A stretch of DNA of 64,000 bases from Bacteroidota bacterium (GTDB taxonomy: Bacteria > Bacteroidota > Bacteroidia > UBA8524): positions 1 to 64,000 of the forward strand of contig WBUH01000004.1 of the NCBI GenBank assembly GCA_008933805.1, given 5' to 3'. Position 1 is the stretch's first letter; each line of letters starts with the position of its first letter. The notes below the pieces were generated by a model. It was not told the DNA's origin, made no database searches, and saw only the letters and a program-made list of their open reading frames with translations. The position numbers and the translations under genes were made by a program. Shown in pieces: positions 1 through 64,000 of the stretch.

Positions 1-958
1 ATATGATACAAGGTGCTTTTTCTTTGGCTTGGCGGAACAAATCGCGTACCCTTGAGGCACCCACACCCACAAACATTTCTACGAAATCAGAACCTGAAAG
101 TGAGAAGAAAGGCACGTTGGCTTCACCTGCTACGGCTTTTGCCAACAAGGTTTTACCTGTACCGGGTGAGCCTACCAATAAAGCTCCTTTGGGGATTTTA
201 CCTCCCAATTTGGTGTATTTCTGAGGATTTTTAAGGAAATCTACAATTTCCATTACCTCTACTTTAGCTTCTTCAAGACCTGCAACATCGTTAAACGTTA
301 CATTCACTTGGGTGTCTTTATCAAACAGCTGAGCTTTTGACTTACCAATATTGAATATCTGTGAGCCGGGACCACCACCAGCACCACCCATGCGGCGCAT
401 AAAGTACAGGAATATTACTACGATAATAAGTATAGGCCCGAAAACGCTAAGGAAATCCCACAACAAGTTACGGCGGGTTTCTGCCTCAGGGTATACCTTT
501 TCGGCATCAGAGAAACCTGTTTGTGTTTTATCCAAGTCGGCCTTAAAGGCTTCGTAGTTGGATATTTCCATTTGAAAATGGGCACGGTCTTCACCAAACA
601 ACCCTCCGGTTGATTTTAGTTTCTCTTTGTATTTTTCGTTTTTAAGCGCGTCTTCGGTAAGGTATATCTCTGCTATTTTCTCATTCACAACCACAATACG
701 CTTAATATCATGGCTTTTCAGCATCTCAAACACCTCTTTAGGGTTGGTTTGTTTGGGGCTGTTGTAGCCGGGATAGAACAGCATTACTAATAGCAACGAA
801 GCTACGATGGCGTAAATCCAGTACAGGTTGAAGCGGGGACCGCCACCGGGACCTACAGGAGGTTTTGGGGTTTTTGGCAGTTTATTGAATGGATTTGTGT
901 TGCGATTTTTATTGCCCTCAGTTTTTTCAGGGCGTTTCACGTTTTCGTTATCCTGCAT
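1..958 (-). CDS. ftsH: ATP-dependent zinc metalloprotease FtsH, N-terminal part (cut by window edge)
   Basis: Membrane-bound AAA+ protease that degrades misfolded and short-lived membrane and cytosolic proteins. About 319 residues are visible from the ATG at 958. A basic, Pro/Gly-rich N-terminus (1-43) precedes TM1 (about 44-62), a periplasmic FtsH_ext domain (about 70-165), TM2 (about 168-186), and then the AAA domain with Walker A GSPGTGKT (about 262-269; most FtsH have GPPGTGKT). The [19 protein letters not shown] stretch is typical. The rest of the AAA domain and the zinc protease domain lie left of the window. The gene just upstream on the same strand encodes a protein resembling this periplasmic domain, 243 bases away. 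Confidence 0.97.
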
Positions 959-1201
959 TATCGTTTTTATGACTTGTTAACGGTAGCTTTTGAGAAATGT
1001 TCGGATGTTTCTAAAAGCTCCAAAATTATCTAATATAATCCGGTTTAAAAAAATCAAACTTACAAAGCCCGATACACAAAAACCAATCCACGTGGCAGTA
1101 TGTACCGATAAAAAGTGAAATTAAGCGGATGAAACGTTGCAATGGTTTGCCATTTGCTGCCATTGTTAAAAAAATCTGCAACTTTGGCAGTGTTTAATTA
1201 T

Positions 1202-1597
1202 CTACCTGTTTTTGCGTAAACGTAAAAAGCCGGCTACTAATCCCGCAAATACCAATATTGGCAGCAAGTAGTTGAACAGCGGGCGAATAAAGGGTACGCG
1301 GCTTTCGTAGCGTATCATTGCCTTCTCTTCGGGCGCTATGGATGCCTGCATAGCATCAAACTCCTGTACAAAGTTTTCTTTATCGGTAAGCGGGGGTAAT
1401 AAATACCATTTACCGGTTGGGTACTCTTTGCTGTTTTTGATGGTAAACTCAACGTCTTTATCGTTTATTATCACTACCCTATCCACTTGCTTGTTTTTAA
1501 GGAGTATAAAAAACTTGTCTACCCCTAACTTTTCAGGAGGTTTTGAACACGAAGTAAAAACCAATAACAAGGTAAAAAGGACAGAAAGGTATTTCAT
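1202..1597 (-). CDS. Lipoprotein resembling a free-standing FtsH extracellular domain
   Basis: 131 residues. The N-terminus is a lipoprotein signal with lipobox FTSC (Cys about 17). The middle aligns by eye with the periplasmic domain of the adjacent FtsH: FFILLKNKQVDRVVIIND against [18 protein letters not shown], then a second shared block ending in an Asp-x-x-x-x-Gln segment. The C-terminus has a hydrophobic helix (about 108-124) followed by RLRKNR, matching the position of FtsH TM2. There is no AAA or protease domain. It therefore looks like FtsH TM1-ext-TM2 with TM1 replaced by a lipid anchor. Sharing a strand and neighbourhood with ftsH suggests it modulates or assembles with FtsH; that role is inference. 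Confidence 0.85.
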   Translation of the reverse strand: MKYLSVLFTLLLVFTSCSKPPEKLGVDKFFILLKNKQVDRVVIINDKDVEFTIKNSKEYPTGKWYLLPPLTDKENFVQEFDAMQASIAPEEKAMIRYESRVPFIRPLFNYLLPILVFAGLVAGFLRLRKNR

Positions 1598-1646
1598 CGG
1601 GGGGCGAAGATAGGGTAAAGCCTTGTAGCAGTTTTGACAAAACTAT

Positions 1647-1853
1647 CGACAGGTATAAAACCTATCGCTTTGGAATTATACAGCGCGGCAGGGTTTTAAA
1701 CCCTGCCGCGCTGAACAACCTTCGCAGAACAGGAATTTATTTCCTGTTCAACTAAACGACAGGTTAAAACCTATCGCTTTTGTAATTACCTCCCCGCGGA
1801 GGACTTAAGTCCTCCGCGGGGAGGTAATTGTAATAGAACCGGATTTTAATCCG
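1647..1853. repeat. Composite palindromic repeat, copy 1
   Basis: Gene-free DNA between the FtsH-like lipoprotein and kbl. It holds, in order: a GGTATAAAACC short palindrome (1647-1667), a perfect 33-base palindrome (1681-1713), a hairpin (1727-1749), a second short palindrome with GGTTAAAACC (1757-1776), the linker tatcgcttttgt, a perfect 46-base palindrome (1784-1829) with ends AATTAC and core GACTTAAGTC, and a last short palindrome (1840-1853). The last three parts recur, with different arm sequences, at 3219-3316 and 5784-5852. The remainder of 1598-1997 shows only a possible -7 box (TAATTTTG, 1960-1967) for kbl. Confidence 0.9.
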
Positions 1854-1997
1854 ACTGAAAGCATTTCGCTTATGAGGGGCATCTTTCAGCGTTTTCGAGC
1901 TTCCTACAAAACAATCTTCAATATTTCCCCTCAAACCATTATACATTCCTTAAAAACAATAATTTTGTGCGCAATCATTAACAAGTAAAAAACGGCT

Positions 1998-3197
1998 ATG
2001 TACGATACCTTAAAACCCATATTGGAGCAAGAACTGCAAAACATTAAAGATAACGGGCTTTATAAAAAAGAGCGCATTATTATTTCGCCACAAGGAGCTG
2101 ATATTAAGCTAAACACCGGGCAAGAGGTAATAAACTTTTGTGCCAACAACTACTTGGGACTTTCTTCTCATCCAAAGGTAGTTGCTGCTGCTAAGCAGTA
2201 TATTGATTCGCACGGGTACGGTATGTCGTCGGTACGTTTTATCTGCGGTACACAAGACATTCACAAAGAACTTGAGCAAAAGATTGCTAAGTTTTTGGGT
2301 ACTGAAGACACCATTTTGTACGTAGCGGCTTTTGATGCCAACGGAGGTGTGTTTGAACCTTTGTTTAATGAGGAAGATGCTATTATCAGCGATGAATTGA
2401 ACCACGCCAGTATCATTGACGGGGTGCGTTTGTGCAAGGCTCAACGTTTCCGCTACAAAAACAATGATATGGCCGACCTTGAAGCTAAACTGATTGAAGC
2501 ACAAGGTGCGCGCAACCGTATTATTGTTACTGACGGTGTGTTTAGTATGGACGGTACTATTGCCCAGTTGGATAAAATTTGCGACTTGGCTGATAAATAC
2601 AAAGCCCTTGTGATGATTGATGAATCACACGCAAGTGGTTTTGTGGGTAAAACCGGTCGCGGTACGCACGAGTACTGCAATGTGATGGGTCGTGTAGATA
2701 TTATTACCGGAACGCTGGGCAAAGCACTTGGTGGTGCATCAGGCGGTTTCACCTCAGGTAAAAAAGAAATTATTGAGATGTTGCGTCAGCGTTCTCGTCC
2801 TTATTTGTTTTCTAACACACTTGCTCCCTCTATTACAGGTGCCAGTATTGCCGTGTTGGATATGTTGAGCGAGACTACTGAGCTACGCGATAAACTGGAA
2901 GAAAACACCAAATACTTCCGCGAAGAAATGACCAAAGCAGGGTTTGATATTAAACCCGGCGTGCACCCTATTGTGCCCATCATGCTATACGATGCGGTAG
3001 TGGCTCAACAAATGGCCGATAAGTTGCTTGCAGAAGGTATTTATGTGATTGGTTTCTTTTACCCTGTGGTAGCTAAAGGGTTGGCGCGTATCCGTGTGCA
3101 AATTTCAGCAGGACACGACCGTCATCACCTTGAGAAAGCCGTAGCTGCCTTTACCAAGGTAGGCCGCGAATTGGGTGTATTGAAGGCAACCGCGTAA
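1998..3197 (+). CDS. kbl: Glycine C-acetyltransferase (2-amino-3-ketobutyrate CoA ligase)
   Basis: PLP enzyme of the alpha-oxoamine synthase family that cleaves 2-amino-3-oxobutyrate with CoA to glycine and acetyl-CoA, the second step of threonine breakdown through threonine dehydrogenase. 399 residues, the usual length. Visible: cofactor Asp in MIDESHASG (208-211) and the Schiff-base lysine in TLGKALGG (Lys242). [13 protein letters not shown] near the N-terminus is typical of Kbl rather than of BioF or HemA. No threonine dehydrogenase lies next to it in this window. It is flanked on both sides by composite palindromic repeats. Confidence 0.96.
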
Positions 3198-3218
3198 GCA
3201 AAATATCTCCTTGAAGCC

Positions 3219-3316
3219 ATGGGGTTAAAACCCCATACTGATACAATTACTGTTAGAAAGAAGACTTAAGTCTTCTTTCTAACAGTAATCACAAAAGCAA
3301 CAGGTTTTAACCTGTT
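3219..3316. repeat. Composite palindromic repeat, copy 2
   Basis: Short palindrome ATGGGGTTAAAACCCCAT (3219-3236), then a perfect 44-base palindrome (3246-3289) with ends ATTAC and core GACTTAAGTC, then a short palindrome AACAGGTTTTAACCTGTT (3299-3316). Read on the minus strand, the order short palindrome, gcttttgtg linker, long palindrome matches copies 1 and 3, so this copy is mainly inverted relative to copy 1 across kbl. It also carries a short palindrome on its other side. The 12-base variable arm differs wholly from the other two copies yet stays fully self-complementary. Confidence 0.9.
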
Positions 3317-3383
3317 ATTGTAAATGCTGTTTAAATGTAACCCATACCCTCCTGATAACTGATAACCACTAACCAATACCCTT

Positions 3384-4094
3384 TTGAAACCAACTGCCGA
3401 AGTCATTCTTTCGCCCGCTTTAGTGCCTTACTACGATTTACAGGGCAAAGTAGTAGTGGTAATTGATATACTGCGCGCTACTACTACCATGTGTTATGCG
3501 TTTATGAACGGTGCGGAGCGGATTATACCCATTGAAAGTATTGAGGAGGCTAAAACGTATTTAGGCAAAGATTATGTGGTGGCAGCGGAACGTGAGGGAT
3601 TGGTAGCTGAAGGGTTTACACTGGGTAATTCGCCGGAAAGCTTTACCCCCGAGATTGTGAACGGAAAAACCGTGGTATTAACCACCACTAACGGCACTTA
3701 TACCCTGCACCAGTGCAAGGCTGCTGATAAAATTGTTACGGGTGCATTTACCAACATAAGCGCGTTGTGTAATTGGCTGGTAGGCTGGAATCAGCCCGTT
3801 GTTTTGGCTTGTGCAGGCTGGAAGAATAAATTTAATCTTGAAGATACGGTGTTTGCAGGGGCGGTATTACATACCATCCGCGAGCATTTTAATCTTGAAA
3901 GTGACAGCTGCGTAGCTGCATTGAACTTGTTTTTAACAGCATCGCAAAACCTTGAGGGATATATGCGCCACAGCAACCATGCCCAACGTTTTGAAAAGCT
4001 GGGAATTGATGATTTACCCACTTGCCTTAAACTGGATGTAACGGATATTGTACCGTTTTATAGTGAGGGGGTGTTAGTGCCGTTGAAAGTTTAG
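3384..4094 (+). CDS. comB: 2-phosphosulfolactate phosphatase family protein (ComB)
   Basis: Mg-dependent phosphatase family. In methanogens it makes sulfolactate for coenzyme M; in Bacteroidota the substrate is not settled, and no other coenzyme M genes are seen here. 236 residues, normal length. Family signatures are VVVIDILRATTTMCYAF near the N-terminus, TTNGTYTLHQC and CAGWKNKFNLEDTVFAG. The start is TTG at 3384, since no in-frame ATG precedes the conserved N-terminal block. It is followed by the long inverted-repeat element at 4122-4547. Confidence 0.92.
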   Translation: MKPTAEVILSPALVPYYDLQGKVVVVIDILRATTTMCYAFMNGAERIIPIESIEEAKTYLGKDYVVAAEREGLVAEGFTLGNSPESFTPEIVNGKTVVLTTTNGTYTLHQCKAADKIVTGAFTNISALCNWLVGWNQPVVLACAGWKNKFNLEDTVFAGAVLHTIREHFNLESDSCVAALNLFLTASQNLEGYMRHSNHAQRFEKLGIDDLPTCLKLDVTDIVPFYSEGVLVPLKV

Positions 4095-4121
4095 TTTTGA
4101 TCAAACAAAACTTCTATTTTA

Positions 4122-4547
4122 TTTTCCTTTTGAGGGGCAAAAGGAAACAAAACCCTTCGTCCTGTTAGGCGTTTTGTCAGCACACAAACAGCACCGTTAT
4201 AAAATTTGCTGTTGCTTGGTAATTTTTAAACAGACAAAGTTCTCCACCCATTATTAGCTCTTAAAAATTACGCTATGCAACCGGCGCACAAACCTACGCT
4301 CAATTTTATAACTGCACACGCTTTACAGGACGTTATGCTGAGGCGAAAGCATAGAGGGCATTTGAGAAATATTCTTTTAAAACAAGGAAGCAGGGTTGGG
4401 GAAAGACAAAACAGGTCTTAGCAGCGGAGGGTTAGTTTGTGCGGTTGGGCAAGTTGTTTTGTCGGAGGTTGAGGGTTCCGTAGTTTTATAGAAAATTTCT
4501 CACAGCCTGCCTTTTTTTGGTTCTTTTTTGGGCAAGCAAAAAAGAAC
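4122..4547. other. Non-coding element made of nested inverted repeats
   Basis: Fills the gap between convergent genes (ends at 4094 and 4556); no coding frame seen. Five stem modules follow one another. (1) Hairpin 4123-4131/4139-4147. (2) A 175-base stem-loop with four nested stems: CGTCCTGT 4158-4165 with 4325-4332, GTTATAAAATT 4196-4206 with 4302-4312, GTTGC 4211-4215 with 4277-4281, GTAATTTTTAA 4219-4229 with 4261-4271. (3) Hairpin TATGCT/AGCATA 4334-4353. (4) A 140-base stem-loop: about 20 pairs between 4363-4383 and 4483-4502, GGAA/TTCC at 4386-4389/4476-4479, and GACAAAAC 4405-4412 with 4456-4463. (5) Hairpin GTTCTTTTTT 4520-4529 with 4538-4547. It could be a non-autonomous mobile element, a structured RNA, or both. 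Confidence 0.75.
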
Positions 4548-4555
4548 AAATTAAA

Positions 4556-5719
4556 CTAAAACCTCTTCAATACCGCCTTCTTTACCCAAGAAAGACCTGC
4601 AAAACGGGCAGCTGCATTTACAATCCAAGGTTGTTTGTTTAGCAGGCGCATTAAGCGGTAGTTACGGCGCAGTTCTGCACCGTATTTTGCGTACACGGTA
4701 TCATCGTACCCTTTTATAAATTCTACTGAAAAATTATTGTTCGTAAAGCATTCTGTGGCTTTTTGCGCAGCAAACATTCCGCTATATACGGCTTTATCAA
4801 TGCCGTGGCCTTGTAAAGGGTCAATCAACGATGCCGCATCTCCTGCCAGCATATACCCCTCCCCGCTAATAGGGGCATTTTTACCACCTATGGGCAGACC
4901 AAATCCTTTTACTTCACCGGTTTGTATAGCGTTTGTAAACATTGGTGCTACGGCAGACTCGTTGGCAATTATACTATCCATCACCTCGCGCAGTTTAATA
5001 TTGTGCTTGGCCGCTTCGCTGGCTACAATGCCAAACCCTACATTAAACGTATTGTTTCCGAGCGGGAACACCCAAAAATAGCCGGGCAGGTAGTTATTAA
5101 ACAGGTAAAATTTATTGGTCAGGTTATCGCTGATAATCCCTGTGTAGTAGGCTGCAACAGCAGTGCAATAACGCTCGCGGTTGATGGGACTGTTATCAAG
5201 ATACTTTGCTAATACTGAATTAGCACCGTCGCACCCGATAACAAAACGGGCTTGGATGTTCTCATCACTGTTCCGTTTTTTCAGCAACCACAAGTTGTTT
5301 TCTTTGGTTATCTGCCCCACTTCAAACCCTTCAAAAACTTCGGTAGCCGTATGTTTTTTTACTTGTGAGAACAGGAAACCGTCAAAATCCAACCGCGGTG
5401 AGTTGTAGGCTTCTGCTTTCCATTCAATATCAATTACCTTGTTATTAGGGGCAACAATCTGGCAATATTTAATAGACTGCTTCAGTGTTAGCTGTTGCAG
5501 TTCTTCATTAAAATCGGGGATAATTTGTCGCAGTGCTTTAAGTGTCGGGCCGGGTATGGCATCGCCGCAGGTTTTGTGGCGAGGGAAACCTGCCTTATCT
5601 ATCAGGGCAACTTTTAAACCACTGTTTTTCAGCGTCAATGCTGCACTGCTACCCGCAGGGCCTGCCCCCAATATTGCTATGTCAAACAAATTTGCCAACG
5701 CACAAACATACAATTGCAA
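4556..5719 (-). CDS. FAD-dependent oxidoreductase, geranylgeranyl reductase family
   Basis: 387 residues. N-terminal FAD dinucleotide-binding motif ILGAGPAGSSAA (about 17-28), then KTCGDAIPGPTL, and the family's second FAD motif LAGDAASLIDPLQGHGIDKA in the C-terminal half. Relatives reduce isoprenoid double bonds, as in menaquinone or lipid tails, or hydroxylate aromatics; the substrate cannot be told from sequence. The annotated ATG (5719) gives a 12-residue lead; TTG at 5689, directly before FDIAILGAG, would be a tighter start. Confidence 0.85.
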   Translation of the reverse strand: MQLYVCALANLFDIAILGAGPAGSSAALTLKNSGLKVALIDKAGFPRHKTCGDAIPGPTLKALRQIIPDFNEELQQLTLKQSIKYCQIVAPNNKVIDIEWKAEAYNSPRLDFDGFLFSQVKKHTATEVFEGFEVGQITKENNLWLLKKRNSDENIQARFVIGCDGANSVLAKYLDNSPINRERYCTAVAAYYTGIISDNLTNKFYLFNNYLPGYFWVFPLGNNTFNVGFGIVASEAAKHNIKLREVMDSIIANESAVAPMFTNAIQTGEVKGFGLPIGGKNAPISGEGYMLAGDAASLIDPLQGHGIDKAVYSGMFAAQKATECFTNNNFSVEFIKGYDDTVYAKYGAELRRNYRLMRLLNKQPWIVNAAARFAGLSWVKKAVLKRF

Positions 5720-5783
5720 GCACTTCTAATAAAAGCTACTTCACACATAAAAATCAGAAAATTTATTTTCATACTGCCGCCAA

Positions 5784-5852
5784 GGGTTAAAACCCCTCGC
5801 TTTTGCAATTACAACAAGGAGTAGGACTTAAGTCCTACTCCTTGTTGTAATT
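5784..5852. repeat. Composite palindromic repeat, copy 3
   Basis: Short palindrome GGGTTAAAACCC (5784-5795), linker ctcgcttttgc, then a perfect 46-base palindrome (5807-5852) with ends AATTAC and core GACTTAAGTC. Same order and orientation as copy 1. It lies between the divergent FAD reductase and CNNM genes, so it is not acting simply as a terminator for a convergent pair. Confidence 0.9.
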
Positions 5853-5925
5853 TTGATAAATATGGTTTCACCCGTATTTAAAAAAAATACCGTTACTTTG
5901 TGCTTAGTCACCCTTACACCCCTGC

Positions 5926-7206
5926 ATGGACTATTATAGTAGTTGGCTTATAATACTTATCACCGTTGCCCTTTCGGCCTTCTTTTCAGGAATAGAAATA
6001 GCTTTTATCACTGCAAGCAAACTGCGCATTGAGTTAAAAAGCAAACAAGGCTCTTTTATAGCCCGCATTCTTTCGGTGTATGTTAAAGAACCTTCACGGT
6101 TTATCAGTACTACACTGGTAGGCAACAACATTGTGCTGGTTATTTACGGTATTTTTATGGGTGCTGTTTTAGAAGGTGCCATCCGCGGAATTTTACCTGT
6201 AAGCTACCAAAACGAAGCTGTGATACTGCTGGTACAAACCTTTATTTCTACCGCTTTTGTATTGGTATTCGGTGAGTTCTTGCCCAAAATACTTTTTCGC
6301 TCTAACCCCGACCAAATGTTGTTTGGTTTTGCCTTGCTGTTTCAAGGGTTTTACTATCTGTTCATTCCCGTTTCAAGGTTGGTAGAGTGGATTTCGGTAA
6401 ACATCATTGCCCTTGTAACCCGTGTACGCCCGCAAAAACAAAAAAGCTACGCTTTTACACGACTAGACCTTGACCACTACATTACCGAGAGTGCTAATAT
6501 GGATTTGGAAGAGGACGCCGATATTGATGCGGAAATGTTTAAAAACGCCCTCGACTTTGATAAGCTAAAGGCAAGGGATTGCATGGTGCCTCGCACCGAA
6601 GTGGTGGCTATTGAGTTAGAAGAACCGATTGACGAACTGTATAAACTTTTTTTAGAGAGCGGCCATAGCAAAATACTGGTGTACAAAGACAGTATTGATA
6701 ACATTATCGGCTATGTGCATCAGGTGGATATGTTTAAACATCCTAAACAGATAAAGAACATACTTATCCCGATTATCATGGTTACTGAATCGGCACCGGC
6801 CAACGAGTTGCTGAAAAAATTTACTGCCGAACGTAAAAGTATCGCACTGATACTGGATGAATTTGGAGGCACAGCAGGGATTGTTACTCTTGAGGATGTG
6901 ATTGAAGAGATTATTGGGGATATTGACGATGAACACGATGTGGAGGAGTTGCTTGAAAAAGAATTGGGCAACGGTGAGTATGAATTTTCAGCAAGGTTGG
7001 AAGTGGATTATCTGAACGAAAACTATACGCTTGAGATACCCGAAGGGGATTATGACACCTTGGGCGGGTTTATTATCTCGCACCACGAAGACATACCCGA
7101 CGCAGGTGAAACCCTTACTATTGAGCATTTTGAAATTACCATTCTGAAAAAAGAAGGTGCCCGCATTGATGAGGTACGGTTAAAAGTATTAGAGCAAGAG
7201 GAGTAA
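5926..7206 (+). CDS. Hemolysin-family membrane protein with CNNM and CBS domains (CorC/GldE type)
   Basis: 426 residues. N-terminal CNNM/DUF21 membrane domain (about 1-180, three to four hydrophobic segments), a CBS pair (about 215-335, with MVPRTEVVAIE and LDEFGGTAGIVTLEDVIEEIIGDI, written here in parts), and a C-terminal CorC_HlyC domain. Homologues act in magnesium/cobalt efflux; in gliding Bacteroidota the paralogue GldE supports gliding and T9SS. Which applies here is not clear, since no gldD neighbour is seen. It ends 44 bases before prfB. Confidence 0.9.
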   Translation: MDYYSSWLIILITVALSAFFSGIEIAFITASKLRIELKSKQGSFIARILSVYVKEPSRFISTTLVGNNIVLVIYGIFMGAVLEGAIRGILPVSYQNEAVILLVQTFISTAFVLVFGEFLPKILFRSNPDQMLFGFALLFQGFYYLFIPVSRLVEWISVNIIALVTRVRPQKQKSYAFTRLDLDHYITESANMDLEEDADIDAEMFKNALDFDKLKARDCMVPRTEVVAIELEEPIDELYKLFLESGHSKILVYKDSIDNIIGYVHQVDMFKHPKQIKNILIPIIMVTESAPANELLKKFTAERKSIALILDEFGGTAGIVTLEDVIEEIIGDIDDEHDVEELLEKELGNGEYEFSARLEVDYLNENYTLEIPEGDYDTLGGFIISHHEDIPDAGETLTIEHFEITILKKEGARIDEVRLKVLEQEE

Positions 7207-7235
7207 GTCAAAATGCCTTTTGGTTAAAAATTCGC

Positions 7236-7243
7236 TACCTTTG
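7236..7243 (+). promoter_or_regulatory. Possible -7 box for prfB
   Basis: TACCTTTG matches the Bacteroidota -7 consensus TAnnTTTG and ends 7 bases before the prfB ATG, which would give a very short leader. The nearest upstream TTG (7220-7222) is only 13 bases away, closer than the usual spacing, so support is partial. Confidence 0.35.
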
Positions 7244-7250
7244 CAGCGTT

Positions 7251-8340
7251 ATGACAACCGACCAATATAAAGATTTAAAGGGCCGTGTAGAGGCCTTGAG
7301 GAGGTATCTTTGACGTTGATGCCAAGCTTAAATTAATTGCAGAAGAAGAAGAAGTAAGTCACCGTCCCGAATTTTGGGACGACCCCAAAAAAGCCGAACA
7401 ACATCTTAAAGCCATAAAAACCAAAAAGGTTTGGACGGATGCTTTTGCCGCTGTGCAACAAAAACTTGACGACATGACCGTTTTGTTTGAGTTTGCCCAA
7501 GCAGGCGAGGCAGGGGATGACGAGCTTGACCCCCAATACAAAATTACACTTGATGCCGTTGAAGACCTTGAGTTTAGGAATATGCTAAGCGGAGAGGAAG
7601 ACCAGTTGAGCGCCATTGTGAACATAAATGCAGGTGCCGGCGGAACTGAGAGCCAAGACTGGGCCGAGATGCTGATGCGTATGTATATTATGTGGGGCGA
7701 GAAAAACGGCTACAAAGTAACCGAGCTTGATTATCAAGCGGGGGAAGGTGCTGGTATAAAATCATGCTCATTACAAATTGATGGAGAATTTGCCTACGGT
7801 TATCTAAAGGGCGAGAACGGTGTACACCGTTTGGTGCGCATATCGCCGTATGATGCCAACGCACGTCGCCACACATCGTTTTCATCAGTATATGTGTACC
7901 CGGTGGTGGATGACAGTATAGAAATTGAGATTAACCCTGCCGATTTGGAAGTTACCACAGCCCGCTCAGGCGGTGCAGGCGGCCAGAACGTGAACAAGGT
8001 TGAAACCAAGGTAATGATGAAGCACATACCCTCGGGCATTGTGGTTGTTTGTCAGGTAGAGCGCAGCCAAAGCGCCAACCGCGAACGCGCATTGCAAATG
8101 CTGCGTTCACAATTATACGAGGTAGAAATTCGCAAACGCAACGAGGCAAAAGCCGCCGTTGAAGCCGGTAAGAAAAAAATTGAGTGGGGCTCGCAAATAC
8201 GCAGTTATGTATTGCACCCATACAAACTGGTGAAGGATGTGCGAACCGATTATGAAACCAGCAACGCACAAGGGGTGCTTGACGGCGACCTTGACGGTTT
8301 TATAAAAGCCTACCTAATGGAGTTTGGCAGCAAAAAATAA
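7251..8340 (+). CDS. prfB: Peptide chain release factor 2, with programmed +1 frameshift
   Basis: Release factor reading UGA and UAA stops. Frame 0 runs from ATG 7251 for 20 codons to an in-frame TGA at 7311-7313; a +1 slip at CTT TGA C continues at GAC 7312 to the TAA at 8338-8340, about 362 residues in all (E. coli RF2 has 365). An internal Shine-Dalgarno-like AGGAGG lies just upstream of the CTT, as in the classic autoregulatory site. The catalytic GGQ is at about 243-245. The stop-recognition tripeptide, SPF in E. coli, reads SPY here (about 198-200). Little RF2 means slow UGA termination and more frameshifting, which restores RF2. Confidence 0.97.
7298..7314 (+). promoter_or_regulatory. 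prfB programmed frameshift site
   Basis: AGGAGG, a short spacer, then CTT TGA C: the slippery Leu codon, the UGA stop and the following C are the canonical RF2 recoding signal. Both frames are intact on either side and RF2 homology continues without loss across the shift. Confidence 0.95.
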
Positions 8341-8362
8341 TGTTATTTTGCGTTGCAAACCT

Positions 8363-8965
8363 ATGCATCGCATTTATAAACCACTGTTTCTGTGCAGCTT
8401 GATAGTCCTTTGCAAGGCACTATCGGCGCAACCTTTTAAGCGCGGCAACTTTGCTCTTGGCTAGGCACACCAAACCCAATTGCTCGGAAAAAGCACCGCG
8501 TTTGAAAATATCTACGGCATAAATGCCTCCTACTTTTTAACAGACAGATGGTCGATGGAGTACAGCATCTCGTACGTGGTAGACCCATTTGGACCTAATT
8601 ATTTTAAGCTGTATGGTGGTGGGGCTGTAGCAGGCTTTGGTGCTATATATGCTTCTAACAACAACTTTGATGACGGCTATTGGGCACTGCTACTTCTTAC
8701 GGCAGTAATTCCTGAAGGGGTAAGTTACCATATCCCCATCAACGACAATGTGGCGATAAGCCCCTATGTAAATTTACTTACAGTTGATTTATCAAGTACC
8801 TATTGGCGCATGAGTAACACCTTGGGTGCACGCGTTAATTTGGTTGTAAAAGATAAACTGAACCTTGCGCCCTTTGCCTACACCACTGTTCAATACAGAG
8901 GCAACTCAGTAGGCGGCAGTGTGGGTGGTTTTGGTGTGGGAGCTATGGCTCGCTGGGTGTTTTAG
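8363..8965 (+). pseudogene. Outer-membrane beta-barrel protein gene interrupted by an amber codon
   Basis: ATG 8363 opens a frame with a clear signal peptide (FLCSLIVLCKALSA followed by Q), which reaches TAG at 8462-8464 (codon 34). The same frame then runs open to 8965 with alternating amphipathic strands, many Tyr/Gly residues, and a terminal ARWVF ending in Phe, as in outer-membrane barrels. One base change (for example TGG to TAG) would explain the break. It may be a recent pseudogene, a sequencing error, or read-through. The function of the intact form is unknown. Confidence 0.75.
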
Positions 8966-9007
8966 AACTTTACCCCAACATTTTCACAATACAATAATCC
9001 TTTAGAT

Positions 9008-9039
9008 AAAGCCCTCACTTGAAATCAAGTGAGGGTTTT
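9008..9039. terminator. Bidirectional terminator
   Basis: Perfect stem CCCTCACTTGA (9012-9022) with TCAAGTGAGGG (9025-9035), flanked by A-rich sequence on the left and T-rich on the right. It lies between the convergent barrel gene and the VOC gene. Confidence 0.8.
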
Positions 9040-9046
9040 ATAGGAA

Positions 9047-9412
9047 TTAACCCATTGAGTGAAAAGCCACACGGTTACCTTCGGTATCCATAAATATGGC
9101 CATGTGTCCGTTTTCGCCAATAGATGTTTTTGGCATAAGTACTTTACCTCCTGCTGTTTCTACACGGTTTAAGGGAGTATTAAGATCATCACCGCCATTC
9201 AGGTACACCAAAGCACCTTCAGCGTTTGGTTTATTACCGTCGCCGTGAGTGATACAACCGCCAACACCTTGTTGGTCGCTCGGAAAAAATGCCATTTTAA
9301 TACCTTGCATATCCATTTCTTGCATCTCGGTATTAAATACTTTGCCGTAAAAATCTTTTGCGCGCTCGAAATTGTTGGTGGGTAGTTCGAACCAGTTAAT
9401 TGCGTTTGCCAT
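9047..9412 (-). CDS. VOC-family (glyoxalase/bleomycin resistance-like) protein
   Basis: 121 residues, a single vicinal-oxygen-chelate module of two beta-alpha-beta-beta-beta units: INWFELPTNNFERAKDFY at the start and HMAIFMDTEGNRVAFHS at the end. Short VOC proteins of this kind work as dimers in varied metal-dependent reactions or bind small molecules. The substrate is not predictable. It is divergent from the gene at 9580. Confidence 0.85.
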   Translation of the reverse strand: MANAINWFELPTNNFERAKDFYGKVFNTEMQEMDMQGIKMAFFPSDQQGVGGCITHGDGNKPNAEGALVYLNGGDDLNTPLNRVETAGGKVLMPKTSIGENGHMAIFMDTEGNRVAFHSMG

Positions 9413-9498
9413 AGTTTTTTTGTTTTAAAATTAGTTGTTTGATTTTGATGAAGCAAAGGTATTTGCCCGATAAATTGAATACTGTTAAAAAAAGTAAA

Positions 9499-9534
9499 AA
9501 ACGTATATTTCAAAACTAACTATAAAACGTATAT
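9499..9534. repeat. Direct repeat AAACGTATAT x2 in a divergent intergenic region
   Basis: AAACGTATAT at 9499-9508 and again at 9525-9534, 26 bases apart, in AT-rich DNA between the VOC gene (minus) and the 9580 gene (plus). Position and spacing would suit a regulator binding site, but no regulator is adjacent. Confidence 0.4.
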
Positions 9535-9579
9535 ATAATTGATAAACAATATATTATTATTGAATTTTATATGTTTTAA

Positions 9580-11040
9580 ATGGCTAAACATCAAGAGCTT
9601 TTTACCCTAATAAAGTCATTAAGTCGTAATGAAAAACGTTACTTTAAGCTGTATTGCGGCAGCATGGGCGATGGCAGCAATTACCTACGGCTGTTTAATT
9701 CAATTGACAAACAAGCACAATACAATGGCGCTTCGCTAAAAAGGGAGTTTGCAGGTGAAACATTTGCTAAACAGCTTCACACAACAAAAAACTACTTGCG
9801 GGTATTGATTCTTAAAAGTCTTCGAGATTTTCATGCAGGTATCTCTAAAAATGCAGAGTTGAAAGATTTATTGCGAAACGTTGAAATACTGTTTAATAAA
9901 GAGTTGTTCGACCTTTGCAAGAGTGAACTTTCTCGTGCTGAAAAACTGGCCGCTGAATATGAACTGAATGCCGGAATGTTTGAAGTACTGGAGTGGAAGC
10001 GCAGGATTGAGCAGCAGGCACACCCCAATAGTTTTGAACTGTTTGAAAGCACTTTGGTAAGACAACAACAGGCTATTGAGGCACTTTTTACAACAAACCG
10101 GTATTGGCAGCTTACCAACAACTTAACGGCGCGACTTTCGGCCGGAAAAACTCCCGATAGTCCTTATGACAATCTGCTGAACGATGCCTCCAATGCCCGA
10201 ACCATTGAAGAAAAGGTGCTCCATTATAATTCGCTTTACTTTAAGCACCTCGTCGCAGGTAAACCATCCGACGCTGAAGCTTCGCTATTTACGTTGTTGG
10301 CTTTACTCGAAGAAAACCCCAAACACCTGCAACACAATATGAGTTTATACGCCTCATCGGCCAATAACCTTATTAGTTTTCTTGTGTTTATGAAAAAGTA
10401 TGACGCTGCATTGCAACTAATAGCCCGTGCAAAGGCCAACTACCAACAATGGAAACTGGTGAGCGAGAACAAAACCTTGTTGAAGCAACTGCTGCGTACC
10501 TATAATATTGAGCTTGAAATATACCGCGATGGTAAAAACTACACCGCTCAAAAAGATTACCTTGAGAATATAGATGCCTTTATTATAGAAAACGAAGGCA
10601 AAATGCCGCCTGAATATTTGTTGTCGTTCAGCTTTCAATTGGCCTATATAAATTTTATGCGCAAAGATTACAGCCGGGCATTGTATTGGGTGAACAGGGT
10701 GTTGAACAATCGGTTTGAAGGGCAACGCTCGGATTTGCAAATACAAGTTCGCCTGCTAAATCTGATGATTCATTTTGAGCAGCAAAACATATTTGTATTA
10801 CGCCACTTTGTTGATAGCACCAAACGGTATGTGAACAAAGTAGCCGTAATACAACCGCACGAACTGACATTGTTAAAATTCTTTTCTAAAATCGGGCAGG
10901 CATTCCCCAATCAGTACAAAGCCCTGTTTGCCGATTTGTATTCACAATTGTTTCCTGCAAATACCGATGCAGAAACACCTTCAACAGTGCTGGAGTTTAT
11001 TGATTATAAAACTTGGATTGAAGAAAAGACAGCTTCTTGA
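9580..11040 (+). CDS. Conserved hypothetical protein, helical repeat type
   Basis: 486 residues, no signal peptide and no membrane segment. Almost entirely alpha-helical in character, with repeated Leu/Ala/Tyr patterns suggesting TPR-like helical pairs. The N-terminus (LFTLIKSLSRNEKRYFKLYC) resembles uncharacterised Bacteroidota proteins. No catalytic motif is recognisable. It probably acts as a cytosolic scaffold or regulator, but this is a guess. The upstream region is very AT-rich and carries the direct repeat at 9499-9534. Confidence 0.75.
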   Translation: MAKHQELFTLIKSLSRNEKRYFKLYCGSMGDGSNYLRLFNSIDKQAQYNGASLKREFAGETFAKQLHTTKNYLRVLILKSLRDFHAGISKNAELKDLLRNVEILFNKELFDLCKSELSRAEKLAAEYELNAGMFEVLEWKRRIEQQAHPNSFELFESTLVRQQQAIEALFTTNRYWQLTNNLTARLSAGKTPDSPYDNLLNDASNARTIEEKVLHYNSLYFKHLVAGKPSDAEASLFTLLALLEENPKHLQHNMSLYASSANNLISFLVFMKKYDAALQLIARAKANYQQWKLVSENKTLLKQLLRTYNIELEIYRDGKNYTAQKDYLENIDAFIIENEGKMPPEYLLSFSFQLAYINFMRKDYSRALYWVNRVLNNRFEGQRSDLQIQVRLLNLMIHFEQQNIFVLRHFVDSTKRYVNKVAVIQPHELTLLKFFSKIGQAFPNQYKALFADLYSQLFPANTDAETPSTVLEFIDYKTWIEEKTAS

Positions 11041-11316
11041 TTTAAGCAAAAGCCACCCCTCTGCGCATCGGGGGCTAATGATGACAGAGGGGCCTAAGGA
11101 AAAAGCTCTTAACCTAACCTACCTTAGTATTTCTAACCAATTTAAGAAGGCTTTTGCTTCATTCTTGCAAATGATACCTCTATGACCATTGAAAGAAAAC
11201 ACTTGTTGCATCGGCAAAATAATTTGACAAAAAAAATTCTATCTTGCTTGTAAACCTTTCACAAACTTTCCAGTCAAAAAAAACAAAACCACCCCAAGGG
11301 GTAAAACCTATCACCT

Positions 11317-13020
11317 ATGAACAGACGGGATTTTTTAACCAAACACATAAAAACAGCTACAACTGCGCTGGCGGTGGATGGTAACCAGCCGGGTAAAAAG
11401 CCAGAGGAAATGTACCAAAACCAAACGCTACCAACCGACCTTGAGTTAGCAGCCACCGGTGTAAGTACGTTTACCGGAACTTGGACACCGGCACTGGCAG
11501 CCCATTTATTGCGCCGTGCAGGTTTTGGGTTTAATAAACAAATGCTGGATGCTGCGGTAACTGCCGGTATGAATGCCACGGTTGATGCCCTGCTGAATGT
11601 GAACACCACTCCCCCCTCTCCCCCGCTTAATAATTATAGTACTGCACAAAACAACGACCCCAATGTGCCTTTGGGGCAAACGTGGGTAACTGCCGCACCT
11701 GACCCGAATTTCAATTTCCAGCGTGAACAATCGTTGCGCTCATGGTGGACGGGGTTGATGCTGCAGGACGGAACAGTGCGGGAAAAAATGACCTTGTTTT
11801 GGCACAACCACTTTGCAACTGAGCTGAATATTTACGGCGATGCCCATTATGGCTATAAGCATCTTGCCTTGTTGCGCAGTTTTGCTACGGGAAACTTTAA
11901 AGATTTTGTGAAGGCAGTAACTACCGACCCTGCTATGTTGCGTTACCTGAACGGAAACGTAAATACAAAAACTGCCCCCGATGAAAACTACGCCCGCGAA
12001 TTGCAGGAGCTGTTTACACTGGGTAAAGGACCCGATAGTAAGTACACCGAGGCTGATGTGAAAGCCGCTGCCCGCGTGCTTACCGGATGGCGAGACAGCC
12101 GCACCAGTATAAACTCGTTTTTTGATAATACCCGCCACGATACCGGAAACAAACAGTTCTCATCGTTTTATAATAACAAAACCATTACGGGTAAAACGGG
12201 AGCAGCCGGAGCGCAAGAAACCGACGAACTGATTGAAATGATTTTTGAGCACAACGAGGTGGCTCGTTTCATTTGCCGTAAGCTGTACAAGTTTTTTGTG
12301 TACTATGTGATTGACCAAGACATTGAAAACAATGTGATTATCCCGATGGCTACTGAATTTGTGGCTAATAATTGGGAAATAAAACCTGTATTGGCATTGC
12401 TGTTTAAGAGCGAACACTTTTATGATGCCTACAACCACGGATGCGTGATAAAACCACCCACGGATTTTAACATAGGCTTGCTACGCCAATTTAATGTAAG
12501 CATTCCCGCACCTGATGTGCCCACAGAGTACCAATTTTTAAACTACCTGTGGGGAGTGAATGCTTTGATGCAGCAAAGTCCGCTTGACCCACCTAACGTT
12601 GCAGGTTGGCCCGCTTACTATCAAGAGCCGCAATACCATGAGTTATGGATAAACAGCGACACCCTGCCCAAGCGTAACCAAATAAGCGATTTGATGGTGC
12701 TGCTGGGCTACAAACGCAACGGCCATACATTGATAATTGATTCAATTGCCTTTGCCGACCAGTTTACCGACGCTGCCGACCCTAATAAACTGATTGATAA
12801 CACCCTGCTAATGCTGTTTAGCATAGGGATATCGCAAACACAGAAAGATTTTCTGAAATCGATACTGCTTTCGGGGCAATCGTCAGACCACTATTGGAGC
12901 GACGTTTGGAATACCTATAAATCTACTCCCGGTGACACCAATAATACCAACATGGTGAAAACCCGCCTGCAAACTATGTTTAAGTACCTGATGAATTTGG
13001 CCGAGTACCAGTTATCATAA
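11317..13020 (+). CDS. DUF1800 domain-containing protein
   Basis: 567 residues. DUF1800 features: AAHLLRRAGFGFNKQMLDAAV near the N-terminus, LFWHNHFATEL, and NYARELQELFTLG. The N-terminus MNRRDFLTK carries a Tat-like twin Arg, but the next 25 residues (TATTALAVDGNQPGKK) are not a proper hydrophobic core. It is followed 24 bases later by a DUF1501 gene; this pair recurs across bacteria and is thought to be exported, but no biochemical function is established. Confidence 0.88.
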   Translation: MNRRDFLTKHIKTATTALAVDGNQPGKKPEEMYQNQTLPTDLELAATGVSTFTGTWTPALAAHLLRRAGFGFNKQMLDAAVTAGMNATVDALLNVNTTPPSPPLNNYSTAQNNDPNVPLGQTWVTAAPDPNFNFQREQSLRSWWTGLMLQDGTVREKMTLFWHNHFATELNIYGDAHYGYKHLALLRSFATGNFKDFVKAVTTDPAMLRYLNGNVNTKTAPDENYARELQELFTLGKGPDSKYTEADVKAAARVLTGWRDSRTSINSFFDNTRHDTGNKQFSSFYNNKTITGKTGAAGAQETDELIEMIFEHNEVARFICRKLYKFFVYYVIDQDIENNVIIPMATEFVANNWEIKPVLALLFKSEHFYDAYNHGCVIKPPTDFNIGLLRQFNVSIPAPDVPTEYQFLNYLWGVNALMQQSPLDPPNVAGWPAYYQEPQYHELWINSDTLPKRNQISDLMVLLGYKRNGHTLIIDSIAFADQFTDAADPNKLIDNTLLMLFSIGISQTQKDFLKSILLSGQSSDHYWSDVWNTYKSTPGDTNNTNMVKTRLQTMFKYLMNLAEYQLS

Positions 13021-13044
13021 CCCACTTTAATACGCATTATCATT

Positions 13045-14631
13045 ATGAAAAGAAGGGATTTTATAAAAACTACCGCCCCTGCTGCACTTGCACCCTTTGT
13101 GGTGAACGGGTTGCCGATGAAGGCTTTTGGAGCTTCGCCCCTATTGAGCCTGATGGCACAAAGCAGCAGTCTTAACGGACGGGTGCTGGTACTTATACAA
13201 CTGAACGGCGGTAACGACGGTTTGAATACTGTGATACCGCTTGACCAATATAGCAACCTATCAAATGCCAGAGCCAACGTATTGATACCCGATAACAAAG
13301 TATTGAAACTTAGCGGCCACGCTGCTACAGGGTTTCACCCGGCTATGGCAGGACTACGCACGATGTTTGATAACGGCTTGATGAGTGTAGTGCAGGATGT
13401 GGGCTACCCCAATCCCAACTTTTCTCATTTCCGTGCCACTGATATCTGGCTCACAGGTTCAGAAAGTAACCAATATTTAGATAGCGGCTGGCTGGGACGT
13501 TTCTTAGACGGACAATATCCCGGTTTCCCTGATAACTATCCGAGTGTTGATATGCCCGACCCATTGGCACTGCAAATAGGCTCGGTGGTTTCACCCGGTT
13601 TCCAAGGGCCTGATGTAAGTATGGGAATGGCCATCAGCAACCCCGATAGCTTTTACCAACTGATAACAGGCACTACCGACCCTGCACCCAACACACCTGC
13701 AGGCCATGAGCTAACCTATGTACGGTTGGTTAATCAACAAACCCAAAAATACTCTACAGCCATAAAAGCTGCCGCCGATTTGGCAACCAATAAATCAACT
13801 CTTTACCCAAGCAACAACAGCCTTGCCGACCAATTAAAGATTGTGGCGCGGTTGGTTGCGGGCGGGCTAAAAACACCCGTGTACATGACCAGTATAGGAG
13901 GGTTTGACACACACTCAGCCCAAGTGAGTACCACAGGCGGTAACGAAACAGGGTTTCATGCCAACTTGTTGAAACAAGTATCTGAGGCCATTTTTGCCTT
14001 TCAGGATGATTTGAAATTGCTGGGCGTTGATGATAAGGTAGCCGGTATGACTTTTAGTGAATTTGGCCGCCGTATTAAGTCAAACGCCAGTTTGGGTACC
14101 GACCACGGTGCTGCTGCGCCTTTGCTGGTATTTGGCAAAGGAGTGAACCCCGGTATTGTGGGCAACAACCCCACTATTCCGGCCAGTGTATCGGTAAACG
14201 ATAATGTGCCGATGCAAAACGATTTTCGTAGTGTTTATACCAGCGTGCTAGCTGATTGGTTCGAAATCAGCGCCGCGGACATAAATGCTGCTATGCTGCA
14301 AACGTTTCCCATATTGCCCATCTTCAAAAAATCGGGCAGTAACAGTGTACAAACCGCAGCACTATTCTCGGGTGGCTTAAAACTAAGCCAAAACTATCCT
14401 AACCCCGCCGTTACCGAAACTGAAATTGAGTTTTTTACGGAAGGGGGAGCCGCTTTGTTGAAACTATATGACAACATGGGGCGCGAGGTGAGCACGATAG
14501 CCGAGGGTACTTACGGGTATGGCAAGCACAAGGTGAGGCTGAATGTGAGCGACCTTGCACCCGGTAATTATTACTACCAACTGCGCAATGGGGGAGCGCA
14601 GCAAACCCGCCACTTGGTGGTATATCGCTAG
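13045..14631 (+). CDS. DUF1501 domain-containing protein with T9SS C-terminal sorting domain
   Basis: 528 residues. Tat-like signal (MKRRDFIKTTAPAALAPF), DUF1501 core with VLIQLNGGNDGLNTVIP, SHFRATDIW, GFDTHSAQ and MTFSEFGRR. These belong to the alkaline-phosphatase/sulfatase-like superfamily. The last 80 or so residues form a Por/T9SS type A sorting domain (LSQNYPNPAVTETEIEF ... APGNYYYQL ... HLVVYR), predicting secretion through the type IX system and cell-surface attachment. Operonic with the DUF1800 gene. Confidence 0.9.
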   Translation: MKRRDFIKTTAPAALAPFVVNGLPMKAFGASPLLSLMAQSSSLNGRVLVLIQLNGGNDGLNTVIPLDQYSNLSNARANVLIPDNKVLKLSGHAATGFHPAMAGLRTMFDNGLMSVVQDVGYPNPNFSHFRATDIWLTGSESNQYLDSGWLGRFLDGQYPGFPDNYPSVDMPDPLALQIGSVVSPGFQGPDVSMGMAISNPDSFYQLITGTTDPAPNTPAGHELTYVRLVNQQTQKYSTAIKAAADLATNKSTLYPSNNSLADQLKIVARLVAGGLKTPVYMTSIGGFDTHSAQVSTTGGNETGFHANLLKQVSEAIFAFQDDLKLLGVDDKVAGMTFSEFGRRIKSNASLGTDHGAAAPLLVFGKGVNPGIVGNNPTIPASVSVNDNVPMQNDFRSVYTSVLADWFEISAADINAAMLQTFPILPIFKKSGSNSVQTAALFSGGLKLSQNYPNPAVTETEIEFFTEGGAALLKLYDNMGREVSTIAEGTYGYGKHKVRLNVSDLAPGNYYYQLRNGGAQQTRHLVVYR

Positions 14632-14755
14632 TCTATTATTCTTTCAAATAATAGCGAGTTTATTGATTGAGGTTGTCGTACTAAGCCGCGGCAGCCTCTT
14701 TTCATTTTTACTGTTTAAGGGAGAGTTTGATTTAACCTTAAAGTGTATTGGTTGA

Positions 14756-15427
14756 TTAACCCTTTGATGCCAACTCTTGTTGCAGTGTAGATACTTGTGC
14801 GGGCAATTCCTTTTCCATTTCGTGTACAATATTCAGCAACGCTTCGCTTTGCAGTAAATCCAGTTCAGGCTGAGCTGCCCGCTGCAATATGCGGTTGATA
14901 GAATATAAGAAGCTCTCGTCTTTAACGTAATACTGCATATACTGCGATTCCAGAAAACCATTCCAAAAATTGCTGAAACGGCCTTTGCCTTCTTTGCCGC
15001 TGTGCGCCAAAAACTCAATAACAGTATCAAGCTGCACATTTTGTAATGATGCGTAAAACTCATCCAGCTTTTGGGGGTGATGTTGTATCAGCACTCTATC
15101 CAGCAACACTTCAAACAAAATATGGCTTAGAAACCACAAACGTTGGTTATGCCGCGGAAAGTTATGCAGCGCAAACAACTCATCAAGGCGGGATGTTTGG
15201 TGCTTAAAAAATGTTGAATTGTGAAACCTTGCGTCGGTATGATAATGCTGTTGGCTGCCCTTGTTCAACTGGTGAAGCGTAGGGTGCACGTCGCTGTCAA
15301 AATCAAGGTGGATATTGATGCGTTTAGCTCCATCGGCCACCCTTGCAAAATCAGGCATCAGCAACCCTGCATTGTAATAATGATTTTCGGGCTGGTGGTC
15401 AAAAAAGTAATGGGCGAAGTAGTTCAA
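14756..15427 (-). CDS. ACP phosphodiesterase-like (AcpH-family) protein
   Basis: 223 residues, mostly helical. The N-terminus MNYFAHYFFD and GLLMPDFARV recall the start of AcpH-type proteins (MNYLAHL... GNLLGDF), which hydrolyse the phosphopantetheine arm from acyl carrier protein; HD-like His/Asp pairs occur along the chain. The match is partial, and this may be a Bacteroidota-specific relative with another role. Confidence 0.55.
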   Translation of the reverse strand: MNYFAHYFFDHQPENHYYNAGLLMPDFARVADGAKRINIHLDFDSDVHPTLHQLNKGSQQHYHTDARFHNSTFFKHQTSRLDELFALHNFPRHNQRLWFLSHILFEVLLDRVLIQHHPQKLDEFYASLQNVQLDTVIEFLAHSGKEGKGRFSNFWNGFLESQYMQYYVKDESFLYSINRILQRAAQPELDLLQSEALLNIVHEMEKELPAQVSTLQQELASKG

Positions 15428-15500
15428 TGAAGAGGGGCTTTTAGCAATTAGCTTCCGGCCTTTAGCAAACAGCTAAAGGCCAAAAGCAAATAGCTGTTAA

Positions 15501-16736
15501 TTATGCAGTAGCCGTAAGTTTTTTGCGCAAGTTGGTATCCAACAAGCTCAAAAAGTCTTCGGTGTACATGTAGTGTTCAGGTTTGGTATCGTTACCGTAA
15601 ATGCACATTGCCAAATCTTTGGTCATGTGGCCGGCTTCAACAGTTTCAACACACACTTCTTCAAGGGCATGGCAGAATTTCACCAACGCATCGTTACCAT
15701 CCAACTGGCCACGGAACTCAAGGCCGCGTGTCCATGCAAAAATGCTTGCAATGGGGTTAGTACTGGTTTTGTTTCCTTTTTGGTGTTCGCGGTAGTGACG
15801 GGTAACTGTACCGTGTGCAGCTTCAGCTTCCATTGTTTTACCATCAGGGGTAACAAGGGTACTGGTCATCAAACCTAGTGAACCGAAACCTTGGGCAACA
15901 GTATCGCTTTGCACGTCACCGTCGTAGTTTTTACAAGCCCATACAAAGTTACCGTTCCATTTAAGTGCACTGGCTACCATGTCATCAATCAAACGATGCT
16001 CATAAGTAATGCCTGCAGCCTTAAATTTATCTTTATACTCTGCTTGGTATATCTCTTCAAAAATATCTTTAAAACGGCCGTCGTATTTCTTTAAGATGGT
16101 GTTTTTGGTGCTAAGGTATAAAGGCCATCCTTTGCGCAACGCTTGTCCGAAACAAGCGTGGGCAAACCCGCGTATTGATTCGTCGGTATTATACATAGCA
16201 AGGGCTACACCGTCTCCTTTGAAATTATATACCTCAAAACTTTGAGGGGCGCTTCCGTCTTCGGGTGTAAAAGTTAGGGTAAGCTTACCTTTACCCTTAG
16301 TAACCAAATCCGTAGCACGGTATTGGTCGCCAAAACCATGACGGCCAACGCAAATAGGGGCAGTCCAATTGGGCACCAAACGAGGTACGTTTTGGCACAC
16401 GATAGGCTCGCGGAAAATAGTACCGTCCAAAATATTACGGATAGTACCGTTTGGCGATTTCCACATTTGCTTCAAGTTAAACTCTTTCACACGCTCCTCA
16501 TCAGGGGTAATGGTAGCGCATTTAATACCCACATGGTGCTCTAATATAGCATGGGCTGCATCAACGGTTACTTGGTCGTTGGTAGCATCACGGTGCTCAA
16601 TGCCCAAATCGTAGTACTTAATATCCACGTCGATATAAGGAAGTATCAGTTTGTCTTTGATAAACTTCCATATAATGCGGGTCATTTCATCGCCATCCAT
16701 CTCCACCACGGGGTTGGCCACCTTTATTTTTTCCAT
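15501..16736 (-). CDS. icd: Isocitrate dehydrogenase, NADP-dependent (subfamily II)
   Basis: Oxidative decarboxylation of isocitrate to 2-oxoglutarate in the TCA cycle, producing NADPH. 411 residues, matching the eukaryote-like homodimeric class rather than the E. coli class. Visible: [16 protein letters not shown] start, [20 protein letters not shown] substrate loop, GRHGFGDQY, and the metal-binding region [11 protein letters not shown] followed by [22 protein letters not shown] preference is inferred from the family. A good promoter lies just upstream (16787-16816). Confidence 0.96.
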
Positions 16737-16786
16737 GCTGTTTATATTTTTTACTTGGTTAAAAAATCTGTTTCGTAATTCCTATG

Positions 16787-16816
16787 CAAACTTATAAGAA
16801 TAAGCTGTTATATCAA
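16787..16816 (-). promoter_or_regulatory. Promoter of icd
   Basis: On the minus strand TTG (16816-16814), 19 bases, then TAAGTTTG (16794-16787). This matches the Bacteroidota -33/-7 consensus TTG-N19-TAnnTTTG and lies about 50 bases upstream of the icd start codon. Confidence 0.65.
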
Positions 16817-16820
16817 ACGT

Positions 16821-17390
16821 TCAGGGCATTTCTTCGGTTAGTTGTTCATTCTTAAAGGGTATCCGCTTACCGTCTTTTTTTGCAACAATCCAAGCGTCCT
16901 TAAAGCCCATTTCGCGCACGTCTTTTAAAAACGTTCTAGCCATGTCCAGTTCTCTAAATCTTCCCAAGGTCATCTTAGCATACCCTTCGTCCTCTACCCC
17001 TCTTAAATCGGCCAGATTTTTTTTGTATTTCGCTAAATCAAAATTTTTAAAAGCACCAATTTGAACTTCGTAAAATACACCTGTAACTGTATTACTGTTT
17101 TCTAACAAAAGTTCGTTTGCTTTTACCAAACTATCATTTGCCTTTTTTAAACTATCAAATGCAACTGTGTTATGTAATTGTTTTACTTGAACAGAATCTA
17201 CCCCTGCCCCAATTGTGATTTTTTTGAGTGCCGGAAACCTGTCTTGCAAAAACGGAAAATACAATACCGCCCCTACTACAGCCACCACAAATAAAAAAAG
17301 AGCAAACCGCCCCACTATACTTGGCTCTTTATCGCCTTTGGGGTGTTCTATTTCTCCTTCTATTTCAAATTTTTGCAGGTCCATGGGCAA
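16821..17390 (-). CDS. SPOR-like domain membrane protein
   Basis: 189 residues. Short cytosolic N-terminus, one TM helix (about 27-47, FALFLFVVAVVGAVLYFPFL), a coiled-coil-prone linker, and a C-terminal SPOR-like domain starting FYEVQIGAFKNFDLAKYKKN. SPOR domains bind glycan strands lacking stem peptides, usually at division sites. A role at the cell envelope or septum is likely; the partner is unknown. Confidence 0.75.
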   Translation of the reverse strand: MPMDLQKFEIEGEIEHPKGDKEPSIVGRFALFLFVVAVVGAVLYFPFLQDRFPALKKITIGAGVDSVQVKQLHNTVAFDSLKKANDSLVKANELLLENSNTVTGVFYEVQIGAFKNFDLAKYKKNLADLRGVEDEGYAKMTLGRFRELDMARTFLKDVREMGFKDAWIVAKKDGKRIPFKNEQLTEEMP

Positions 17391-17538
17391 CGATTTTCAA
17401 ACCTACGGTGTTTTGCCTTTAAAAACCAACCTCCGCTCTCCACCGTTTTGGCTTGCATTGTTGAAAACCAATGCAGTATATTGCTAAGCAGTACACACTT
17501 TTATTGTGGAATAGTTTTTGGAGGTATTACATAGATTA

Positions 17539-18018
17539 ATGAAAAACACGATTAAAATAGTTGCCTTATTTGTAATGGCTGCATCAGCGGTTTCCTTTAA
17601 TTTTAAAGAGGAGCCAATGGAAGAATTGAAGTGGAATACTTGGAATACAGGTTACCCTTTGATACGCAGCAAGGATAAAATAGGCTTAATAGATGTGTAT
17701 ACTGATTGGTGCGGTTGGTGCAAAAGAATGGACAAAGACACCTATGCTAAAAAGGAAATCATAGACAAGATTAACAAAGATTTTGTGCCTATTAAGTTTA
17801 ACCCTGAAGCTCAAGGTGTTTATTACATCGATAGTACTGCATACAGTGGCCCGCAGCTTTACGCTATGTTATCAAATAACAGCCCATCGGGTTACCCTAC
17901 TACGTACTTCTTAATCCCTAAGGATGACGTTACATACATCCAAATTGTGGCGGGTTACCACAATGCTGAAGGTTTCAGTAAAATTTTGGATCAAATAAAA
18001 TCAGGCGCTACAAAATAA
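17539..18018 (+). CDS. Exported thioredoxin-fold protein
   Basis: 159 residues from ATG 17539, chosen because it gives a clean signal peptide (KNTIKIVALFVMAASAVSF); an upstream TTG at 17518 would add seven residues. The redox motif WCGWCK sits in YTDWCGWCKRMDKDTY, and a cis-Pro region is in SGYPTTYFL. It resembles DUF255/thioredoxin_7 proteins acting as periplasmic disulfide reductases or oxidases. GGAGG occurs at 17520-17524, rather far (14 bases) from the ATG. Confidence 0.85.
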   Translation: MKNTIKIVALFVMAASAVSFNFKEEPMEELKWNTWNTGYPLIRSKDKIGLIDVYTDWCGWCKRMDKDTYAKKEIIDKINKDFVPIKFNPEAQGVYYIDSTAYSGPQLYAMLSNNSPSGYPTTYFLIPKDDVTYIQIVAGYHNAEGFSKILDQIKSGATK

Positions 18019-18093
18019 TTTCGGTAGCCTCCCCCTCTATATAAACTTTTTATTGAGATTGGTTTTTCGGCATTGTGCCCTTAAATTAGCACT

Positions 18094-18708
18094 GTGTCGT
18101 TAGCTAGTAAAATCAAAAGCAATGCAAAACTTAAAAAGTTTGTGCATTGGATGCTTATTCCTACCAACCAGGCAAGACCTCGTTTGTGGGTACAATGGCT
18201 TGTAAATCCTTTTTATCATAAAAAGGGTAAGGGTGCCCGTATATGCCGATATGTGCGTATGGATGTACTACCCTTTAACCATTTTGAAATTGGCGAATAC
18301 AGCACCATTGAAGATTTTAGTGTGGTAAACAACGGCGTAGGGCCGGTGAGTATAGGCAGCAATACGCGCATTGGTTTGGGTAATGTGCTGATTGGCCCTG
18401 TGAAGGTAGGCAGTCAGGTTATTTTAGCCCAAAATGTGGTATTAAGCGGCCTAAATCATGGATATGAAGACATCAATACACCCATACGCCTGCAAAAAGT
18501 AACTACTGCCCAAATAACTGTTGAGGATGAAGTTTGGATTGGTGCTAATGCCGTTTTAACTGCCGGCATTACTATTGGCAAGCACAGTGTGGTAGCAGGG
18601 GGCAGCGTGGTTACTAAAGACGTGCCCCCCTATAGCGTAGTAGGCGGCAATCCCGCCCGGATATTAAAACAGTACAATCCCCAATCTAGGCAATGGGAGA
18701 GAGTATAA
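18094..18708 (+). CDS. Hexapeptide-repeat acyltransferase
   Basis: 204 residues, GTG start at 18094. The left-handed beta-helix is visible from about residue 66 onward as repeating I/V/L-G-x4 units (EIGEYSTIEDFSV, VSIGSNTRIGLGNV, ITVEDEVWIGANAVL), with active-site His in GLNHGYED and the usual C-terminal GNPARILK. It resembles O-acetyltransferases of the WbbJ/Maa class that modify sugars in surface polysaccharides. No polysaccharide cluster surrounds it, so the acceptor is unknown. Confidence 0.88.
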   Translation: MSLASKIKSNAKLKKFVHWMLIPTNQARPRLWVQWLVNPFYHKKGKGARICRYVRMDVLPFNHFEIGEYSTIEDFSVVNNGVGPVSIGSNTRIGLGNVLIGPVKVGSQVILAQNVVLSGLNHGYEDINTPIRLQKVTTAQITVEDEVWIGANAVLTAGITIGKHSVVAGGSVVTKDVPPYSVVGGNPARILKQYNPQSRQWERV

Positions 18709-18791
18709 CCGTTTTTTTCATCAGGCAGCTTTTCTAAAGCCTGAATTTTAAAATAATGTTAAGCAATTTTATGACGGGGCTGCAAACACAA

Positions 18792-18821
18792 AGGCTGCTT
18801 ATTTAAAAAAATAAACAGCCT
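18792..18821 (+). terminator. Terminator-like hairpin downstream of the acyltransferase
   Basis: AGGCTG (18792-18797) with CAGCCT (18816-18821), extended by TTATTT/AAATAA around an A-rich loop. There is no long T run, so it is a weak terminator at best. A second small hairpin TCAGGC/GCCTGA lies nearer the gene (18721-18744). Confidence 0.4.
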
Positions 18822-18880
18822 AATTGTCGGTAGTTTTTAGCCTAAGCTAATGCAATTGAAGGGCGCACAAGTTGTTTTAA

Positions 18881-18911
18881 CCATTCTTGTTTATCGCAAA
18901 CAAGGGTATGG
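18881..18911. repeat. Hairpin upstream of the XRE regulator
   Basis: CCAT-t-CTTGTTT (18881-18892) pairs with AAACAAG-ggt-ATGG (18898-18911). The 18709-19004 interval has no gene; it holds this hairpin, the hairpins above, an operator-like inverted repeat (18926-18941) and a -7 box. Confidence 0.45.
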
Positions 18912-18925
18912 AAGTAGTGTTTAAT

Positions 18926-18977
18926 TTACTTATGCAAGTAATAACTATCGTTTTTTAATTACCACAACTTATATTTG
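18926..18977 (+). promoter_or_regulatory. Operator-like inverted repeat and -7 box for the XRE regulator
   Basis: TTACTT-atgc-AAGTAA (18926-18941) is a perfect 6-4-6 inverted repeat; TATATTTG (18970-18977) matches TAnnTTTG and lies 27 bases before the ATG. The inverted repeat sits about where the upstream promoter element would be, as expected for self-repression by the regulator. Confidence 0.45.
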
Positions 18978-19004
18978 TAAGCAACTATTTAGGGTTGTAA
19001 TACT

Positions 19005-19373
19005 ATGGTTGTACTAATTGCAGAAGAAATAAGACGTTTACGAATGTCAAAATCGTTCAGTCAAGACTATATGGCGGAAAAGCTTGGCATAACCCAACAA
19101 GCATACTCTAAAATCGAAAATCAGGTATCAGAAGCATCGCTGAGCCGCTTGCAGCAGATAGCGCAGATACTGGATGTGCCTCTGCCGCACTTGCTTGGCC
19201 TGACTGAAGAAGAAATGAGTAACGGCTCAGTAACTCCCAGCGAGCGAAAGGTGTATCACGAGATCATTGTGAATCAACAAAAAATTATTGAGAAGCAGGA
19301 AGAAACTATCCGTACAATTTCGGCTTCGTTGGTGATACTGCAAACGGGTGGCAGTTTCAGACCCAATCATTAA
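19005..19373 (+). CDS. XRE-family helix-turn-helix regulator
   Basis: 122 residues. N-terminal HTH_3 domain (about 5-65: IRRLRMSKSFSQDYMAEKLG, then ITQQAYSKIENQ), followed by a C-terminal coiled-coil-like tail (QQKIIEKQEETIRTISASL) that probably drives oligomerisation. There is no toxin, phage or restriction partner beside it, so the target is unknown apart from possible autoregulation through the inverted repeat upstream. Confidence 0.88.
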   Translation: MVVLIAEEIRRLRMSKSFSQDYMAEKLGITQQAYSKIENQVSEASLSRLQQIAQILDVPLPHLLGLTEEEMSNGSVTPSERKVYHEIIVNQQKIIEKQEETIRTISASLVILQTGGSFRPNH

Positions 19374-19388
19374 AAATTTGAAATTTTT
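19372..19388 (+). terminator. Possible terminator of the XRE gene
   Basis: AAAAATTT-g-AAATTTTT immediately after the stop codon: an AT-only perfect palindrome. Weak stem, so low confidence. Confidence 0.3.
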
Positions 19389-19548
19389 GTTATTTTAAGG
19401 CTATTTATTCTATCATTTGATATCAGTTGTAACAAAAACATGCTTTTCTTAAAAAAAACATAGGTCAAAACCAATTTTTTTAAACTTTCCTTCATAAAAA
19501 TCAGTAACAGCTACTAAAAATGGTTGATTTTTACAGGATTGCAAAAAA

Positions 19549-19579
19549 ATAAACCCGATTATTTTTTAACCGGGTTTAT
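19549..19579 (-). terminator. Terminator of fumC
   Basis: Stem ATAAACCCG/CGGGTTTAT (19549-19557 with 19571-19579), followed on the minus strand by a T-rich run. It lies 27 bases beyond the fumC stop. Confidence 0.75.
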
Positions 19580-19605
19580 ACTTTATAAATGAAAGGTTAT
19601 TAGAC

Positions 19606-21006
19606 TTATTTAAGGTTGCCCACCATGTCTTCAGGACGCACCCAAAGGTCGAACTGCTCTGATGTCAACAGGCCTAAGTCAATAGCAGCCTGCTTAAGTG
19701 TAGAACCTTCTTTGTGAGCTTTTTTAGCAATTTTAGCGGCATTATCGTACCCTATATGAGTATTTAATGCAGTAACTAACATTAGTGAGTTATCAAGATT
19801 CTTTTTAATGTCAGCAAGGTTAGGTTCAATACCTACAGCACAGTTATTGTTAAACGATACGCAGGCATCACCTATTAAACGTGCGCTGTGCAATACGTTT
19901 GCAGCAATAAGGGGTTTAAATACGTTCAACTCAAAATGACCGTTGCTACCTCCAATGCTCACCGCAACATCATTACCCATAACCTGTGCGCACACCATGG
20001 TTAATGCTTCGGGTTGGGTTGGGTTTACTTTGCCGGGCATAATTGATGAGCCGGGCTCGTTATCAGGTATCAAAATCTCACCAATACCGCAACGGGGTCC
20101 GCTACTAAGCATACGGATATCGTTTGCAACCTTCATTAAAGCCACTGCAGCACGTTTCAACGCACCGCTCAACTCTACCATACCATCATGGGCGGCAAGG
20201 CTTTCAAACTTGTTAGGAGCCGTTATAAACGGATAACCGCTTAGTTGTGCAATCTTATCCGCTACTTTTTCGGCATAGCCGGCAGGCGCATTCAAGCCTG
20301 TACCAACTGCTGTTCCGCCAAGTGCAAGCTCACGCACTGCTTCAAGGGCATTTTTAACTGCGCGGATGCTATTGGTTATTTGTTGTGCATAACCGCTAAA
20401 CTCTTGTCCCAAAGTAAGCGGGGTTGCATCCATAAAGTGGGTGCGACCAATTTTTACTATATTTTTAAACTCCTCAGCTTTTTTTGTTAAAGTATCACGC
20501 AACATCTCCATACCGGGCAGGGTTATCTCAACCACTTGCTTGTATGCCGCAATGTGCATTGCTGTGGGGTAGGTATCGTTGCTTGATTGTGATTTGTTTA
20601 CATCATCGTTGGGGTGAAGTACTTTCTTCTCATCCAAAAGGTTTCCGCCATTTACTACGTGGCCACGGTTAGCTACAACCTCATTCACGTTCATGTTGCT
20701 TTGGGTACCGCTACCGGTTTGCCAAATTACCAATGGAAACTGGTCGTCAAGTTTGCCTTCCAAAATCTCATCGCAAACTTTGCCTATCAGCGCAGCTTTA
20801 TCAGTACCTAAAACACCTAAATCAGCATTAGTAAGTGCAGCAGCTTTTTTAAGTATGGCAAATGCCTTTATAATCTCAATAGGCATTTTATCGCCGGGGC
20901 CGCCAATTTTAAAATTTTGAAGTGAGCGTTGGGTTTGTGCTGCCCAATAAACGTTAGCGGGCACTTGTACTTCGCCCAAACTGTCGCGTTCTATCCTATA
21001 GTCCAT
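19606..21006 (-). CDS. fumC: Fumarate hydratase, class II
   Basis: Reversible hydration of fumarate to L-malate in the TCA cycle; iron-independent homotetramer. 466 residues, normal length. Visible: signature [29 protein letters not shown], the [19 protein letters not shown] region (quoted in family form) and [19 protein letters not shown] near the C-terminus. The promoter candidate at 21037-21070 and the terminator at 19549-19579 make it a single-gene unit. Confidence 0.97.
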
Positions 21007-21036
21007 CTGGTTTTTATTTGATTATGAAAAGATGCG

Positions 21037-21070
21037 CAAAAGTAAGAATTTGGTTTTGGTTATGGGGCAA
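21037..21070 (-). promoter_or_regulatory. Promoter candidate of fumC
   Basis: On the minus strand TTG (21070-21068), 23 bases, then TACTTTTG (21044-21037), matching TAnnTTTG. The spacing is at the long end. The -7 box is about 30 bases upstream of the start codon. Confidence 0.45.
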
Positions 21071-21139
21071 AACAGGGGCTTTTTATAACATATCGCGTAT
21101 GTTACAATTTATGTTTGCTGCACATTGAAAAACAGCCGA

Positions 21140-22048
21140 TTAGAATATGCCAAAGATTTTTTTGCGCGGCTTTTTGATAAGAGTATTCAATACCATTTTG
21201 CGCTCGTAAGTGTAGGTAGAAGGCCAATTAAACGACTCTGCACCGGTTTTTACAGCAACTATACCATCAAAGTCGCCAAACTCATCGTAAAACACTAAAC
21301 GGCCTGTTTTCTCTTCTATCAGCATACGACCCTGAACTTTGGCCGAGCCGCTATGGATGGCTGAAAGTCCCAGTGCCTTCATCATATTATCCGAGCCTGT
21401 AAAAGTGCCTTCGTGAGAACTGAAAAAGAGTTCGAAGCATTTTTGACCCAATGTATCCACACGATTACCGATGGTAACTTTAAACAAGTGGTTAATCACT
21501 AAATCAAACCCTGCATGGAACAGCGTATCGGTTCGCTTCATCATCGTATCACCAAGTGCGCTGTTTAAGTAGCCAATGTTAAACATCAGATTTTTGCTGC
21601 GGTTATACATGTACTTAAAATCACGGGTTTGTTGCAACTGTGCGTTTATCTCAACGGTTGGCCCTAAAAAGCCCCCCTTCCTGTCGTATTGAAATATCAC
21701 CTTCACCAAAGGGGTTTTTCCCATGTTGGTCATGGTATCAATAATGCCGTTGGCTTTGCGTATTGAATCTTTACGGAAAAAGTTAAAAATCTTATAGTCT
21801 ACCAACTGGTAGTCTTTCTTTTTTTCAAGAATGTCTTGCTCAATATCCAGTGTGGCGTCAGAGATTACCCACTCGGTTTCATCAATACTATCGTTGCCCT
21901 GTATTACTTTATACAGTTCGTCGACGCTACAGTTATAGGTAGCCGTGTATTTTTTTGACAGATTTATACGGCGCAACTTTATTTGTTGCGCAGTGGCATC
22001 GGCCAAAAAGCATAAAACAAAAAACAATCCCAATAAATACTTGAACAT
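21140..22048 (-). CDS. Exported protein of unknown function
   Basis: 302 residues from the Met at 22048, which starts directly at the signal peptide (MFKYLLGLFFVLCFLADATA, cleavage before QQ); an ATG at 22057 adds three residues. The mature part is rich in beta strands, with no Cys pair or catalytic motif I recognise. It ends in the basic segment KKPRKKIFGIF. It is probably periplasmic or outer-membrane associated. No gene nearby gives a functional clue. Confidence 0.7.
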   Translation of the reverse strand: MFKYLLGLFFVLCFLADATAQQIKLRRINLSKKYTATYNCSVDELYKVIQGNDSIDETEWVISDATLDIEQDILEKKKDYQLVDYKIFNFFRKDSIRKANGIIDTMTNMGKTPLVKVIFQYDRKGGFLGPTVEINAQLQQTRDFKYMYNRSKNLMFNIGYLNSALGDTMMKRTDTLFHAGFDLVINHLFKVTIGNRVDTLGQKCFELFFSSHEGTFTGSDNMMKALGLSAIHSGSAKVQGRMLIEEKTGRLVFYDEFGDFDGIVAVKTGAESFNWPSTYTYERKMVLNTLIKKPRKKIFGIF

Positions 22049-22138
22049 CACGGGCACAAAAAAGTCAAAAAAACGTTAATCAGCAAACGAAAGTTATACC
22101 TAAAAATTGCATTTGCAACATTTGGTTACAAAATAGGG

Positions 22139-23539
22139 TTATTCTATCACAAAAACCTGCCCTTTTTGCGGTATCTCAACATGGTTCAATCCTTCGGCCA
22201 CCAAATTCTTTTGCAAAGCCATCATGCTGGTTTCTTCGCCGTGTACCAACAAAATCTTTTTAGTACGGGAACCATTCACCTGTTTTATATAGCGCATCAA
22301 ACCTTCATTATCAGGGTGGGCACTAAACGCATCTGTTTTATGTATGGGTGAAAAAACAGGCAACTCGCGGTTCTTAATTGCAATAGTTGGCTGGCCTTGT
22401 AACAAACGGTACCCCAAAGTACCTTCGGCACAAAAGCCTGCAATCAAAATATGGGCTTTAGGGTTGCTTATGTTATCACGAATGTGTTGTTGAATACGTC
22501 CGCCTTCGACCATACCCGCCGCCGAAATGATAATGCAGGGGTCGTTGTGGTGTTTCAACCAATCACTGTCCTTTGCATCGGGTACAAATTCTAATTGGTC
22601 AAACTCAAACAAATCATTGTACTGCCTGTAAAACTCTTGTGCCTCAGCACTAAGGGTGTGTACAAATTTATGGTGGTGCTTGGCCGTTTTTATAGCCAAG
22701 GGACTATCAACAAATATCTTTACGCGGGGTAGCTTACCCTGCCTGAAAAGCTGGTGAAACGTAAATGCAATGGCATGGGTACGACCCACGCTAAATGCCG
22801 GAATAATTAACCTGCCGGGATAATCAACACAAGCAAGGTTGGTATAATGCAGCAGTTCATCACCGGGGGTGCGCTGGGCTATGTGCTTTCGGCCGCCATA
22901 GGTGCTTTCTGTAACCAGATAATCCACCTCAGGCATAGCTTGAGGGTCTGGCACCAATTGGCCGCCGTAATTACCCAAATCGCCTGTGAACCCTATGCGG
23001 GTTTCCTTCCCTCCTACCTCAACTTTAATAAAGGCACTCACCGCGCCTAATATGTGGCCGGCATTATAAAAGGTCAGTTCTGCCTCGGGGGTAATACTAA
23101 ACGGTTTTCCCAACTCCACCGTTACCATACTGCCAACGGCTTGCTTAAGATGCTTAAGGGTGTAAGGAGTTTTAACCGTTGTTCTTTTCTTTCCCCTGCC
23201 GGTTCTCTTTTGCCTTTCCGACTCCATGATATTCAGGCTGTCGGCAAGCAAAAGTCCCGTAATATCAGCCGTAGCCGGTGTACAGATTATTTGCCCGTTG
23301 AACCCGTGCTTCACCAATGTGGGCAAATTGCCACTATGGTCGATATGGGCATGAGTAAGTATCACCGCATCAATCATTGCGGGAGAGAAAGGAAAATCTA
23401 TATCGCTTAATGAGCCGAAACGCTTTTGCTGATCATAATCCAACCCACAATCCACCAATAAATTATAACCGCCGGGCAATTGTAGCAGGTGCATACTTCC
23501 CGTAACCTGCCTCGCGGCTCCCCAAATAGTCAACTTCAT
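22139..23539 (-). CDS. Metallo-beta-lactamase/beta-CASP RNA nuclease
   Basis: 466 residues, CPSF73-like. The zinc motif HAHIDHSG (about 69-76) belongs to the metallo-beta-lactamase core; the beta-CASP insert follows (PAFSVGRTHAIAFTF), then the Zn/RMMBL part with HKTDAFSAHPDNEGL and VHGEETSMMAL. Relatives are endo- and 5' exonucleases on RNA. A -7 box TACCTTTG (minus strand, 23554-23547) lies 8 bases from the start codon. Confidence 0.92.
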   Translation of the reverse strand: MKLTIWGAARQVTGSMHLLQLPGGYNLLVDCGLDYDQQKRFGSLSDIDFPFSPAMIDAVILTHAHIDHSGNLPTLVKHGFNGQIICTPATADITGLLLADSLNIMESERQKRTGRGKKRTTVKTPYTLKHLKQAVGSMVTVELGKPFSITPEAELTFYNAGHILGAVSAFIKVEVGGKETRIGFTGDLGNYGGQLVPDPQAMPEVDYLVTESTYGGRKHIAQRTPGDELLHYTNLACVDYPGRLIIPAFSVGRTHAIAFTFHQLFRQGKLPRVKIFVDSPLAIKTAKHHHKFVHTLSAEAQEFYRQYNDLFEFDQLEFVPDAKDSDWLKHHNDPCIIISAAGMVEGGRIQQHIRDNISNPKAHILIAGFCAEGTLGYRLLQGQPTIAIKNRELPVFSPIHKTDAFSAHPDNEGLMRYIKQVNGSRTKKILLVHGEETSMMALQKNLVAEGLNHVEIPQKGQVFVIE

Positions 23540-23618
23540 ATTTTTGCAAAGGTAAGGTTAAACGGTGGTTATTACTTTACTATATAAAGTAAACCCGTAT
23601 AATTGACATATTGATAAC

Positions 23619-24350
23619 CTACTGAGGGCGGAATATTACCTCGCAGGCTTTTGATGCGGCTATCTGTTCAGCCTTCTTTTTAGAAAAATCTTCTCCCCTG
23701 CCAAACTCTTCTCCATCAATTACCACGCTAACCAAATAGCTTTTTTGCTTGCCTTGCCTGCGTTCTTCAAGAGCTTCAAAAGCAATGGTTTTACGGTTCT
23801 TTTGGCACCACTCAATCAATTTACTCTTAAAGTTAATCTCTTTATCGGCAAGGTGATGGATATCGATGTGCGGGTTGATAATACGTTTACTGATGAATTT
23901 TTTGGTAAAGTCGTATCCCTTATCCAAATAAATAGCTCCGATTAGTGCCTCAAAAGCGTTGCCGCTAATGGCACGTATAATCTGGCGGTTGCCGCGGATG
24001 CTTTTGTCGTACTCAAGATAATCCTCAATACCAATCTTGCGGGCAAGTTCGCACAGGTTCTCACGGCTTACTATTTTGGCGCGTAACTCAGTAAGAAATC
24101 CTTCTCCCTTAGTAGGATAGGTAGAAAACAGCACTTCGGCTATTATTGAACTAAGTACCGCATCGCCTAAGTATTCAAGACGTTCGTTGCTTATCCTGCC
24201 TTCTTTCACGTCGTAACGTGTTGAAGCAGAGTGATGCCTGAACGCTTGCTTATACAAATCGGCATTACGGGGCGTAAAGCCCAATAAATTTTTTAAGGAT
24301 TTTACAAAGGGCTTGTCGTGGCTTTTTAACAGTTTAGAAAAAAGTACCAA
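23619..24350 (-). CDS. rnc: Ribonuclease III
   Basis: Cleaves double-stranded RNA in rRNA and mRNA processing. 243 residues: the RNase III domain with NERLEYLGDAVLSS (family signature ERLEFLGDAVL) and ISGNAFEALIGAIYLDKGY, then a dsRNA-binding domain (about 172-240) ending KKKAEQIAASKACEVI. It is the last gene of an acpP-fabF-rnc run, 6 bases after fabF, an order widely shared in Bacteroidota. Confidence 0.95.
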   Translation of the reverse strand: MVLFSKLLKSHDKPFVKSLKNLLGFTPRNADLYKQAFRHHSASTRYDVKEGRISNERLEYLGDAVLSSIIAEVLFSTYPTKGEGFLTELRAKIVSRENLCELARKIGIEDYLEYDKSIRGNRQIIRAISGNAFEALIGAIYLDKGYDFTKKFISKRIINPHIDIHHLADKEINFKSKLIEWCQKNRKTIAFEALEERRQGKQKSYLVSVVIDGEEFGRGEDFSKKKAEQIAASKACEVIFRPQ

Positions 24351-24356
24351 GGAGCC

Positions 24357-25610
24357 TTACGATGTATATTTTTTGAGAATGACTGTGGCATTGTGGCCGC
24401 CAAACCCAAAGGTATTGCTTAGTGCATAGTTTACCTCGCGCACTTGGTGTGTGTTGAAGGTAAGGTTCAGGCCGCTGTCAATATCAGGGTCGTCGGTAAA
24501 ATGGTTAATTGTGGGGGGGATAATCCCTTTGTTAATTGCCAACAAACAAGCCAATGACTCAATGGCTCCTGCTGCACCCAGCAAGTGTCCGGTCATACTT
24601 TTGGTGCTGCTTATGTTCATGTTATAAGCATGGTCTCCAAATACTTGTTTAATAGCTTTTAACTCGGCAACATCACCCAATGGGGTACTGGTACCGTGCA
24701 CATTCACATAATCAATGTCTTGAGCAGTGATGCCTGCATCGGCAAGTGCGCTCTTCATTACCGCAATTACACCCAACCCTTCAGGGTGAGGAGCCGTAAT
24801 GTGGTAAGCATCAGCGCTCATACCTCCGCCAACAACCTCAGCATAAATTTTGGCACCGCGCGCTTTGGCGTGTTCCAATTCTTCAAGCACAAGGGTAGCA
24901 CTGCCTTCGCCCAATACAAAACCATCACGGTCTTTATCAAACGGGCGCGATGCTGTCTTATAGTCATCGTTGCGCTCGCTTAGGGCTTTCATTGAGTTAA
25001 AACCGCCCACAGCAGGTTCGTTCACACAAGCCTCGCTGCCACCGGTAATTATAGCATCGGCTTTCCCAAGCCTGATGTAATTAAATGAATCAATTACAGA
25101 GTGATTTGAAGTAGCACAGGCCGATACAGTAGCGTAGTTAGGCCCGCGGAAACCATATTTCATAGATATGTGTCCTGCTGCAATATCAGCAATCATCATA
25201 GGTATGAAAAATGGGCTAAAGCGCGGAGTTCCGTCGCCTTTAGCATAATCAACCACTTCATGAAAAAAACTGGTAAGACCGCCAATACCGGTTCCCCAAA
25301 TAACACCAATACGGTCTTTGTCTACTTTTTCAAGGTCAAGACCGCTGTCTTTAACAGCTTCGTCACTGGTAACTACAGCATACTGGGTGTAAGGGTCCAT
25401 TCTACGTGCTTCCTTTTTATCAATAAAGTTATACACGTCGAAGTTTTTCACCTCGCAAGCGAATTTCGTTTTGAATTTTGAAGCATCAAAACGGGTAATG
25501 GGGCCGGCACCGCTTACCCCGTTTTTTAAACCTTCCCAATATTCGGGAGCGCTATTTCCAAGCGGGGTAAGTGCACCAATCCCCGTAATAACAACTCTTT
25601 TAAGCTGCAT
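24357..25610 (-). CDS. fabF: 3-oxoacyl-[acyl-carrier-protein] synthase II
   Basis: Condenses malonyl-ACP with acyl-ACP in fatty acid elongation. 417 residues. Active-site Cys165 in VSACATSNHS, catalytic His in VHGTSTPLGD and in TGHLLGAAGA, and the C-terminal NTFGFGGHNA loop are all present. It lies 25 bases after acpP, whose product carries its substrate. Confidence 0.96.
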   Translation of the reverse strand: MQLKRVVITGIGALTPLGNSAPEYWEGLKNGVSGAGPITRFDASKFKTKFACEVKNFDVYNFIDKKEARRMDPYTQYAVVTSDEAVKDSGLDLEKVDKDRIGVIWGTGIGGLTSFFHEVVDYAKGDGTPRFSPFFIPMMIADIAAGHISMKYGFRGPNYATVSACATSNHSVIDSFNYIRLGKADAIITGGSEACVNEPAVGGFNSMKALSERNDDYKTASRPFDKDRDGFVLGEGSATLVLEELEHAKARGAKIYAEVVGGGMSADAYHITAPHPEGLGVIAVMKSALADAGITAQDIDYVNVHGTSTPLGDVAELKAIKQVFGDHAYNMNISSTKSMTGHLLGAAGAIESLACLLAINKGIIPPTINHFTDDPDIDSGLNLTFNTHQVREVNYALSNTFGFGGHNATVILKKYTS

Positions 25611-25635
25611 ACGGGCTAATAAATTTTTTTAATGA

Positions 25636-25872
25636 TTACTTAGCGTTGTTCTCAATGTAAGTGATGGCGTCACCAACGGTCGAAATCTTTTCGGCTTGGT
25701 CGTCAGGAATTGAAATATTAAATTCCTTCTCAAATTCCATAATAAGCTCAACAGTATCCAATGAGTCTGCGCCTAAATCGTTCGTAAAGCTGGCCTCATG
25801 GGTAACTTCGCTCTCTTCTACACTAAGTTTGTCAATAATTATCGACTTTACTCTTGTGGCGATGTCTGACAT
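25636..25872 (-). CDS. acpP: Acyl carrier protein
   Basis: 78 residues, acidic four-helix ACP. The phosphopantetheine attachment serine is Ser37 in [12 protein letters not shown]. First gene of the acpP-fabF-rnc run, divergent from the IPExxxVDY-type gene. Confidence 0.97.
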
Positions 25873-25972
25873 TTTCTTCTCCTTTTTTGGTTAAATTTGA
25901 AGCTGCAAATAACTGCTTTTTCAAACAAAAACACAATAAAAAAAATATTGCCAAAAGCAGCCCCCAATCCCT

Positions 25973-26416
25973 TTGGATACGCCTAAGAACAAATATTTGT
26001 CTTTATTTGATGCCGGCACACCCCTACCGACTGAAAGCCTTTTAATGGCAGGGATAGCCTCTAATCAGAAGGGTTACAGGTTGGTTTGGCAAATCAACTC
26101 GCTGCCCGGTATACACCTGCAACGTATCGACGATTTATTCTACCGCCACAAGAAGGGCGAAGACATTTATATTCAGTGTTTTGAGTTTACGGATGAGGAG
26201 TACGGATATACCTACAGAGTGGTAGGCAACCGCACAAGTAACAATATTTTAATACAGGAACATAAAAATACTGACTATTTTTTGCTGGTGAAAGGCGGGT
26301 TGGAAGAAAATAGCTGGGTGAAGTTGCTGGCTGATATGAAAAAGCTGACATTTGCCCTTGCTGTTTATGCTATTGACTTTAATAAGCTTAAAAACAAAGA
26401 CGTTTTATATTTTTAA
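25973..26416 (+). CDS. IPExxxVDY-family protein with degenerate signature
   Basis: 147 residues, TTG start at 25973. Overall layout matches the Bacteroidota IPExxxVDY family: LVWQINSLPGIHLQRIDDL, FTDEEYGYTYRVVGN, and a C-terminal YAIDFNKLKNKDVLYF. The naming motif reads IQEHKNTDY here, so Pro becomes Gln and Val becomes Thr. The family is usually found beside pyk, as here (24 bases upstream), but its function is unknown. Confidence 0.8.
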   Translation: MDTPKNKYLSLFDAGTPLPTESLLMAGIASNQKGYRLVWQINSLPGIHLQRIDDLFYRHKKGEDIYIQCFEFTDEEYGYTYRVVGNRTSNNILIQEHKNTDYFLLVKGGLEENSWVKLLADMKKLTFALAVYAIDFNKLKNKDVLYF

Positions 26417-26439
26417 AATACACACTTTAAACATTAATC

Positions 26440-27882
26440 ATGAAATACAGGCCAAAGTTTAACCGTACCAAAATAATAGCCACTATAGGCCCCGCTACTT
26501 CGAGCTACAAAATGCTGAAAGAGATTATTGTGGCCGGGGTGGATGTGTGCCGCCTGAATTTTTCGCACGGTAAACACGAAGACCATGTGGGTGTTATCCA
26601 AAACATCCGGAAAATAAATACCGAACTAGGCTGCAATGTGGGTATACTGCTTGATTTACAAGGCCCCAAACTGCGCATTGGTGAGGTTGAGAACAATAAA
26701 ATTACACTGGTTACAGGCAAAGAACTGATTATCACTACGCAAAAAATCATTGGTACGGCTGAGAAGTTGTTTATTGACTTTGAAATGCTGACCAAGGATG
26801 TGAAAAAAGGTCACAAGATTTTGCTGGATGATGGTAAGGTGGAGTTAAAAGTACTTGAAGTACTGAACCGCACTGAGATATTGGCCAAGGTGATACATGG
26901 CGGCGACCTTTCATCTAAAAAAGGCTTCAACCTGCCACAAACTGCACTATCTATTCCCAGCATTACTAAAAAAGATATTGAAGATATTGAGTTTGGATTG
27001 TCATACGATGTGGAGTGGATTGGTTTATCGTTTGTACGCAAGCCTGAAGAGATTCACGAGCTGAAAAACATTATTGCCCGCCACGAAAAACGCACCAAAG
27101 TGGTGGCTAAGATTGAAAAGCCCGAAGCCTTAAAAAACATTGATAAGATTATTGATGCTACGGATGCTATAATGGTAGCCCGCGGTGACTTGGGTGTTGA
27201 GATGCCGCTTGAAGAGGTGCCTTTGATACAGAAGCAAATTGTTAAAAAATGTCTTGCCGCTGCAAAGCCCGTAATTATTGCTACCCAAATGATGGAAAGC
27301 ATGATTACCAGCCCTACTCCTACCCGTGCCGAAACTAACGACGTTGCAAACGCTGTATTGGATGGTGCTGATGCTGTGATGCTGAGTGCTGAAACTTCGG
27401 TGGGTGCATATCCTACTGAAACCATTAAAACAATGGAAAAGATTGTGCGCCACGTTGAGGAGCATGATATGATATACCACAAGGGTGACGGACCTGACAA
27501 CTCTGAATCGCGCAGCTATATTACCGATGTTATTTGTTTTACGGCTACCCGTATGAGTATGCACATTAAAAGTGCTAAGGCTATTGCCTCTATGACCCGC
27601 TCAGGTTATACTGCGTTTAAGCTGGCCAGCTACCGCCCCCGTGCCAATATATTCATCTTTACCAACAACCCTTCGTTGCTTAATACATTAAGCCTTGTGT
27701 GGGGTATCCGCGGTTTTTACTACGATAAGTTTGTAACTACGGATGAAACCATCAGGGATGTAAACGAGATGATGAAAAAGGCAGGCTATGCAAAAACCGG
27801 TGATATTGTAATTAACACCGCCAGCATGCCTATCCACGATAAATCAATGACGAATGCCGTAAAGATTAGTAAGGTAGAATAA
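26440..27882 (+). CDS. pyk: Pyruvate kinase
   Basis: Last step of glycolysis, phosphoenolpyruvate plus ADP to pyruvate plus ATP. 480 residues. Visible: KIIATIGPATSSYKMLKEI and CRLNFSHG at the N-terminus, catalytic region VVAKIEKPEAL, metal/substrate loop VARGDLGVEMPLEEVP, and MMESMITSPTPTRAETNDVA. The C-terminal domain is complete. Transcription probably stops at 27918-27959. Confidence 0.97.
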   Translation: MKYRPKFNRTKIIATIGPATSSYKMLKEIIVAGVDVCRLNFSHGKHEDHVGVIQNIRKINTELGCNVGILLDLQGPKLRIGEVENNKITLVTGKELIITTQKIIGTAEKLFIDFEMLTKDVKKGHKILLDDGKVELKVLEVLNRTEILAKVIHGGDLSSKKGFNLPQTALSIPSITKKDIEDIEFGLSYDVEWIGLSFVRKPEEIHELKNIIARHEKRTKVVAKIEKPEALKNIDKIIDATDAIMVARGDLGVEMPLEEVPLIQKQIVKKCLAAAKPVIIATQMMESMITSPTPTRAETNDVANAVLDGADAVMLSAETSVGAYPTETIKTMEKIVRHVEEHDMIYHKGDGPDNSESRSYITDVICFTATRMSMHIKSAKAIASMTRSGYTAFKLASYRPRANIFIFTNNPSLLNTLSLVWGIRGFYYDKFVTTDETIRDVNEMMKKAGYAKTGDIVINTASMPIHDKSMTNAVKISKVE

Positions 27883-27917
27883 CTTCTGTTCTAATACCAA
27901 GACACAGATAATAACCA

Positions 27918-27959
27918 AAAACACGAAAGGCGCAACAACTGTTGCGCCTTTCGTGTTTT
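27918..27959. terminator. Strong bidirectional terminator
   Basis: Perfect 20-base stem (27918-27937 with 27940-27959) with AAAA/TTTT at its base and a 2-base apparent loop, between the convergent pyk and M16 genes. Confidence 0.9.
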
Positions 27960-27976
27960 ATACATAACCCTAACAA

Positions 27977-30913
27977 TTAATACCCGTACACATCTTGCAG
28001 GGTTAGTTCTATTACGGTTCCGTATTTTTTAAGTTGCTCTAAGTTTATCAAGTCTTTTGAACCTATCAGACAGATAGCAAAGTTTTGGTTGGCAAAGGCT
28101 TGCTTTTGCATTTCGGCAATTTTTTCAGCAGTTACCTTATCCAAGGTCTCATATACTAATTGGTTAACGGGTTTGTTAAGTCCCAGTTTTTGGGCGCGGT
28201 TGCTTTCTTCCAACAAACGTTGGCCGGTGATACGTTCTGATTCTATTTGCTTACGTACCGAGGCACGGGGTAAATCGGCCACAAAACGGTCGTTGGGTAC
28301 AGAGTCCATAAGGGCTTTCATACCGTCCATAGCTGCCAATAGTTTATCAGCCTGTGTACCTATGTATGCACTTACAAAGGCAGGTTTATCGCTTGCAGCA
28401 GGGGTGGCCACATACGCATTGGCTGAGTATGCCAGTGCCTTAGACTCGCGGATGGTTTGGAATACCAAACTATACATACCACTGCCAAAGTACTCGTTGT
28501 AAACATTAGCCACCGCTATGTTTTCATTGCTAAAGTTTTTGATGGGGCGTTCCCATATAATTTCAGCCTGCACCATATCGTACGGTACAAAGTATATCAC
28601 CGGTTTTTGAGGCTGCACGGCTTCAAACTTCTTAGCCTTTGGCAGTTTTTTAAGTTTCTTTTCTACCTTTAATACGCTTGCAGCTTTCTCGGCCAGTTGC
28701 TCTTGGCTCATAGGACCGTAGTACCATACGTTGTGTTTAAAACGCAACAGGCTGTTTAGCTTCTCTTGCAAATCGGCAGCCTTTTGTTTTTTAAGTTCGG
28801 CAATGGGTACCAGTGTAGTAAAAGGATTGTTTTTTCCGCCATAACGTGCATAGTTGCGCAATGCCCTGCGCAGTAATACATTTTTGTTGGTTTTAGCATC
28901 CTCGCGGGTCTTTTGTATATCAGCCACAAGGTTTTGCCAAGTGGTTTCTTCAACTTTAGCGGTAGTAAAAATTTCATTTAACAGGGCGTAAGCCTTATCA
29001 AAATTCTTGCTCAAACCGCGCAAGTATATGTAGCTTTCTTCGGCTTCGGCAACAAAACCAAACTCACAAGCAAGGTTAAAAAATTCACGGCTCAGCTGTT
29101 CATTGGTTTTGGTTGCAGTGGCTATGTAGGGCATATAATCTGCAAAGTGTTGCAACCATGGATCGTTTAAGGTACCCATATCAAACCTTATCTGCAGGTT
29201 AAAATAGTCAGTTTCAGCATTGGCAACGTAGTTCAGTTTCACCACACGTTTGCCTTTACCAAACGCGGTTACTACTAAATCTTTGGTAAAATCAGGGAAT
29301 ACTGCCTGCAAAGGGCTCACTTGCTCTGCATACAGTTTACGGGCAAAATGACTTTGTGCTTCGCGGTTCGTTTCGATAGGTGTAATTACAGGCTTAGGTA
29401 CCTTTTGTATCGCGGTGTCTTTGCCCATTACCTTGTAAACAGTGGTACGTTTTTGCGGAGTATAGGTGCGGTTTGCAAAGTCAATAATATCCTGCTTGGT
29501 TAGTTTAGCCAATCGTTCAGGCATATCTACTACGTCTTTCCACTCTTGCCCAAACACAAAAGCATCTAACATTTGGTTGCAACGGGCATAGTTGTCGTTA
29601 AATGATGTAGCTCGGTTAAGCCTCAGGTTCTCAACAATGGCCGACATAATTGCATCGTCAAACTCGCCGCGCTTCAATTTCTCAAGCTCGTCAAGCAGCA
29701 AATTGCGGCAGTCTTGAAGGCTTTGCCCCTCTTTGGGGGTTGCCATAAAGTAGTGCATACTGAAATCGTTCATCAACAAGGGCGAACACACAGCATACTG
29801 TAGTTTTTGGGCTTTGTTAAGGTTAATATCCAACATACCCGCTTGCGAGTTGGCCAGTATCATATCTGTCATGTACAACAACAGCGCCTCTTGGCTGGAT
29901 GCTTTTGAGGTACGGTATCCTAAAAATACTTTTTCTTCTTTAGGTCCAACAACGGTATACTCTTGGTCAGCGGGAGCCATTGCAAAGAGGTCGGCGCCTT
30001 CGGGTACCAGCATTGCAGTAGAGGCTGCCCCTGATGGAAGTTGTCCCAAATATTTGTCAATCAGTTGGATGGTTTGATCGGGGTCAAAATCGCCCGAAAT
30101 TATCAAAGCCATGTTGTCGGCTTTGTAGAATTTATCGTAAAACTCGCGGATTTTAACCAACGAAGGATTTTTAAGGTGCTCAACCGTACCAATGGTGGTT
30201 TGTGTTCCGTAGGGGTGATTATAAAATACCCCTGCCATCAAAGCATCGTAGGCTTTGTCGTTGTCGTTATCAAGGCTGATGTTCTTCTCTTCGTACACGG
30301 CTTCCAACTCGGTATGAAACAGGCGGAACACAGGGTGCAAGAAACGGTCAGTCTCGATTTTCAGCCATCTTTCAAGCTGATTGGTAGGTATATTATTAAT
30401 ATACACCGTTTGGTCGGTGCTGGTAAATGCGTTGGTTCCGGTAGCACCTATGTATTGCATCATACGGTCGTACTCATTGGCAATGGCAATTTTAGAAGCC
30501 AGGTATGATACTGAGTCTATCAGCTTATACAACTCTACCCGCTTTACACTATCGGTAGTTTGGGCATACAAGCCGTAATACGCTTCTATCTTACTTAAGA
30601 AGAATTTTTCACCGCCGTATGATTTGGTACCGAAGCTTTCGGTGCCTTTAAACAATAAGTGTTCAAGGTAATGCGCCAAACCTGTATTGTCGTAGGGGTC
30701 GTTTTTGCTACCCGCACGCACGGCTATCATGGTTTGTATCTGAGGGGCGTTTTTGTTTACGCTCATCATCACTGTAAGGCCATTGGGCAATCTGTAAACG
30801 CGGGTTTTATAAGGGTCGGAAGGTAACTCGGCAAATCCGTATTGGCCTTGCGCCGCAAACGGCAGGGAAACTATAAACCCTATAACGATAACAAGTAGGT
30901 TTCTGATTTTCAT
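27977..30913 (-). CDS. M16-family zinc metallopeptidase, two-unit form
   Basis: 978 residues with a signal peptide (LLVIVIGFIVSLPFAA). The inverted zinc motif HYLEH is at 81-85, with the distal Glu in ELEAVYEEKN about 75 residues on. A second M16 unit in the C-terminal half lacks the motif, as in pitrilysin-type clamshells where only the first half is catalytic. Likely a periplasmic peptidase that degrades small peptides. Confidence 0.9.
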   Translation of the reverse strand: MKIRNLLVIVIGFIVSLPFAAQGQYGFAELPSDPYKTRVYRLPNGLTVMMSVNKNAPQIQTMIAVRAGSKNDPYDNTGLAHYLEHLLFKGTESFGTKSYGGEKFFLSKIEAYYGLYAQTTDSVKRVELYKLIDSVSYLASKIAIANEYDRMMQYIGATGTNAFTSTDQTVYINNIPTNQLERWLKIETDRFLHPVFRLFHTELEAVYEEKNISLDNDNDKAYDALMAGVFYNHPYGTQTTIGTVEHLKNPSLVKIREFYDKFYKADNMALIISGDFDPDQTIQLIDKYLGQLPSGAASTAMLVPEGADLFAMAPADQEYTVVGPKEEKVFLGYRTSKASSQEALLLYMTDMILANSQAGMLDINLNKAQKLQYAVCSPLLMNDFSMHYFMATPKEGQSLQDCRNLLLDELEKLKRGEFDDAIMSAIVENLRLNRATSFNDNYARCNQMLDAFVFGQEWKDVVDMPERLAKLTKQDIIDFANRTYTPQKRTTVYKVMGKDTAIQKVPKPVITPIETNREAQSHFARKLYAEQVSPLQAVFPDFTKDLVVTAFGKGKRVVKLNYVANAETDYFNLQIRFDMGTLNDPWLQHFADYMPYIATATKTNEQLSREFFNLACEFGFVAEAEESYIYLRGLSKNFDKAYALLNEIFTTAKVEETTWQNLVADIQKTREDAKTNKNVLLRRALRNYARYGGKNNPFTTLVPIAELKKQKAADLQEKLNSLLRFKHNVWYYGPMSQEQLAEKAASVLKVEKKLKKLPKAKKFEAVQPQKPVIYFVPYDMVQAEIIWERPIKNFSNENIAVANVYNEYFGSGMYSLVFQTIRESKALAYSANAYVATPAASDKPAFVSAYIGTQADKLLAAMDGMKALMDSVPNDRFVADLPRASVRKQIESERITGQRLLEESNRAQKLGLNKPVNQLVYETLDKVTAEKIAEMQKQAFANQNFAICLIGSKDLINLEQLKKYGTVIELTLQDVYGY

Positions 30914-31041
30914 AAATTTTTGATGTATCGGGTTTGCAAATTAGTGGTTTTAACGGTAGGCTTCAAACGCTTACGGTTGTTTATTGCTCAGCAGGTTTTG
31001 TTTTGGCTGTTTTTTTTACGTTGAACAGACATGCAAAAAAT

Positions 31042-31069
31042 AAAAAAGCCCCCGCGAACACGCGGAGGC
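31042..31069 (-). terminator. Terminator of the first LruC gene
   Basis: On the minus strand GCCTCCGCG-tgtt-CGCGGGGGC followed by TTTTTT (one mismatch in the stem). Its sequence differs from the terminators of the other two LruC genes. Confidence 0.8.
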
Positions 31070-31107
31070 TATATGAAAAACTAAACACTACCGATTGTAG
31101 TCTCTTA

Positions 31108-33315
31108 TTAATTAGGGGTGTAAATACTGCTGTTGTTGCGGTTACCGGGGTTGTTTGAATACCAGTTGGTAAATGAAGTACCGCCTGATACTGCCCAATC
31201 ATCAAAGTAATTGTAGGCTGATGTTACCGATGAACGCTCAACAGGGTAGTTGAAATCAACCGGAAGTGATATTGCCCAAGGCATACCGTTGGCTGTTTTG
31301 TAGAACACATTACCACTTACATTGGTACGGTCTTGTGCGGTGCCGAACAAACTGGTGGTTGCCAAATCGGTTGGACGCATATTACCCAAGTGAACTTCGT
31401 ATCCGCGACGTTTGTTAGTCATGATGAAGGGGTTAAAGTCACCTATCTCCAACTTGCTGTCTACTATCGGGGTTGAGAAGCTGATGTTCACACGCATGGT
31501 ATCAGAAGTTCCTGTTCCGTTAGCTTGAATAGTGTTGAAGAATGAACCTGCTGCACGTTGCAACGATGGCTCAGGTGAATCAAAGCATACGATTACTGCT
31601 TTGCTTTGACCTGCTTCGGTATTGTTTGCATTACGGGTGATGTAGCTGCGTACCAATGTTTGGCCGGTTACGCTGGCAACATCTGAAGGAACCAATTCAT
31701 CCAACTGGAAACCGAAACCGTTATCAAACGAAGCTCCGATAGCTTTTACTTTCATCTTCACTTTATAGTCAACCACTTTGTTGCTGGCATTCAATACTTT
31801 TTGGATGTTATAAGCCAACACAAGGTCGTTATAGTCATAGTCACCGGTTGCAGGCCACAAGTCTTCAAAAGCAAGGGTTGCAGTAGTGGTGGCTGATGGG
31901 TAGTAGCTGTTAAAGGCACGAGCCGGGTCGTTAGGGTATTCATCTTGAGCGTCAGCAACACCGTCGCTGTCAGCATCTTGAATAGCTGGCTGACCGAAAC
32001 CACCGGGGAAACAAGTGCTGCTGGCAATATAACCTGTACAGCTAATTGCAGCAGGAGATGATACGGTACCGTTGTTGGTTTCAACACCGTTGCTATCGCA
32101 AAGGTCTAACTTACCTTTAAGCCTACCGCTGCTGTTAATGGTAGTGTTACCGGTAACTTTCAACTTGCTGCGGTTGGTTCCTGTACCTTCAATCTCATCG
32201 TTCACCATCAGGCTGGCAGCGTATAAAGCTGAACCGTTATCCAAGTACGTTTTACCGTTGTTGTTTACTGTGTATTGGCCACCTACTTTAACAAAGCTGT
32301 AGTTATACAATTTGTCGTTGTTGTTATAGGTTTGTTTCACCCACAAGAAACAGTAGTTTTTCACTTCACCGTTGTTGTTGTTGTTCATAATACCGTTAAC
32401 AGTGGTGTAGTGGTAGTTTTTAAATTTCTTGTTTACGTTAAAGTTGCTGCTAATGTTCAAAGTACCGTAGTTCTTCAAATCACCATCAGAGTTAATGCTC
32501 AAATCACCGTTTACATAAAATTTACCGTGGTTCTCGCAAGTACCGTTCAATGCTATTGAACCTGAAGTACTCAAGCTGTCGCTCCAGTTTTTAAAGGTAA
32601 CGTTGTTACTGTTACAGTTAATGTTGCTAAACTGCAGGATAGTGTTTTCAAGAATGTATGCAGCACCGCTACCTTCAATAGTAAGGCCTGAGCTGCTACC
32701 GCTTGCGCATATTTTGGCAACACCGCCGCCACGTACTGTAATACTACCGGTGATAGAACCAGTAAACGATACTGTTTCGCCGTTGTTTACAATCTCGTTG
32801 CTGCTAAGGTTGTTTACCACACGGGTATGGCCGCTTGAGCAGTTCATACCACTACCAGACTTTTGGAAAGTATATTTACCATCATCGGGAGCGCCTGTAA
32901 AAGTGGCTGCTACAAATTTGTTAGCTTTAACTTTTTCATATTCGCTGCTGCCATCTTCGTTTATTTTCTCAATAAAAATGTAATCTTCAGAAGCAGGTAC
33001 ACGTATTTTAGTGCTGTACTCATAAGTAGTAGCATCAGTAATACCGGTTGCTATTACAGCTTCTGTGCTAGGTACTTCGGTATAAATTTTCACTACATAC
33101 CTTTCACCGGGGCGACTTGGATTTGCAATTGCCACACGAATGCTAAGTTCTTTCTCGGTTTCAAAGTTGAAGTTAGCGGGCACAACTAGGTCTTTGGCTT
33201 CGATTTTTACTTCGCCGCCTGGATTTGTAGTTTGGTTTCCGGGATTATCCTTCTTACAACTCATTAAACCCATTAGAAGCGCTATTGGCATCAATGAGAG
33301 TTTGGTTAATTTCAT
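31108..33315 (-). CDS. LruC-domain lipoprotein, paralogue 1
   Basis: 735 residues. Lipoprotein signal ending LMSCKKDN, a beta-rich domain (about 40-150), a central low-complexity region (about 165-400) of Asn/Gly-rich repeats such as LKNYGTLNISSNFNV and NYSFVKVGG that look like a beta-solenoid, a calcium-binding type 3 repeat (DADSDGVADAQDEYPND), then the LruC domain (FEDLWPATGDYDYNDLVLAY) to the end. Named for Leptospira LruC. It is predicted to be surface or outer-membrane associated. Own -7 box and terminator. Confidence 0.9.
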   Translation of the reverse strand: MKLTKLSLMPIALLMGLMSCKKDNPGNQTTNPGGEVKIEAKDLVVPANFNFETEKELSIRVAIANPSRPGERYVVKIYTEVPSTEAVIATGITDATTYEYSTKIRVPASEDYIFIEKINEDGSSEYEKVKANKFVAATFTGAPDDGKYTFQKSGSGMNCSSGHTRVVNNLSSNEIVNNGETVSFTGSITGSITVRGGGVAKICASGSSSGLTIEGSGAAYILENTILQFSNINCNSNNVTFKNWSDSLSTSGSIALNGTCENHGKFYVNGDLSINSDGDLKNYGTLNISSNFNVNKKFKNYHYTTVNGIMNNNNNGEVKNYCFLWVKQTYNNNDKLYNYSFVKVGGQYTVNNNGKTYLDNGSALYAASLMVNDEIEGTGTNRSKLKVTGNTTINSSGRLKGKLDLCDSNGVETNNGTVSSPAAISCTGYIASSTCFPGGFGQPAIQDADSDGVADAQDEYPNDPARAFNSYYPSATTTATLAFEDLWPATGDYDYNDLVLAYNIQKVLNASNKVVDYKVKMKVKAIGASFDNGFGFQLDELVPSDVASVTGQTLVRSYITRNANNTEAGQSKAVIVCFDSPEPSLQRAAGSFFNTIQANGTGTSDTMRVNISFSTPIVDSKLEIGDFNPFIMTNKRRGYEVHLGNMRPTDLATTSLFGTAQDRTNVSGNVFYKTANGMPWAISLPVDFNYPVERSSVTSAYNYFDDWAVSGGTSFTNWYSNNPGNRNNSSIYTPN

Positions 33316-33346
33316 AATCGGTTTTTTTTAGTCTGATTTTACAATA

Positions 33347-33354
33347 CAAATGTA
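33347..33354 (-). promoter_or_regulatory. -7 box of LruC paralogue 1
   Basis: TACATTTG on the minus strand, 31 bases before the start codon; matches TAnnTTTG. No TTG at the usual distance. Confidence 0.4.
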
Positions 33355-33516
33355 CTTTGCCTGATATTATATAGAGTGTCTTTTTAAACCAGTGGGGGCT
33401 TTTTTATGCGAACGGCGGATTTACACTTTTGAAACAGTACCTCCATTGATAACACTTATGCGAACCTATTTTATTAAATTTTAAATGGATTTATTTTTAA
33501 TATCCCCTAAAAAACC

Positions 33517-33541
33517 AAAAGCCCCTAAAACAGGGGCTTTT
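33517..33541 (-). terminator. Terminator of LruC paralogue 2
   Basis: AAAAGCCCCT (33517-33526) with AGGGGCTTTT (33532-33541), T-rich beyond on the minus strand. Same stem core as the terminator at 35990-36010. Confidence 0.85.
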
Positions 33542-33571
33542 GTATGATGAAAATTAAACACTGTACTACTA

Positions 33572-35785
33572 TTAATGAGGGGTGTATATGCTACTGTTAT
33601 TACGGTTACCGGGATTGCTTGAGTACCAGTTGGTATACGAGGTACCGCCTGATAATGCCCAATCATCAAAGTAATTGTAGGCTGATGTTACCGATGAACG
33701 TTCAACAGGGTAGCTATAATCTACAGGTAGCGATATTGCCCAAGGCATACCGTTAGCTGTTTTATAAAAAATGTTTCCGCTTACGTTGGTACGGTCTTGT
33801 GCGGTACCAAACAAGCTGGTGGTTGCCAAATCGGTTGGGCGCATATTACCTAAGTGAACTTCGTATCCGCGGCGTTTGTTTGTTATGATAAAGGGGTTAA
33901 AGTCACCTATCTCCAATTTGCTGTCTACTATCGGACTGGCAAAATTCACATTCACACGAATGGTATCAGAAGTACCTGTTCCGTTAGCTTGAATGGTGTT
34001 GAAGAACGAACCTGCTGCACGTTGCAACGATGGCTCTGGTGAGTCGAAGCATACAATTACTGCTTTGCTTTGACCGGCTTCGGTATTGTTTGCACTGCGG
34101 GTAATATAGTTACGGATAAACACTTGTCCGGTTACGCTGGCAACATCTGAAGGGACTAATTCATCCAACTGGAAACCGAAGCCGTTATCAAACGAAGCAC
34201 CAATTGCTTTTACTTTCATCTTCACTTTATAGTCAACCACTTTGTTGCTTGCGTTTAGCACTTTTTGAATGTTGTAAGCCAACACAAGGTCGTTATAATC
34301 ATAGTCACCGGTTGCAGGCCACAAGTCTTCAAAAGCAAGGGTTGCAGTAGTGGTGGCTGATGGGTAGTAGCTGTTAAAGGCACGAGCCGGGTCGTTAGGG
34401 TATTCATCTTGAGCATCAGCAACACCGTCGCTGTCTGCATCTTGTACTACTACTACACCAAAACCTTCAGTATTACAGGTTGAAACGGGTATTGTACCGG
34501 TACAGCTTAATGCTGCAGGTGATGATATTGTACCGTTGTTAGTTTCAACACCGTTGCTGTCGCAAAGGTCAAGTTTACCTTTAAGCTTACCATTTGTGTT
34601 TATGGTAGTGGTGCTGCTTACTTTAAACTTGCTGCGGTTGGTTCCGGTACCTTCCATTTCTTTATTAAGCGTTAGGTTTTTCACCGAAATCAAAGCACCG
34701 TTATCCAAATAGGTATCACCGCTGCTGGTTTGGGTATAGGTAAGCCCTACCTTAATAAATGAGTAGTTTGTCAGGTCTCCGTTGTTTGTAAGATTCTGAT
34801 TAACCCACAAGTAGCAATAGTTTTTAAAATCAGCATTTGCGTTGTTATCCATCGTACCGTTAATGGTAATTTGATGGTAGTTGGTAAATTTCTTATCAAC
34901 GTTAAAATTGCCGGTGGCTTTAATGATACCATAATTTTTCATGTCCCCGTTTGAGTTGATATTCAAATCACCGTTCACATACATTTTACCGTGGTTTTCA
35001 ATAATACCGTTCATTGAGATGGTACCACCGGTAGTGATGCTGTCGCTCCAGTTTTTAATAGTGGTGTTGCTGCCATTTGTGTTTAGGTTTGACAGGCTGA
35101 TAATGGTATTTTCAAGAATGTATGCTGTAGCGTTACCGTTCATAGTAAGACCTGTAATGCTTCCGCTACCGCATATTTTTATAGTACCGCCACCATTAAT
35201 AGTGATGCTACCGTTTAGTGTTCCTGTAAAACAAACTGTTTCGTTATTACCCACCGTTGCGCTGCCGCTAAGGTTGTTTACAGTGCGAGTACATCCTGTA
35301 TTACAGGTCATACCGCTACCTGATTTCTGGAAGGTGTATTTACCGTCATCAGGCGCACCTGTAAAAGTAGCCGCCACAAATTTGTTGGCTTTTACTTTCT
35401 CAAATTGGCTGCTGCCGTCTTCGTTTATTTTCTCGATAAAGATATAGTCTTCAGAAGCAGGTACACGTATTTTGGTGCTGTACTCGTAGGTAGTAGCATC
35501 AGTAATACCGGTTGCAATTACCGCACCTGTTGATGGCACCTCAGTGTACACCTTCACTACATACCTTGCCCCTTGATGGGTAGGATTTGCAATGGCTACA
35601 CGAATGCTTAGTTCTTTTTCAGTTTCAAAGTTGAATTTGGCTGGTACAACAAGGTCTTTAGCTTCAATTGTAACTTCTCCTCCGGGAGTTGTGGTGTTAT
35701 TATCGCCGGGGTTGTCCTTTTTACAGCTCATTAAACCCATAAGCAATATGGCAACAGGTAATGATGCGGCCCTAAATAGTTTCAT
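33572..35785 (-). CDS. LruC-domain lipoprotein, paralogue 2
   Basis: 737 residues from ATG 35785; an upstream in-frame ATG at 35815 would overlap the -7 box TACCTTTG (35820-35813), so the later start is preferred and gives a lipoprotein signal ending LMSCKKDN. Same layout as paralogue 1: N-terminal domain, divergent Asn/Gly-rich solenoid centre, type 3 repeat, LruC domain. DNA is identical to paralogue 1 over 116 bases (34299-34414 against 31835-31950) but less alike on either side, pointing to gene conversion. Confidence 0.9.
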   Translation of the reverse strand: MKLFRAASLPVAILLMGLMSCKKDNPGDNNTTTPGGEVTIEAKDLVVPAKFNFETEKELSIRVAIANPTHQGARYVVKVYTEVPSTGAVIATGITDATTYEYSTKIRVPASEDYIFIEKINEDGSSQFEKVKANKFVAATFTGAPDDGKYTFQKSGSGMTCNTGCTRTVNNLSGSATVGNNETVCFTGTLNGSITINGGGTIKICGSGSITGLTMNGNATAYILENTIISLSNLNTNGSNTTIKNWSDSITTGGTISMNGIIENHGKMYVNGDLNINSNGDMKNYGIIKATGNFNVDKKFTNYHQITINGTMDNNANADFKNYCYLWVNQNLTNNGDLTNYSFIKVGLTYTQTSSGDTYLDNGALISVKNLTLNKEMEGTGTNRSKFKVSSTTTINTNGKLKGKLDLCDSNGVETNNGTISSPAALSCTGTIPVSTCNTEGFGVVVVQDADSDGVADAQDEYPNDPARAFNSYYPSATTTATLAFEDLWPATGDYDYNDLVLAYNIQKVLNASNKVVDYKVKMKVKAIGASFDNGFGFQLDELVPSDVASVTGQVFIRNYITRSANNTEAGQSKAVIVCFDSPEPSLQRAAGSFFNTIQANGTGTSDTIRVNVNFASPIVDSKLEIGDFNPFIITNKRRGYEVHLGNMRPTDLATTSLFGTAQDRTNVSGNIFYKTANGMPWAISLPVDYSYPVERSSVTSAYNYFDDWALSGGTSYTNWYSSNPGNRNNSSIYTPH

Positions 35786-35812
35786 CAGTATAGTATTATT
35801 AAATAGTAATAG

Positions 35813-35820
35813 CAAAGGTA
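35813..35820 (-). promoter_or_regulatory. -7 box of LruC paralogue 2
   Basis: TACCTTTG on the minus strand, 27 bases before the chosen start codon. Confidence 0.4.
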
Positions 35821-35989
35821 TTATGATGATTTATTTGAATGCGGAAATTTAAATAAATGGCCGTTTTTTTATGCGAGTGGAGGAGTTATGATGTTGAAAT
35901 AAACCCCCGCTAAAAACACTTATCCGGGTGTCATTTTCTTCGTTTTCAATAGCGAAGCGTTAATATGAATGGTGGGGAGAAAAACAAAA

Positions 35990-36010
35990 AAAGCCCCTAA
36001 AAGGGGCTTT
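35990..36010 (-). terminator. Terminator of LruC paralogue 3
   Basis: AAAGCCCCT (35990-35998) with AGGGGCTTT (36002-36010), followed on the minus strand by a T-rich run. Confidence 0.85.
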
Positions 36011-36040
36011 CGTAAAATTAAACACTATCTATACGTGGTG

Positions 36041-38263
36041 TTAGTTAGGTGTGTAAAGACTGCTTGTGTTACGGTTACCGGGGTTTTCAGTATACCAGTC
36101 TGTATGCGTAGTACCGCCTGATACTGCCCAATCATCAAAATAGTTGTAGGCAGTTGTTACTGATGTACGTTCAACAGGGTAGGTAAAATCTACAGGTAAT
36201 GATATAGCCCAAGGCATACCGTTGGCTGTTTTGTAGAATATGTTGCCGCTAACGTTAGTACGGTCTTGCACGGTGCCAAACAAACTGGTGGTTGCCAAGT
36301 CTGTAGGGCGCATATTACCCAAGTGTACTTCGTATCCACGGCGTTTGTTAGTCATAATAAAGGGATTAAAGTCCCCAATTTCCAACTTGCTGTCAACCAC
36401 AGGGCTTGAGAAGTTTATGTTCACTCTGATTGTATCCGATGTTCCTGTTGGGTTCGCTTGGATGGTATTGAACATTGAGCCTGAAGGACGTTGCAACGAT
36501 GGTTCGGGTGAGTCGTAGCAGATAATAACAGCTTTGCTTTGACCTGCTTCGGTATTGTTAGCATTGCGGGTAATGTAGCTGCGCACCAAAACTTGGCCGG
36601 TTACGCTGGCTACATCAGAGGGTACCAATTCATCCAATTGGAAACCGAAACCGTTATCGTACGATGCTCCAATAGCACGAACTTTCATTTTTATTTTGTA
36701 ATCCACTACTTTGTTATCGGCATTCAACACTTTTTGAATGTTGTAAGCAAGAATCAAGTCGTTATAGTCATAATCGCCTGTTGCTGGCCACAAGTCTTCA
36801 AAAGCAAGAGTAGCTGTAGTAGTAGCTGATGGATAGAAGCTATTAAATGCGCGGGTAGCATCGTTAGGATATTCATCTTGGGCATCAGCAACACCGTCGC
36901 TATCAGCATCCTGAATGGCAGGTTGTCCAAAACCTTCAGGATTACAGGTTGAAGGGGCTATATAGCCTGTGCAGCTTTGTGCCGCAGGTGAGTTAATACC
37001 GCCGTTAAGTGTTTCTATACCGTTGCTATCGCAGTAATCAATTTTGCCGTCAACATCACCGTTACTATTAATAGTAGAAGTAGTAGTAACTTTAATTTTG
37101 CTCCTGTTAGTACCTATACCTTCAATATTACCGTTAATTGTAATGTTTTTCACGCTCAACACAGCACCGTTATCCATTTCATGGGTACCGTTTGAGTTTT
37201 CGATGAAGGTTCCGCCCACTTTTATAAGTGAACTGTTATAAATATCTCCGTTGCTGTTTGTAAAATCACCGGTAACATTCAAATGGCAGTAGTTAAACAA
37301 TTCAGCAGTAGAGCTAACTGTCATAGCACCGCCCACTTTTAGTAAATCGTAGTTGTACACATAATCTAAGAATGAACCGCTTCCACTTATATTAAATAGG
37401 CCATAGTTTTTAACTTTAGATTGTGAGTTGGCACTAAACGCACCACCTACGTATAATCTTCCATAATTATGGAATTCGCCGGTAATGCTAACTGAACCGG
37501 AAAAAATTACGCTATCGCTCCAGCTTTTAAAAATGTTACTTGAACTATTAGCAGTATAGCTAGTAATGGTTAGTGCAGCACCTTCTAATATGTACACTTT
37601 ACCGGTTCCGGCAACTGTGATGCTTGATATAGTTCCGCTACCGCAAATTTTTGCAATACCGCCATTACCTACTGAAATTGTTGCGTTTGAAAGTGTTCCG
37701 GTATAACATTTTGTCTGTCCAGAACTGATAGATGAACTTCCGCTTAGGTTATTGGTAGTTGAAGTGCACCCTGAGCTGCAATTCATACCACTGCCTGATT
37801 TTTGGAAAGTGTATTTACCGTCGTTAGGGTCGCCGGTAAAGGTTGCAGCCACAAATTTGTTAGCTTTCACCTTTTCGTAGCGGCTGCTGCCGTCAGCATC
37901 TATCTTTTCAATGTAGATGTACTCTTCATAAGCTGGTACACGTATTTTAGTGCTGTATTCGTATGAAGTTGCACTAGTAATGCCTGTTGCAATAACGGCA
38001 CCTGTTGAAGGAACTTCTGAATATATTTTAATTACAAAACGCTCGCCTGCAAAACTTGGATTGGTAACAGCTACTCTTATAGTAAGTTCCTTTTCAGTTT
38101 CAAAGTTGAATTTTGCAGGAACAATAAGGTCTTTAGCCTCGATAATAACCTCGCCGCCCGGATTGGGATTATTGTTATTATTTGAATTATTATCCCGCTT
38201 ACAACTAGATAGTCCGGATAATAAAAGAACAGATAAAACCCCAGTAAAGATGATTGTTTTCAT
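36041..38263 (-). CDS. LruC-domain lipoprotein, paralogue 3
   Basis: 740 residues. Lipoprotein signal ending LSSCKRDN, same domain order as paralogues 1 and 2. The C-terminal LruC domain is close in protein sequence but the DNA carries many synonymous changes. The central repeats (VKNYGLFNISGSGSFLDYV, NSSLIKVGGTF) are the most divergent part. It is the outermost copy of the tandem trio. Confidence 0.9.
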   Translation of the reverse strand: MKTIIFTGVLSVLLLSGLSSCKRDNNSNNNNNPNPGGEVIIEAKDLIVPAKFNFETEKELTIRVAVTNPSFAGERFVIKIYSEVPSTGAVIATGITSATSYEYSTKIRVPAYEEYIYIEKIDADGSSRYEKVKANKFVAATFTGDPNDGKYTFQKSGSGMNCSSGCTSTTNNLSGSSSISSGQTKCYTGTLSNATISVGNGGIAKICGSGTISSITVAGTGKVYILEGAALTITSYTANSSSNIFKSWSDSVIFSGSVSITGEFHNYGRLYVGGAFSANSQSKVKNYGLFNISGSGSFLDYVYNYDLLKVGGAMTVSSTAELFNYCHLNVTGDFTNSNGDIYNSSLIKVGGTFIENSNGTHEMDNGAVLSVKNITINGNIEGIGTNRSKIKVTTTSTINSNGDVDGKIDYCDSNGIETLNGGINSPAAQSCTGYIAPSTCNPEGFGQPAIQDADSDGVADAQDEYPNDATRAFNSFYPSATTTATLAFEDLWPATGDYDYNDLILAYNIQKVLNADNKVVDYKIKMKVRAIGASYDNGFGFQLDELVPSDVASVTGQVLVRSYITRNANNTEAGQSKAVIICYDSPEPSLQRPSGSMFNTIQANPTGTSDTIRVNINFSSPVVDSKLEIGDFNPFIMTNKRRGYEVHLGNMRPTDLATTSLFGTVQDRTNVSGNIFYKTANGMPWAISLPVDFTYPVERTSVTTAYNYFDDWAVSGGTTHTDWYTENPGNRNTSSLYTPN

Positions 38264-38300
38264 ACGAAATAGTTAAATATAGCAGTTGCTTTGTTACGTT

Positions 38301-38308
38301 CAAATATA
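38301..38308 (-). promoter_or_regulatory. -7 box of LruC paralogue 3
   Basis: TATATTTG on the minus strand, 37 bases before the start codon. Confidence 0.4.
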
Positions 38309-38449
38309 GTTATGCCCCAACCGCCACTCATCATTTTTCAATAAACGGCAGGAAAATTATATGAGTTGCTGTTTTGTGTGACGAATAGCTATATTCTATT
38401 GCTAAGGTACAACTATTATTTAAACCGCAACTCAAAGAAATGGAGTATT

Positions 38450-39475
38450 TTATATTTTTTTAGATTGGGTATATGCCTTACAAATTCGCTCAACACTAGT
38501 ACTAAAAGGGGTGAACACAAACCCCAAATCATTCTTAATACTATTGCTTATATAAGTAAATTTTTTCTGGCTATTTCTGGCGGTTTCTTTGGTTACCAAA
38601 GGCTCTTTTCCAGCCAAGGCTTTCATGCCGTAATATACCCTTGCCAATTGGGTTAGTATGTTGCCCGCGGCAATGGTAGGGCCTTTCTTCCCAAAACCTC
38701 CTGCAACTCGGGTAAAGAAATCTTTAAAGGTTAAATTATCAGATACCATTACATACCGGCGGTTGGTTATAGGGCTCTCAACTAATTGAATCATAGCCCT
38801 GCACACATCCAATACATCCACATATCCGTTCTGCCCCTTAGTATAAAAGGCCATACCTTTATATGCAGTATCTATCAACCTGCACGAGCCTTTATTCCAT
38901 AACCCCTCTCCTATTATAATACCGGGGTTCACAATCACGGCATCCAAACCTTCTTCTACCCCGCGCCATACCTCCATCTCAGCAAGGTATTTGCTCACTG
39001 CATACATTGTATTGTATTTACCATCGCGCCAAGGTGTGTTTTCATCTACTACGTCTCCATCCTTCTCCCTTCCTAAGGCAGCAATGCTGCTGGCATAGCA
39101 AAGTTTCTTTACGCCTGCTTCTAATGCACAATTCACCACATTTGCAGTTCCTTGCGCATTGGTTTGCATCATCTCATCACGTTTCTTAGTCCAAAAAGAA
39201 ACCACAGCGGCAGTATGAAAAACGTAGTCAATGCCTTTCATAGCATCGGTTACAGCAAAAGTGTCTAAAATATCACACTCTTTCCATTGCAAATGTGCAA
39301 GAAGGTCGGTTTTTACCCCTCTCATTGCGCATATAGTATCAAACTCTAAAAGGCTTGAACCGGCTCTCTTTATAGCGGTTACAGCATATCCTTGTTGAAG
39401 TAAATTGATGGCTAAATGCGAACCTAAAAATCCTGTAGCGCCTGTTAGTAAAACTTTAACCCTGTTCGGTTGCAT
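38450..39475 (-). CDS. NAD-dependent epimerase/dehydratase (extended SDR)
   Basis: 341 residues from ATG 39475. The frame stays open to 39610, but the added 45 residues are not SDR-like and would overlap the promoter region of the divergent gene. N-terminal VLLTGATGFLGSHLA binds NAD(P); the catalytic YAVSK (Tyr-x-x-x-Lys) is present. It resembles dihydroflavonol reductase-like and sugar epimerase-like SDRs; the substrate is unknown. Confidence 0.88.
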   Translation of the reverse strand: MQPNRVKVLLTGATGFLGSHLAINLLQQGYAVTAIKRAGSSLLEFDTICAMRGVKTDLLAHLQWKECDILDTFAVTDAMKGIDYVFHTAAVVSFWTKKRDEMMQTNAQGTANVVNCALEAGVKKLCYASSIAALGREKDGDVVDENTPWRDGKYNTMYAVSKYLAEMEVWRGVEEGLDAVIVNPGIIIGEGLWNKGSCRLIDTAYKGMAFYTKGQNGYVDVLDVCRAMIQLVESPITNRRYVMVSDNLTFKDFFTRVAGGFGKKGPTIAAGNILTQLARVYYGMKALAGKEPLVTKETARNSQKKFTYISNSIKNDLGFVFTPFSTSVERICKAYTQSKKI

Positions 39476-39499
39476 TATTGTGGGTGGGTTGTATCTTTG
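39470..39499 (+). promoter_or_regulatory. Promoter of the PID-CTERM gene
   Basis: TTG (39470-39472), 19 bases, TATCTTTG (39492-39499): consensus spacing, about 73 bases upstream of the ATG at 39573. A second TATCTTTG at 39561-39568 lacks an upstream TTG and would leave almost no leader. Confidence 0.55.
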
Positions 39500-39572
39500 T
39501 TGCAACAAAAGAAGAAAATTCTTTGACAACATTATAAAGTTATTATTAAAAAATAAATTATATCTTTGCTCT

Positions 39573-39764
39573 ATGAAAATGTTTAAAATAATTGCATCTG
39601 TGGGGTTCATGTTTTTGATAGCCGGCGTTGGAAGCGTTATGGCTCAGCCAGGTCCTGGACCTGTGTTTAACCCGGTTCCACTTGATGGCGGTATCACACT
39701 TTTATTAGCAGCCGGTGCTACACTAGGTGTTAAGAAAGCTATTGATGCCCGTAAAAATAAGTAA
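39573..39764 (+). CDS. PID-CTERM-type mini-protein
   Basis: 63 residues. Signal peptide (FKIIASVGFMFLIAGVGSVM, then AQ), a Pro/Gly linker (PGPGPVFNPVP), and the tail LDGGITLLLAAGATLGVKK, followed by IDARKNK. This matches the PID-CTERM sorting signal seen in Bacteroidota: Pro-(Ile/Leu)-Asp-Gly-Gly, a hydrophobic helix, and a basic end. The whole mature protein is little more than the sorting signal. A transpeptidase-like processing enzyme is expected elsewhere in the genome; none is in this window. Confidence 0.85.
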   Translation: MKMFKIIASVGFMFLIAGVGSVMAQPGPGPVFNPVPLDGGITLLLAAGATLGVKKAIDARKNK

Positions 39765-39807
39765 GTAAGCAGGTAGCTATACCTTAAACGATATATACAC
39801 ATTCTCT

Positions 39808-39842
39808 AAAAAGGGAATACTCTACGGGTATTCCCTTTTTTT
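39808..39842 (+). terminator. Terminator of the PID-CTERM gene
   Basis: AAAAAGGGAATAC (39808-39820) with GTATTCCCTTTTT (39828-39840), loop of 7, then a T run. Confidence 0.9.
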
Positions 39843-39996
39843 ATTGGCTCCGTTTAAATAATTATAATGTCCATTAATCACTGAAAAACTCCCGTTGCTA
39901 TAATTGCATTATTTGCAACTACAGTTTATCTTCAAAAAGCGACGGTTTGTGGTAAAAAAAATCGCTATTGCAACTATTTAACTAAATTTGCGCGAA

Positions 39997-40959
39997 GTGA
40001 GTTTGAAAGTATCTAACGAAACCAAAGTAGGTGCCCTTGCCGCCATAGCAATTACCCTGCTAGTGCTGGGCTATAATTTTTTGAAAGGCAAAGACCTTTT
40101 TACACGTACCAAAGTATATTATGCCGTTTACGACAGAGTAGAAGGTTTGGCAGGCTCTAATGCAGTAACCATTAACGGTTACAAAGTAGGGCAAGTAACC
40201 AAAGTGGGCCTGATACCTGAGGATAATATGAAGGTGAAGGTGACTATTGAGATATTTAACGATATCGAAGTAGGAGACAGTTCTATTGCCCGCATTATCA
40301 ATGCAGATTTGTTCGGCTCAAAAGCCATTGAGTTGGTATTGTCCGGAAAACCTAAATTGCTTGAAAGCGGCAGTACCCTTATCAGCGAAACTCAACCATC
40401 ACTAACCAGCTCTTTGACAGAAATTGCCAAACCGCTAAAAGAGAAGGTAGAGAGTATCTTAATTTCAATGGATTCGATTTTCGGGGGCGAGAGCGGTGCC
40501 CACCTTCGCGGTACCATTGCCAACCTCGACCATATTACCCATAATTTCAAATCAACCTCTGATAACTTGGATAAGTTGGTGGCTGAACAAAGCCAAAAAC
40601 TGGATGCCATATTTGGTAATGTTTTATCTATCAGCAACAACCTTAAAAACAACAACGAGAACATTAATGCTGTGATAGCTAACCTGCGCCGTGTAAGCGA
40701 CACCTTGGCTGCATCAAATATTAAACAAGTGGTTGCTAATGCTGAAGCTACCTTGAAAGAAGTTGCCCTTATTACCGAAAAGATAAACAAAGGCGAAGGC
40801 AGCATTGGTTTGCTTATAAACGACAAGAAGCTGTACAACAATCTTGAACAGTCGGCCTCATCGTTGGATGCGTTGCTTAAAGACATGAAAGAGCATCCTA
40901 AACGCTACGTACATTTCTCAATCTTTGGCCGCAAGGATAAAAAAGAAGACAAGAAGTAA
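39997..40959 (+). CDS. MlaD/MCE-family lipid transport protein
   Basis: 320 residues from GTG 39997, preferred over TTG 39988 because it starts at the conserved SLKVSNETKVG; TTG 39988 also overlaps a -7-like TAAATTTG (39983-39990). One TM helix (about 12-30), then an MCE domain (about 38-115; VEGLAGSNAVTINGYKVGQV), then a helical C-terminal region. It is probably the periplasmic substrate-binding part of an Mla-type phospholipid ABC transporter, but the ATPase and permease are not adjacent. Confidence 0.9.
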   Translation: MSLKVSNETKVGALAAIAITLLVLGYNFLKGKDLFTRTKVYYAVYDRVEGLAGSNAVTINGYKVGQVTKVGLIPEDNMKVKVTIEIFNDIEVGDSSIARIINADLFGSKAIELVLSGKPKLLESGSTLISETQPSLTSSLTEIAKPLKEKVESILISMDSIFGGESGAHLRGTIANLDHITHNFKSTSDNLDKLVAEQSQKLDAIFGNVLSISNNLKNNNENINAVIANLRRVSDTLAASNIKQVVANAEATLKEVALITEKINKGEGSIGLLINDKKLYNNLEQSASSLDALLKDMKEHPKRYVHFSIFGRKDKKEDKK

Positions 40960-41054
40960 CCTGCCGTAATGGCACAAGCCCCGTCGTTGCGCCATCTAAC
41001 CACCGGCTTGGCAAGGTTTTGGCTATACATTCTACATTTTCAATATAATATGCC

Positions 41055-41062
41055 TATTTTTG
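41055..41062 (+). promoter_or_regulatory. Possible -7 box for trigger factor
   Basis: TATTTTTG, 57 bases before the GTG at 41120; no clear TTG upstream. Confidence 0.3.
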
Positions 41063-41119
41063 CCAGCCTTTTTTGAAGGCTTTCCTATTACTATATATTA
41101 CAATTAATAACATACCAAA

Positions 41120-42565
41120 GTGGACGCAAAATTTGCCAAAACCGACGATTTAAACGCGAAACTTTCTATAACCCTTACGCCTGAAGATTACAGGCCGGCT
41201 ATTGAAAAAGAACTGAAAGAACTTCAACGCAAAGTATCAATGCCGGGTTTCCGCCCCGGAAAAGCCCCTATGGGGATTGTACAGAAAAACTATGGCCGCA
41301 GCGTGAAAGTGGATGAGGTAAACCGCCTTGCATCACAATACCTGTTTGATTACCTGCGCGATAATAATATTGAAATATTGGGTCAGCCTTTGATGAGCGA
41401 TACCGAAGAAAGCAAAATTAACTTTGATGCTGACGAGGATTTTGTATTTGCTTTTGATTTGGGTTTGATGCCTGATTTTGAAATTAACATTGGCACACAA
41501 GACGTTCTAACCCTTTACAAAATAAAGGTAGATGAGAAAATGATTGATGAGGAGATTGCCAACGTACAAAAACGCTATGCTGAAATTAGCGATGTGGATG
41601 TGGCTGAGGAGAAAGATGTGATTTATGCTGATGTAACTGAACTTGACGAGGCAGGCCAACCGCTTGAAGGTGGTATTGCTAACCGTCGTGTATCGTTAAC
41701 TGCTGAGTTGGTAACCAACGAAGAGTTGAAAAAACAATTGGTGGGCATTGCCAAAGACACTGAGTTAAAAGTGAACATTTTTGACTTGTTTAACGGCAAC
41801 GAAACAGTAATTGGTAATGCACTTGGAATACCTAAAGAAGGTGTGAATGATTTGAACCCTACTTTTGATATGAAAGTGGTTGAAATTAAGCGTTACATTG
41901 ATGCTGAGATAAACCAAGAGTTGTTTGACAAAATGTTTGGTGCAGGTGTGGTAACTACTGTTGAAGACTTTAGGCAAAAAGTTGAAGCTGAATTGGGCTT
42001 TTACTTTGAAAACGAAGCCAACCACCACCTTGAGCATGAAATAAGCCACTTGATTACTGACAAGCACACGTTTGATTTGCCTGATACCTTCTTGAAACGT
42101 TGGTTGATGGATACTCAAAACAAAACTTACAACGCAGACAATATTGAAAGCAAATACACTGCTGAAAAAGCAGGTTTGCGCTACTCATTAGTGCGCGATA
42201 AGTTTGAAAGGTTGCACAACCTCGAGGCTACACCAGAAGAGATTGAAAAAGCATCTTTGGGCTATACCTTCAACTTGTTTAACCAATACGGGATGTACAA
42301 TCCAGACCCAAGCACAGTAAAAGCATTTAGCGATGAGCAATTGAAGAAAGACGATTACCGCAATCGTATGGCTGAAATTGCTATTAACCGCGCTGTAATT
42401 GCTACTGTGAAAGGTATGGTTACTATTGAAGAGAAAGAAGTGGGTACTGAAGAGTTCTACAAAATCATCAACGAGCACAACCACGCTCACCACAACGGCC
42501 ACAGTCACGAAGGTCACGACCATGACCACGACGGACATGACCACGATCACGACCACGAGCATTAA
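41120..42565 (+). CDS. tig: Trigger factor (ribosome-bound chaperone)
   Basis: Folding helper for nascent chains. 481 residues, GTG start. The ribosome-binding N-domain carries MPGFRPGKAPMGIVQKNYG, the family loop. The middle and C-terminal arms are helical. The PPIase domain is divergent, as is usual in Bacteroidota. The last 30 or so residues hold 14 His among Asp/Gly/Glu (GHDHDHDGHDHDHDHEH), a likely metal-binding tail. Confidence 0.93.
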   Translation: MDAKFAKTDDLNAKLSITLTPEDYRPAIEKELKELQRKVSMPGFRPGKAPMGIVQKNYGRSVKVDEVNRLASQYLFDYLRDNNIEILGQPLMSDTEESKINFDADEDFVFAFDLGLMPDFEINIGTQDVLTLYKIKVDEKMIDEEIANVQKRYAEISDVDVAEEKDVIYADVTELDEAGQPLEGGIANRRVSLTAELVTNEELKKQLVGIAKDTELKVNIFDLFNGNETVIGNALGIPKEGVNDLNPTFDMKVVEIKRYIDAEINQELFDKMFGAGVVTTVEDFRQKVEAELGFYFENEANHHLEHEISHLITDKHTFDLPDTFLKRWLMDTQNKTYNADNIESKYTAEKAGLRYSLVRDKFERLHNLEATPEEIEKASLGYTFNLFNQYGMYNPDPSTVKAFSDEQLKKDDYRNRMAEIAINRAVIATVKGMVTIEEKEVGTEEFYKIINEHNHAHHNGHSHEGHDHDHDGHDHDHDHEH

Positions 42566-42590
42566 TAAGCTCTGCTTACAATATAACGCA

Positions 42591-42623
42591 AGCCGCTGTG
42601 TGATTCATACAGCGGCTTTTTTA
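42591..42623 (+). terminator. Terminator of tig
   Basis: AGCCGCTGT (42591-42599) with ACAGCGGCT (42609-42617), followed by a T run. Confidence 0.88.
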
Positions 42624-42738
42624 TTGCCTCAACCAAAAAGTACCACACTAATAGGGCATAATACAATAAGTTGCCGTGTAAGTACTTACGTAGTACCAAG
42701 CCAAAAGAGTATTTTTGCACCACACTTATACACTCGCT

Positions 42739-43563
42739 TTGCAATACGATATTCTTGATATACTGATATTAATAGCTGCCGGAGCTGCCGGTGGTTTCAT
42801 GTCGGGCTTGCTGGGGGTAGGCGGCGGCATTATTTTCATCCCCATTCTCGATTTTGTGTTTACCCGTTATGGTTTCCCGCGCGAAGATTTGGCGCAGTTT
42901 ATTATTGCCAACTCTTTGTTTATTATCATTTTCACAGGGCTGCTCAACAGTTATAAGCAATACCGAAATAAGAATTTTTTTCCGAGGCTTATCATATATA
43001 CTGCAATTCCTGCCATTGTAACCGCATGGTTTTTTACATGGCTGATACAAAACGGTACCTGGTACAGTAAAGAAACTTTTAACCTTGTTTTTTTATTGAT
43101 GCTAAGTCCCATGATTTTGCGAATGCTGTATACCCGCAAACGCGAAACACCTAAAGAAGCTGCTGAACCCAAGCCCTACCAGTTTGGACTGACGGGTTTA
43201 CTGACAGGTGCTTTTACTGCCTTTTCAGGCTTGGGCGGCGGTATGATTATGGTACCCAGCTTTACTGATTTTTTGAAGCTGGACATTAAAAAAGCTACCT
43301 CCATATCAGCAGGGGTGGTGCCCTTAATCGCCTTAATGCTTGCCATAAAATACTTTACCTCAACCCCATCGGCTGATGTGGTGCTGCCCCACATCGGTTA
43401 CATCGTATATTCAGTAGCACTGCCTATGATAGCAGGCACTTTTATTACGGTAGGATTTGGCGTAAATCTTTCACACAAAACCCCTTCGCCCGTTATAAAA
43501 ACCATTTTTGCCTTATTTGCGCTATTGGTGATTATAAAACTGGTGATAGAGAATTACTTTTAA
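42739..43563 (+). CDS. TSUP (TauE/SafE) family anion permease
   Basis: 274 residues from TTG 42739; the frame is open from TTG 42715, but that codon overlaps a -7-like TATTTTTG (42710-42717). About eight TM helices in two repeats, each with the family's GGFMSGLLGVGGGIIFIP or GAFTAFSGLGGGMIMVP motif. Members move sulfite, sulfoacetate, thiosulfate or other sulfur anions. A sulfur-handling fusion protein lies one gene downstream, which fits but does not prove that role. Confidence 0.88.
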   Translation: MQYDILDILILIAAGAAGGFMSGLLGVGGGIIFIPILDFVFTRYGFPREDLAQFIIANSLFIIIFTGLLNSYKQYRNKNFFPRLIIYTAIPAIVTAWFFTWLIQNGTWYSKETFNLVFLLMLSPMILRMLYTRKRETPKEAAEPKPYQFGLTGLLTGAFTAFSGLGGGMIMVPSFTDFLKLDIKKATSISAGVVPLIALMLAIKYFTSTPSADVVLPHIGYIVYSVALPMIAGTFITVGFGVNLSHKTPSPVIKTIFALFALLVIIKLVIENYF

Positions 43564-43570
43564 TTTCAGA

Positions 43571-44260
43571 TTGACTCACATACTTAGCATAGAAACCTCT
43601 ACGGGCATTTGTTCGGTTGCTGTACAAACCAACGGACAAGTGGTATCATCACGCGAAGACAATCGCCGTAACAGCCATAGTGCCAACATCACCCTTTTTA
43701 TTGATGAGGTGGTAAAAGATGCCGGCCTGTCATTATCGCAGATAGATGCCGTGGCGGTAGGCAAAGGCCCCGGCTCATACACAGGGCTGCGTATCGGTGT
43801 ATCGGCAGCCAAAGGGCTGTGTTATGCCCTTAACAAACCGCTTATTGCGCTCAACTCGCTGCAAACAATGGCTTGCCATCCCGCTTTGCGTCAATACACC
43901 GCGGCCGATACCCTGCTTTGCCCTATGATTGATGCCCGCCGCATGGAAGTGTATTGTGCACTTTACAACCCCATGCTTGAAGTAGTAAAAGATACCGAAG
44001 CCCTGATAATTGACAGTACTTCTTTTGGCACTGAACTTGCCGAACATCAAATAGTTTTTTTTGGTGACGGGGCTGATAAATGTAAGGATACCATACAGCA
44101 CCAAAATGCAGTGTTTGTGCCCGATATTTATCCAAGTGCCTTGCACAACGGAGCGTTGGCTTTAGATGCCTACAAACAGCAACGTTTTGAGGACGTGGCC
44201 TACTTTGAGCCTTTTTACCTGAAAGAGTTTGTAGGAACCGTGGCTAAACAGCCATTGTAA
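43571..44260 (+). CDS. tsaB: tRNA threonylcarbamoyladenosine biosynthesis protein TsaB
   Basis: 229 residues, TTG start. Partner of TsaD in t6A37 formation on ANN-decoding tRNAs. ILSIETSTGICSVAV and the hallmark VGKGPGSYTGLRIGVSAAKG are present. It follows the TSUP gene by 7 bases. Confidence 0.93.
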   Translation: MTHILSIETSTGICSVAVQTNGQVVSSREDNRRNSHSANITLFIDEVVKDAGLSLSQIDAVAVGKGPGSYTGLRIGVSAAKGLCYALNKPLIALNSLQTMACHPALRQYTAADTLLCPMIDARRMEVYCALYNPMLEVVKDTEALIIDSTSFGTELAEHQIVFFGDGADKCKDTIQHQNAVFVPDIYPSALHNGALALDAYKQQRFEDVAYFEPFYLKEFVGTVAKQPL

Positions 44261-44321
44261 CCTGCATACCAAAACAACTTTTTAACACTTACCTTTGAAT
44301 TAACTAATTATCACCACTGTT

Positions 44322-45716
44322 ATGTTTGTTGAACAACTATACACCAACTGCCTTGCTCAGGCTACGTATTACGTAGAGTCAGAAGGAGAAGCGGTAATTA
44401 TCGACCCCTTGCGCGACGTAGATGCCTACATCGAAAAGGCGAACCAACGCGGGGCTACCATAAAATACATTTTCGAAACCCACTTTCACGCTGATTTCGT
44501 ATCAGGGCATATTGATTTGGCTAAGAAAACCGGAGCACCTATAGTGTTTGGTCCTACCGCCAAAACCAACTTTGAAATACACGAAGCCAAAGACGGCGAG
44601 AAAATACAGGTAGGTTTGCTCACCTTTGAAGTGCTGCACACCCCCGGCCATACCCCCGAATCGTCGTGCTACTTATTGTACGATGAAGATGGCAACCCGC
44701 ACAGCATTTTTACGGGTGATACCGTGTTTGTGGGCGATGTAGGCCGTCCTGATTTGCTGGACGGTGTAATGACCAAAGAAGAGTTGGCGGGCATGATGTA
44801 TGAATCGCTGAACAAAAAAATTAAAACCCTTCCTGATAGCTTAATTCTTTACCCTGCACACGGCCCCGGCTCTGCGTGCGGTAAAAACATCGGTAAAGAA
44901 ACTTACAGCACTTTGGGCGAGCAAAAGAAATTGAACTATGCCTTGCAAGACATGGATAAGGATGAGTTTATAAAAACCCTTACCGATGGCATTGCACCCG
45001 CCCCTGCCTACTTTTTTGCCGATGCTAAAATGAACAAGGCCGGCTACTTACCTATTGAAGACGTGATAGCCAAAGGCAACACCCACCTTACCGTGAGTGA
45101 TGTTGAAAAAGCCCTTGCCGAAGGTATGGTGGTGATAGATTGCCGCAAGCCTGCCGATTTTGAGTTGGGTTTTATTCCAAAATCAATCAATATAGGACTT
45201 GACGGGCAGTTTGCCATTTGGGCAGCTACCTTGTTGGATATTAAATCGCCCGTTGCATTGGTTTGCAATGCAGGAGACGAAGAACAAGCCATTACCCGCC
45301 TTGCCCGTACCGGATTTGAAGACATTCGCGGCTACCTTGCCGGAGGCTTTGAAACTTGGGCTAATGCAGGTAAACCCGTTGATATGATAATTTCGGTTGA
45401 ACCTGAAGAGCTTGAAATAGATTATAAACACGGCCAAATAGCTGTTTTGGACGTGCGTAAAGAAGGCGAGTTTAACGACGGCCACGTTAAAGATGCCCGT
45501 TGGATTACCCTGCAAAATCTTGAAAAAGAACTGAATACCTTACCCAAAACCGATGATTATTACGTGCATTGCGCAGGCGGTTACCGCTCAATGATTGCGG
45601 CATCCATCCTTAAAAAGCATGGCTTTACAAGGGTGCGCAACGTGTATGGCGGCTACGGTAAGATAAAAGAAACCGGCATTGCCTTAGAGAAACCTAAAGC
45701 GGCTACAGCCCACTAA
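44322..45716 (+). CDS. Persulfide-dioxygenase-like metallohydrolase fused to two rhodanese domains
   Basis: 464 residues. N-terminal metallo-beta-lactamase domain (about 1-240) with THFHADFVSGH, the ETHE1-type iron-site motif. Then rhodanese 1 (about 255-350; candidate Cys in VCNAGDE) and rhodanese 2 (about 365-455; Cys in HCAGGYRSM). ETHE1-type enzymes oxidise glutathione persulfide to sulfite; rhodaneses carry the persulfide. The fusion suggests internal sulfur transfer. A -7-like TACCTTTG lies at 44290-44297. Confidence 0.93.
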   Translation: MFVEQLYTNCLAQATYYVESEGEAVIIDPLRDVDAYIEKANQRGATIKYIFETHFHADFVSGHIDLAKKTGAPIVFGPTAKTNFEIHEAKDGEKIQVGLLTFEVLHTPGHTPESSCYLLYDEDGNPHSIFTGDTVFVGDVGRPDLLDGVMTKEELAGMMYESLNKKIKTLPDSLILYPAHGPGSACGKNIGKETYSTLGEQKKLNYALQDMDKDEFIKTLTDGIAPAPAYFFADAKMNKAGYLPIEDVIAKGNTHLTVSDVEKALAEGMVVIDCRKPADFELGFIPKSINIGLDGQFAIWAATLLDIKSPVALVCNAGDEEQAITRLARTGFEDIRGYLAGGFETWANAGKPVDMIISVEPEELEIDYKHGQIAVLDVRKEGEFNDGHVKDARWITLQNLEKELNTLPKTDDYYVHCAGGYRSMIAASILKKHGFTRVRNVYGGYGKIKETGIALEKPKAATAH

Positions 45717-45718
45717 AT

Positions 45719-46456
45719 GTGTTTGTAATACCCGTGCAAAAAAGCGGAACCACATTATACATACCCGTTTTAAAATACATGGCAGCCTTAGGGCTGCTTA
45801 TGCTTTTTTGCGCTACAGCAAAAGCACAGCACAACCCTTGGGATACCATTAAATATTATGTGGTAAACAAAAAACCATCGTTTGTGGTGGAGTTGGATGG
45901 GAAACACAGCTTTTTTAGGGAAGCTCCCGTTGTGGTTGACGGTTTGCGTGCAGGGGCTGATTTTGACGATAAGGTGCGCTTGTTTATCGGTGTGTACGGC
46001 AACCGTTTTAAAGTGTCGCGCACGTTTATAGAAAACCAGTACACCATTGCTGAACGCCGCATACAACAAGACTTATCAATGACGTATGTGAGTGCTACCT
46101 GCGAGTATGTAGTCCATAATTCAAAACATTGGGAATTGGCAGTACCCGTGCAGGTAGGCTACGGAATAGGCAAACGAACCCGTTACAATGCTGCAACAGG
46201 CGAACAACTTGAGCAAATACGCCCCGGTTTTGTACCCCTTGAGTTTAATTTCAGGGCCATGTACCGCATTACTGATTGGCTGAATGTGAGTGCGGGTTTG
46301 GGTTATCGTTATGCCTTGTTTTCGTCAATAGTCAGCGATGATTTTAGTGCCCCCAATTATACTTACGGTATTGGTATCTCGCCCATACGTATTCTTAAAA
46401 AAATAGGGGTATTAGAAGATAAAAAGGGTAAACTGCAGCTCAAAAAACGCAAATAG
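45719..46456 (+). CDS. Predicted exported or outer-membrane protein, function unknown
   Basis: 245 residues from GTG 45719. The hydrophobic segment KYMAALGLLMLFCATAKA before QHNPWDT is a signal peptide; GTG 45734 or ATG 45779 would give a more normal signal length. The mature part has alternating beta strands and Tyr/Gly patterns of a small barrel. It begins 3 bases after the preceding stop, so it probably shares its transcript. Confidence 0.7.
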   Translation: MFVIPVQKSGTTLYIPVLKYMAALGLLMLFCATAKAQHNPWDTIKYYVVNKKPSFVVELDGKHSFFREAPVVVDGLRAGADFDDKVRLFIGVYGNRFKVSRTFIENQYTIAERRIQQDLSMTYVSATCEYVVHNSKHWELAVPVQVGYGIGKRTRYNAATGEQLEQIRPGFVPLEFNFRAMYRITDWLNVSAGLGYRYALFSSIVSDDFSAPNYTYGIGISPIRILKKIGVLEDKKGKLQLKKRK

Positions 46457-46457
46457 C

Positions 46458-47255
46458 TTGTACTGCTCAATAAAATACAAGGCTTCCATTATTTCGTATC
46501 AGGTATTTGGTAGCGGTAATGAGTTACTGCTGGCTTTTCCCGGCTATGGAAAGGATGCTACCTCACTAAGTATTTTGGGCGATACGTTCGGCAACCGCTT
46601 CAAAGTTATCAGCATTGATGTTTTTTATCACGGCCTATCTACTTGGGAAGAAAGCCAACTCCCCAATGCCGACGATTGGAAACAGATTGTAACCGCTATT
46701 TTAGTTGAAAACGGCAACCCCCAAAAGTTTTCGGTATTTGGGTATAGCATCGGCGGGCGGGTAGCTACGTTTACTGCCTTCCATTTTGCTGAACGCGTAA
46801 ACCTGCTTTGGCTGGCTGCGGCAACGGGTATAGGCAACGAGGGCTTTTATACCTTTGCAGTGGGTACATCGTTGGGCAATTTTATGTTCAGCCGTTTTGT
46901 AAACCGTCCCACTCCCATTTTTGCATTTGCCAAGTTATTGGGCAGTACGCTACAGGGCTTCATCATACGCAAGATTGATACGTTTGAAAAACGCAACCTT
47001 TTGTATAAACGCTGGAGGGTATTAAAAAACTTCAGTTGCTCCAAAAAACAATTACAACAACGGCTAAATGCCAACGGCTGCCGAGTGGTATTGTTATACG
47101 GTAAAAAAGATGTGGTGGTAAACTATAAAGCGGCGATAGCCTTTGCCCAAAAACTCAATCACCCTATACTGTTATTGCCCGACGCAGGCCACCACCTGCT
47201 TGATAATACTACGCTTGAACGGATAAAAGGAGAGGCTGTTTTTAGTGAGCATTGA
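46458..47255 (+). CDS. Alpha/beta hydrolase
   Basis: 265 residues, TTG start at 46458, directly after the preceding stop. LLLAFPGYGKDA (oxyanion region), VFGYSIGGRVATF with nucleophile Ser in GYSIGG, and a late His in PDAGHHLLDN give the Ser/His parts of a catalytic triad; an acid lies in YGKKDVVVNY. Substrate unknown. Confidence 0.88.
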   Translation: MYCSIKYKASIISYQVFGSGNELLLAFPGYGKDATSLSILGDTFGNRFKVISIDVFYHGLSTWEESQLPNADDWKQIVTAILVENGNPQKFSVFGYSIGGRVATFTAFHFAERVNLLWLAAATGIGNEGFYTFAVGTSLGNFMFSRFVNRPTPIFAFAKLLGSTLQGFIIRKIDTFEKRNLLYKRWRVLKNFSCSKKQLQQRLNANGCRVVLLYGKKDVVVNYKAAIAFAQKLNHPILLLPDAGHHLLDNTTLERIKGEAVFSEH

Positions 47256-47272
47256 ACATTTATCAGTAAGCA

Positions 47273-47977
47273 TTAAAAAGTAAACTCTTCAACCACAGAT
47301 TGAAGAAAATCGCTTGAGTACACGCATCCGTGGCAAACAGTTACCATCCCATACTTGTTCTCTTTCACAGACTTTATTAATCCCCTTTGCTTTTGTGTTA
47401 AAACATAACCGCCAAGTCTTAGTTTATAAAAACCTTCTACAGCATAGGCTTGTAATTCAGGCTGTAAAGCAATTAGCCAATTCTCCAAAGCAATAGTGTC
47501 TTTCCTTTCAACCAGTTCGTTTAGCTGTATTCGATAATGGGGAGCTTCACCTGTAAATCCACAATTCCTGCCATAAACATACTCCATTCTTTTAATACGC
47601 TCCATTTGTGTTGCCCCTTCTAATTCCCTCATCGCCAAACCGGTTGTAGCAGTATCCCAAAAATCGGAGGTAATAATTTCAAGTTTACCCGCCAGCTTGC
47701 GAAACTGAAACTTTAGTACACTATCCCCTTTTCGTTCTGCGTCATAGGAGTAGCTGCTGTCCCTAAAGTAAATACGGATTACTGAACACAATGCTGAGTC
47801 TTTTACCTCAAATGTATAGTGATGTGTACTTTCGTATTCCTTTGTATTAAATACATAGGCTAATACTTCAGAGTACTTACGCGTCTCAATCACCTTAAAA
47901 AGTTCAGCATCTGATTTCATCTGACCTTTTACCGGGACAAAAAGAATCAATACACACAGTACTGCGAGATACTTCAT
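47273..47977 (-). CDS. Exported protein of unknown function
   Basis: 234 residues from ATG 47977, chosen because it starts at the signal peptide (MKYLAVLCVLILFVPVKG); the frame extends to 48016. It has two Cys in the last quarter (VTVCHGCVYSSDF), a CxxC pair that could bind metal or form a disulfide. No family recognised. Confidence 0.65.
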   Translation of the reverse strand: MKYLAVLCVLILFVPVKGQMKSDAELFKVIETRKYSEVLAYVFNTKEYESTHHYTFEVKDSALCSVIRIYFRDSSYSYDAERKGDSVLKFQFRKLAGKLEIITSDFWDTATTGLAMRELEGATQMERIKRMEYVYGRNCGFTGEAPHYRIQLNELVERKDTIALENWLIALQPELQAYAVEGFYKLRLGGYVLTQKQRGLIKSVKENKYGMVTVCHGCVYSSDFLQSVVEEFTF

Positions 47978-48021
47978 ACTTAGATAACGATAGGAGTCAC
48001 CCTGCGGTTGTAGCATAACCC

Positions 48022-49362
48022 CTAAATCAACCCGCGTGATTTTAGCTCAAGGTATTTGTTGATGGTATTTACCGATAGGTCTTGCGGCGGGGTAAGTATG
48101 CTTTGTATGCCGTACTTTAACAACTCTGCGACTATCTGCCGTTTTTCATACATCATCTTTTCGGCAATGGTTTTAATGTACACGTCTTCCAGCGTAAGGG
48201 CTGTATCTTGAGTAAGTGCTTCCAGTTCAGTGTTTTCAAAGAAAATCACCACCAGCAAATGGTTTTTGGCAAGTCCCCTGAAAAACGGCAAGTACCTGCG
48301 CAGTGATGTCATCGACTCAAAGTTGGTATAGAACAAAAGCAAACTGCGCTGCTTTATCTGCCTGCGTATGGTGGCATACAGCAGTTCGTGGTTGGCCTCA
48401 AGGTAGCGGGTTTTTTGGGCATACAAGGTTTCTAATATCTTGCCCATTTGGTCGGGTTTACGCTCAGCCTGCAAAATGCTCACCTTCTCCTCGGTAAATG
48501 TAATCAAGCCCGCCTTGTCGTACTTTTTAATGGCGATATTACTGATTACTAAACTTGAGTTGATGGCGTAATCCATCAAGCTAAGGCCTTCAAAAGGCAT
48601 TTTCATCACCCGTCCTTTATCAATAATGCTGTACACCTGCTGCGACTTCTCGTCCTGATATTGGTTCACCATAAACCCGCCTTTGCGAGCGGTGGCCTTC
48701 CAATTTATCGTGCGAAAATCATCGCCCTGCACATAGTCGCGTATTTGCTCAAACTCAAAATTATGCCCTATGCGACGTATCTTTTTAATCCCTGCCATCA
48801 CCAAACGGTTACTAATGGCCAGCAACTCGTATTTGTGCATTTGTATGTACGATGGGTACACGGGCACGGTTATCTCCGCATCAAACGTAAAACGGCGGTT
48901 CACCAGCCCCAGCAAGGTACTTGCAAACACATTCAGCTTATTAAAGGTGTATTCGCCGCGTTTGTGGGGACGCAACTCGTAGGTAAACTGTTTTTTAGCG
49001 TCGGCTTTGAGTGAAAAATACGATGTGTTTTTGCGGTACTGAAACTGCTCAGGAACTTCGTCAATCACCTCAGTATAGATAAGAAACGGATAACGGCTTT
49101 CTACCTCTACCAAAATGGGGTTCGGGTCGCCGTTACTTAGCTTATCGGCCATAGTACGCGAAGCATTGATGCCCGTTTTCCGCGAATACAGCATCAGAAT
49201 ATCAACTACAGCTATTCCGCCATACACGTACAAAGTGGCTTTACCCGCTGCAAACAGCACGGGCACGAAAAACCCTGCCACCAGCACAACGGCAATGATT
49301 GCCAACCCGTAGAAAAAACGGTTGGTGAGGTATAGCGATTTTATGTACTTGATGAGTAACAA
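48022..49362 (-). CDS. DUF58 domain-containing protein
   Basis: 446 residues. Two N-terminal TM helices (about 14-55), then a DUF58 region with VQGDDFRTINWKATARKGG, which fits von Willebrand-like folds that partner MoxR ATPases. It closes the MoxR cluster. Confidence 0.92.
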   Translation of the reverse strand: MLLIKYIKSLYLTNRFFYGLAIIAVVLVAGFFVPVLFAAGKATLYVYGGIAVVDILMLYSRKTGINASRTMADKLSNGDPNPILVEVESRYPFLIYTEVIDEVPEQFQYRKNTSYFSLKADAKKQFTYELRPHKRGEYTFNKLNVFASTLLGLVNRRFTFDAEITVPVYPSYIQMHKYELLAISNRLVMAGIKKIRRIGHNFEFEQIRDYVQGDDFRTINWKATARKGGFMVNQYQDEKSQQVYSIIDKGRVMKMPFEGLSLMDYAINSSLVISNIAIKKYDKAGLITFTEEKVSILQAERKPDQMGKILETLYAQKTRYLEANHELLYATIRRQIKQRSLLLFYTNFESMTSLRRYLPFFRGLAKNHLLVVIFFENTELEALTQDTALTLEDVYIKTIAEKMMYEKRQIVAELLKYGIQSILTPPQDLSVNTINKYLELKSRGLI

Positions 49363-49430
49363 GTTTTGTTTTGATGTTTTGTGGTTTCCCTTCGACTGGC
49401 TCCCCTTCGGCAGGCTCAGGGAGGAGGGGA

Positions 49431-50402
49431 TTACCTAGGTACTTCTACTTTTTCAATCAGTTGTTTTACAATATCATTGGCGGTAGCGCCTTCCATTTCT
49501 TTTTCGGGGGTAAGGATAATACGGTGGCGCAACACGGGGTAAGCGGCCTCCTGCACATCGTCGGGGCTAACGAAATCACGGCCGCGTATGGCTGCAAAAG
49601 CTTTTGCCGCATTCATAATGTTTAGCGAAGCACGTGGCGAAGCACCTAAGTACAAGCCGTTGAAATTGCGCGATTGCTGCACCAAAGTGGCTATGTAGGT
49701 AAGCAGTTTCTCTTCGATAAAAATCTGTTTTACTGTTTTTTGGTGCGCCAATAACTCCTCGCGGCTGATAACGGGATTAACCAGTGCTACAGGGTTTGCA
49801 GCAGTTTGGCCGTTGAAATCGGTTAGTATTTTAATCTCTTCTTGTAACGAAGGGTATTCTATCTCGATTTTAAACAAAAATCGGTCGAGCTGTGCTTCGG
49901 GCAAGCGGTAGGTTCCCTCCTGCTCAATGGGGTTTTGGGTGGCAAACACGATAAACGGAGCTTCTAACACCGATGTTCTTCCGTCGGCAGTTATCTGGCG
50001 TTCTTCCATTACCTCAAACAAAGCGGCCTGTGTTTTGGCAGGAGCACGGTTTATCTCGTCAATCAACACAATATTGCTGAATATAGGCCCTTTTCTAAAC
50101 TCAAACTCATGGGTCTTTTGATTAAATATAGAGGTTCCTATAATATCGCTGGGCATCAAATCAGGGGTAAACTGTATGCGCGAAAAACCTACCGAAAACG
50201 ATTTTGCCAATAGTTTGCTGGTAAGGGTTTTGGCGATACCGGGAACACCTTCAAGCAGCACGTGACCGTTGGCCAACAGTGCCACAATCATTTGGTCTAT
50301 CATGCGGTGCTGGCCAACTATTACTTTGGCCATTTCTTCCCGTATTTTTTCTATCGACTGCGAAAGGTGGCTTATATCCACTCTGTTTTCAAATTCTTCC
50401 AT
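49431..50402 (-). CDS. MoxR-family AAA+ ATPase
   Basis: 323 residues. Walker A GVPGIAKTLTSK, Walker B VLIDEINRAPAKTQAALFE, and sensor region FATQNPIEQEG. MoxR proteins are chaperone-like ATPases that act with VWA/DUF58 partners. Its ATG overlaps the stop of the DUF4350 gene (TGATG), so the two are translationally coupled. Confidence 0.94.
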   Translation of the reverse strand: MEEFENRVDISHLSQSIEKIREEMAKVIVGQHRMIDQMIVALLANGHVLLEGVPGIAKTLTSKLLAKSFSVGFSRIQFTPDLMPSDIIGTSIFNQKTHEFEFRKGPIFSNIVLIDEINRAPAKTQAALFEVMEERQITADGRTSVLEAPFIVFATQNPIEQEGTYRLPEAQLDRFLFKIEIEYPSLQEEIKILTDFNGQTAANPVALVNPVISREELLAHQKTVKQIFIEEKLLTYIATLVQQSRNFNGLYLGASPRASLNIMNAAKAFAAIRGRDFVSPDDVQEAAYPVLRHRIILTPEKEMEGATANDIVKQLIEKVEVPR

Positions 50403-51613
50403 CAGTTGGCTTTTTTATAAAAGTTATCAATTACTTTACTTAGTTCTAACACCCTGTCAGGGGTAAGTCCGCTTGTTTTGCGAACGGTGATTATCAAATA
50501 GTACATAAACCGTACGTCCTTTTCGGCTACCCCGCTTTTTTCGGCCAGTAGTATTGCAAACTCAGGGTTCTCAAAATCAAAACGCAGGTAGTAACGGCTG
50601 TATATAAATTGTATCAGGTGTTGTACTTTCTTAGCGGCTATATCGGCGTGGTTGCCTTTATTGAAGTATAAACGGCCAATGGTGCGGGTAAACTCCAACG
50701 AAGTATTGGCCAGCGGTTCAATAACGGGTATGGGCCTTTGCCTGCGTTTGGTGCGGAACACAAAAAACAACCCCACGCCAAATAATGCAAGGTAAAATGC
50801 CCACCTAAAGGCAGGTTGGCTTAATACATATGTAAGCGGTGAATCTGTTTTAATAGGCCCGCTATTCATGCTTTTTTCCTTATAAAACTCATCCCAAAGT
50901 ATGGTTTGCTGCGGCAGGTACGATAAGGTGTTAAACGTGTGTTTGTAGTTATTCCCCTCAAGCACATACATATTGCTGTACATTTTTGGGTTGGTGTGCA
51001 GTAGCATTTTACCCTTGCCGCAGGTGTACTGCACAAAGTTCACCAGCGAGTCGTTAAGCACACCTAATACTTTAAGGTTCTTATCCGGGTTGGTGTCTAC
51101 TTCAAAGTAAGTAACGCTTTCCCTAAACGGGTAAGCAAACTTATCGGCCTTCAGTGTGGGGCTTACCAATTTGGCGTACAAAACAGTGTCTTTGCTAAAG
51201 TATTTAGGGTACTCCATTGCCTGTATGCCAATATCCTCAAGACTAAAGTTATTAAAATACTCGGATGAGATAAACACCGTATTGCCCCGCTTGGCATACT
51301 CTACCAGCTTGTCCCATTCGTACTCATCAATACTGCCGCCTGATGATATTATCACCAAGTTCGATTTTCCGCCCGCTATTTTCTCCGCTTCATCAATGTA
51401 TAAGTACGGGGTTTTTTCTTGCCGTTTTATCTCTTTGCCCCCGTTAAGCTCCTGTAGTTGCTCAAAAATTATGTAACTGCCGTAGGGAATTTTATCATCA
51501 GCGTCATAAGTTTCTGTCCAGTCGGTAGGCTCGGGCGCACCTAACTCAACGCTAAGTAACAGCGCAAACAAAAGCACAACGGCTATTATGTATTTAGCTG
51601 TTCCTGTTCTCAT
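50402..51613 (-). CDS. DUF4350 domain-containing membrane protein
   Basis: 403 residues. An N-terminal TM helix (about 9-24), a soluble DUF4350 region (PYGSYIIFEQLQEL, VIISSGGSIDEYEWDKLVEY), a second TM helix (about 266-286) and a cytosolic tail. It overlaps both neighbours, a tight operon. Confidence 0.85.
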   Translation of the reverse strand: MRTGTAKYIIAVVLLFALLLSVELGAPEPTDWTETYDADDKIPYGSYIIFEQLQELNGGKEIKRQEKTPYLYIDEAEKIAGGKSNLVIISSGGSIDEYEWDKLVEYAKRGNTVFISSEYFNNFSLEDIGIQAMEYPKYFSKDTVLYAKLVSPTLKADKFAYPFRESVTYFEVDTNPDKNLKVLGVLNDSLVNFVQYTCGKGKMLLHTNPKMYSNMYVLEGNNYKHTFNTLSYLPQQTILWDEFYKEKSMNSGPIKTDSPLTYVLSQPAFRWAFYLALFGVGLFFVFRTKRRQRPIPVIEPLANTSLEFTRTIGRLYFNKGNHADIAAKKVQHLIQFIYSRYYLRFDFENPEFAILLAEKSGVAEKDVRFMYYLIITVRKTSGLTPDRVLELSKVIDNFYKKAN

Positions 51614-52352
51614 TTGCTTTTAGTCTTTTATCGCTTTTTGTCAGCTCCAAGTAGGTTTCTCCGGCCTTTTTGAACAGGGCTTCGGTGGCTTCAAAATCAC
51701 CGTAAAACACATATTCAAAATAGAAGGTAAGCAGCTTAAAAGGTGCCTTTACTGCACCTGTAGGAAGCTCGTATAAATACTGGCTGTTGGTTTTGTTAAT
51801 GGTGAGGGTAATAAACCCGGCCGACGAAAGTTGCTTAAGCGTTAGCGTGTAATAAATCCGGATGGCTTCTTTATAGTTTTTTGCGGCAATGGCCTTTTGT
51901 AACTGGCTTTGTAAACTGCTTGTGCTGGCTGATAAATCAATGAAATCTGTACGCAAGCTTTGGCCTGTTTCTCCGGCATTGCCCCGCCTCCATAGGGTAC
52001 GTACTTCGTTTTTCATAAAGAAATACACAATACCTATCACCACTAATCCAATGATAATCCATTGAATAGCTTTTTGTTGCTGCATGGTAAATTTTGCCAG
52101 TTTTGTACCAAAAAGCTTTTCGCCCAACCAGTTTAAAAACCGCTGCAAAGGGCTTTCGCCTCTCTCGTAGCTTTTCTCGTAATTAAAATCGCTGTTGTTT
52201 TTGTATTCCTCTATTTGCTTGCTATCGGGTTGTCTTGGGGTCACCGTGCTTTTATCAAACAAAGCAGTATCAACCACGCTGTTTGCTTGCGCCTGATAAG
52301 CCAGAGCACACAGTGTAACAAGGATAAAAAGTAATAGGGATTTTAGTTTCAA
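51594..52352 (-). CDS. DUF4129-like membrane protein
   Basis: 252 residues. Signal peptide or first TM helix (LLLFILVTLCALAYQA), a central TM helix (about 95-112), and a C-terminal helical domain with TLTINKTNSQYLYELP of DUF4129 type. It overlaps the DUF4350 gene by 20 bases. Confidence 0.8.
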   Translation of the reverse strand: MKLKSLLLFILVTLCALAYQAQANSVVDTALFDKSTVTPRQPDSKQIEEYKNNSDFNYEKSYERGESPLQRFLNWLGEKLFGTKLAKFTMQQQKAIQWIIIGLVVIGIVYFFMKNEVRTLWRRGNAGETGQSLRTDFIDLSASTSSLQSQLQKAIAAKNYKEAIRIYYTLTLKQLSSAGFITLTINKTNSQYLYELPTGAVKAPFKLLTFYFEYVFYGDFEATEALFKKAGETYLELTKSDKRLKANENRNS

Positions 52353-52355
52353 GGC

Positions 52356-53324
52356 TTAGTATTGCTCCTCAGGTTTTATATCGATGGTTTCATTCATGGC
52401 TTCTACTTTTTTGCGTAAGCCAATGTACTCCTTCTTTTCAATCAGTCCAAAGTAAGCAAATCCGCTGGTGCTAAACTGGAACAAATACCCGAAGAACAGC
52501 ACAACGGGAGTTACAGTAAGGTAGATAATTAGTATGGTTTTTACAGTACTGACATCTACTTGTTCAGTACTTGTTTTTAATACTTCGAAAGATTGAAGTA
52601 AAGCTTGATATACAATCATCACCAATACTTGTACTACAATGGCCGAAACAAATGTAACTGCCATAGTTTGCCAAAAACTGCCGCGTAATAATTGAACTAC
52701 GCGGCCTATTGAATCGAAAAAACTATCGTTTTCATAATATACTACCGGTAATAGAATGGTGATAAACGTAACCGATGCCAACATAAATACCAGAAATACA
52801 CAAACCATTATTATTGGCCCAAGGACAGGAATGACGGATAATCCAACTAATAAAAAGGTTAGTATGAATGAAATGATAAAAAACCCTATGAACAGTGCAA
52901 CAGAATAGCCCAATAAAAAGAAAAACAATCGAACAGCCCTACTGCGTATTTCTTGCCATACATCGGCAGGGGTTATGTTTTCCTTGTTTTCGCCATACAA
53001 CTTAATGTACCCAAACACTACGCTAATAGCCAATACGATGGTAACAAAAGCCAATAGCATGGTTAAGAAAAAATTTCCGCCGAAAATTGCATCAAACGCT
53101 GCATTTTGTCTGCTTCTGCCATAATAAGTATCCGCTTGAGAAGCAGTATCAATTATCTTCATTGAAAACATCGACATCATTATCGAAGAAATAACATACA
53201 ACGGAGCAACAATAACTACCAAGCTACGCAGTAAGCCCTTAAAATTGCGTTTTATAAAGGCTACGCTATCGGCAAATACCTGACTGAAATCTCGTTGTTT
53301 ATATAACTCAACCTTGTTGTGCAT
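52356..53324 (-). CDS. Multi-spanning membrane protein of the MoxR cluster
   Basis: 322 residues, about six TM helices, no catalytic motif. It resembles uncharacterised membrane proteins commonly placed between SpoIIM and DUF4129 genes in Bacteroidota. It overlaps the SpoIIM gene by 17 bases. Confidence 0.75.
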   Translation of the reverse strand: MHNKVELYKQRDFSQVFADSVAFIKRNFKGLLRSLVVIVAPLYVISSIMMSMFSMKIIDTASQADTYYGRSRQNAAFDAIFGGNFFLTMLLAFVTIVLAISVVFGYIKLYGENKENITPADVWQEIRSRAVRLFFFLLGYSVALFIGFFIISFILTFLLVGLSVIPVLGPIIMVCVFLVFMLASVTFITILLPVVYYENDSFFDSIGRVVQLLRGSFWQTMAVTFVSAIVVQVLVMIVYQALLQSFEVLKTSTEQVDVSTVKTILIIYLTVTPVVLFFGYLFQFSTSGFAYFGLIEKKEYIGLRKKVEAMNETIDIKPEEQY

Positions 53325-54273
53325 ATAATTTCTTATGAAGTTTTTTGGGAAGTATAATATAGTACCACACTATAAAAGGCAATGTGATACCAATGGATAA
53401 AATGCCCACTATGGGTTCTTTATAGTGACGGGTTACAAAGCTTTCTAAAAAGCCTGCCACAATAAACAAGGGAACTAAGCCTACAGCAATTTTAGCAACG
53501 GTTCGGGCATTGTTTTTTAACGATTGCATACGGGTATATGTACCGGGAAACAGAATACTGTTCCCCAACAAGATGCCTGCCCCGCCTGCTATTACAATGC
53601 TTGATATTTCAATTACCCCGTGTATCCACACTGTCATCATGGCCGTGCCCAGTACTCCTTCGTTAAACAAAAAAGTAAAAAACACCCCTACCATCACACC
53701 GTTGCGCAACAGTTCTATGCAGGTAAACACCGATGCTAATATGCCCAAGGCTATCACCCTAAACGAAACCATGATATTGTTGAACGTGATGCGAAAAAAC
53801 ATATCTGTACCCCCACTATCACCGTATATACCCATTGGATTGCCCGAAGCAATGTTATCAAGCGTTGTGTTCACATAGGCATTGCCCAAAAAGAACCTCG
53901 GAAAATCTTTATCAAAGTAGGTAGATACTATACCCGCTAATATTGCCAGCACAAATACAATCAGCGACACACGCATGGGTGTGCGCGCCTGCTGTATAGC
54001 CAGGGGAACTTCGTATGTCCAAAAGTTGAGTAAGCGGCCTTGTTTTTCTTTTTTATTGCGGTAAATGGTTTGGTGGGCTTTCACCGCCAAGCCATTTAGG
54101 TACTGCGTGGTTTTAGATTGCGGGTAATAGGTTTGCGCGTACGATAAATCGTCGGTAATTTCTACAAACAGCTCCGCAAGCTTATCAGGGTGTGTATTAG
54201 CCGTTTGCGCCATTTGGTCTTCAAACGCTTTCCATTTCTGATGATTTTGTTTTGTAAAGGCTGCCTCGCGCAT
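53308..54273 (-). CDS. Stage II sporulation protein M-like (SpoIIM) membrane protein
   Basis: 321 residues. A soluble N-terminal helical part (about 1-100), then about five TM helices of the SpoIIM family (FNNIMVSFRVIALGILASVF, VMVGVFFTFLFNEGV, WIHGVIEISSIVIAGGAG). In Bacillus, SpoIIM belongs to the engulfment complex; in non-sporulating Bacteroidota it is a standing partner of RDD and MoxR genes, role unknown. Confidence 0.9.
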   Translation of the reverse strand: MREAAFTKQNHQKWKAFEDQMAQTANTHPDKLAELFVEITDDLSYAQTYYPQSKTTQYLNGLAVKAHQTIYRNKKEKQGRLLNFWTYEVPLAIQQARTPMRVSLIVFVLAILAGIVSTYFDKDFPRFFLGNAYVNTTLDNIASGNPMGIYGDSGGTDMFFRITFNNIMVSFRVIALGILASVFTCIELLRNGVMVGVFFTFLFNEGVLGTAMMTVWIHGVIEISSIVIAGGAGILLGNSILFPGTYTRMQSLKNNARTVAKIAVGLVPLFIVAGFLESFVTRHYKEPIVGILSIGITLPFIVWYYIILPKKLHKKLYAQQG

Positions 54274-54389
54274 AGATGTAAATACCCTGCTTACCCCTGC
54301 AAAATATATATTTGAACTGAGATATTGATTGCTGTTTTGCTATTTTTGACGAATACGATATTTAATAAACATTCTGTTAGCGTAAAAGT

Positions 54390-55100
54390 ATGTCTGAAAA
54401 CCTGATAATTAATACCACACAAAACGTCCGTCTTAATTTTGAGCTTGCCAGTTTGGGTGACCGTATTTTAGCCGGTGTAATAGATATACTGATACTTTGG
54501 GGGGCAGTTTTAGGTTTTCGTTTAGGGCTGCCGCAAACCATTCCAATACAAATTACCATGTATGCCCTTGTAATATTGTATCATCCCTTGTTTGAACTTT
54601 TTAACAACGGGCGCAGTATTGGAAAAATGGTAATGAAAACCCGCGTTATCCGATTAGACGGTACGGAGCCAACCATTGGTGATTATTCGTTACGTTGGTT
54701 GTTGGGTTTAGTTGAAGTGCTGATTTCGCAAGGCTCTATAGCAATGATTTCTTTTTTGTTTGGCGAAAAAAGCCAGCGTTTAGGTGATATGGCTGCCGGT
54801 ACTACGGTTGCTAAACTTAAACCCCGTGTTACACTAGAACAAACCTTGTTTGAAGATACTGACGATAATTACGTGCCTCACTATCCGCAGGCAGGTGAGT
54901 TATCGCCTATTGATATTGAAACACTTAAAGAAGTAGTGGAAGCTATAAAGAAAACCTATACCGTAAGCACCATTACGTTGATTGAAAAAGCACGTTCAAC
55001 GGTTGAGGCTAAGTTGGGTATAAAAGCGGTTGAAAAAGACACGCTGTCTTTTATCTCGCGCATTATAAAAGACTATAACTTTATCAGCTCAAAAGATTAA
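54390..55100 (+). CDS. RDD-family membrane protein
   Basis: 236 residues. The RDD signature is present as LGDRILAGVIDILILW and GRSIGKMVMKTRVI, with three to four TM helices (about 24-150) and a charged C-terminal cytosolic tail. It is divergent from the SpoIIM gene, with which it typically clusters. Confidence 0.92.
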   Translation: MSENLIINTTQNVRLNFELASLGDRILAGVIDILILWGAVLGFRLGLPQTIPIQITMYALVILYHPLFELFNNGRSIGKMVMKTRVIRLDGTEPTIGDYSLRWLLGLVEVLISQGSIAMISFLFGEKSQRLGDMAAGTTVAKLKPRVTLEQTLFEDTDDNYVPHYPQAGELSPIDIETLKEVVEAIKKTYTVSTITLIEKARSTVEAKLGIKAVEKDTLSFISRIIKDYNFISSKD

Positions 55101-55107
55101 TCGGCAC

Positions 55108-55827
55108 TTATTGCTGCAAGCACCGTTTATACATTTGTACGGTGTTGTTTAGCCCCAAATACAAGGCATCACATATTAGTGCGTGACCTATTGAAACCTC
55201 CAGCAATCCTTCAATATTCTTGTAAAAGTAGTTCAGGTTGTTCAAGTCCAAATCGTGGCCTGCATTAATACCCAAGCCCAACGAATTGGCAATTTTGGCC
55301 GCTTCGCGATAAGGGGCTATTGCCTTTTCTTTATCGGTTAAATAACCGTGGGCGTACGCCTCTGTATATAACTCAATCCGGTCGGTACCCGTTTCTTTTG
55401 CACCTTCAATCAAAGCAGGCACAGGGTCGATAAAAATAGAAGTACGGATGCCGTGTTCTTTAAACAAGGCTATTATATCCTTCAAATACTGTTTGTGTTG
55501 TATAGTATCCCACCCTTGATTGCTGGTAAGTGCATTTTCAGCATCAGGTACTAAGGTAACCTGTGTGGGTTTAGTTTTCAGCACCAAATCAACAAAACTC
55601 TGTGTGCGGGGATTCCCTTCAATGTTAAACTCCGTTTTCACCACATCTTTCAGCGCATACACATCCGCATACCGTATGTGCCTTTCATCAGGTCGGGGAT
55701 GCACCGTTATCCCATCCGCACCAAACATTTCACAATCAATTGCTGCCTTAACCACATCTGGGTTGTTACCCCCGCGGGCATTGCGCAAGGTTGCAAACTT
55801 GTTTATGTTAACACTTAATTTTGCCAC
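55108..55827 (-). CDS. pdxJ: Pyridoxine 5'-phosphate synthase
   Basis: Final ring-closing step of DXP-dependent vitamin B6 synthesis. 239 residues from GTG 55827 (sequence [19 protein letters not shown] follows); the longer frame to 55896 adds 23 non-homologous residues. Visible: [24 protein letters not shown] and [15 protein letters not shown], all PdxJ motifs. It converges with the RDD gene, 7 bases apart. Confidence 0.95.
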
Positions 55828-55940
55828 TTTGTTACTCAAATAAACTTTGCCTGCAAATAAACAGCTAATTGCCCCGCTTGTAAAAGAAAACAGCAATAAT
55901 TAATCTCAAACACCGTATTTTGTGGTATTTATCACCCGCG

Positions 55941-58415
55941 GTGAAAGTAGTTTTAGCCATAGTATGTGTCTTGCTAATTGGGTATGGATGCGGCAAAAAG
56001 GAAAGTATAACTAGCGAAAAGGTTGAAAAAGGAAAAGCACAATTAGACTCGCTAAAAGAAATTGCTTTTGAACTGCAATATAATGATCCTATGGCCAGTG
56101 ATAGTCTGGCAGGGGTTATACATACTCTTTCGGAAAACCTGAGTTATACTAACGGGGTGGCGGAAGCATGGTTTTTAAAAAGCTCCGTTCAGCAACAACT
56201 CGGCAACTACGATTCGGCCATTCTGTTGGCTGAAAAATCACTCGCAATTTTTACCGAAACCGGCGACAAGCCGGGCATAGCCCGCTGTTATAACGATTTA
56301 GGGATTAACTATGATTTTAAAGCCTACTACGATAAAGCTATTGCCAACTATTTAAAAAGCTTAAAGCTGTTTGAGGAATTAAAAGACACCCGTGGGCAAG
56401 CGAATGCTTATAATAACATCGGCTTAATTCATCAAAACCAATCCAACTACCGTGAGGCGGCAAACAACTACCGCAAGGCCTTGGATATTTCGGTTCAATA
56501 TCACCACGAAGACAGCAGGTTAAACACCTTAAACAACATGGGCAGCAACTATGTTGAGCTTAAAAACTACGACTCGGCGTTGCAGTGTTTTAAGGTGGTG
56601 CTTGAGGGGGATTTAAAATCAGGCAATAAGTCATACATCTCTTACTCATACAATAACGTTGGCGAGGCTTATTTGGGCTTGCGCGAGTATGACAAGGCTC
56701 TTGTAAATCTGAACAAATCCAAAGAGCTGAAAGAGGAGCTGGGCAATAGGCGCGCAACTGCTAATACACTTAAAAATCTTGGCCATTTATATCTTGAAAC
56801 AAAAGAATACAGCACTGCTGAAAAGTACTTGCAGGAAGCTTTTGAGGTATCGGTAGAATTGGATTTACCTGAAATAAAAAAGAGCTGCCTTGAGCTGCTG
56901 CACCAATTGAGCGTTGCAACGGGAAAATACAAAGAGGCTCTTGATTACTATAAGCAGGCTGAGGAAGTAAAATATGCCATTAGTTACGATAAGAAGAATG
57001 CTGAGATAAGTGAGCTTGAAAAGGAGTTTGTGCTTGAAAAAGCTGCTAACGACCTTGAAACATCTGTGCAGAAGGGAAAAGTAAGCCGCATGATGGTGAT
57101 TATTTACGGTACAGTAAGTATGTTACTGCTTGCCGTGCTGGGCATTGTGTGGTATTCGTTACGTCAAAAACAAAAAACCAATCGCCTATTGATTACCTAC
57201 CAGCAACAGTTGGAGGAGAAAAACCGATTACTGGAGGAAAAGAATATCGAAATAAACCGTCAGAAAAAAGAAGTGGAAACTGCATTGGCTGCCCGCTCGC
57301 GTTTTCTGTCGTTTATGAGCCACGAAATACGCACCCCGCTAAACGGTATTACCGGCTTGGTGGACTTGCTGCAAACCATGCCGATGGCCGAAGGGCAAGA
57401 CGAGTTTATCAGCGCGCTGAAACAATCGTCTGACAACTTGATGTTGCTGCTAAATAACGTGCTTGACCTTAGCCGTTTGGAAACAGGTAAAGTAGATTTG
57501 GAAGAAATTGGGGTGGACGTAAATAAAATACTACGCGACCAATTGCTGCTGTATAAAGGGAGTGCTTTGCTGCGCGAAACCGAGGTGGATGTTTTTGTGG
57601 GTGAAGATGTGCCTGAAAAATTGCAAGGCGACCCATACCGCTTGGCCCAGATTATATCTAACCTTATTAACAATGCAATAAAGTTTACCAAAGGAGGCAA
57701 GGTATCTGTGCGGTGCACATTAGTGCAACGCCATAATGATACCGCTAAACTGCTTTTTGAAGTGGTTGATACGGGTATTGGTATTCCTGAAGACCAGCTT
57801 AAAAACATTTTGCAACCTTTTGCACAGGCCGAAAGTTATACCACACGCAAGTATGGTGGTACCGGTTTGGGACTTACCATCATCAACCGATTGCTGGCAC
57901 TGATGAACTCACAATTACAAATTAGTAGTAAGCTTGGCGAAGGCTCTCGTTTTTACTTTGAGCTAACCATGCCTGTTTACCGCGCTCCGCTGATTGCAGA
58001 ACAAGGTGTACCTAAAACACCACAAGATGCAGGTCTTGAGGGGCTAAAAGTATTGGTAGTTGAAGATAACACCACCAACATTTTACTGTTTACCCGCATA
58101 TTGGCAGGTTGGAAAACCGAGTATGATGTGGCAGACAATGGCTACAAAGCCCTTGAGTTTGTTGAGCAAAAGGAATATGATATTATTTTGATGGATTTGC
58201 ACCTGCCTAAAATATCAGGGTATGAAACTGCCGAAAAAATAAAACACGGTACCACAGCCAACCGCACTACCCCTATACTTGCCATTACCGCTGCTGATAC
58301 CAGCGAGGTAAACAACCACCCGCTGCGCAGCAACCTAAACCATGTAATGTACAAGCCGGTGTTGTATAAAGAGCTGATGGCGAATATTAAAAAGCTTACG
58401 CGAAGAGAGATTTAA
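55941..58415 (+). CDS. Hybrid histidine kinase with TPR sensor region
   Basis: 824 residues from GTG 55941 (TTG 55920 also in frame). Signal or anchor helix with a lipobox-like IGYGC, TPR repeats over about 40-330 (for example CYNDLGINYDFKAYYDKAI and AYNNIGLIHQNQSNYREA), a TM helix (about 378-398), a coiled coil, HisKA with FMSHEIRTPLNG, HATPase with TGIGIPEDQLKN and GGTGLGL, and a C-terminal receiver domain with Asp in ILMDLHLP. The receiver lacks an output domain, so a phosphotransfer partner is expected elsewhere. Confidence 0.92.
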   Translation: MKVVLAIVCVLLIGYGCGKKESITSEKVEKGKAQLDSLKEIAFELQYNDPMASDSLAGVIHTLSENLSYTNGVAEAWFLKSSVQQQLGNYDSAILLAEKSLAIFTETGDKPGIARCYNDLGINYDFKAYYDKAIANYLKSLKLFEELKDTRGQANAYNNIGLIHQNQSNYREAANNYRKALDISVQYHHEDSRLNTLNNMGSNYVELKNYDSALQCFKVVLEGDLKSGNKSYISYSYNNVGEAYLGLREYDKALVNLNKSKELKEELGNRRATANTLKNLGHLYLETKEYSTAEKYLQEAFEVSVELDLPEIKKSCLELLHQLSVATGKYKEALDYYKQAEEVKYAISYDKKNAEISELEKEFVLEKAANDLETSVQKGKVSRMMVIIYGTVSMLLLAVLGIVWYSLRQKQKTNRLLITYQQQLEEKNRLLEEKNIEINRQKKEVETALAARSRFLSFMSHEIRTPLNGITGLVDLLQTMPMAEGQDEFISALKQSSDNLMLLLNNVLDLSRLETGKVDLEEIGVDVNKILRDQLLLYKGSALLRETEVDVFVGEDVPEKLQGDPYRLAQIISNLINNAIKFTKGGKVSVRCTLVQRHNDTAKLLFEVVDTGIGIPEDQLKNILQPFAQAESYTTRKYGGTGLGLTIINRLLALMNSQLQISSKLGEGSRFYFELTMPVYRAPLIAEQGVPKTPQDAGLEGLKVLVVEDNTTNILLFTRILAGWKTEYDVADNGYKALEFVEQKEYDIILMDLHLPKISGYETAEKIKHGTTANRTTPILAITAADTSEVNNHPLRSNLNHVMYKPVLYKELMANIKKLTRREI

Positions 58416-58461
58416 TTAGGACTGATTTTTCTCAGGTATTTAATCCTCAACCGATATAAAC

Positions 58462-58491
58462 AAAAATGCCACCCTTTGGGGTGGCATTTTT
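58462..58491. terminator. Bidirectional terminator
   Basis: AAAAATGCCACCC with GGGTGGCATTTTT around a short loop, between the hybrid kinase and ahcY, which converge. Confidence 0.93.
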
Positions 58492-58511
58492 TATTTGTAA
58501 GCAGGTATTGA

Positions 58512-59825
58512 TTAATACCTGTATTCGTCGGTTTTGAAAGGACCTTCAACAGTTACACCAATGTATGATGCTTGCTCAGGAGTAAGAGTCTCCAATTTAG
58601 CACCTACGTGGTCAAGGTGAAGGGCAGCCACTTTCTCGTCAAGGTGACGGGGCAATACGTAAACTTTGTTTTCGTATTTACCGTGGTTGCTCCACAATTC
58701 AATCTGAGCAAGGGTTTGGTTACTAAATGAGTTACTCATTACAAACGATGGGTGACCTGTAGCACAACCCAAGTTTACCAAACGGCCTTCAGCCAATACG
58801 ATGATTTCTTTACCATCTACATTGTAAACATCTACTTGAGGTTTAACAGTGTATTTAGTATCGCCGTAGTTAGCATTCAACCAAGCCATGTCAATTTCAT
58901 TGTCAAAGTGGCCTATGTTACACACGATAGATTTATCGCGCATGTTTTTAAAGTGTTGCTCGCCTACGATGCGGAAGTTACCTGTAGCAGTTACTACAAT
59001 GGTAGCTTCTTTAATGGCATCAGCCATAGTTTTTACTTCGTAACCGTCCATCACAGCTTGCAAAGCGCAAATAGGGTCAATTTCAGTAACAATAACACGA
59101 GCACCTGCACCGCGCAATGAAGCAGCAGAACCTTTACCCACATCACCGTAACCTGCAACCACAGCCACTTTACCGGCCATCATAATATCAGTAGCACGGC
59201 GGATAGCATCTACCAAGCTCTCGCGGCAACCGTATTTGTTATCAAATTTAGATTTGGTAACAGAATCGTTAACGTTAATAGCGGGCATTGGCAAAGTACC
59301 TTTGCGTTCGCGGTCTTTCAAACGCAATACACCTGTAGTAGTTTCTTCGCTTATACCGCGGATACCTGCAATAAGGTCAGGGTTTTTATCAAGTACCACG
59401 TTGGTAAGGTCACCACCGTCGTCCAAAATCATGTTCAAAGGTTCTTGGTTCTCACCAAAGTAAATGGTTTGTTCAATACACCATTCGTATTCTTCTTCAG
59501 TCATACCCTTCCAAGCATACACAGGGATGCCGGCAGCAGCAATAGCAGCAGCAGCATGATCTTGTGTAGAGAAGATATTGCAAGACGACCATTGTACCTG
59601 CGCGCCCAATTCAACCAAAGTTTCAATAAGCACCGCTGTTTGGATGGTCATGTGAAGGCAACCTGCAATGCGGGCACCTTTTAGAGGTTTGCTAGGGCCA
59701 AACTCTTTGCGTATGGCCATCAAGCCGGGCATTTCAGCCTCAGCCAAATGAATTTCTTTACGGCCCCACTCGGCCAGCGAAATGTCTTTTACCTTATAAG
59801 AAAGGTGGGTGGTTTTAGTTGTCAT
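58512..59825 (-). CDS. ahcY: Adenosylhomocysteinase
   Basis: Reversible hydrolysis of S-adenosylhomocysteine to adenosine and homocysteine, keeping methyltransferases active. 437 residues. NAD-binding motif [20 protein letters not shown], substrate region [10 protein letters not shown], and the C-terminal tail KTDEYRY, typical of the family. A -7-like TAATTTTG lies on the minus strand at 59859-59852. I see no SAH riboswitch-like fold upstream. Confidence 0.97.
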
Positions 59826-60003
59826 TTAAATTGAAGATTTTTAAAAGTCTGCAAAATTAAAACAATATTTTGGTTAAAAGTTTTACTAAAAGGTTAATAT
59901 GACACAAAATCTGTGGTAAAAAACGCCTCTTTTGTAACCCACACCTGTGCAAAGAATTAATGCACGCCGCCCACACCTATTTTTCTATTTTTACCCCCTG
60001 AAT

Positions 60004-61473
60004 ATGAGCCCCTATTTAATCCTTGGCAGCATAGGCGGATATTTTCTGCTGCTGCTGCTTATAGCGTGGTACACCAGCCGCAAAACCAATGCACAAGGCT
60101 ACTTTTTGGGAAACAAAGCTTCCCCTTGGTTTGCCGTGGCACTGGGCATGATTGGCGATTCATTGTCAGGGGTTACCTTCATTTCGGTACCGGGCAAGGT
60201 GGGCACGGCCTCGCATTTCTCGTACCTGCAACTGGTTATCGGGTTTTGGCTGGGCTATTTTGTAATTGCCTACGTATTGCTGCCCGTTTATTACCGCATG
60301 AACTTAACCAGCATTTACACTTATCTTGAGGAACGGTTTGGCAAAAGTTCACAAAAAACAGGAGCACTGTATTTTATGCTTTCCCGCTTGTTGGGTGCGG
60401 CGGCTCGACTATACCTTACCGCATCGGTAATCCAATACTTTGTGTTTGATAAATTTGGGGTGCCTTTTGGTTTATCCGTTTCTATCATCATCATTCTTAT
60501 TCTGCTGTACACGTATCGGGGGGGTATACAAACCCTTGTATGGACAGATACTTTTCAATCGCTGCTGTTGTTAGGCGCAGTAATGTTTACCATCATCTCT
60601 ATTACCAACAGCATGGATTGGAGTTTGAGTGAAATGATTGGAAACGTGTATAACAGCGAGTATGCGGATGTTTTGGTGTTTGACTGGAAGGGGAAATCGT
60701 TTTGGTTGAAAGATTTACTGGGCGGTATGTTTATCAGCATCACTATGACGGGTTTAGACCAAAACATGATGCAAAAGAACCTTAGCTGCCCCAACCTGCG
60801 CGATGCCCAGAAAAATGTGGTGAGTTTTAGTTTTGTGATGGTTTTGGTAAACGTATTCTTTCTTTCGTTGGGTGCGTTGCTATACATTTACTCTGCACAC
60901 ATCGGGTTTCAGATACCTGCCAAAACTGATGAGTTGTTCCCTCAACTTGCCCTCAACCATTTAGGGTTTGCGGCTGCCATCGCCTTTATTATCGGTTTAA
61001 CAGCTTCAACCTTCTCAAGCGCCGATAGTGTGCTCACTACTCTTACTACTTCTTTTTATATCGACTTTTTGCGGTTAGATAAAAACGAAACACTTACCGA
61101 AGTACAGAAAAACAAGCAACGCCATAATATACACGTGGTGTTTGCCCTGTTGTTACTCGGGGTGATTTTGATATTTAAAGCACTAAACAAACAAGCCATT
61201 ATTGATACCGTGTTTTTAGTGGCAGGATATACCTACGGGCCTTTACTGGGCTTATTTGGCTTTGGCTTGCTTACCAAACGCAGCCTGCACGATGCTTATG
61301 TGCCCATAATATGCGTATTGGCTCCCCTGCTCACCTACTTTATTGCCACCAATGCCCCAAACTGGCTAAACGGCTACCAATTTGGTTTTGAGTTATTATT
61401 ACTTAACGGATTGCTCACTTTTATAGGTTTACAATTAATTGCCGATAAAGCGCATGAAAGACAAATACAATAA
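60004..61473 (+). CDS. Sodium:solute symporter
   Basis: 489 residues from ATG 60004; the frame stays open 57 bases further upstream, but the first TM helix starts here. About 13 TM helices of the SSS family, with GMIGDSLSGVTFISVPGK near the N-terminus and the conserved FIIGLTASTFSSADSVLTTL sodium-site region. The substrate cannot be read from the sequence. Its last 20 bases overlap the next gene. Confidence 0.92.
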   Translation: MSPYLILGSIGGYFLLLLLIAWYTSRKTNAQGYFLGNKASPWFAVALGMIGDSLSGVTFISVPGKVGTASHFSYLQLVIGFWLGYFVIAYVLLPVYYRMNLTSIYTYLEERFGKSSQKTGALYFMLSRLLGAAARLYLTASVIQYFVFDKFGVPFGLSVSIIIILILLYTYRGGIQTLVWTDTFQSLLLLGAVMFTIISITNSMDWSLSEMIGNVYNSEYADVLVFDWKGKSFWLKDLLGGMFISITMTGLDQNMMQKNLSCPNLRDAQKNVVSFSFVMVLVNVFFLSLGALLYIYSAHIGFQIPAKTDELFPQLALNHLGFAAAIAFIIGLTASTFSSADSVLTTLTTSFYIDFLRLDKNETLTEVQKNKQRHNIHVVFALLLLGVILIFKALNKQAIIDTVFLVAGYTYGPLLGLFGFGLLTKRSLHDAYVPIICVLAPLLTYFIATNAPNWLNGYQFGFELLLLNGLLTFIGLQLIADKAHERQIQ

Positions 61474-62152
61474 CGAAACGGAAAAAAGCTGGCCGGTAAT
61501 GAAGATTACCGACTCGTGGCAGATTTTTAAAATCATGGCCGAGTTTGTTCAAGGGTTTGAAAAACTATCGGTAATAGGGCCTTGCGTGTCTATTTTTGGT
61601 TCTTCACGTACCAAACCCGATAACAAATACTATCCCCTTGCCATTGAAGTGGCTGAAAAGCTGTGTGCGGCGGGCTATGGTGTAATGACGGGCGGCGGCC
61701 CGGGTATTATGGAGGCAGGGAACAAAGGTGCCAAAAATGTAGGTGGTAAATCGGTTGGGGTGAATATTGATTTGCCTTTTGAAACAAAACCCAACGACTT
61801 TATAGACCGTGACAAGCTGATACACTTTGATTACTTTTTTGTACGCAAGGTGATGCTGGTGAAATATGCGCAGGCTTTTGTGGTATTTCCGGGCGGCTAC
61901 GGCACATTGGATGAGCTGTTTGAAGCACTTACCCTGATACAAACCCAAAAGATTGATAAGTTTCCGATAGTGTTAATGGGTACAGAGTACTGGCAGGGAA
62001 TGATTGATTGGATACAGAAGGTAATGCTTGAGCGGGAAGGGAATATCAGCGCTGATGATATGTTTTTGTTTAAAACCGCCGACAAGGCCGACGAGGTAAT
62101 AAACATCATTACTGAGTTTTATAAAACCGATGTATTGCAGCCCAACTTCTAA
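61454..62152 (+). CDS. LOG-family Rossmann-fold protein (TIGR00730)
   Basis: 232 residues from ATG 61454, overlapping the symporter end by 20 bases; an in-frame start at 61439 adds five residues. The fold shows GGGPGIMEAGNKGA and the family motif FPGGYGTLDELFEALTLIQ. Relatives are nucleoside 5'-monophosphate phosphoribohydrolases, which release nucleobases (cytokinin-activating in plants). Bacterial substrates vary. Confidence 0.92.
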   Translation: MKDKYNNETEKSWPVMKITDSWQIFKIMAEFVQGFEKLSVIGPCVSIFGSSRTKPDNKYYPLAIEVAEKLCAAGYGVMTGGGPGIMEAGNKGAKNVGGKSVGVNIDLPFETKPNDFIDRDKLIHFDYFFVRKVMLVKYAQAFVVFPGGYGTLDELFEALTLIQTQKIDKFPIVLMGTEYWQGMIDWIQKVMLEREGNISADDMFLFKTADKADEVINIITEFYKTDVLQPNF

Positions 62153-62175
62153 ACGTTTGCTCAATACAAATAAAA

Positions 62176-62203
62176 AACCCTTGTTTGTTACCAAACAAGG
62201 GTT
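62176..62203. terminator. Bidirectional terminator
   Basis: AACCCTTGTTTG (62176-62187) with CAAACAAGGGTT (62192-62203), between the convergent LOG-family and DUF1573 genes. Confidence 0.9.
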
Positions 62204-62227
62204 GTATTAAGTGGTTTATTAATAAGA

Positions 62228-62662
62228 TTATTTGTTAGGGTTTACTACCGCTGGTGTAGGTTGTGAGGTTTTCTCAACCACATTACCTTTAATAGTAAGT
62301 GTTTGCACACCTGCGTTTGAGTTAACAGTTACTGATTTAGTAAAGTTACCCATTGAAGCAGCGTTGTAAACTACTTTTATAACACCGGTTTTGCCGGGCA
62401 TAATAGGTTCTTTGGTGTACTCAGGAACGGTGCAACCGCATGAAGCGTTTGCGCTGTTAATAATCAACGGGGCTTTTCCGGTGTTAGTAAAAAGGAATTC
62501 GTGAGTTGCAGGTACATTTTGAGGAATGTTACCGTAATCGTGCATAATTTCACGGAATTTCATTTGTGGGCCGTCGGTAGGCTGGCTATCAGTACCAACT
62601 TGGGCGTTTGCAGTAAAAATACCTGCCAAAGCAATTGTGAGTGTGAGTAATAACTTTTTCAT
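62228..62662 (-). CDS. DUF1573 domain-containing exported protein
   Basis: 144 residues from ATG 62662, which begins at the signal peptide (MKKLLLTLTIALAGIFTANA); the frame extends to 62695. The mature part is an Ig-like beta fold with FLFTNTGKAPLIINSANASC and CGCTVPEY, the DUF1573 hallmark. The family is common in Bacteroidota; role not known. Confidence 0.92.
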   Translation of the reverse strand: MKKLLLTLTIALAGIFTANAQVGTDSQPTDGPQMKFREIMHDYGNIPQNVPATHEFLFTNTGKAPLIINSANASCGCTVPEYTKEPIMPGKTGVIKVVYNAASMGNFTKSVTVNSNAGVQTLTIKGNVVEKTSQPTPAVVNPNK

Positions 62663-62740
62663 TGATTTGTATGTTTTTATAATTCCTTTTTTCAAATTTT
62701 ATTCCAAAATACCAATACTACAAGAATTTTCTACAAGGCT

Positions 62741-63214
62741 ATGCAAAAAAAACAGCGGGCAACACCATCGCAGGCATGGGTAAAGATACAGAAATATTGT
62801 GCATACCAAGAGCGTTGCCACCGTGAAGTAAGGGATAAATTATACGAAATGGGATTGGTAAGTGAAGACGTAGACGACCTAATAGTGCGGCTTATGGAAG
62901 AAAATTACCTGAACGAAGAACGTTTTGCCCAAGCTTTTGCAGGCGGAAAATTTCGCGTAAAAAAATGGGGGCGGGTGAAAATAGTTCATGAATTGAAGGC
63001 AAGGGATATTTCAGCTTATTGCATCAAACAAGCAATGAAAGAAATTGACGATGTAGTGTATTATGAACAACTGAAACATTTACTATACAAACGCTGGGAA
63101 GAGATGAAAAAGGAGCAAAATATATATGCCCGTAAAAGCAAAACAGGCTCGTACCTTATTGCTAAAGGGTACGAGCCTGTTTTGGTATGGGATATTCTAA
63201 AAGAACTATCCTAA
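62741..63214 (+). CDS. recX: Regulatory protein RecX
   Basis: 157 residues, helical. Modulates RecA filaments. [20 protein letters not shown] and [19 protein letters not shown] are typical RecX repeats. No recA beside it. It overlaps the sigma factor end by 9 bases on the opposite strand. Confidence 0.88.
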
Positions 63215-64000
63215 GTATGATTTCAAGATTTTGCTTTTTGAAGATTTACGAAGACGGCGTAGTGCTTTTTCTTTAATCTGACGTACGCGTTCGCGGGTAA
63301 GCCCCACTTTTTCGCTGATATCTTCAAGAGTATGTGCTGGACCGCCATCCAAACCGTAGTAGTATTTCAACACATCACGTTCTTTTTCAGAAAGGGTGCT
63401 TATTACACGGTTAATCTCTTTTTGCAACGATTCGTTAATCAAATGCAAATCAGGATGAGGCTCATCGTTGTTATCCAACACACCTAACAAGGTATTGTCT
63501 TCACCTTCTGCCAACGGAGCGTCGATAGAAAGGTGACGGCCGCTGGTACGCAACGCATTTTCAACCTCAGCAGTTGGTATTTCCAACGCATTGGCAATTT
63601 CTTCGGCAGTAGGTTCGCGCTCAAGTTTTTGTTCCAACTCGGCAGCAATGTTACCTATACGGCCTATTGAACCCACTTTGTTAAGCGGCAAACGTACAAT
63701 ACGGCTTTGATCGGCCAATGCCTGAAGGATTGACTGACGAATCCACCATACTGCATACGAAATAAATTTAAAACCACGGGTTTCATCAAAGCGTTTAGCT
63801 GCTTTTATAAGGCCAAGGTTACCCTCGTTAATAAGGTCGCCCAAAGTAAGCCCTTGGTTTTGGTATTGTTTAGAAACTGAAACCACAAACCTAAGGTTGG
63901 CATTCACCAGTTTTTCCAACGCCACTTGGTCTCCTTCTCTGATACGGCGGGCAAGTTCTACCTCCTCCTGCGCATCAATCATCGGCACTTTGCTAATCTC
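63206..64000 (-). CDS. rpoD: Primary sigma-70 factor, C-terminal part (start beyond window)
   Basis: The reading frame runs off the right edge: [19 protein letters not shown] continues upstream of any start, so GTG 63988 is not the real one. Visible: region 2 ([20 protein letters not shown]), region 3 and region 4 with a complete HTH ([20 protein letters not shown]). It is the short, Bacteroidota-type primary sigma lacking the long region 1.1. It reads the TAnnTTTG promoters noted above. Confidence 0.96.

Follow-up and report, generated by a model that had tools for sequence, protein, structure and literature searches.

A probable family of folded, non-autonomous mobile repeats with knotted hairpin ends in Bacteroidota genomes

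Overview

The interval between two genes in a 64,000-nucleotide stretch of a Bacteroidota genome (contig WBUH01000004.1, hereafter the window) probably holds an old copy of a family of non-autonomous, non-coding, folded mobile repeats of the Bacteroidota. The basic unit would be a module of ~140-250 bp with a long, interrupted stem-loop and, after it, a knotted hairpin, in which a segment X, a pyrimidine run L1 and a first arm would precede a loop X', complementary to X, and a second arm. Dimers of the type found in the genome G001 would be cut and pasted in trans by the DDE transposase of the IS1595-family element of G001, and the window dimer may have arrived in the past in the same general way, having since lost such ends or never having had them. 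The folded state may be kept by selection or by copying, and the fold, as single-stranded DNA or RNA, may be needed for propagation or for tolerance beside genes.

The window element and its locus

The preliminary description had recorded a gene-free element of nested inverted repeats at this site. All of the described parts are found (Table 1), with the extent of the element nearer 4118-4555; the arms of the outer hairpins lie at 4118-4132/4138-4152 on the left and 4512-4530/4537-4555 on the right. The element occupies almost the entire interval between the stop codons at 4094 and 4556 of two convergent genes, the ComB-family gene stopping 24 bp before it and the right hairpin lying only 8 bp from the adjoining stop codon. 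The list of open reading frames contains none of at least 80 aa inside 4118-4555, the element being non-coding and shorter than 1 kb. The C-terminal residues of the geranylgeranyl reductase align with those of homologues, and the element therefore starts beyond the native stop. Synteny yielded no empty site, as the geranylgeranyl-reductase homologues in relatives (~40% identity) do not adjoin comB.

Table 1. Features of the window element and its neighbouring genes (window coordinates)
Feature	Coordinates	Strand	Evidence
2-Phosphosulfolactate phosphatase (ComB) family gene, left neighbour, intact	3384-4094	+	ORF; PF04029 E 3.8e-70
Left module: stem-loop 1 and left pseudoknot end (T-type end read on - strand)	4118-4337	-	75%-identical second copy; five compensated pairs
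Left terminal hairpin, stem 4123-4132/4138-4147, loop AGGGG 4133-4137	4123-4147	-	inverted-repeat search, fold
Left pseudoknot partner CCCTT 4153-4157 and A-rich linker 4148-4152 (TTTTG on - strand)	4148-4157	-	sequence
Stem-loop 1, nested stems 4158-4172/4318-4332, 4196-4206/4302-4312, 4219-4229/4261-4271	4158-4332	-	pairs 13/15, 11/11 and 11/11, respectively
Mid hairpin TATGCT-GAGGCGAA-AGCATA between the two module heads	4334-4353		fold
Right module: stem-loop 2 and right pseudoknot end	4358-4550	+	end-motif score; plan as in G060 monomers
Stem-loop 2, arms 4363-4389/4476-4502 and 4405-4413/4455-4463	4363-4502	+	pairs 78% of 27 and 9/9, respectively
Pseudoknot strand X (TGCC 4508-4511) and T-run L1 (4512-4518)	4508-4519	+	X pairs with GGCA 4531-4534
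Right terminal hairpin GTTCTTTTTTG/CAAAAAAGAAC, loop holding X' (4531-4534)	4520-4547	+
Inverted 17-nt match (14/17) between module apical parts 4285-4301 and 4427-4443	4285-4443
Geranylgeranyl-reductase family gene, right neighbour, intact	4556-5719	-	TIGR02032 E 3.7e-56

The density of pairing had been judged far above chance, which holds for the inverted repeats. When helices with 9 or more perfect pairs and arms separated by 10-200 nt are counted, the tile that overlaps the element has five, whereas the 553 tiles of the 64 kb that form the background average 0.41 (sd 0.73) and no other tile reaches five. The judgement does not extend to the global folding energy, which is moderate (z -2.4 on either strand, with 3 and 2 of 100 shuffles equally good).

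The two modules follow a shared plan, which in the right module is also the plan of monomers in another genome (G060, below), and the inverted match between their apical parts is a hint of homology at the sequence level, the overall alignment of left versus right module being weak. On the strength of this plan and this match, the best reading of the element is an inverted dimer, head to head, of a single structured repeat module. The mid hairpin between the module heads is preceded by CGTT and, by eye only, resembles CGTC-type REPs (PMC3733652), while the knotted ends were seen on inspection to lack GTAG. Three more intergenic palindromes lie in the window (1764-1849, 3223-3312 and 5780-5852), whose arms read TTAAAACC.. 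and whose centre resembles GGACTTAAGTCC; they probably constitute a REP-type family of the window genome, unrelated to the element.

An element that fills the gap between both stop codons might also be a domesticated bidirectional terminator or boundary between the two convergent genes, whatever its origin, but this is very doubtful, given that G+C-rich hairpins leading into a T-run yield a single weak terminator-like site where 1.2 are expected, and given the occurrence of homologues in all gene arrangements. An intrinsic terminator or promoter was rejected on the same count, there being no excess of such sites.

The knotted end

The outer hairpins had been noted to look alike in inverted order, and the likeness goes deeper, as both loops also pair with a segment across a T-rich linker. 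At the right end, the loop GGCA is complementary to the TGCC directly before the T-run. The left end shows the same order on the opposite strand (AGGG - TTTTG - arm - CCCT - arm), with CCCTT complementary to the hairpin loop, one of the pairs being G-T. The right end scores 61.4 bits (E 7.4e-11) against the end-motif model, its own sequence being among those from which the model was built.

In relatives, the corresponding X/X' pairs differ in sequence and remain complementary, including GTCC/GGAC, GGCC/GGCC, GCCC/GGGC, TTGAC/GTCAA, CTTGAA/TTCAAG, CTTGAT/ATCAAG and TCGCC/GGCGA. Among 122 non-redundant ends, gathered without requiring X-X' pairing, none of 2000 permutations of the upstream segments matches the observed complementarity between X and the loop. 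The length of the T-run also tracks that of the A-run in the stem (r 0.41, 0/5000 permutations), and C positions in L1 tend to face G in the purine arm (p 0.008, in a small set with three hand-added ends). These sequence patterns fit an H-type pseudoknot at each module end, its loop pairing with a segment across the T-run and the pairing covarying across Bacteroidota. L1 may form a T.A-T triplex by occupying the major groove of the A-T-rich stem.

The knot is altered in many copies, in which small G+C palindromes (TCCGCCGCGGCGGA, TCCCGCAGGTGCGGGA, TTCCCGCCGAAGGGCGGGA) replace its X or L1 portion, as if swapped in there (loci L186-L200 in the genome G192, and L048, L052 and L064 in G247). About ten G192 copies carry one common small palindrome instead of the right X/L1, and thus seem to have multiplied after loss of the knot, an intact knot being unneeded for their multiplication.

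Module forms and stem covariation

Two copies were found in the window genome, and the second, at contig position 73476-73697, comprises just the left module, at 75% identity. Five compensated pairs separate it from the left module of the window, its changes including C-G to A-T in the base stem and G-C to A-T in the middle stem of stem-loop 1. In G060, at least 15 discrete monomers of 138-142 bp have the form GTGCGGTGGGTAGTCCACG... ...CGTGGTGTC-TTTTTT-GGTTACTTTTTGGACAAGCAAAAAGTAAT, and their stems vary while preserving complementarity (91% of cells are paired and 10 pairs are doubly changed), with a covariation score of 0.190 versus 0.076 for shuffled and at most 0.068 for slid controls. Tandem copies ~250 bp apart occur in REEB404. 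Inverted doublets and singlets thus both exist, as the window dimer, the 73476 monomer, the G060 monomers and the G192 dimers. For G192 alone, the folding model brings no covariation gain (+0.64), its copies being too young. The G192 copies that consist of the left module only start mostly at the hairpin, and not at a terminal inverted repeat (TIR); several of them (L203-L215) end near TTTTAATTCATNATTTAAGATGAT, a small hairpin which may be the other monomer boundary in this genome.

Homologues with compensatory changes, whose absence, along with that of transcription, would have left the element as a product of local decay in the preliminary description, therefore exist, and the pairing that they keep goes halfway towards supporting its suggestion of a large structured RNA. 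A transcribed element of this kind, regulatory or stabilizing at 3' ends, with a triplex pseudoknot that would protect these ends in both directions by virtue of the inverted ends, is consistent with the covariation in the X/X' ends, the G060 monomers and the two window-genome copies, with the matched T- and A-runs and the facing C and G positions, and with the location of the window copy between convergent genes. It is nevertheless unlikely as judged from sequence, because the orientation of flanking genes is unbiased (++ 29, +- 20, -- 20, -+ 15), terminator-like sites are not above the level of shuffles, internal promoters are lacking, and the Rfam search proposed earlier, carried out with the window and ten related loci, gives no match to any family. 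A fixed-orientation 3'-UTR element was rejected on these gene arrangements, and a known RNA family on the Rfam result.

Mobility

The other suggestion made at the outset, a non-autonomous mobile element, is borne out by relatives, which are multi-copy, lack open reading frames, and include copies with TIRs, 8-bp duplications and a matching IS1595-family element; the window copy itself shows neither TIRs nor a duplication. In G192, about 17 full-length copies measure ~500 bp each; their terminal repeats, TTTGCATTAGNAAAATGTAGGTTTT, are located ~45 bp outside the hairpins, and target duplications of 8-9 bp accompany them (permutation p < 1e-4). No autonomous element with the G192 TIR is present in G192 or in 36 congeners.

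The second case is G001, a sister genome from the window genome's own family, in which 20-odd long copies of ~490 bp have terminal repeats CATGTGTATCCG.../...CGGAGACTCATG and 8-bp duplications, exact in 5 of the 10 testable copies (p < 5e-5). The search with these terminal repeats also yields a 1.0-kb insertion sequence with TIR CATGAGTCTCCG and duplication AAATCCAT, encoding a 311-aa transposase of the IS1595 family (NF033547, E 1.4e-44) with an N-terminal zinc-ribbon domain. Members of the IS1595 family usually generate 8-bp duplications and mostly possess such a domain (PMC8101967, PMC12561309). As G001 contains a complete IS1595-family element whose terminal repeats are those of the dimers, the G001 dimers would be MITEs moved in trans, and an IS1595-type MITE is the best reading of the G001 dimer.

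The window copy has no recognizable terminal repeats, showing just an 8-nt match (TTTAGTTT/AAACTAAA) over both stop codons, and no 8-bp target duplication was seen when its flanks were compared by eye; it is thus probably an old copy. The window genome contains no match to the G001 TIR pattern. Neither terminal repeats nor target duplications accompany the G060 monomers (permutation p 0.73-0.98), and IS1595 therefore cannot account for every copy. The terminal repeats are genome-specific and the knot is class-wide. Either the interior of a common MITE ancestor was retained as the ends diverged, or the monomer is self-mobile and sometimes captured.

The latter possibility corresponds to a tentative alternative, in which the monomers form a REP-like superfamily, each itself mobile as folded single-stranded DNA through its knotted hairpin by the action of an HUH-type or other enzyme, leaving no TIR or duplication, while the inverted dimers are REPIN-like and the IS1595 packaging in G001 and G192 is a secondary capture. 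It draws on the discrete TIR-less and duplication-less monomers of G060, the hairpin starts of the left-module-only G192 copies, the tandem copies of REEB404 (~250 bp apart), the head-to-head dimers as known for REPs (PMC3733652), and an end motif that outlasts the genome-specific TIRs. On the other side, the RAYT group-5-like genes of these genomes have short palindromes of other kinds on their flanks and not this module, REEB404 has no match to a Y1 transposase despite its several copies, and no enzyme has been identified. Its fullest version, an unrecognized Bacteroidota repeat superfamily whose monomer, ending in a triple-helix-capable pseudoknot, spreads single-stranded without TIRs or duplications and forms REPIN-like dimers sometimes captured by IS1595, is possible rather than probable.

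RAYT/Y1 transposases (PF01797) were rejected as mobilizers of the module: their genes occur in 12 of 13 genomes, but other palindromes flank them, although subclass 2.6 of Bacteroidetes had looked promising as a lead (PMC6006769). There are 12 RAYT-like loci with such palindromes, and the lone nearby module (L090 in G001) is an ordinary TIR-bearing copy. The RAYT-like genes at L084, L086, L091 and L093 are flanked by repeated short palindromes, among them CGCAGGATTGCAAATCCTGCG, CGCAGGACGGAGTCCTGCG, CTCGTTGCAAACGAG and CCGTAACCGTTACGG.

Distribution

With a covariance model built for the 45-nt end (R1; threshold E <= 1e-4), the motif is detected in 101 of 395 Bacteroidia genomes, about a quarter of those sampled, and in 64 of 197 genera; the E-values are rough, and some of the scanned genomes contributed sequences to the model. 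When 84,980 species genomes were scanned for an exact pattern, matches came from Bacteroidota only, the carriers belonging to Chitinophagaceae, Saprospiraceae, Ferruginibacter, Limnovirga soli and unplaced MAGs. Phage and plasmid collections contain no match, and phage or plasmid cargo was rejected as an explanation. Viral contigs likewise contain no match to the exact pattern used for them, which contained a superfluous base and would fail to detect even the end of the window element itself. In the MAG SZAS-44 (L026, L033, L035, L038 and L039), contigs end at the knotted hairpin, indicating that repeats were collapsed in assembly and that copy numbers are underestimated.

Significance and comparison with known systems

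A constant knotted end thus recurs in about a quarter of the sampled Bacteroidia genomes and is absent from the RNA catalogue searched (Rfam). The open literature was found to contain no description of the knotted end, of stem covariation within a genome, or of the monomer, dimer and packaged forms, and the repeat family is apparently undescribed; this novelty is provisional, resting on a search of the open literature. Repeats of this kind break assemblies and may give rise to spurious annotation. Should the knot be read in single-stranded form, as DNA or RNA, the family offers a direct test of how a mobile element's end is set by structure rather than sequence, and G001, which contains both the non-autonomous dimers and the matching IS1595 element, makes the mobilization step testable now.

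In kind, the family belongs to the non-autonomous interspersed repeats, falling between MITEs and REP/REPINs. Its end recalls the triple-helix H-type pseudoknots of telomerase RNA and ENE elements, which have the order X - pyrimidine loop - arm - X' - purine arm, the loop being able to lie on the A-rich strand. By contrast, the present case is the end of a DNA-level repeat found in inverted copies, for which the triplex is predicted, and no homology is implied.

BrickBuilt and other MITEs of Porphyromonas gingivalis share the occurrence in Bacteroidota, the intergenic location and a multiplicity of about 19 copies in one genome (PMC4596501). They differ in having 12-bp terminal repeats of the IS5 type, contain 23-nt tandem repeats, and are reported only from Porphyromonas, knotted hairpins not being described for them in the sections consulted (PMC4596501). 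The REP/REPIN (BIME) sequences mobilized by RAYT (TnpA-REP) are also intergenic palindromes dispersed in the genome, singly and as inverted pairs, and RAYTs of group 5, or subclass 2.6, of Bacteroidetes are associated with ‘atypical structures’ (PMC6006769). The present module is several times longer, has a pseudoknotted end versus the tagged simple hairpin of REPs, and is distinct from the palindromes that flank the RAYT genes examined.

With IS1595-family MITEs, the repeats share a length of a few hundred bp, the absence of open reading frames, TIRs, 8-bp A/T-rich duplications and, in G001, a cognate insertion sequence. They differ in including TIR-less monomers, the window copy being TIR-less as well, and in having a conserved folded interior with knotted hairpins that is common to elements with unrelated TIRs.
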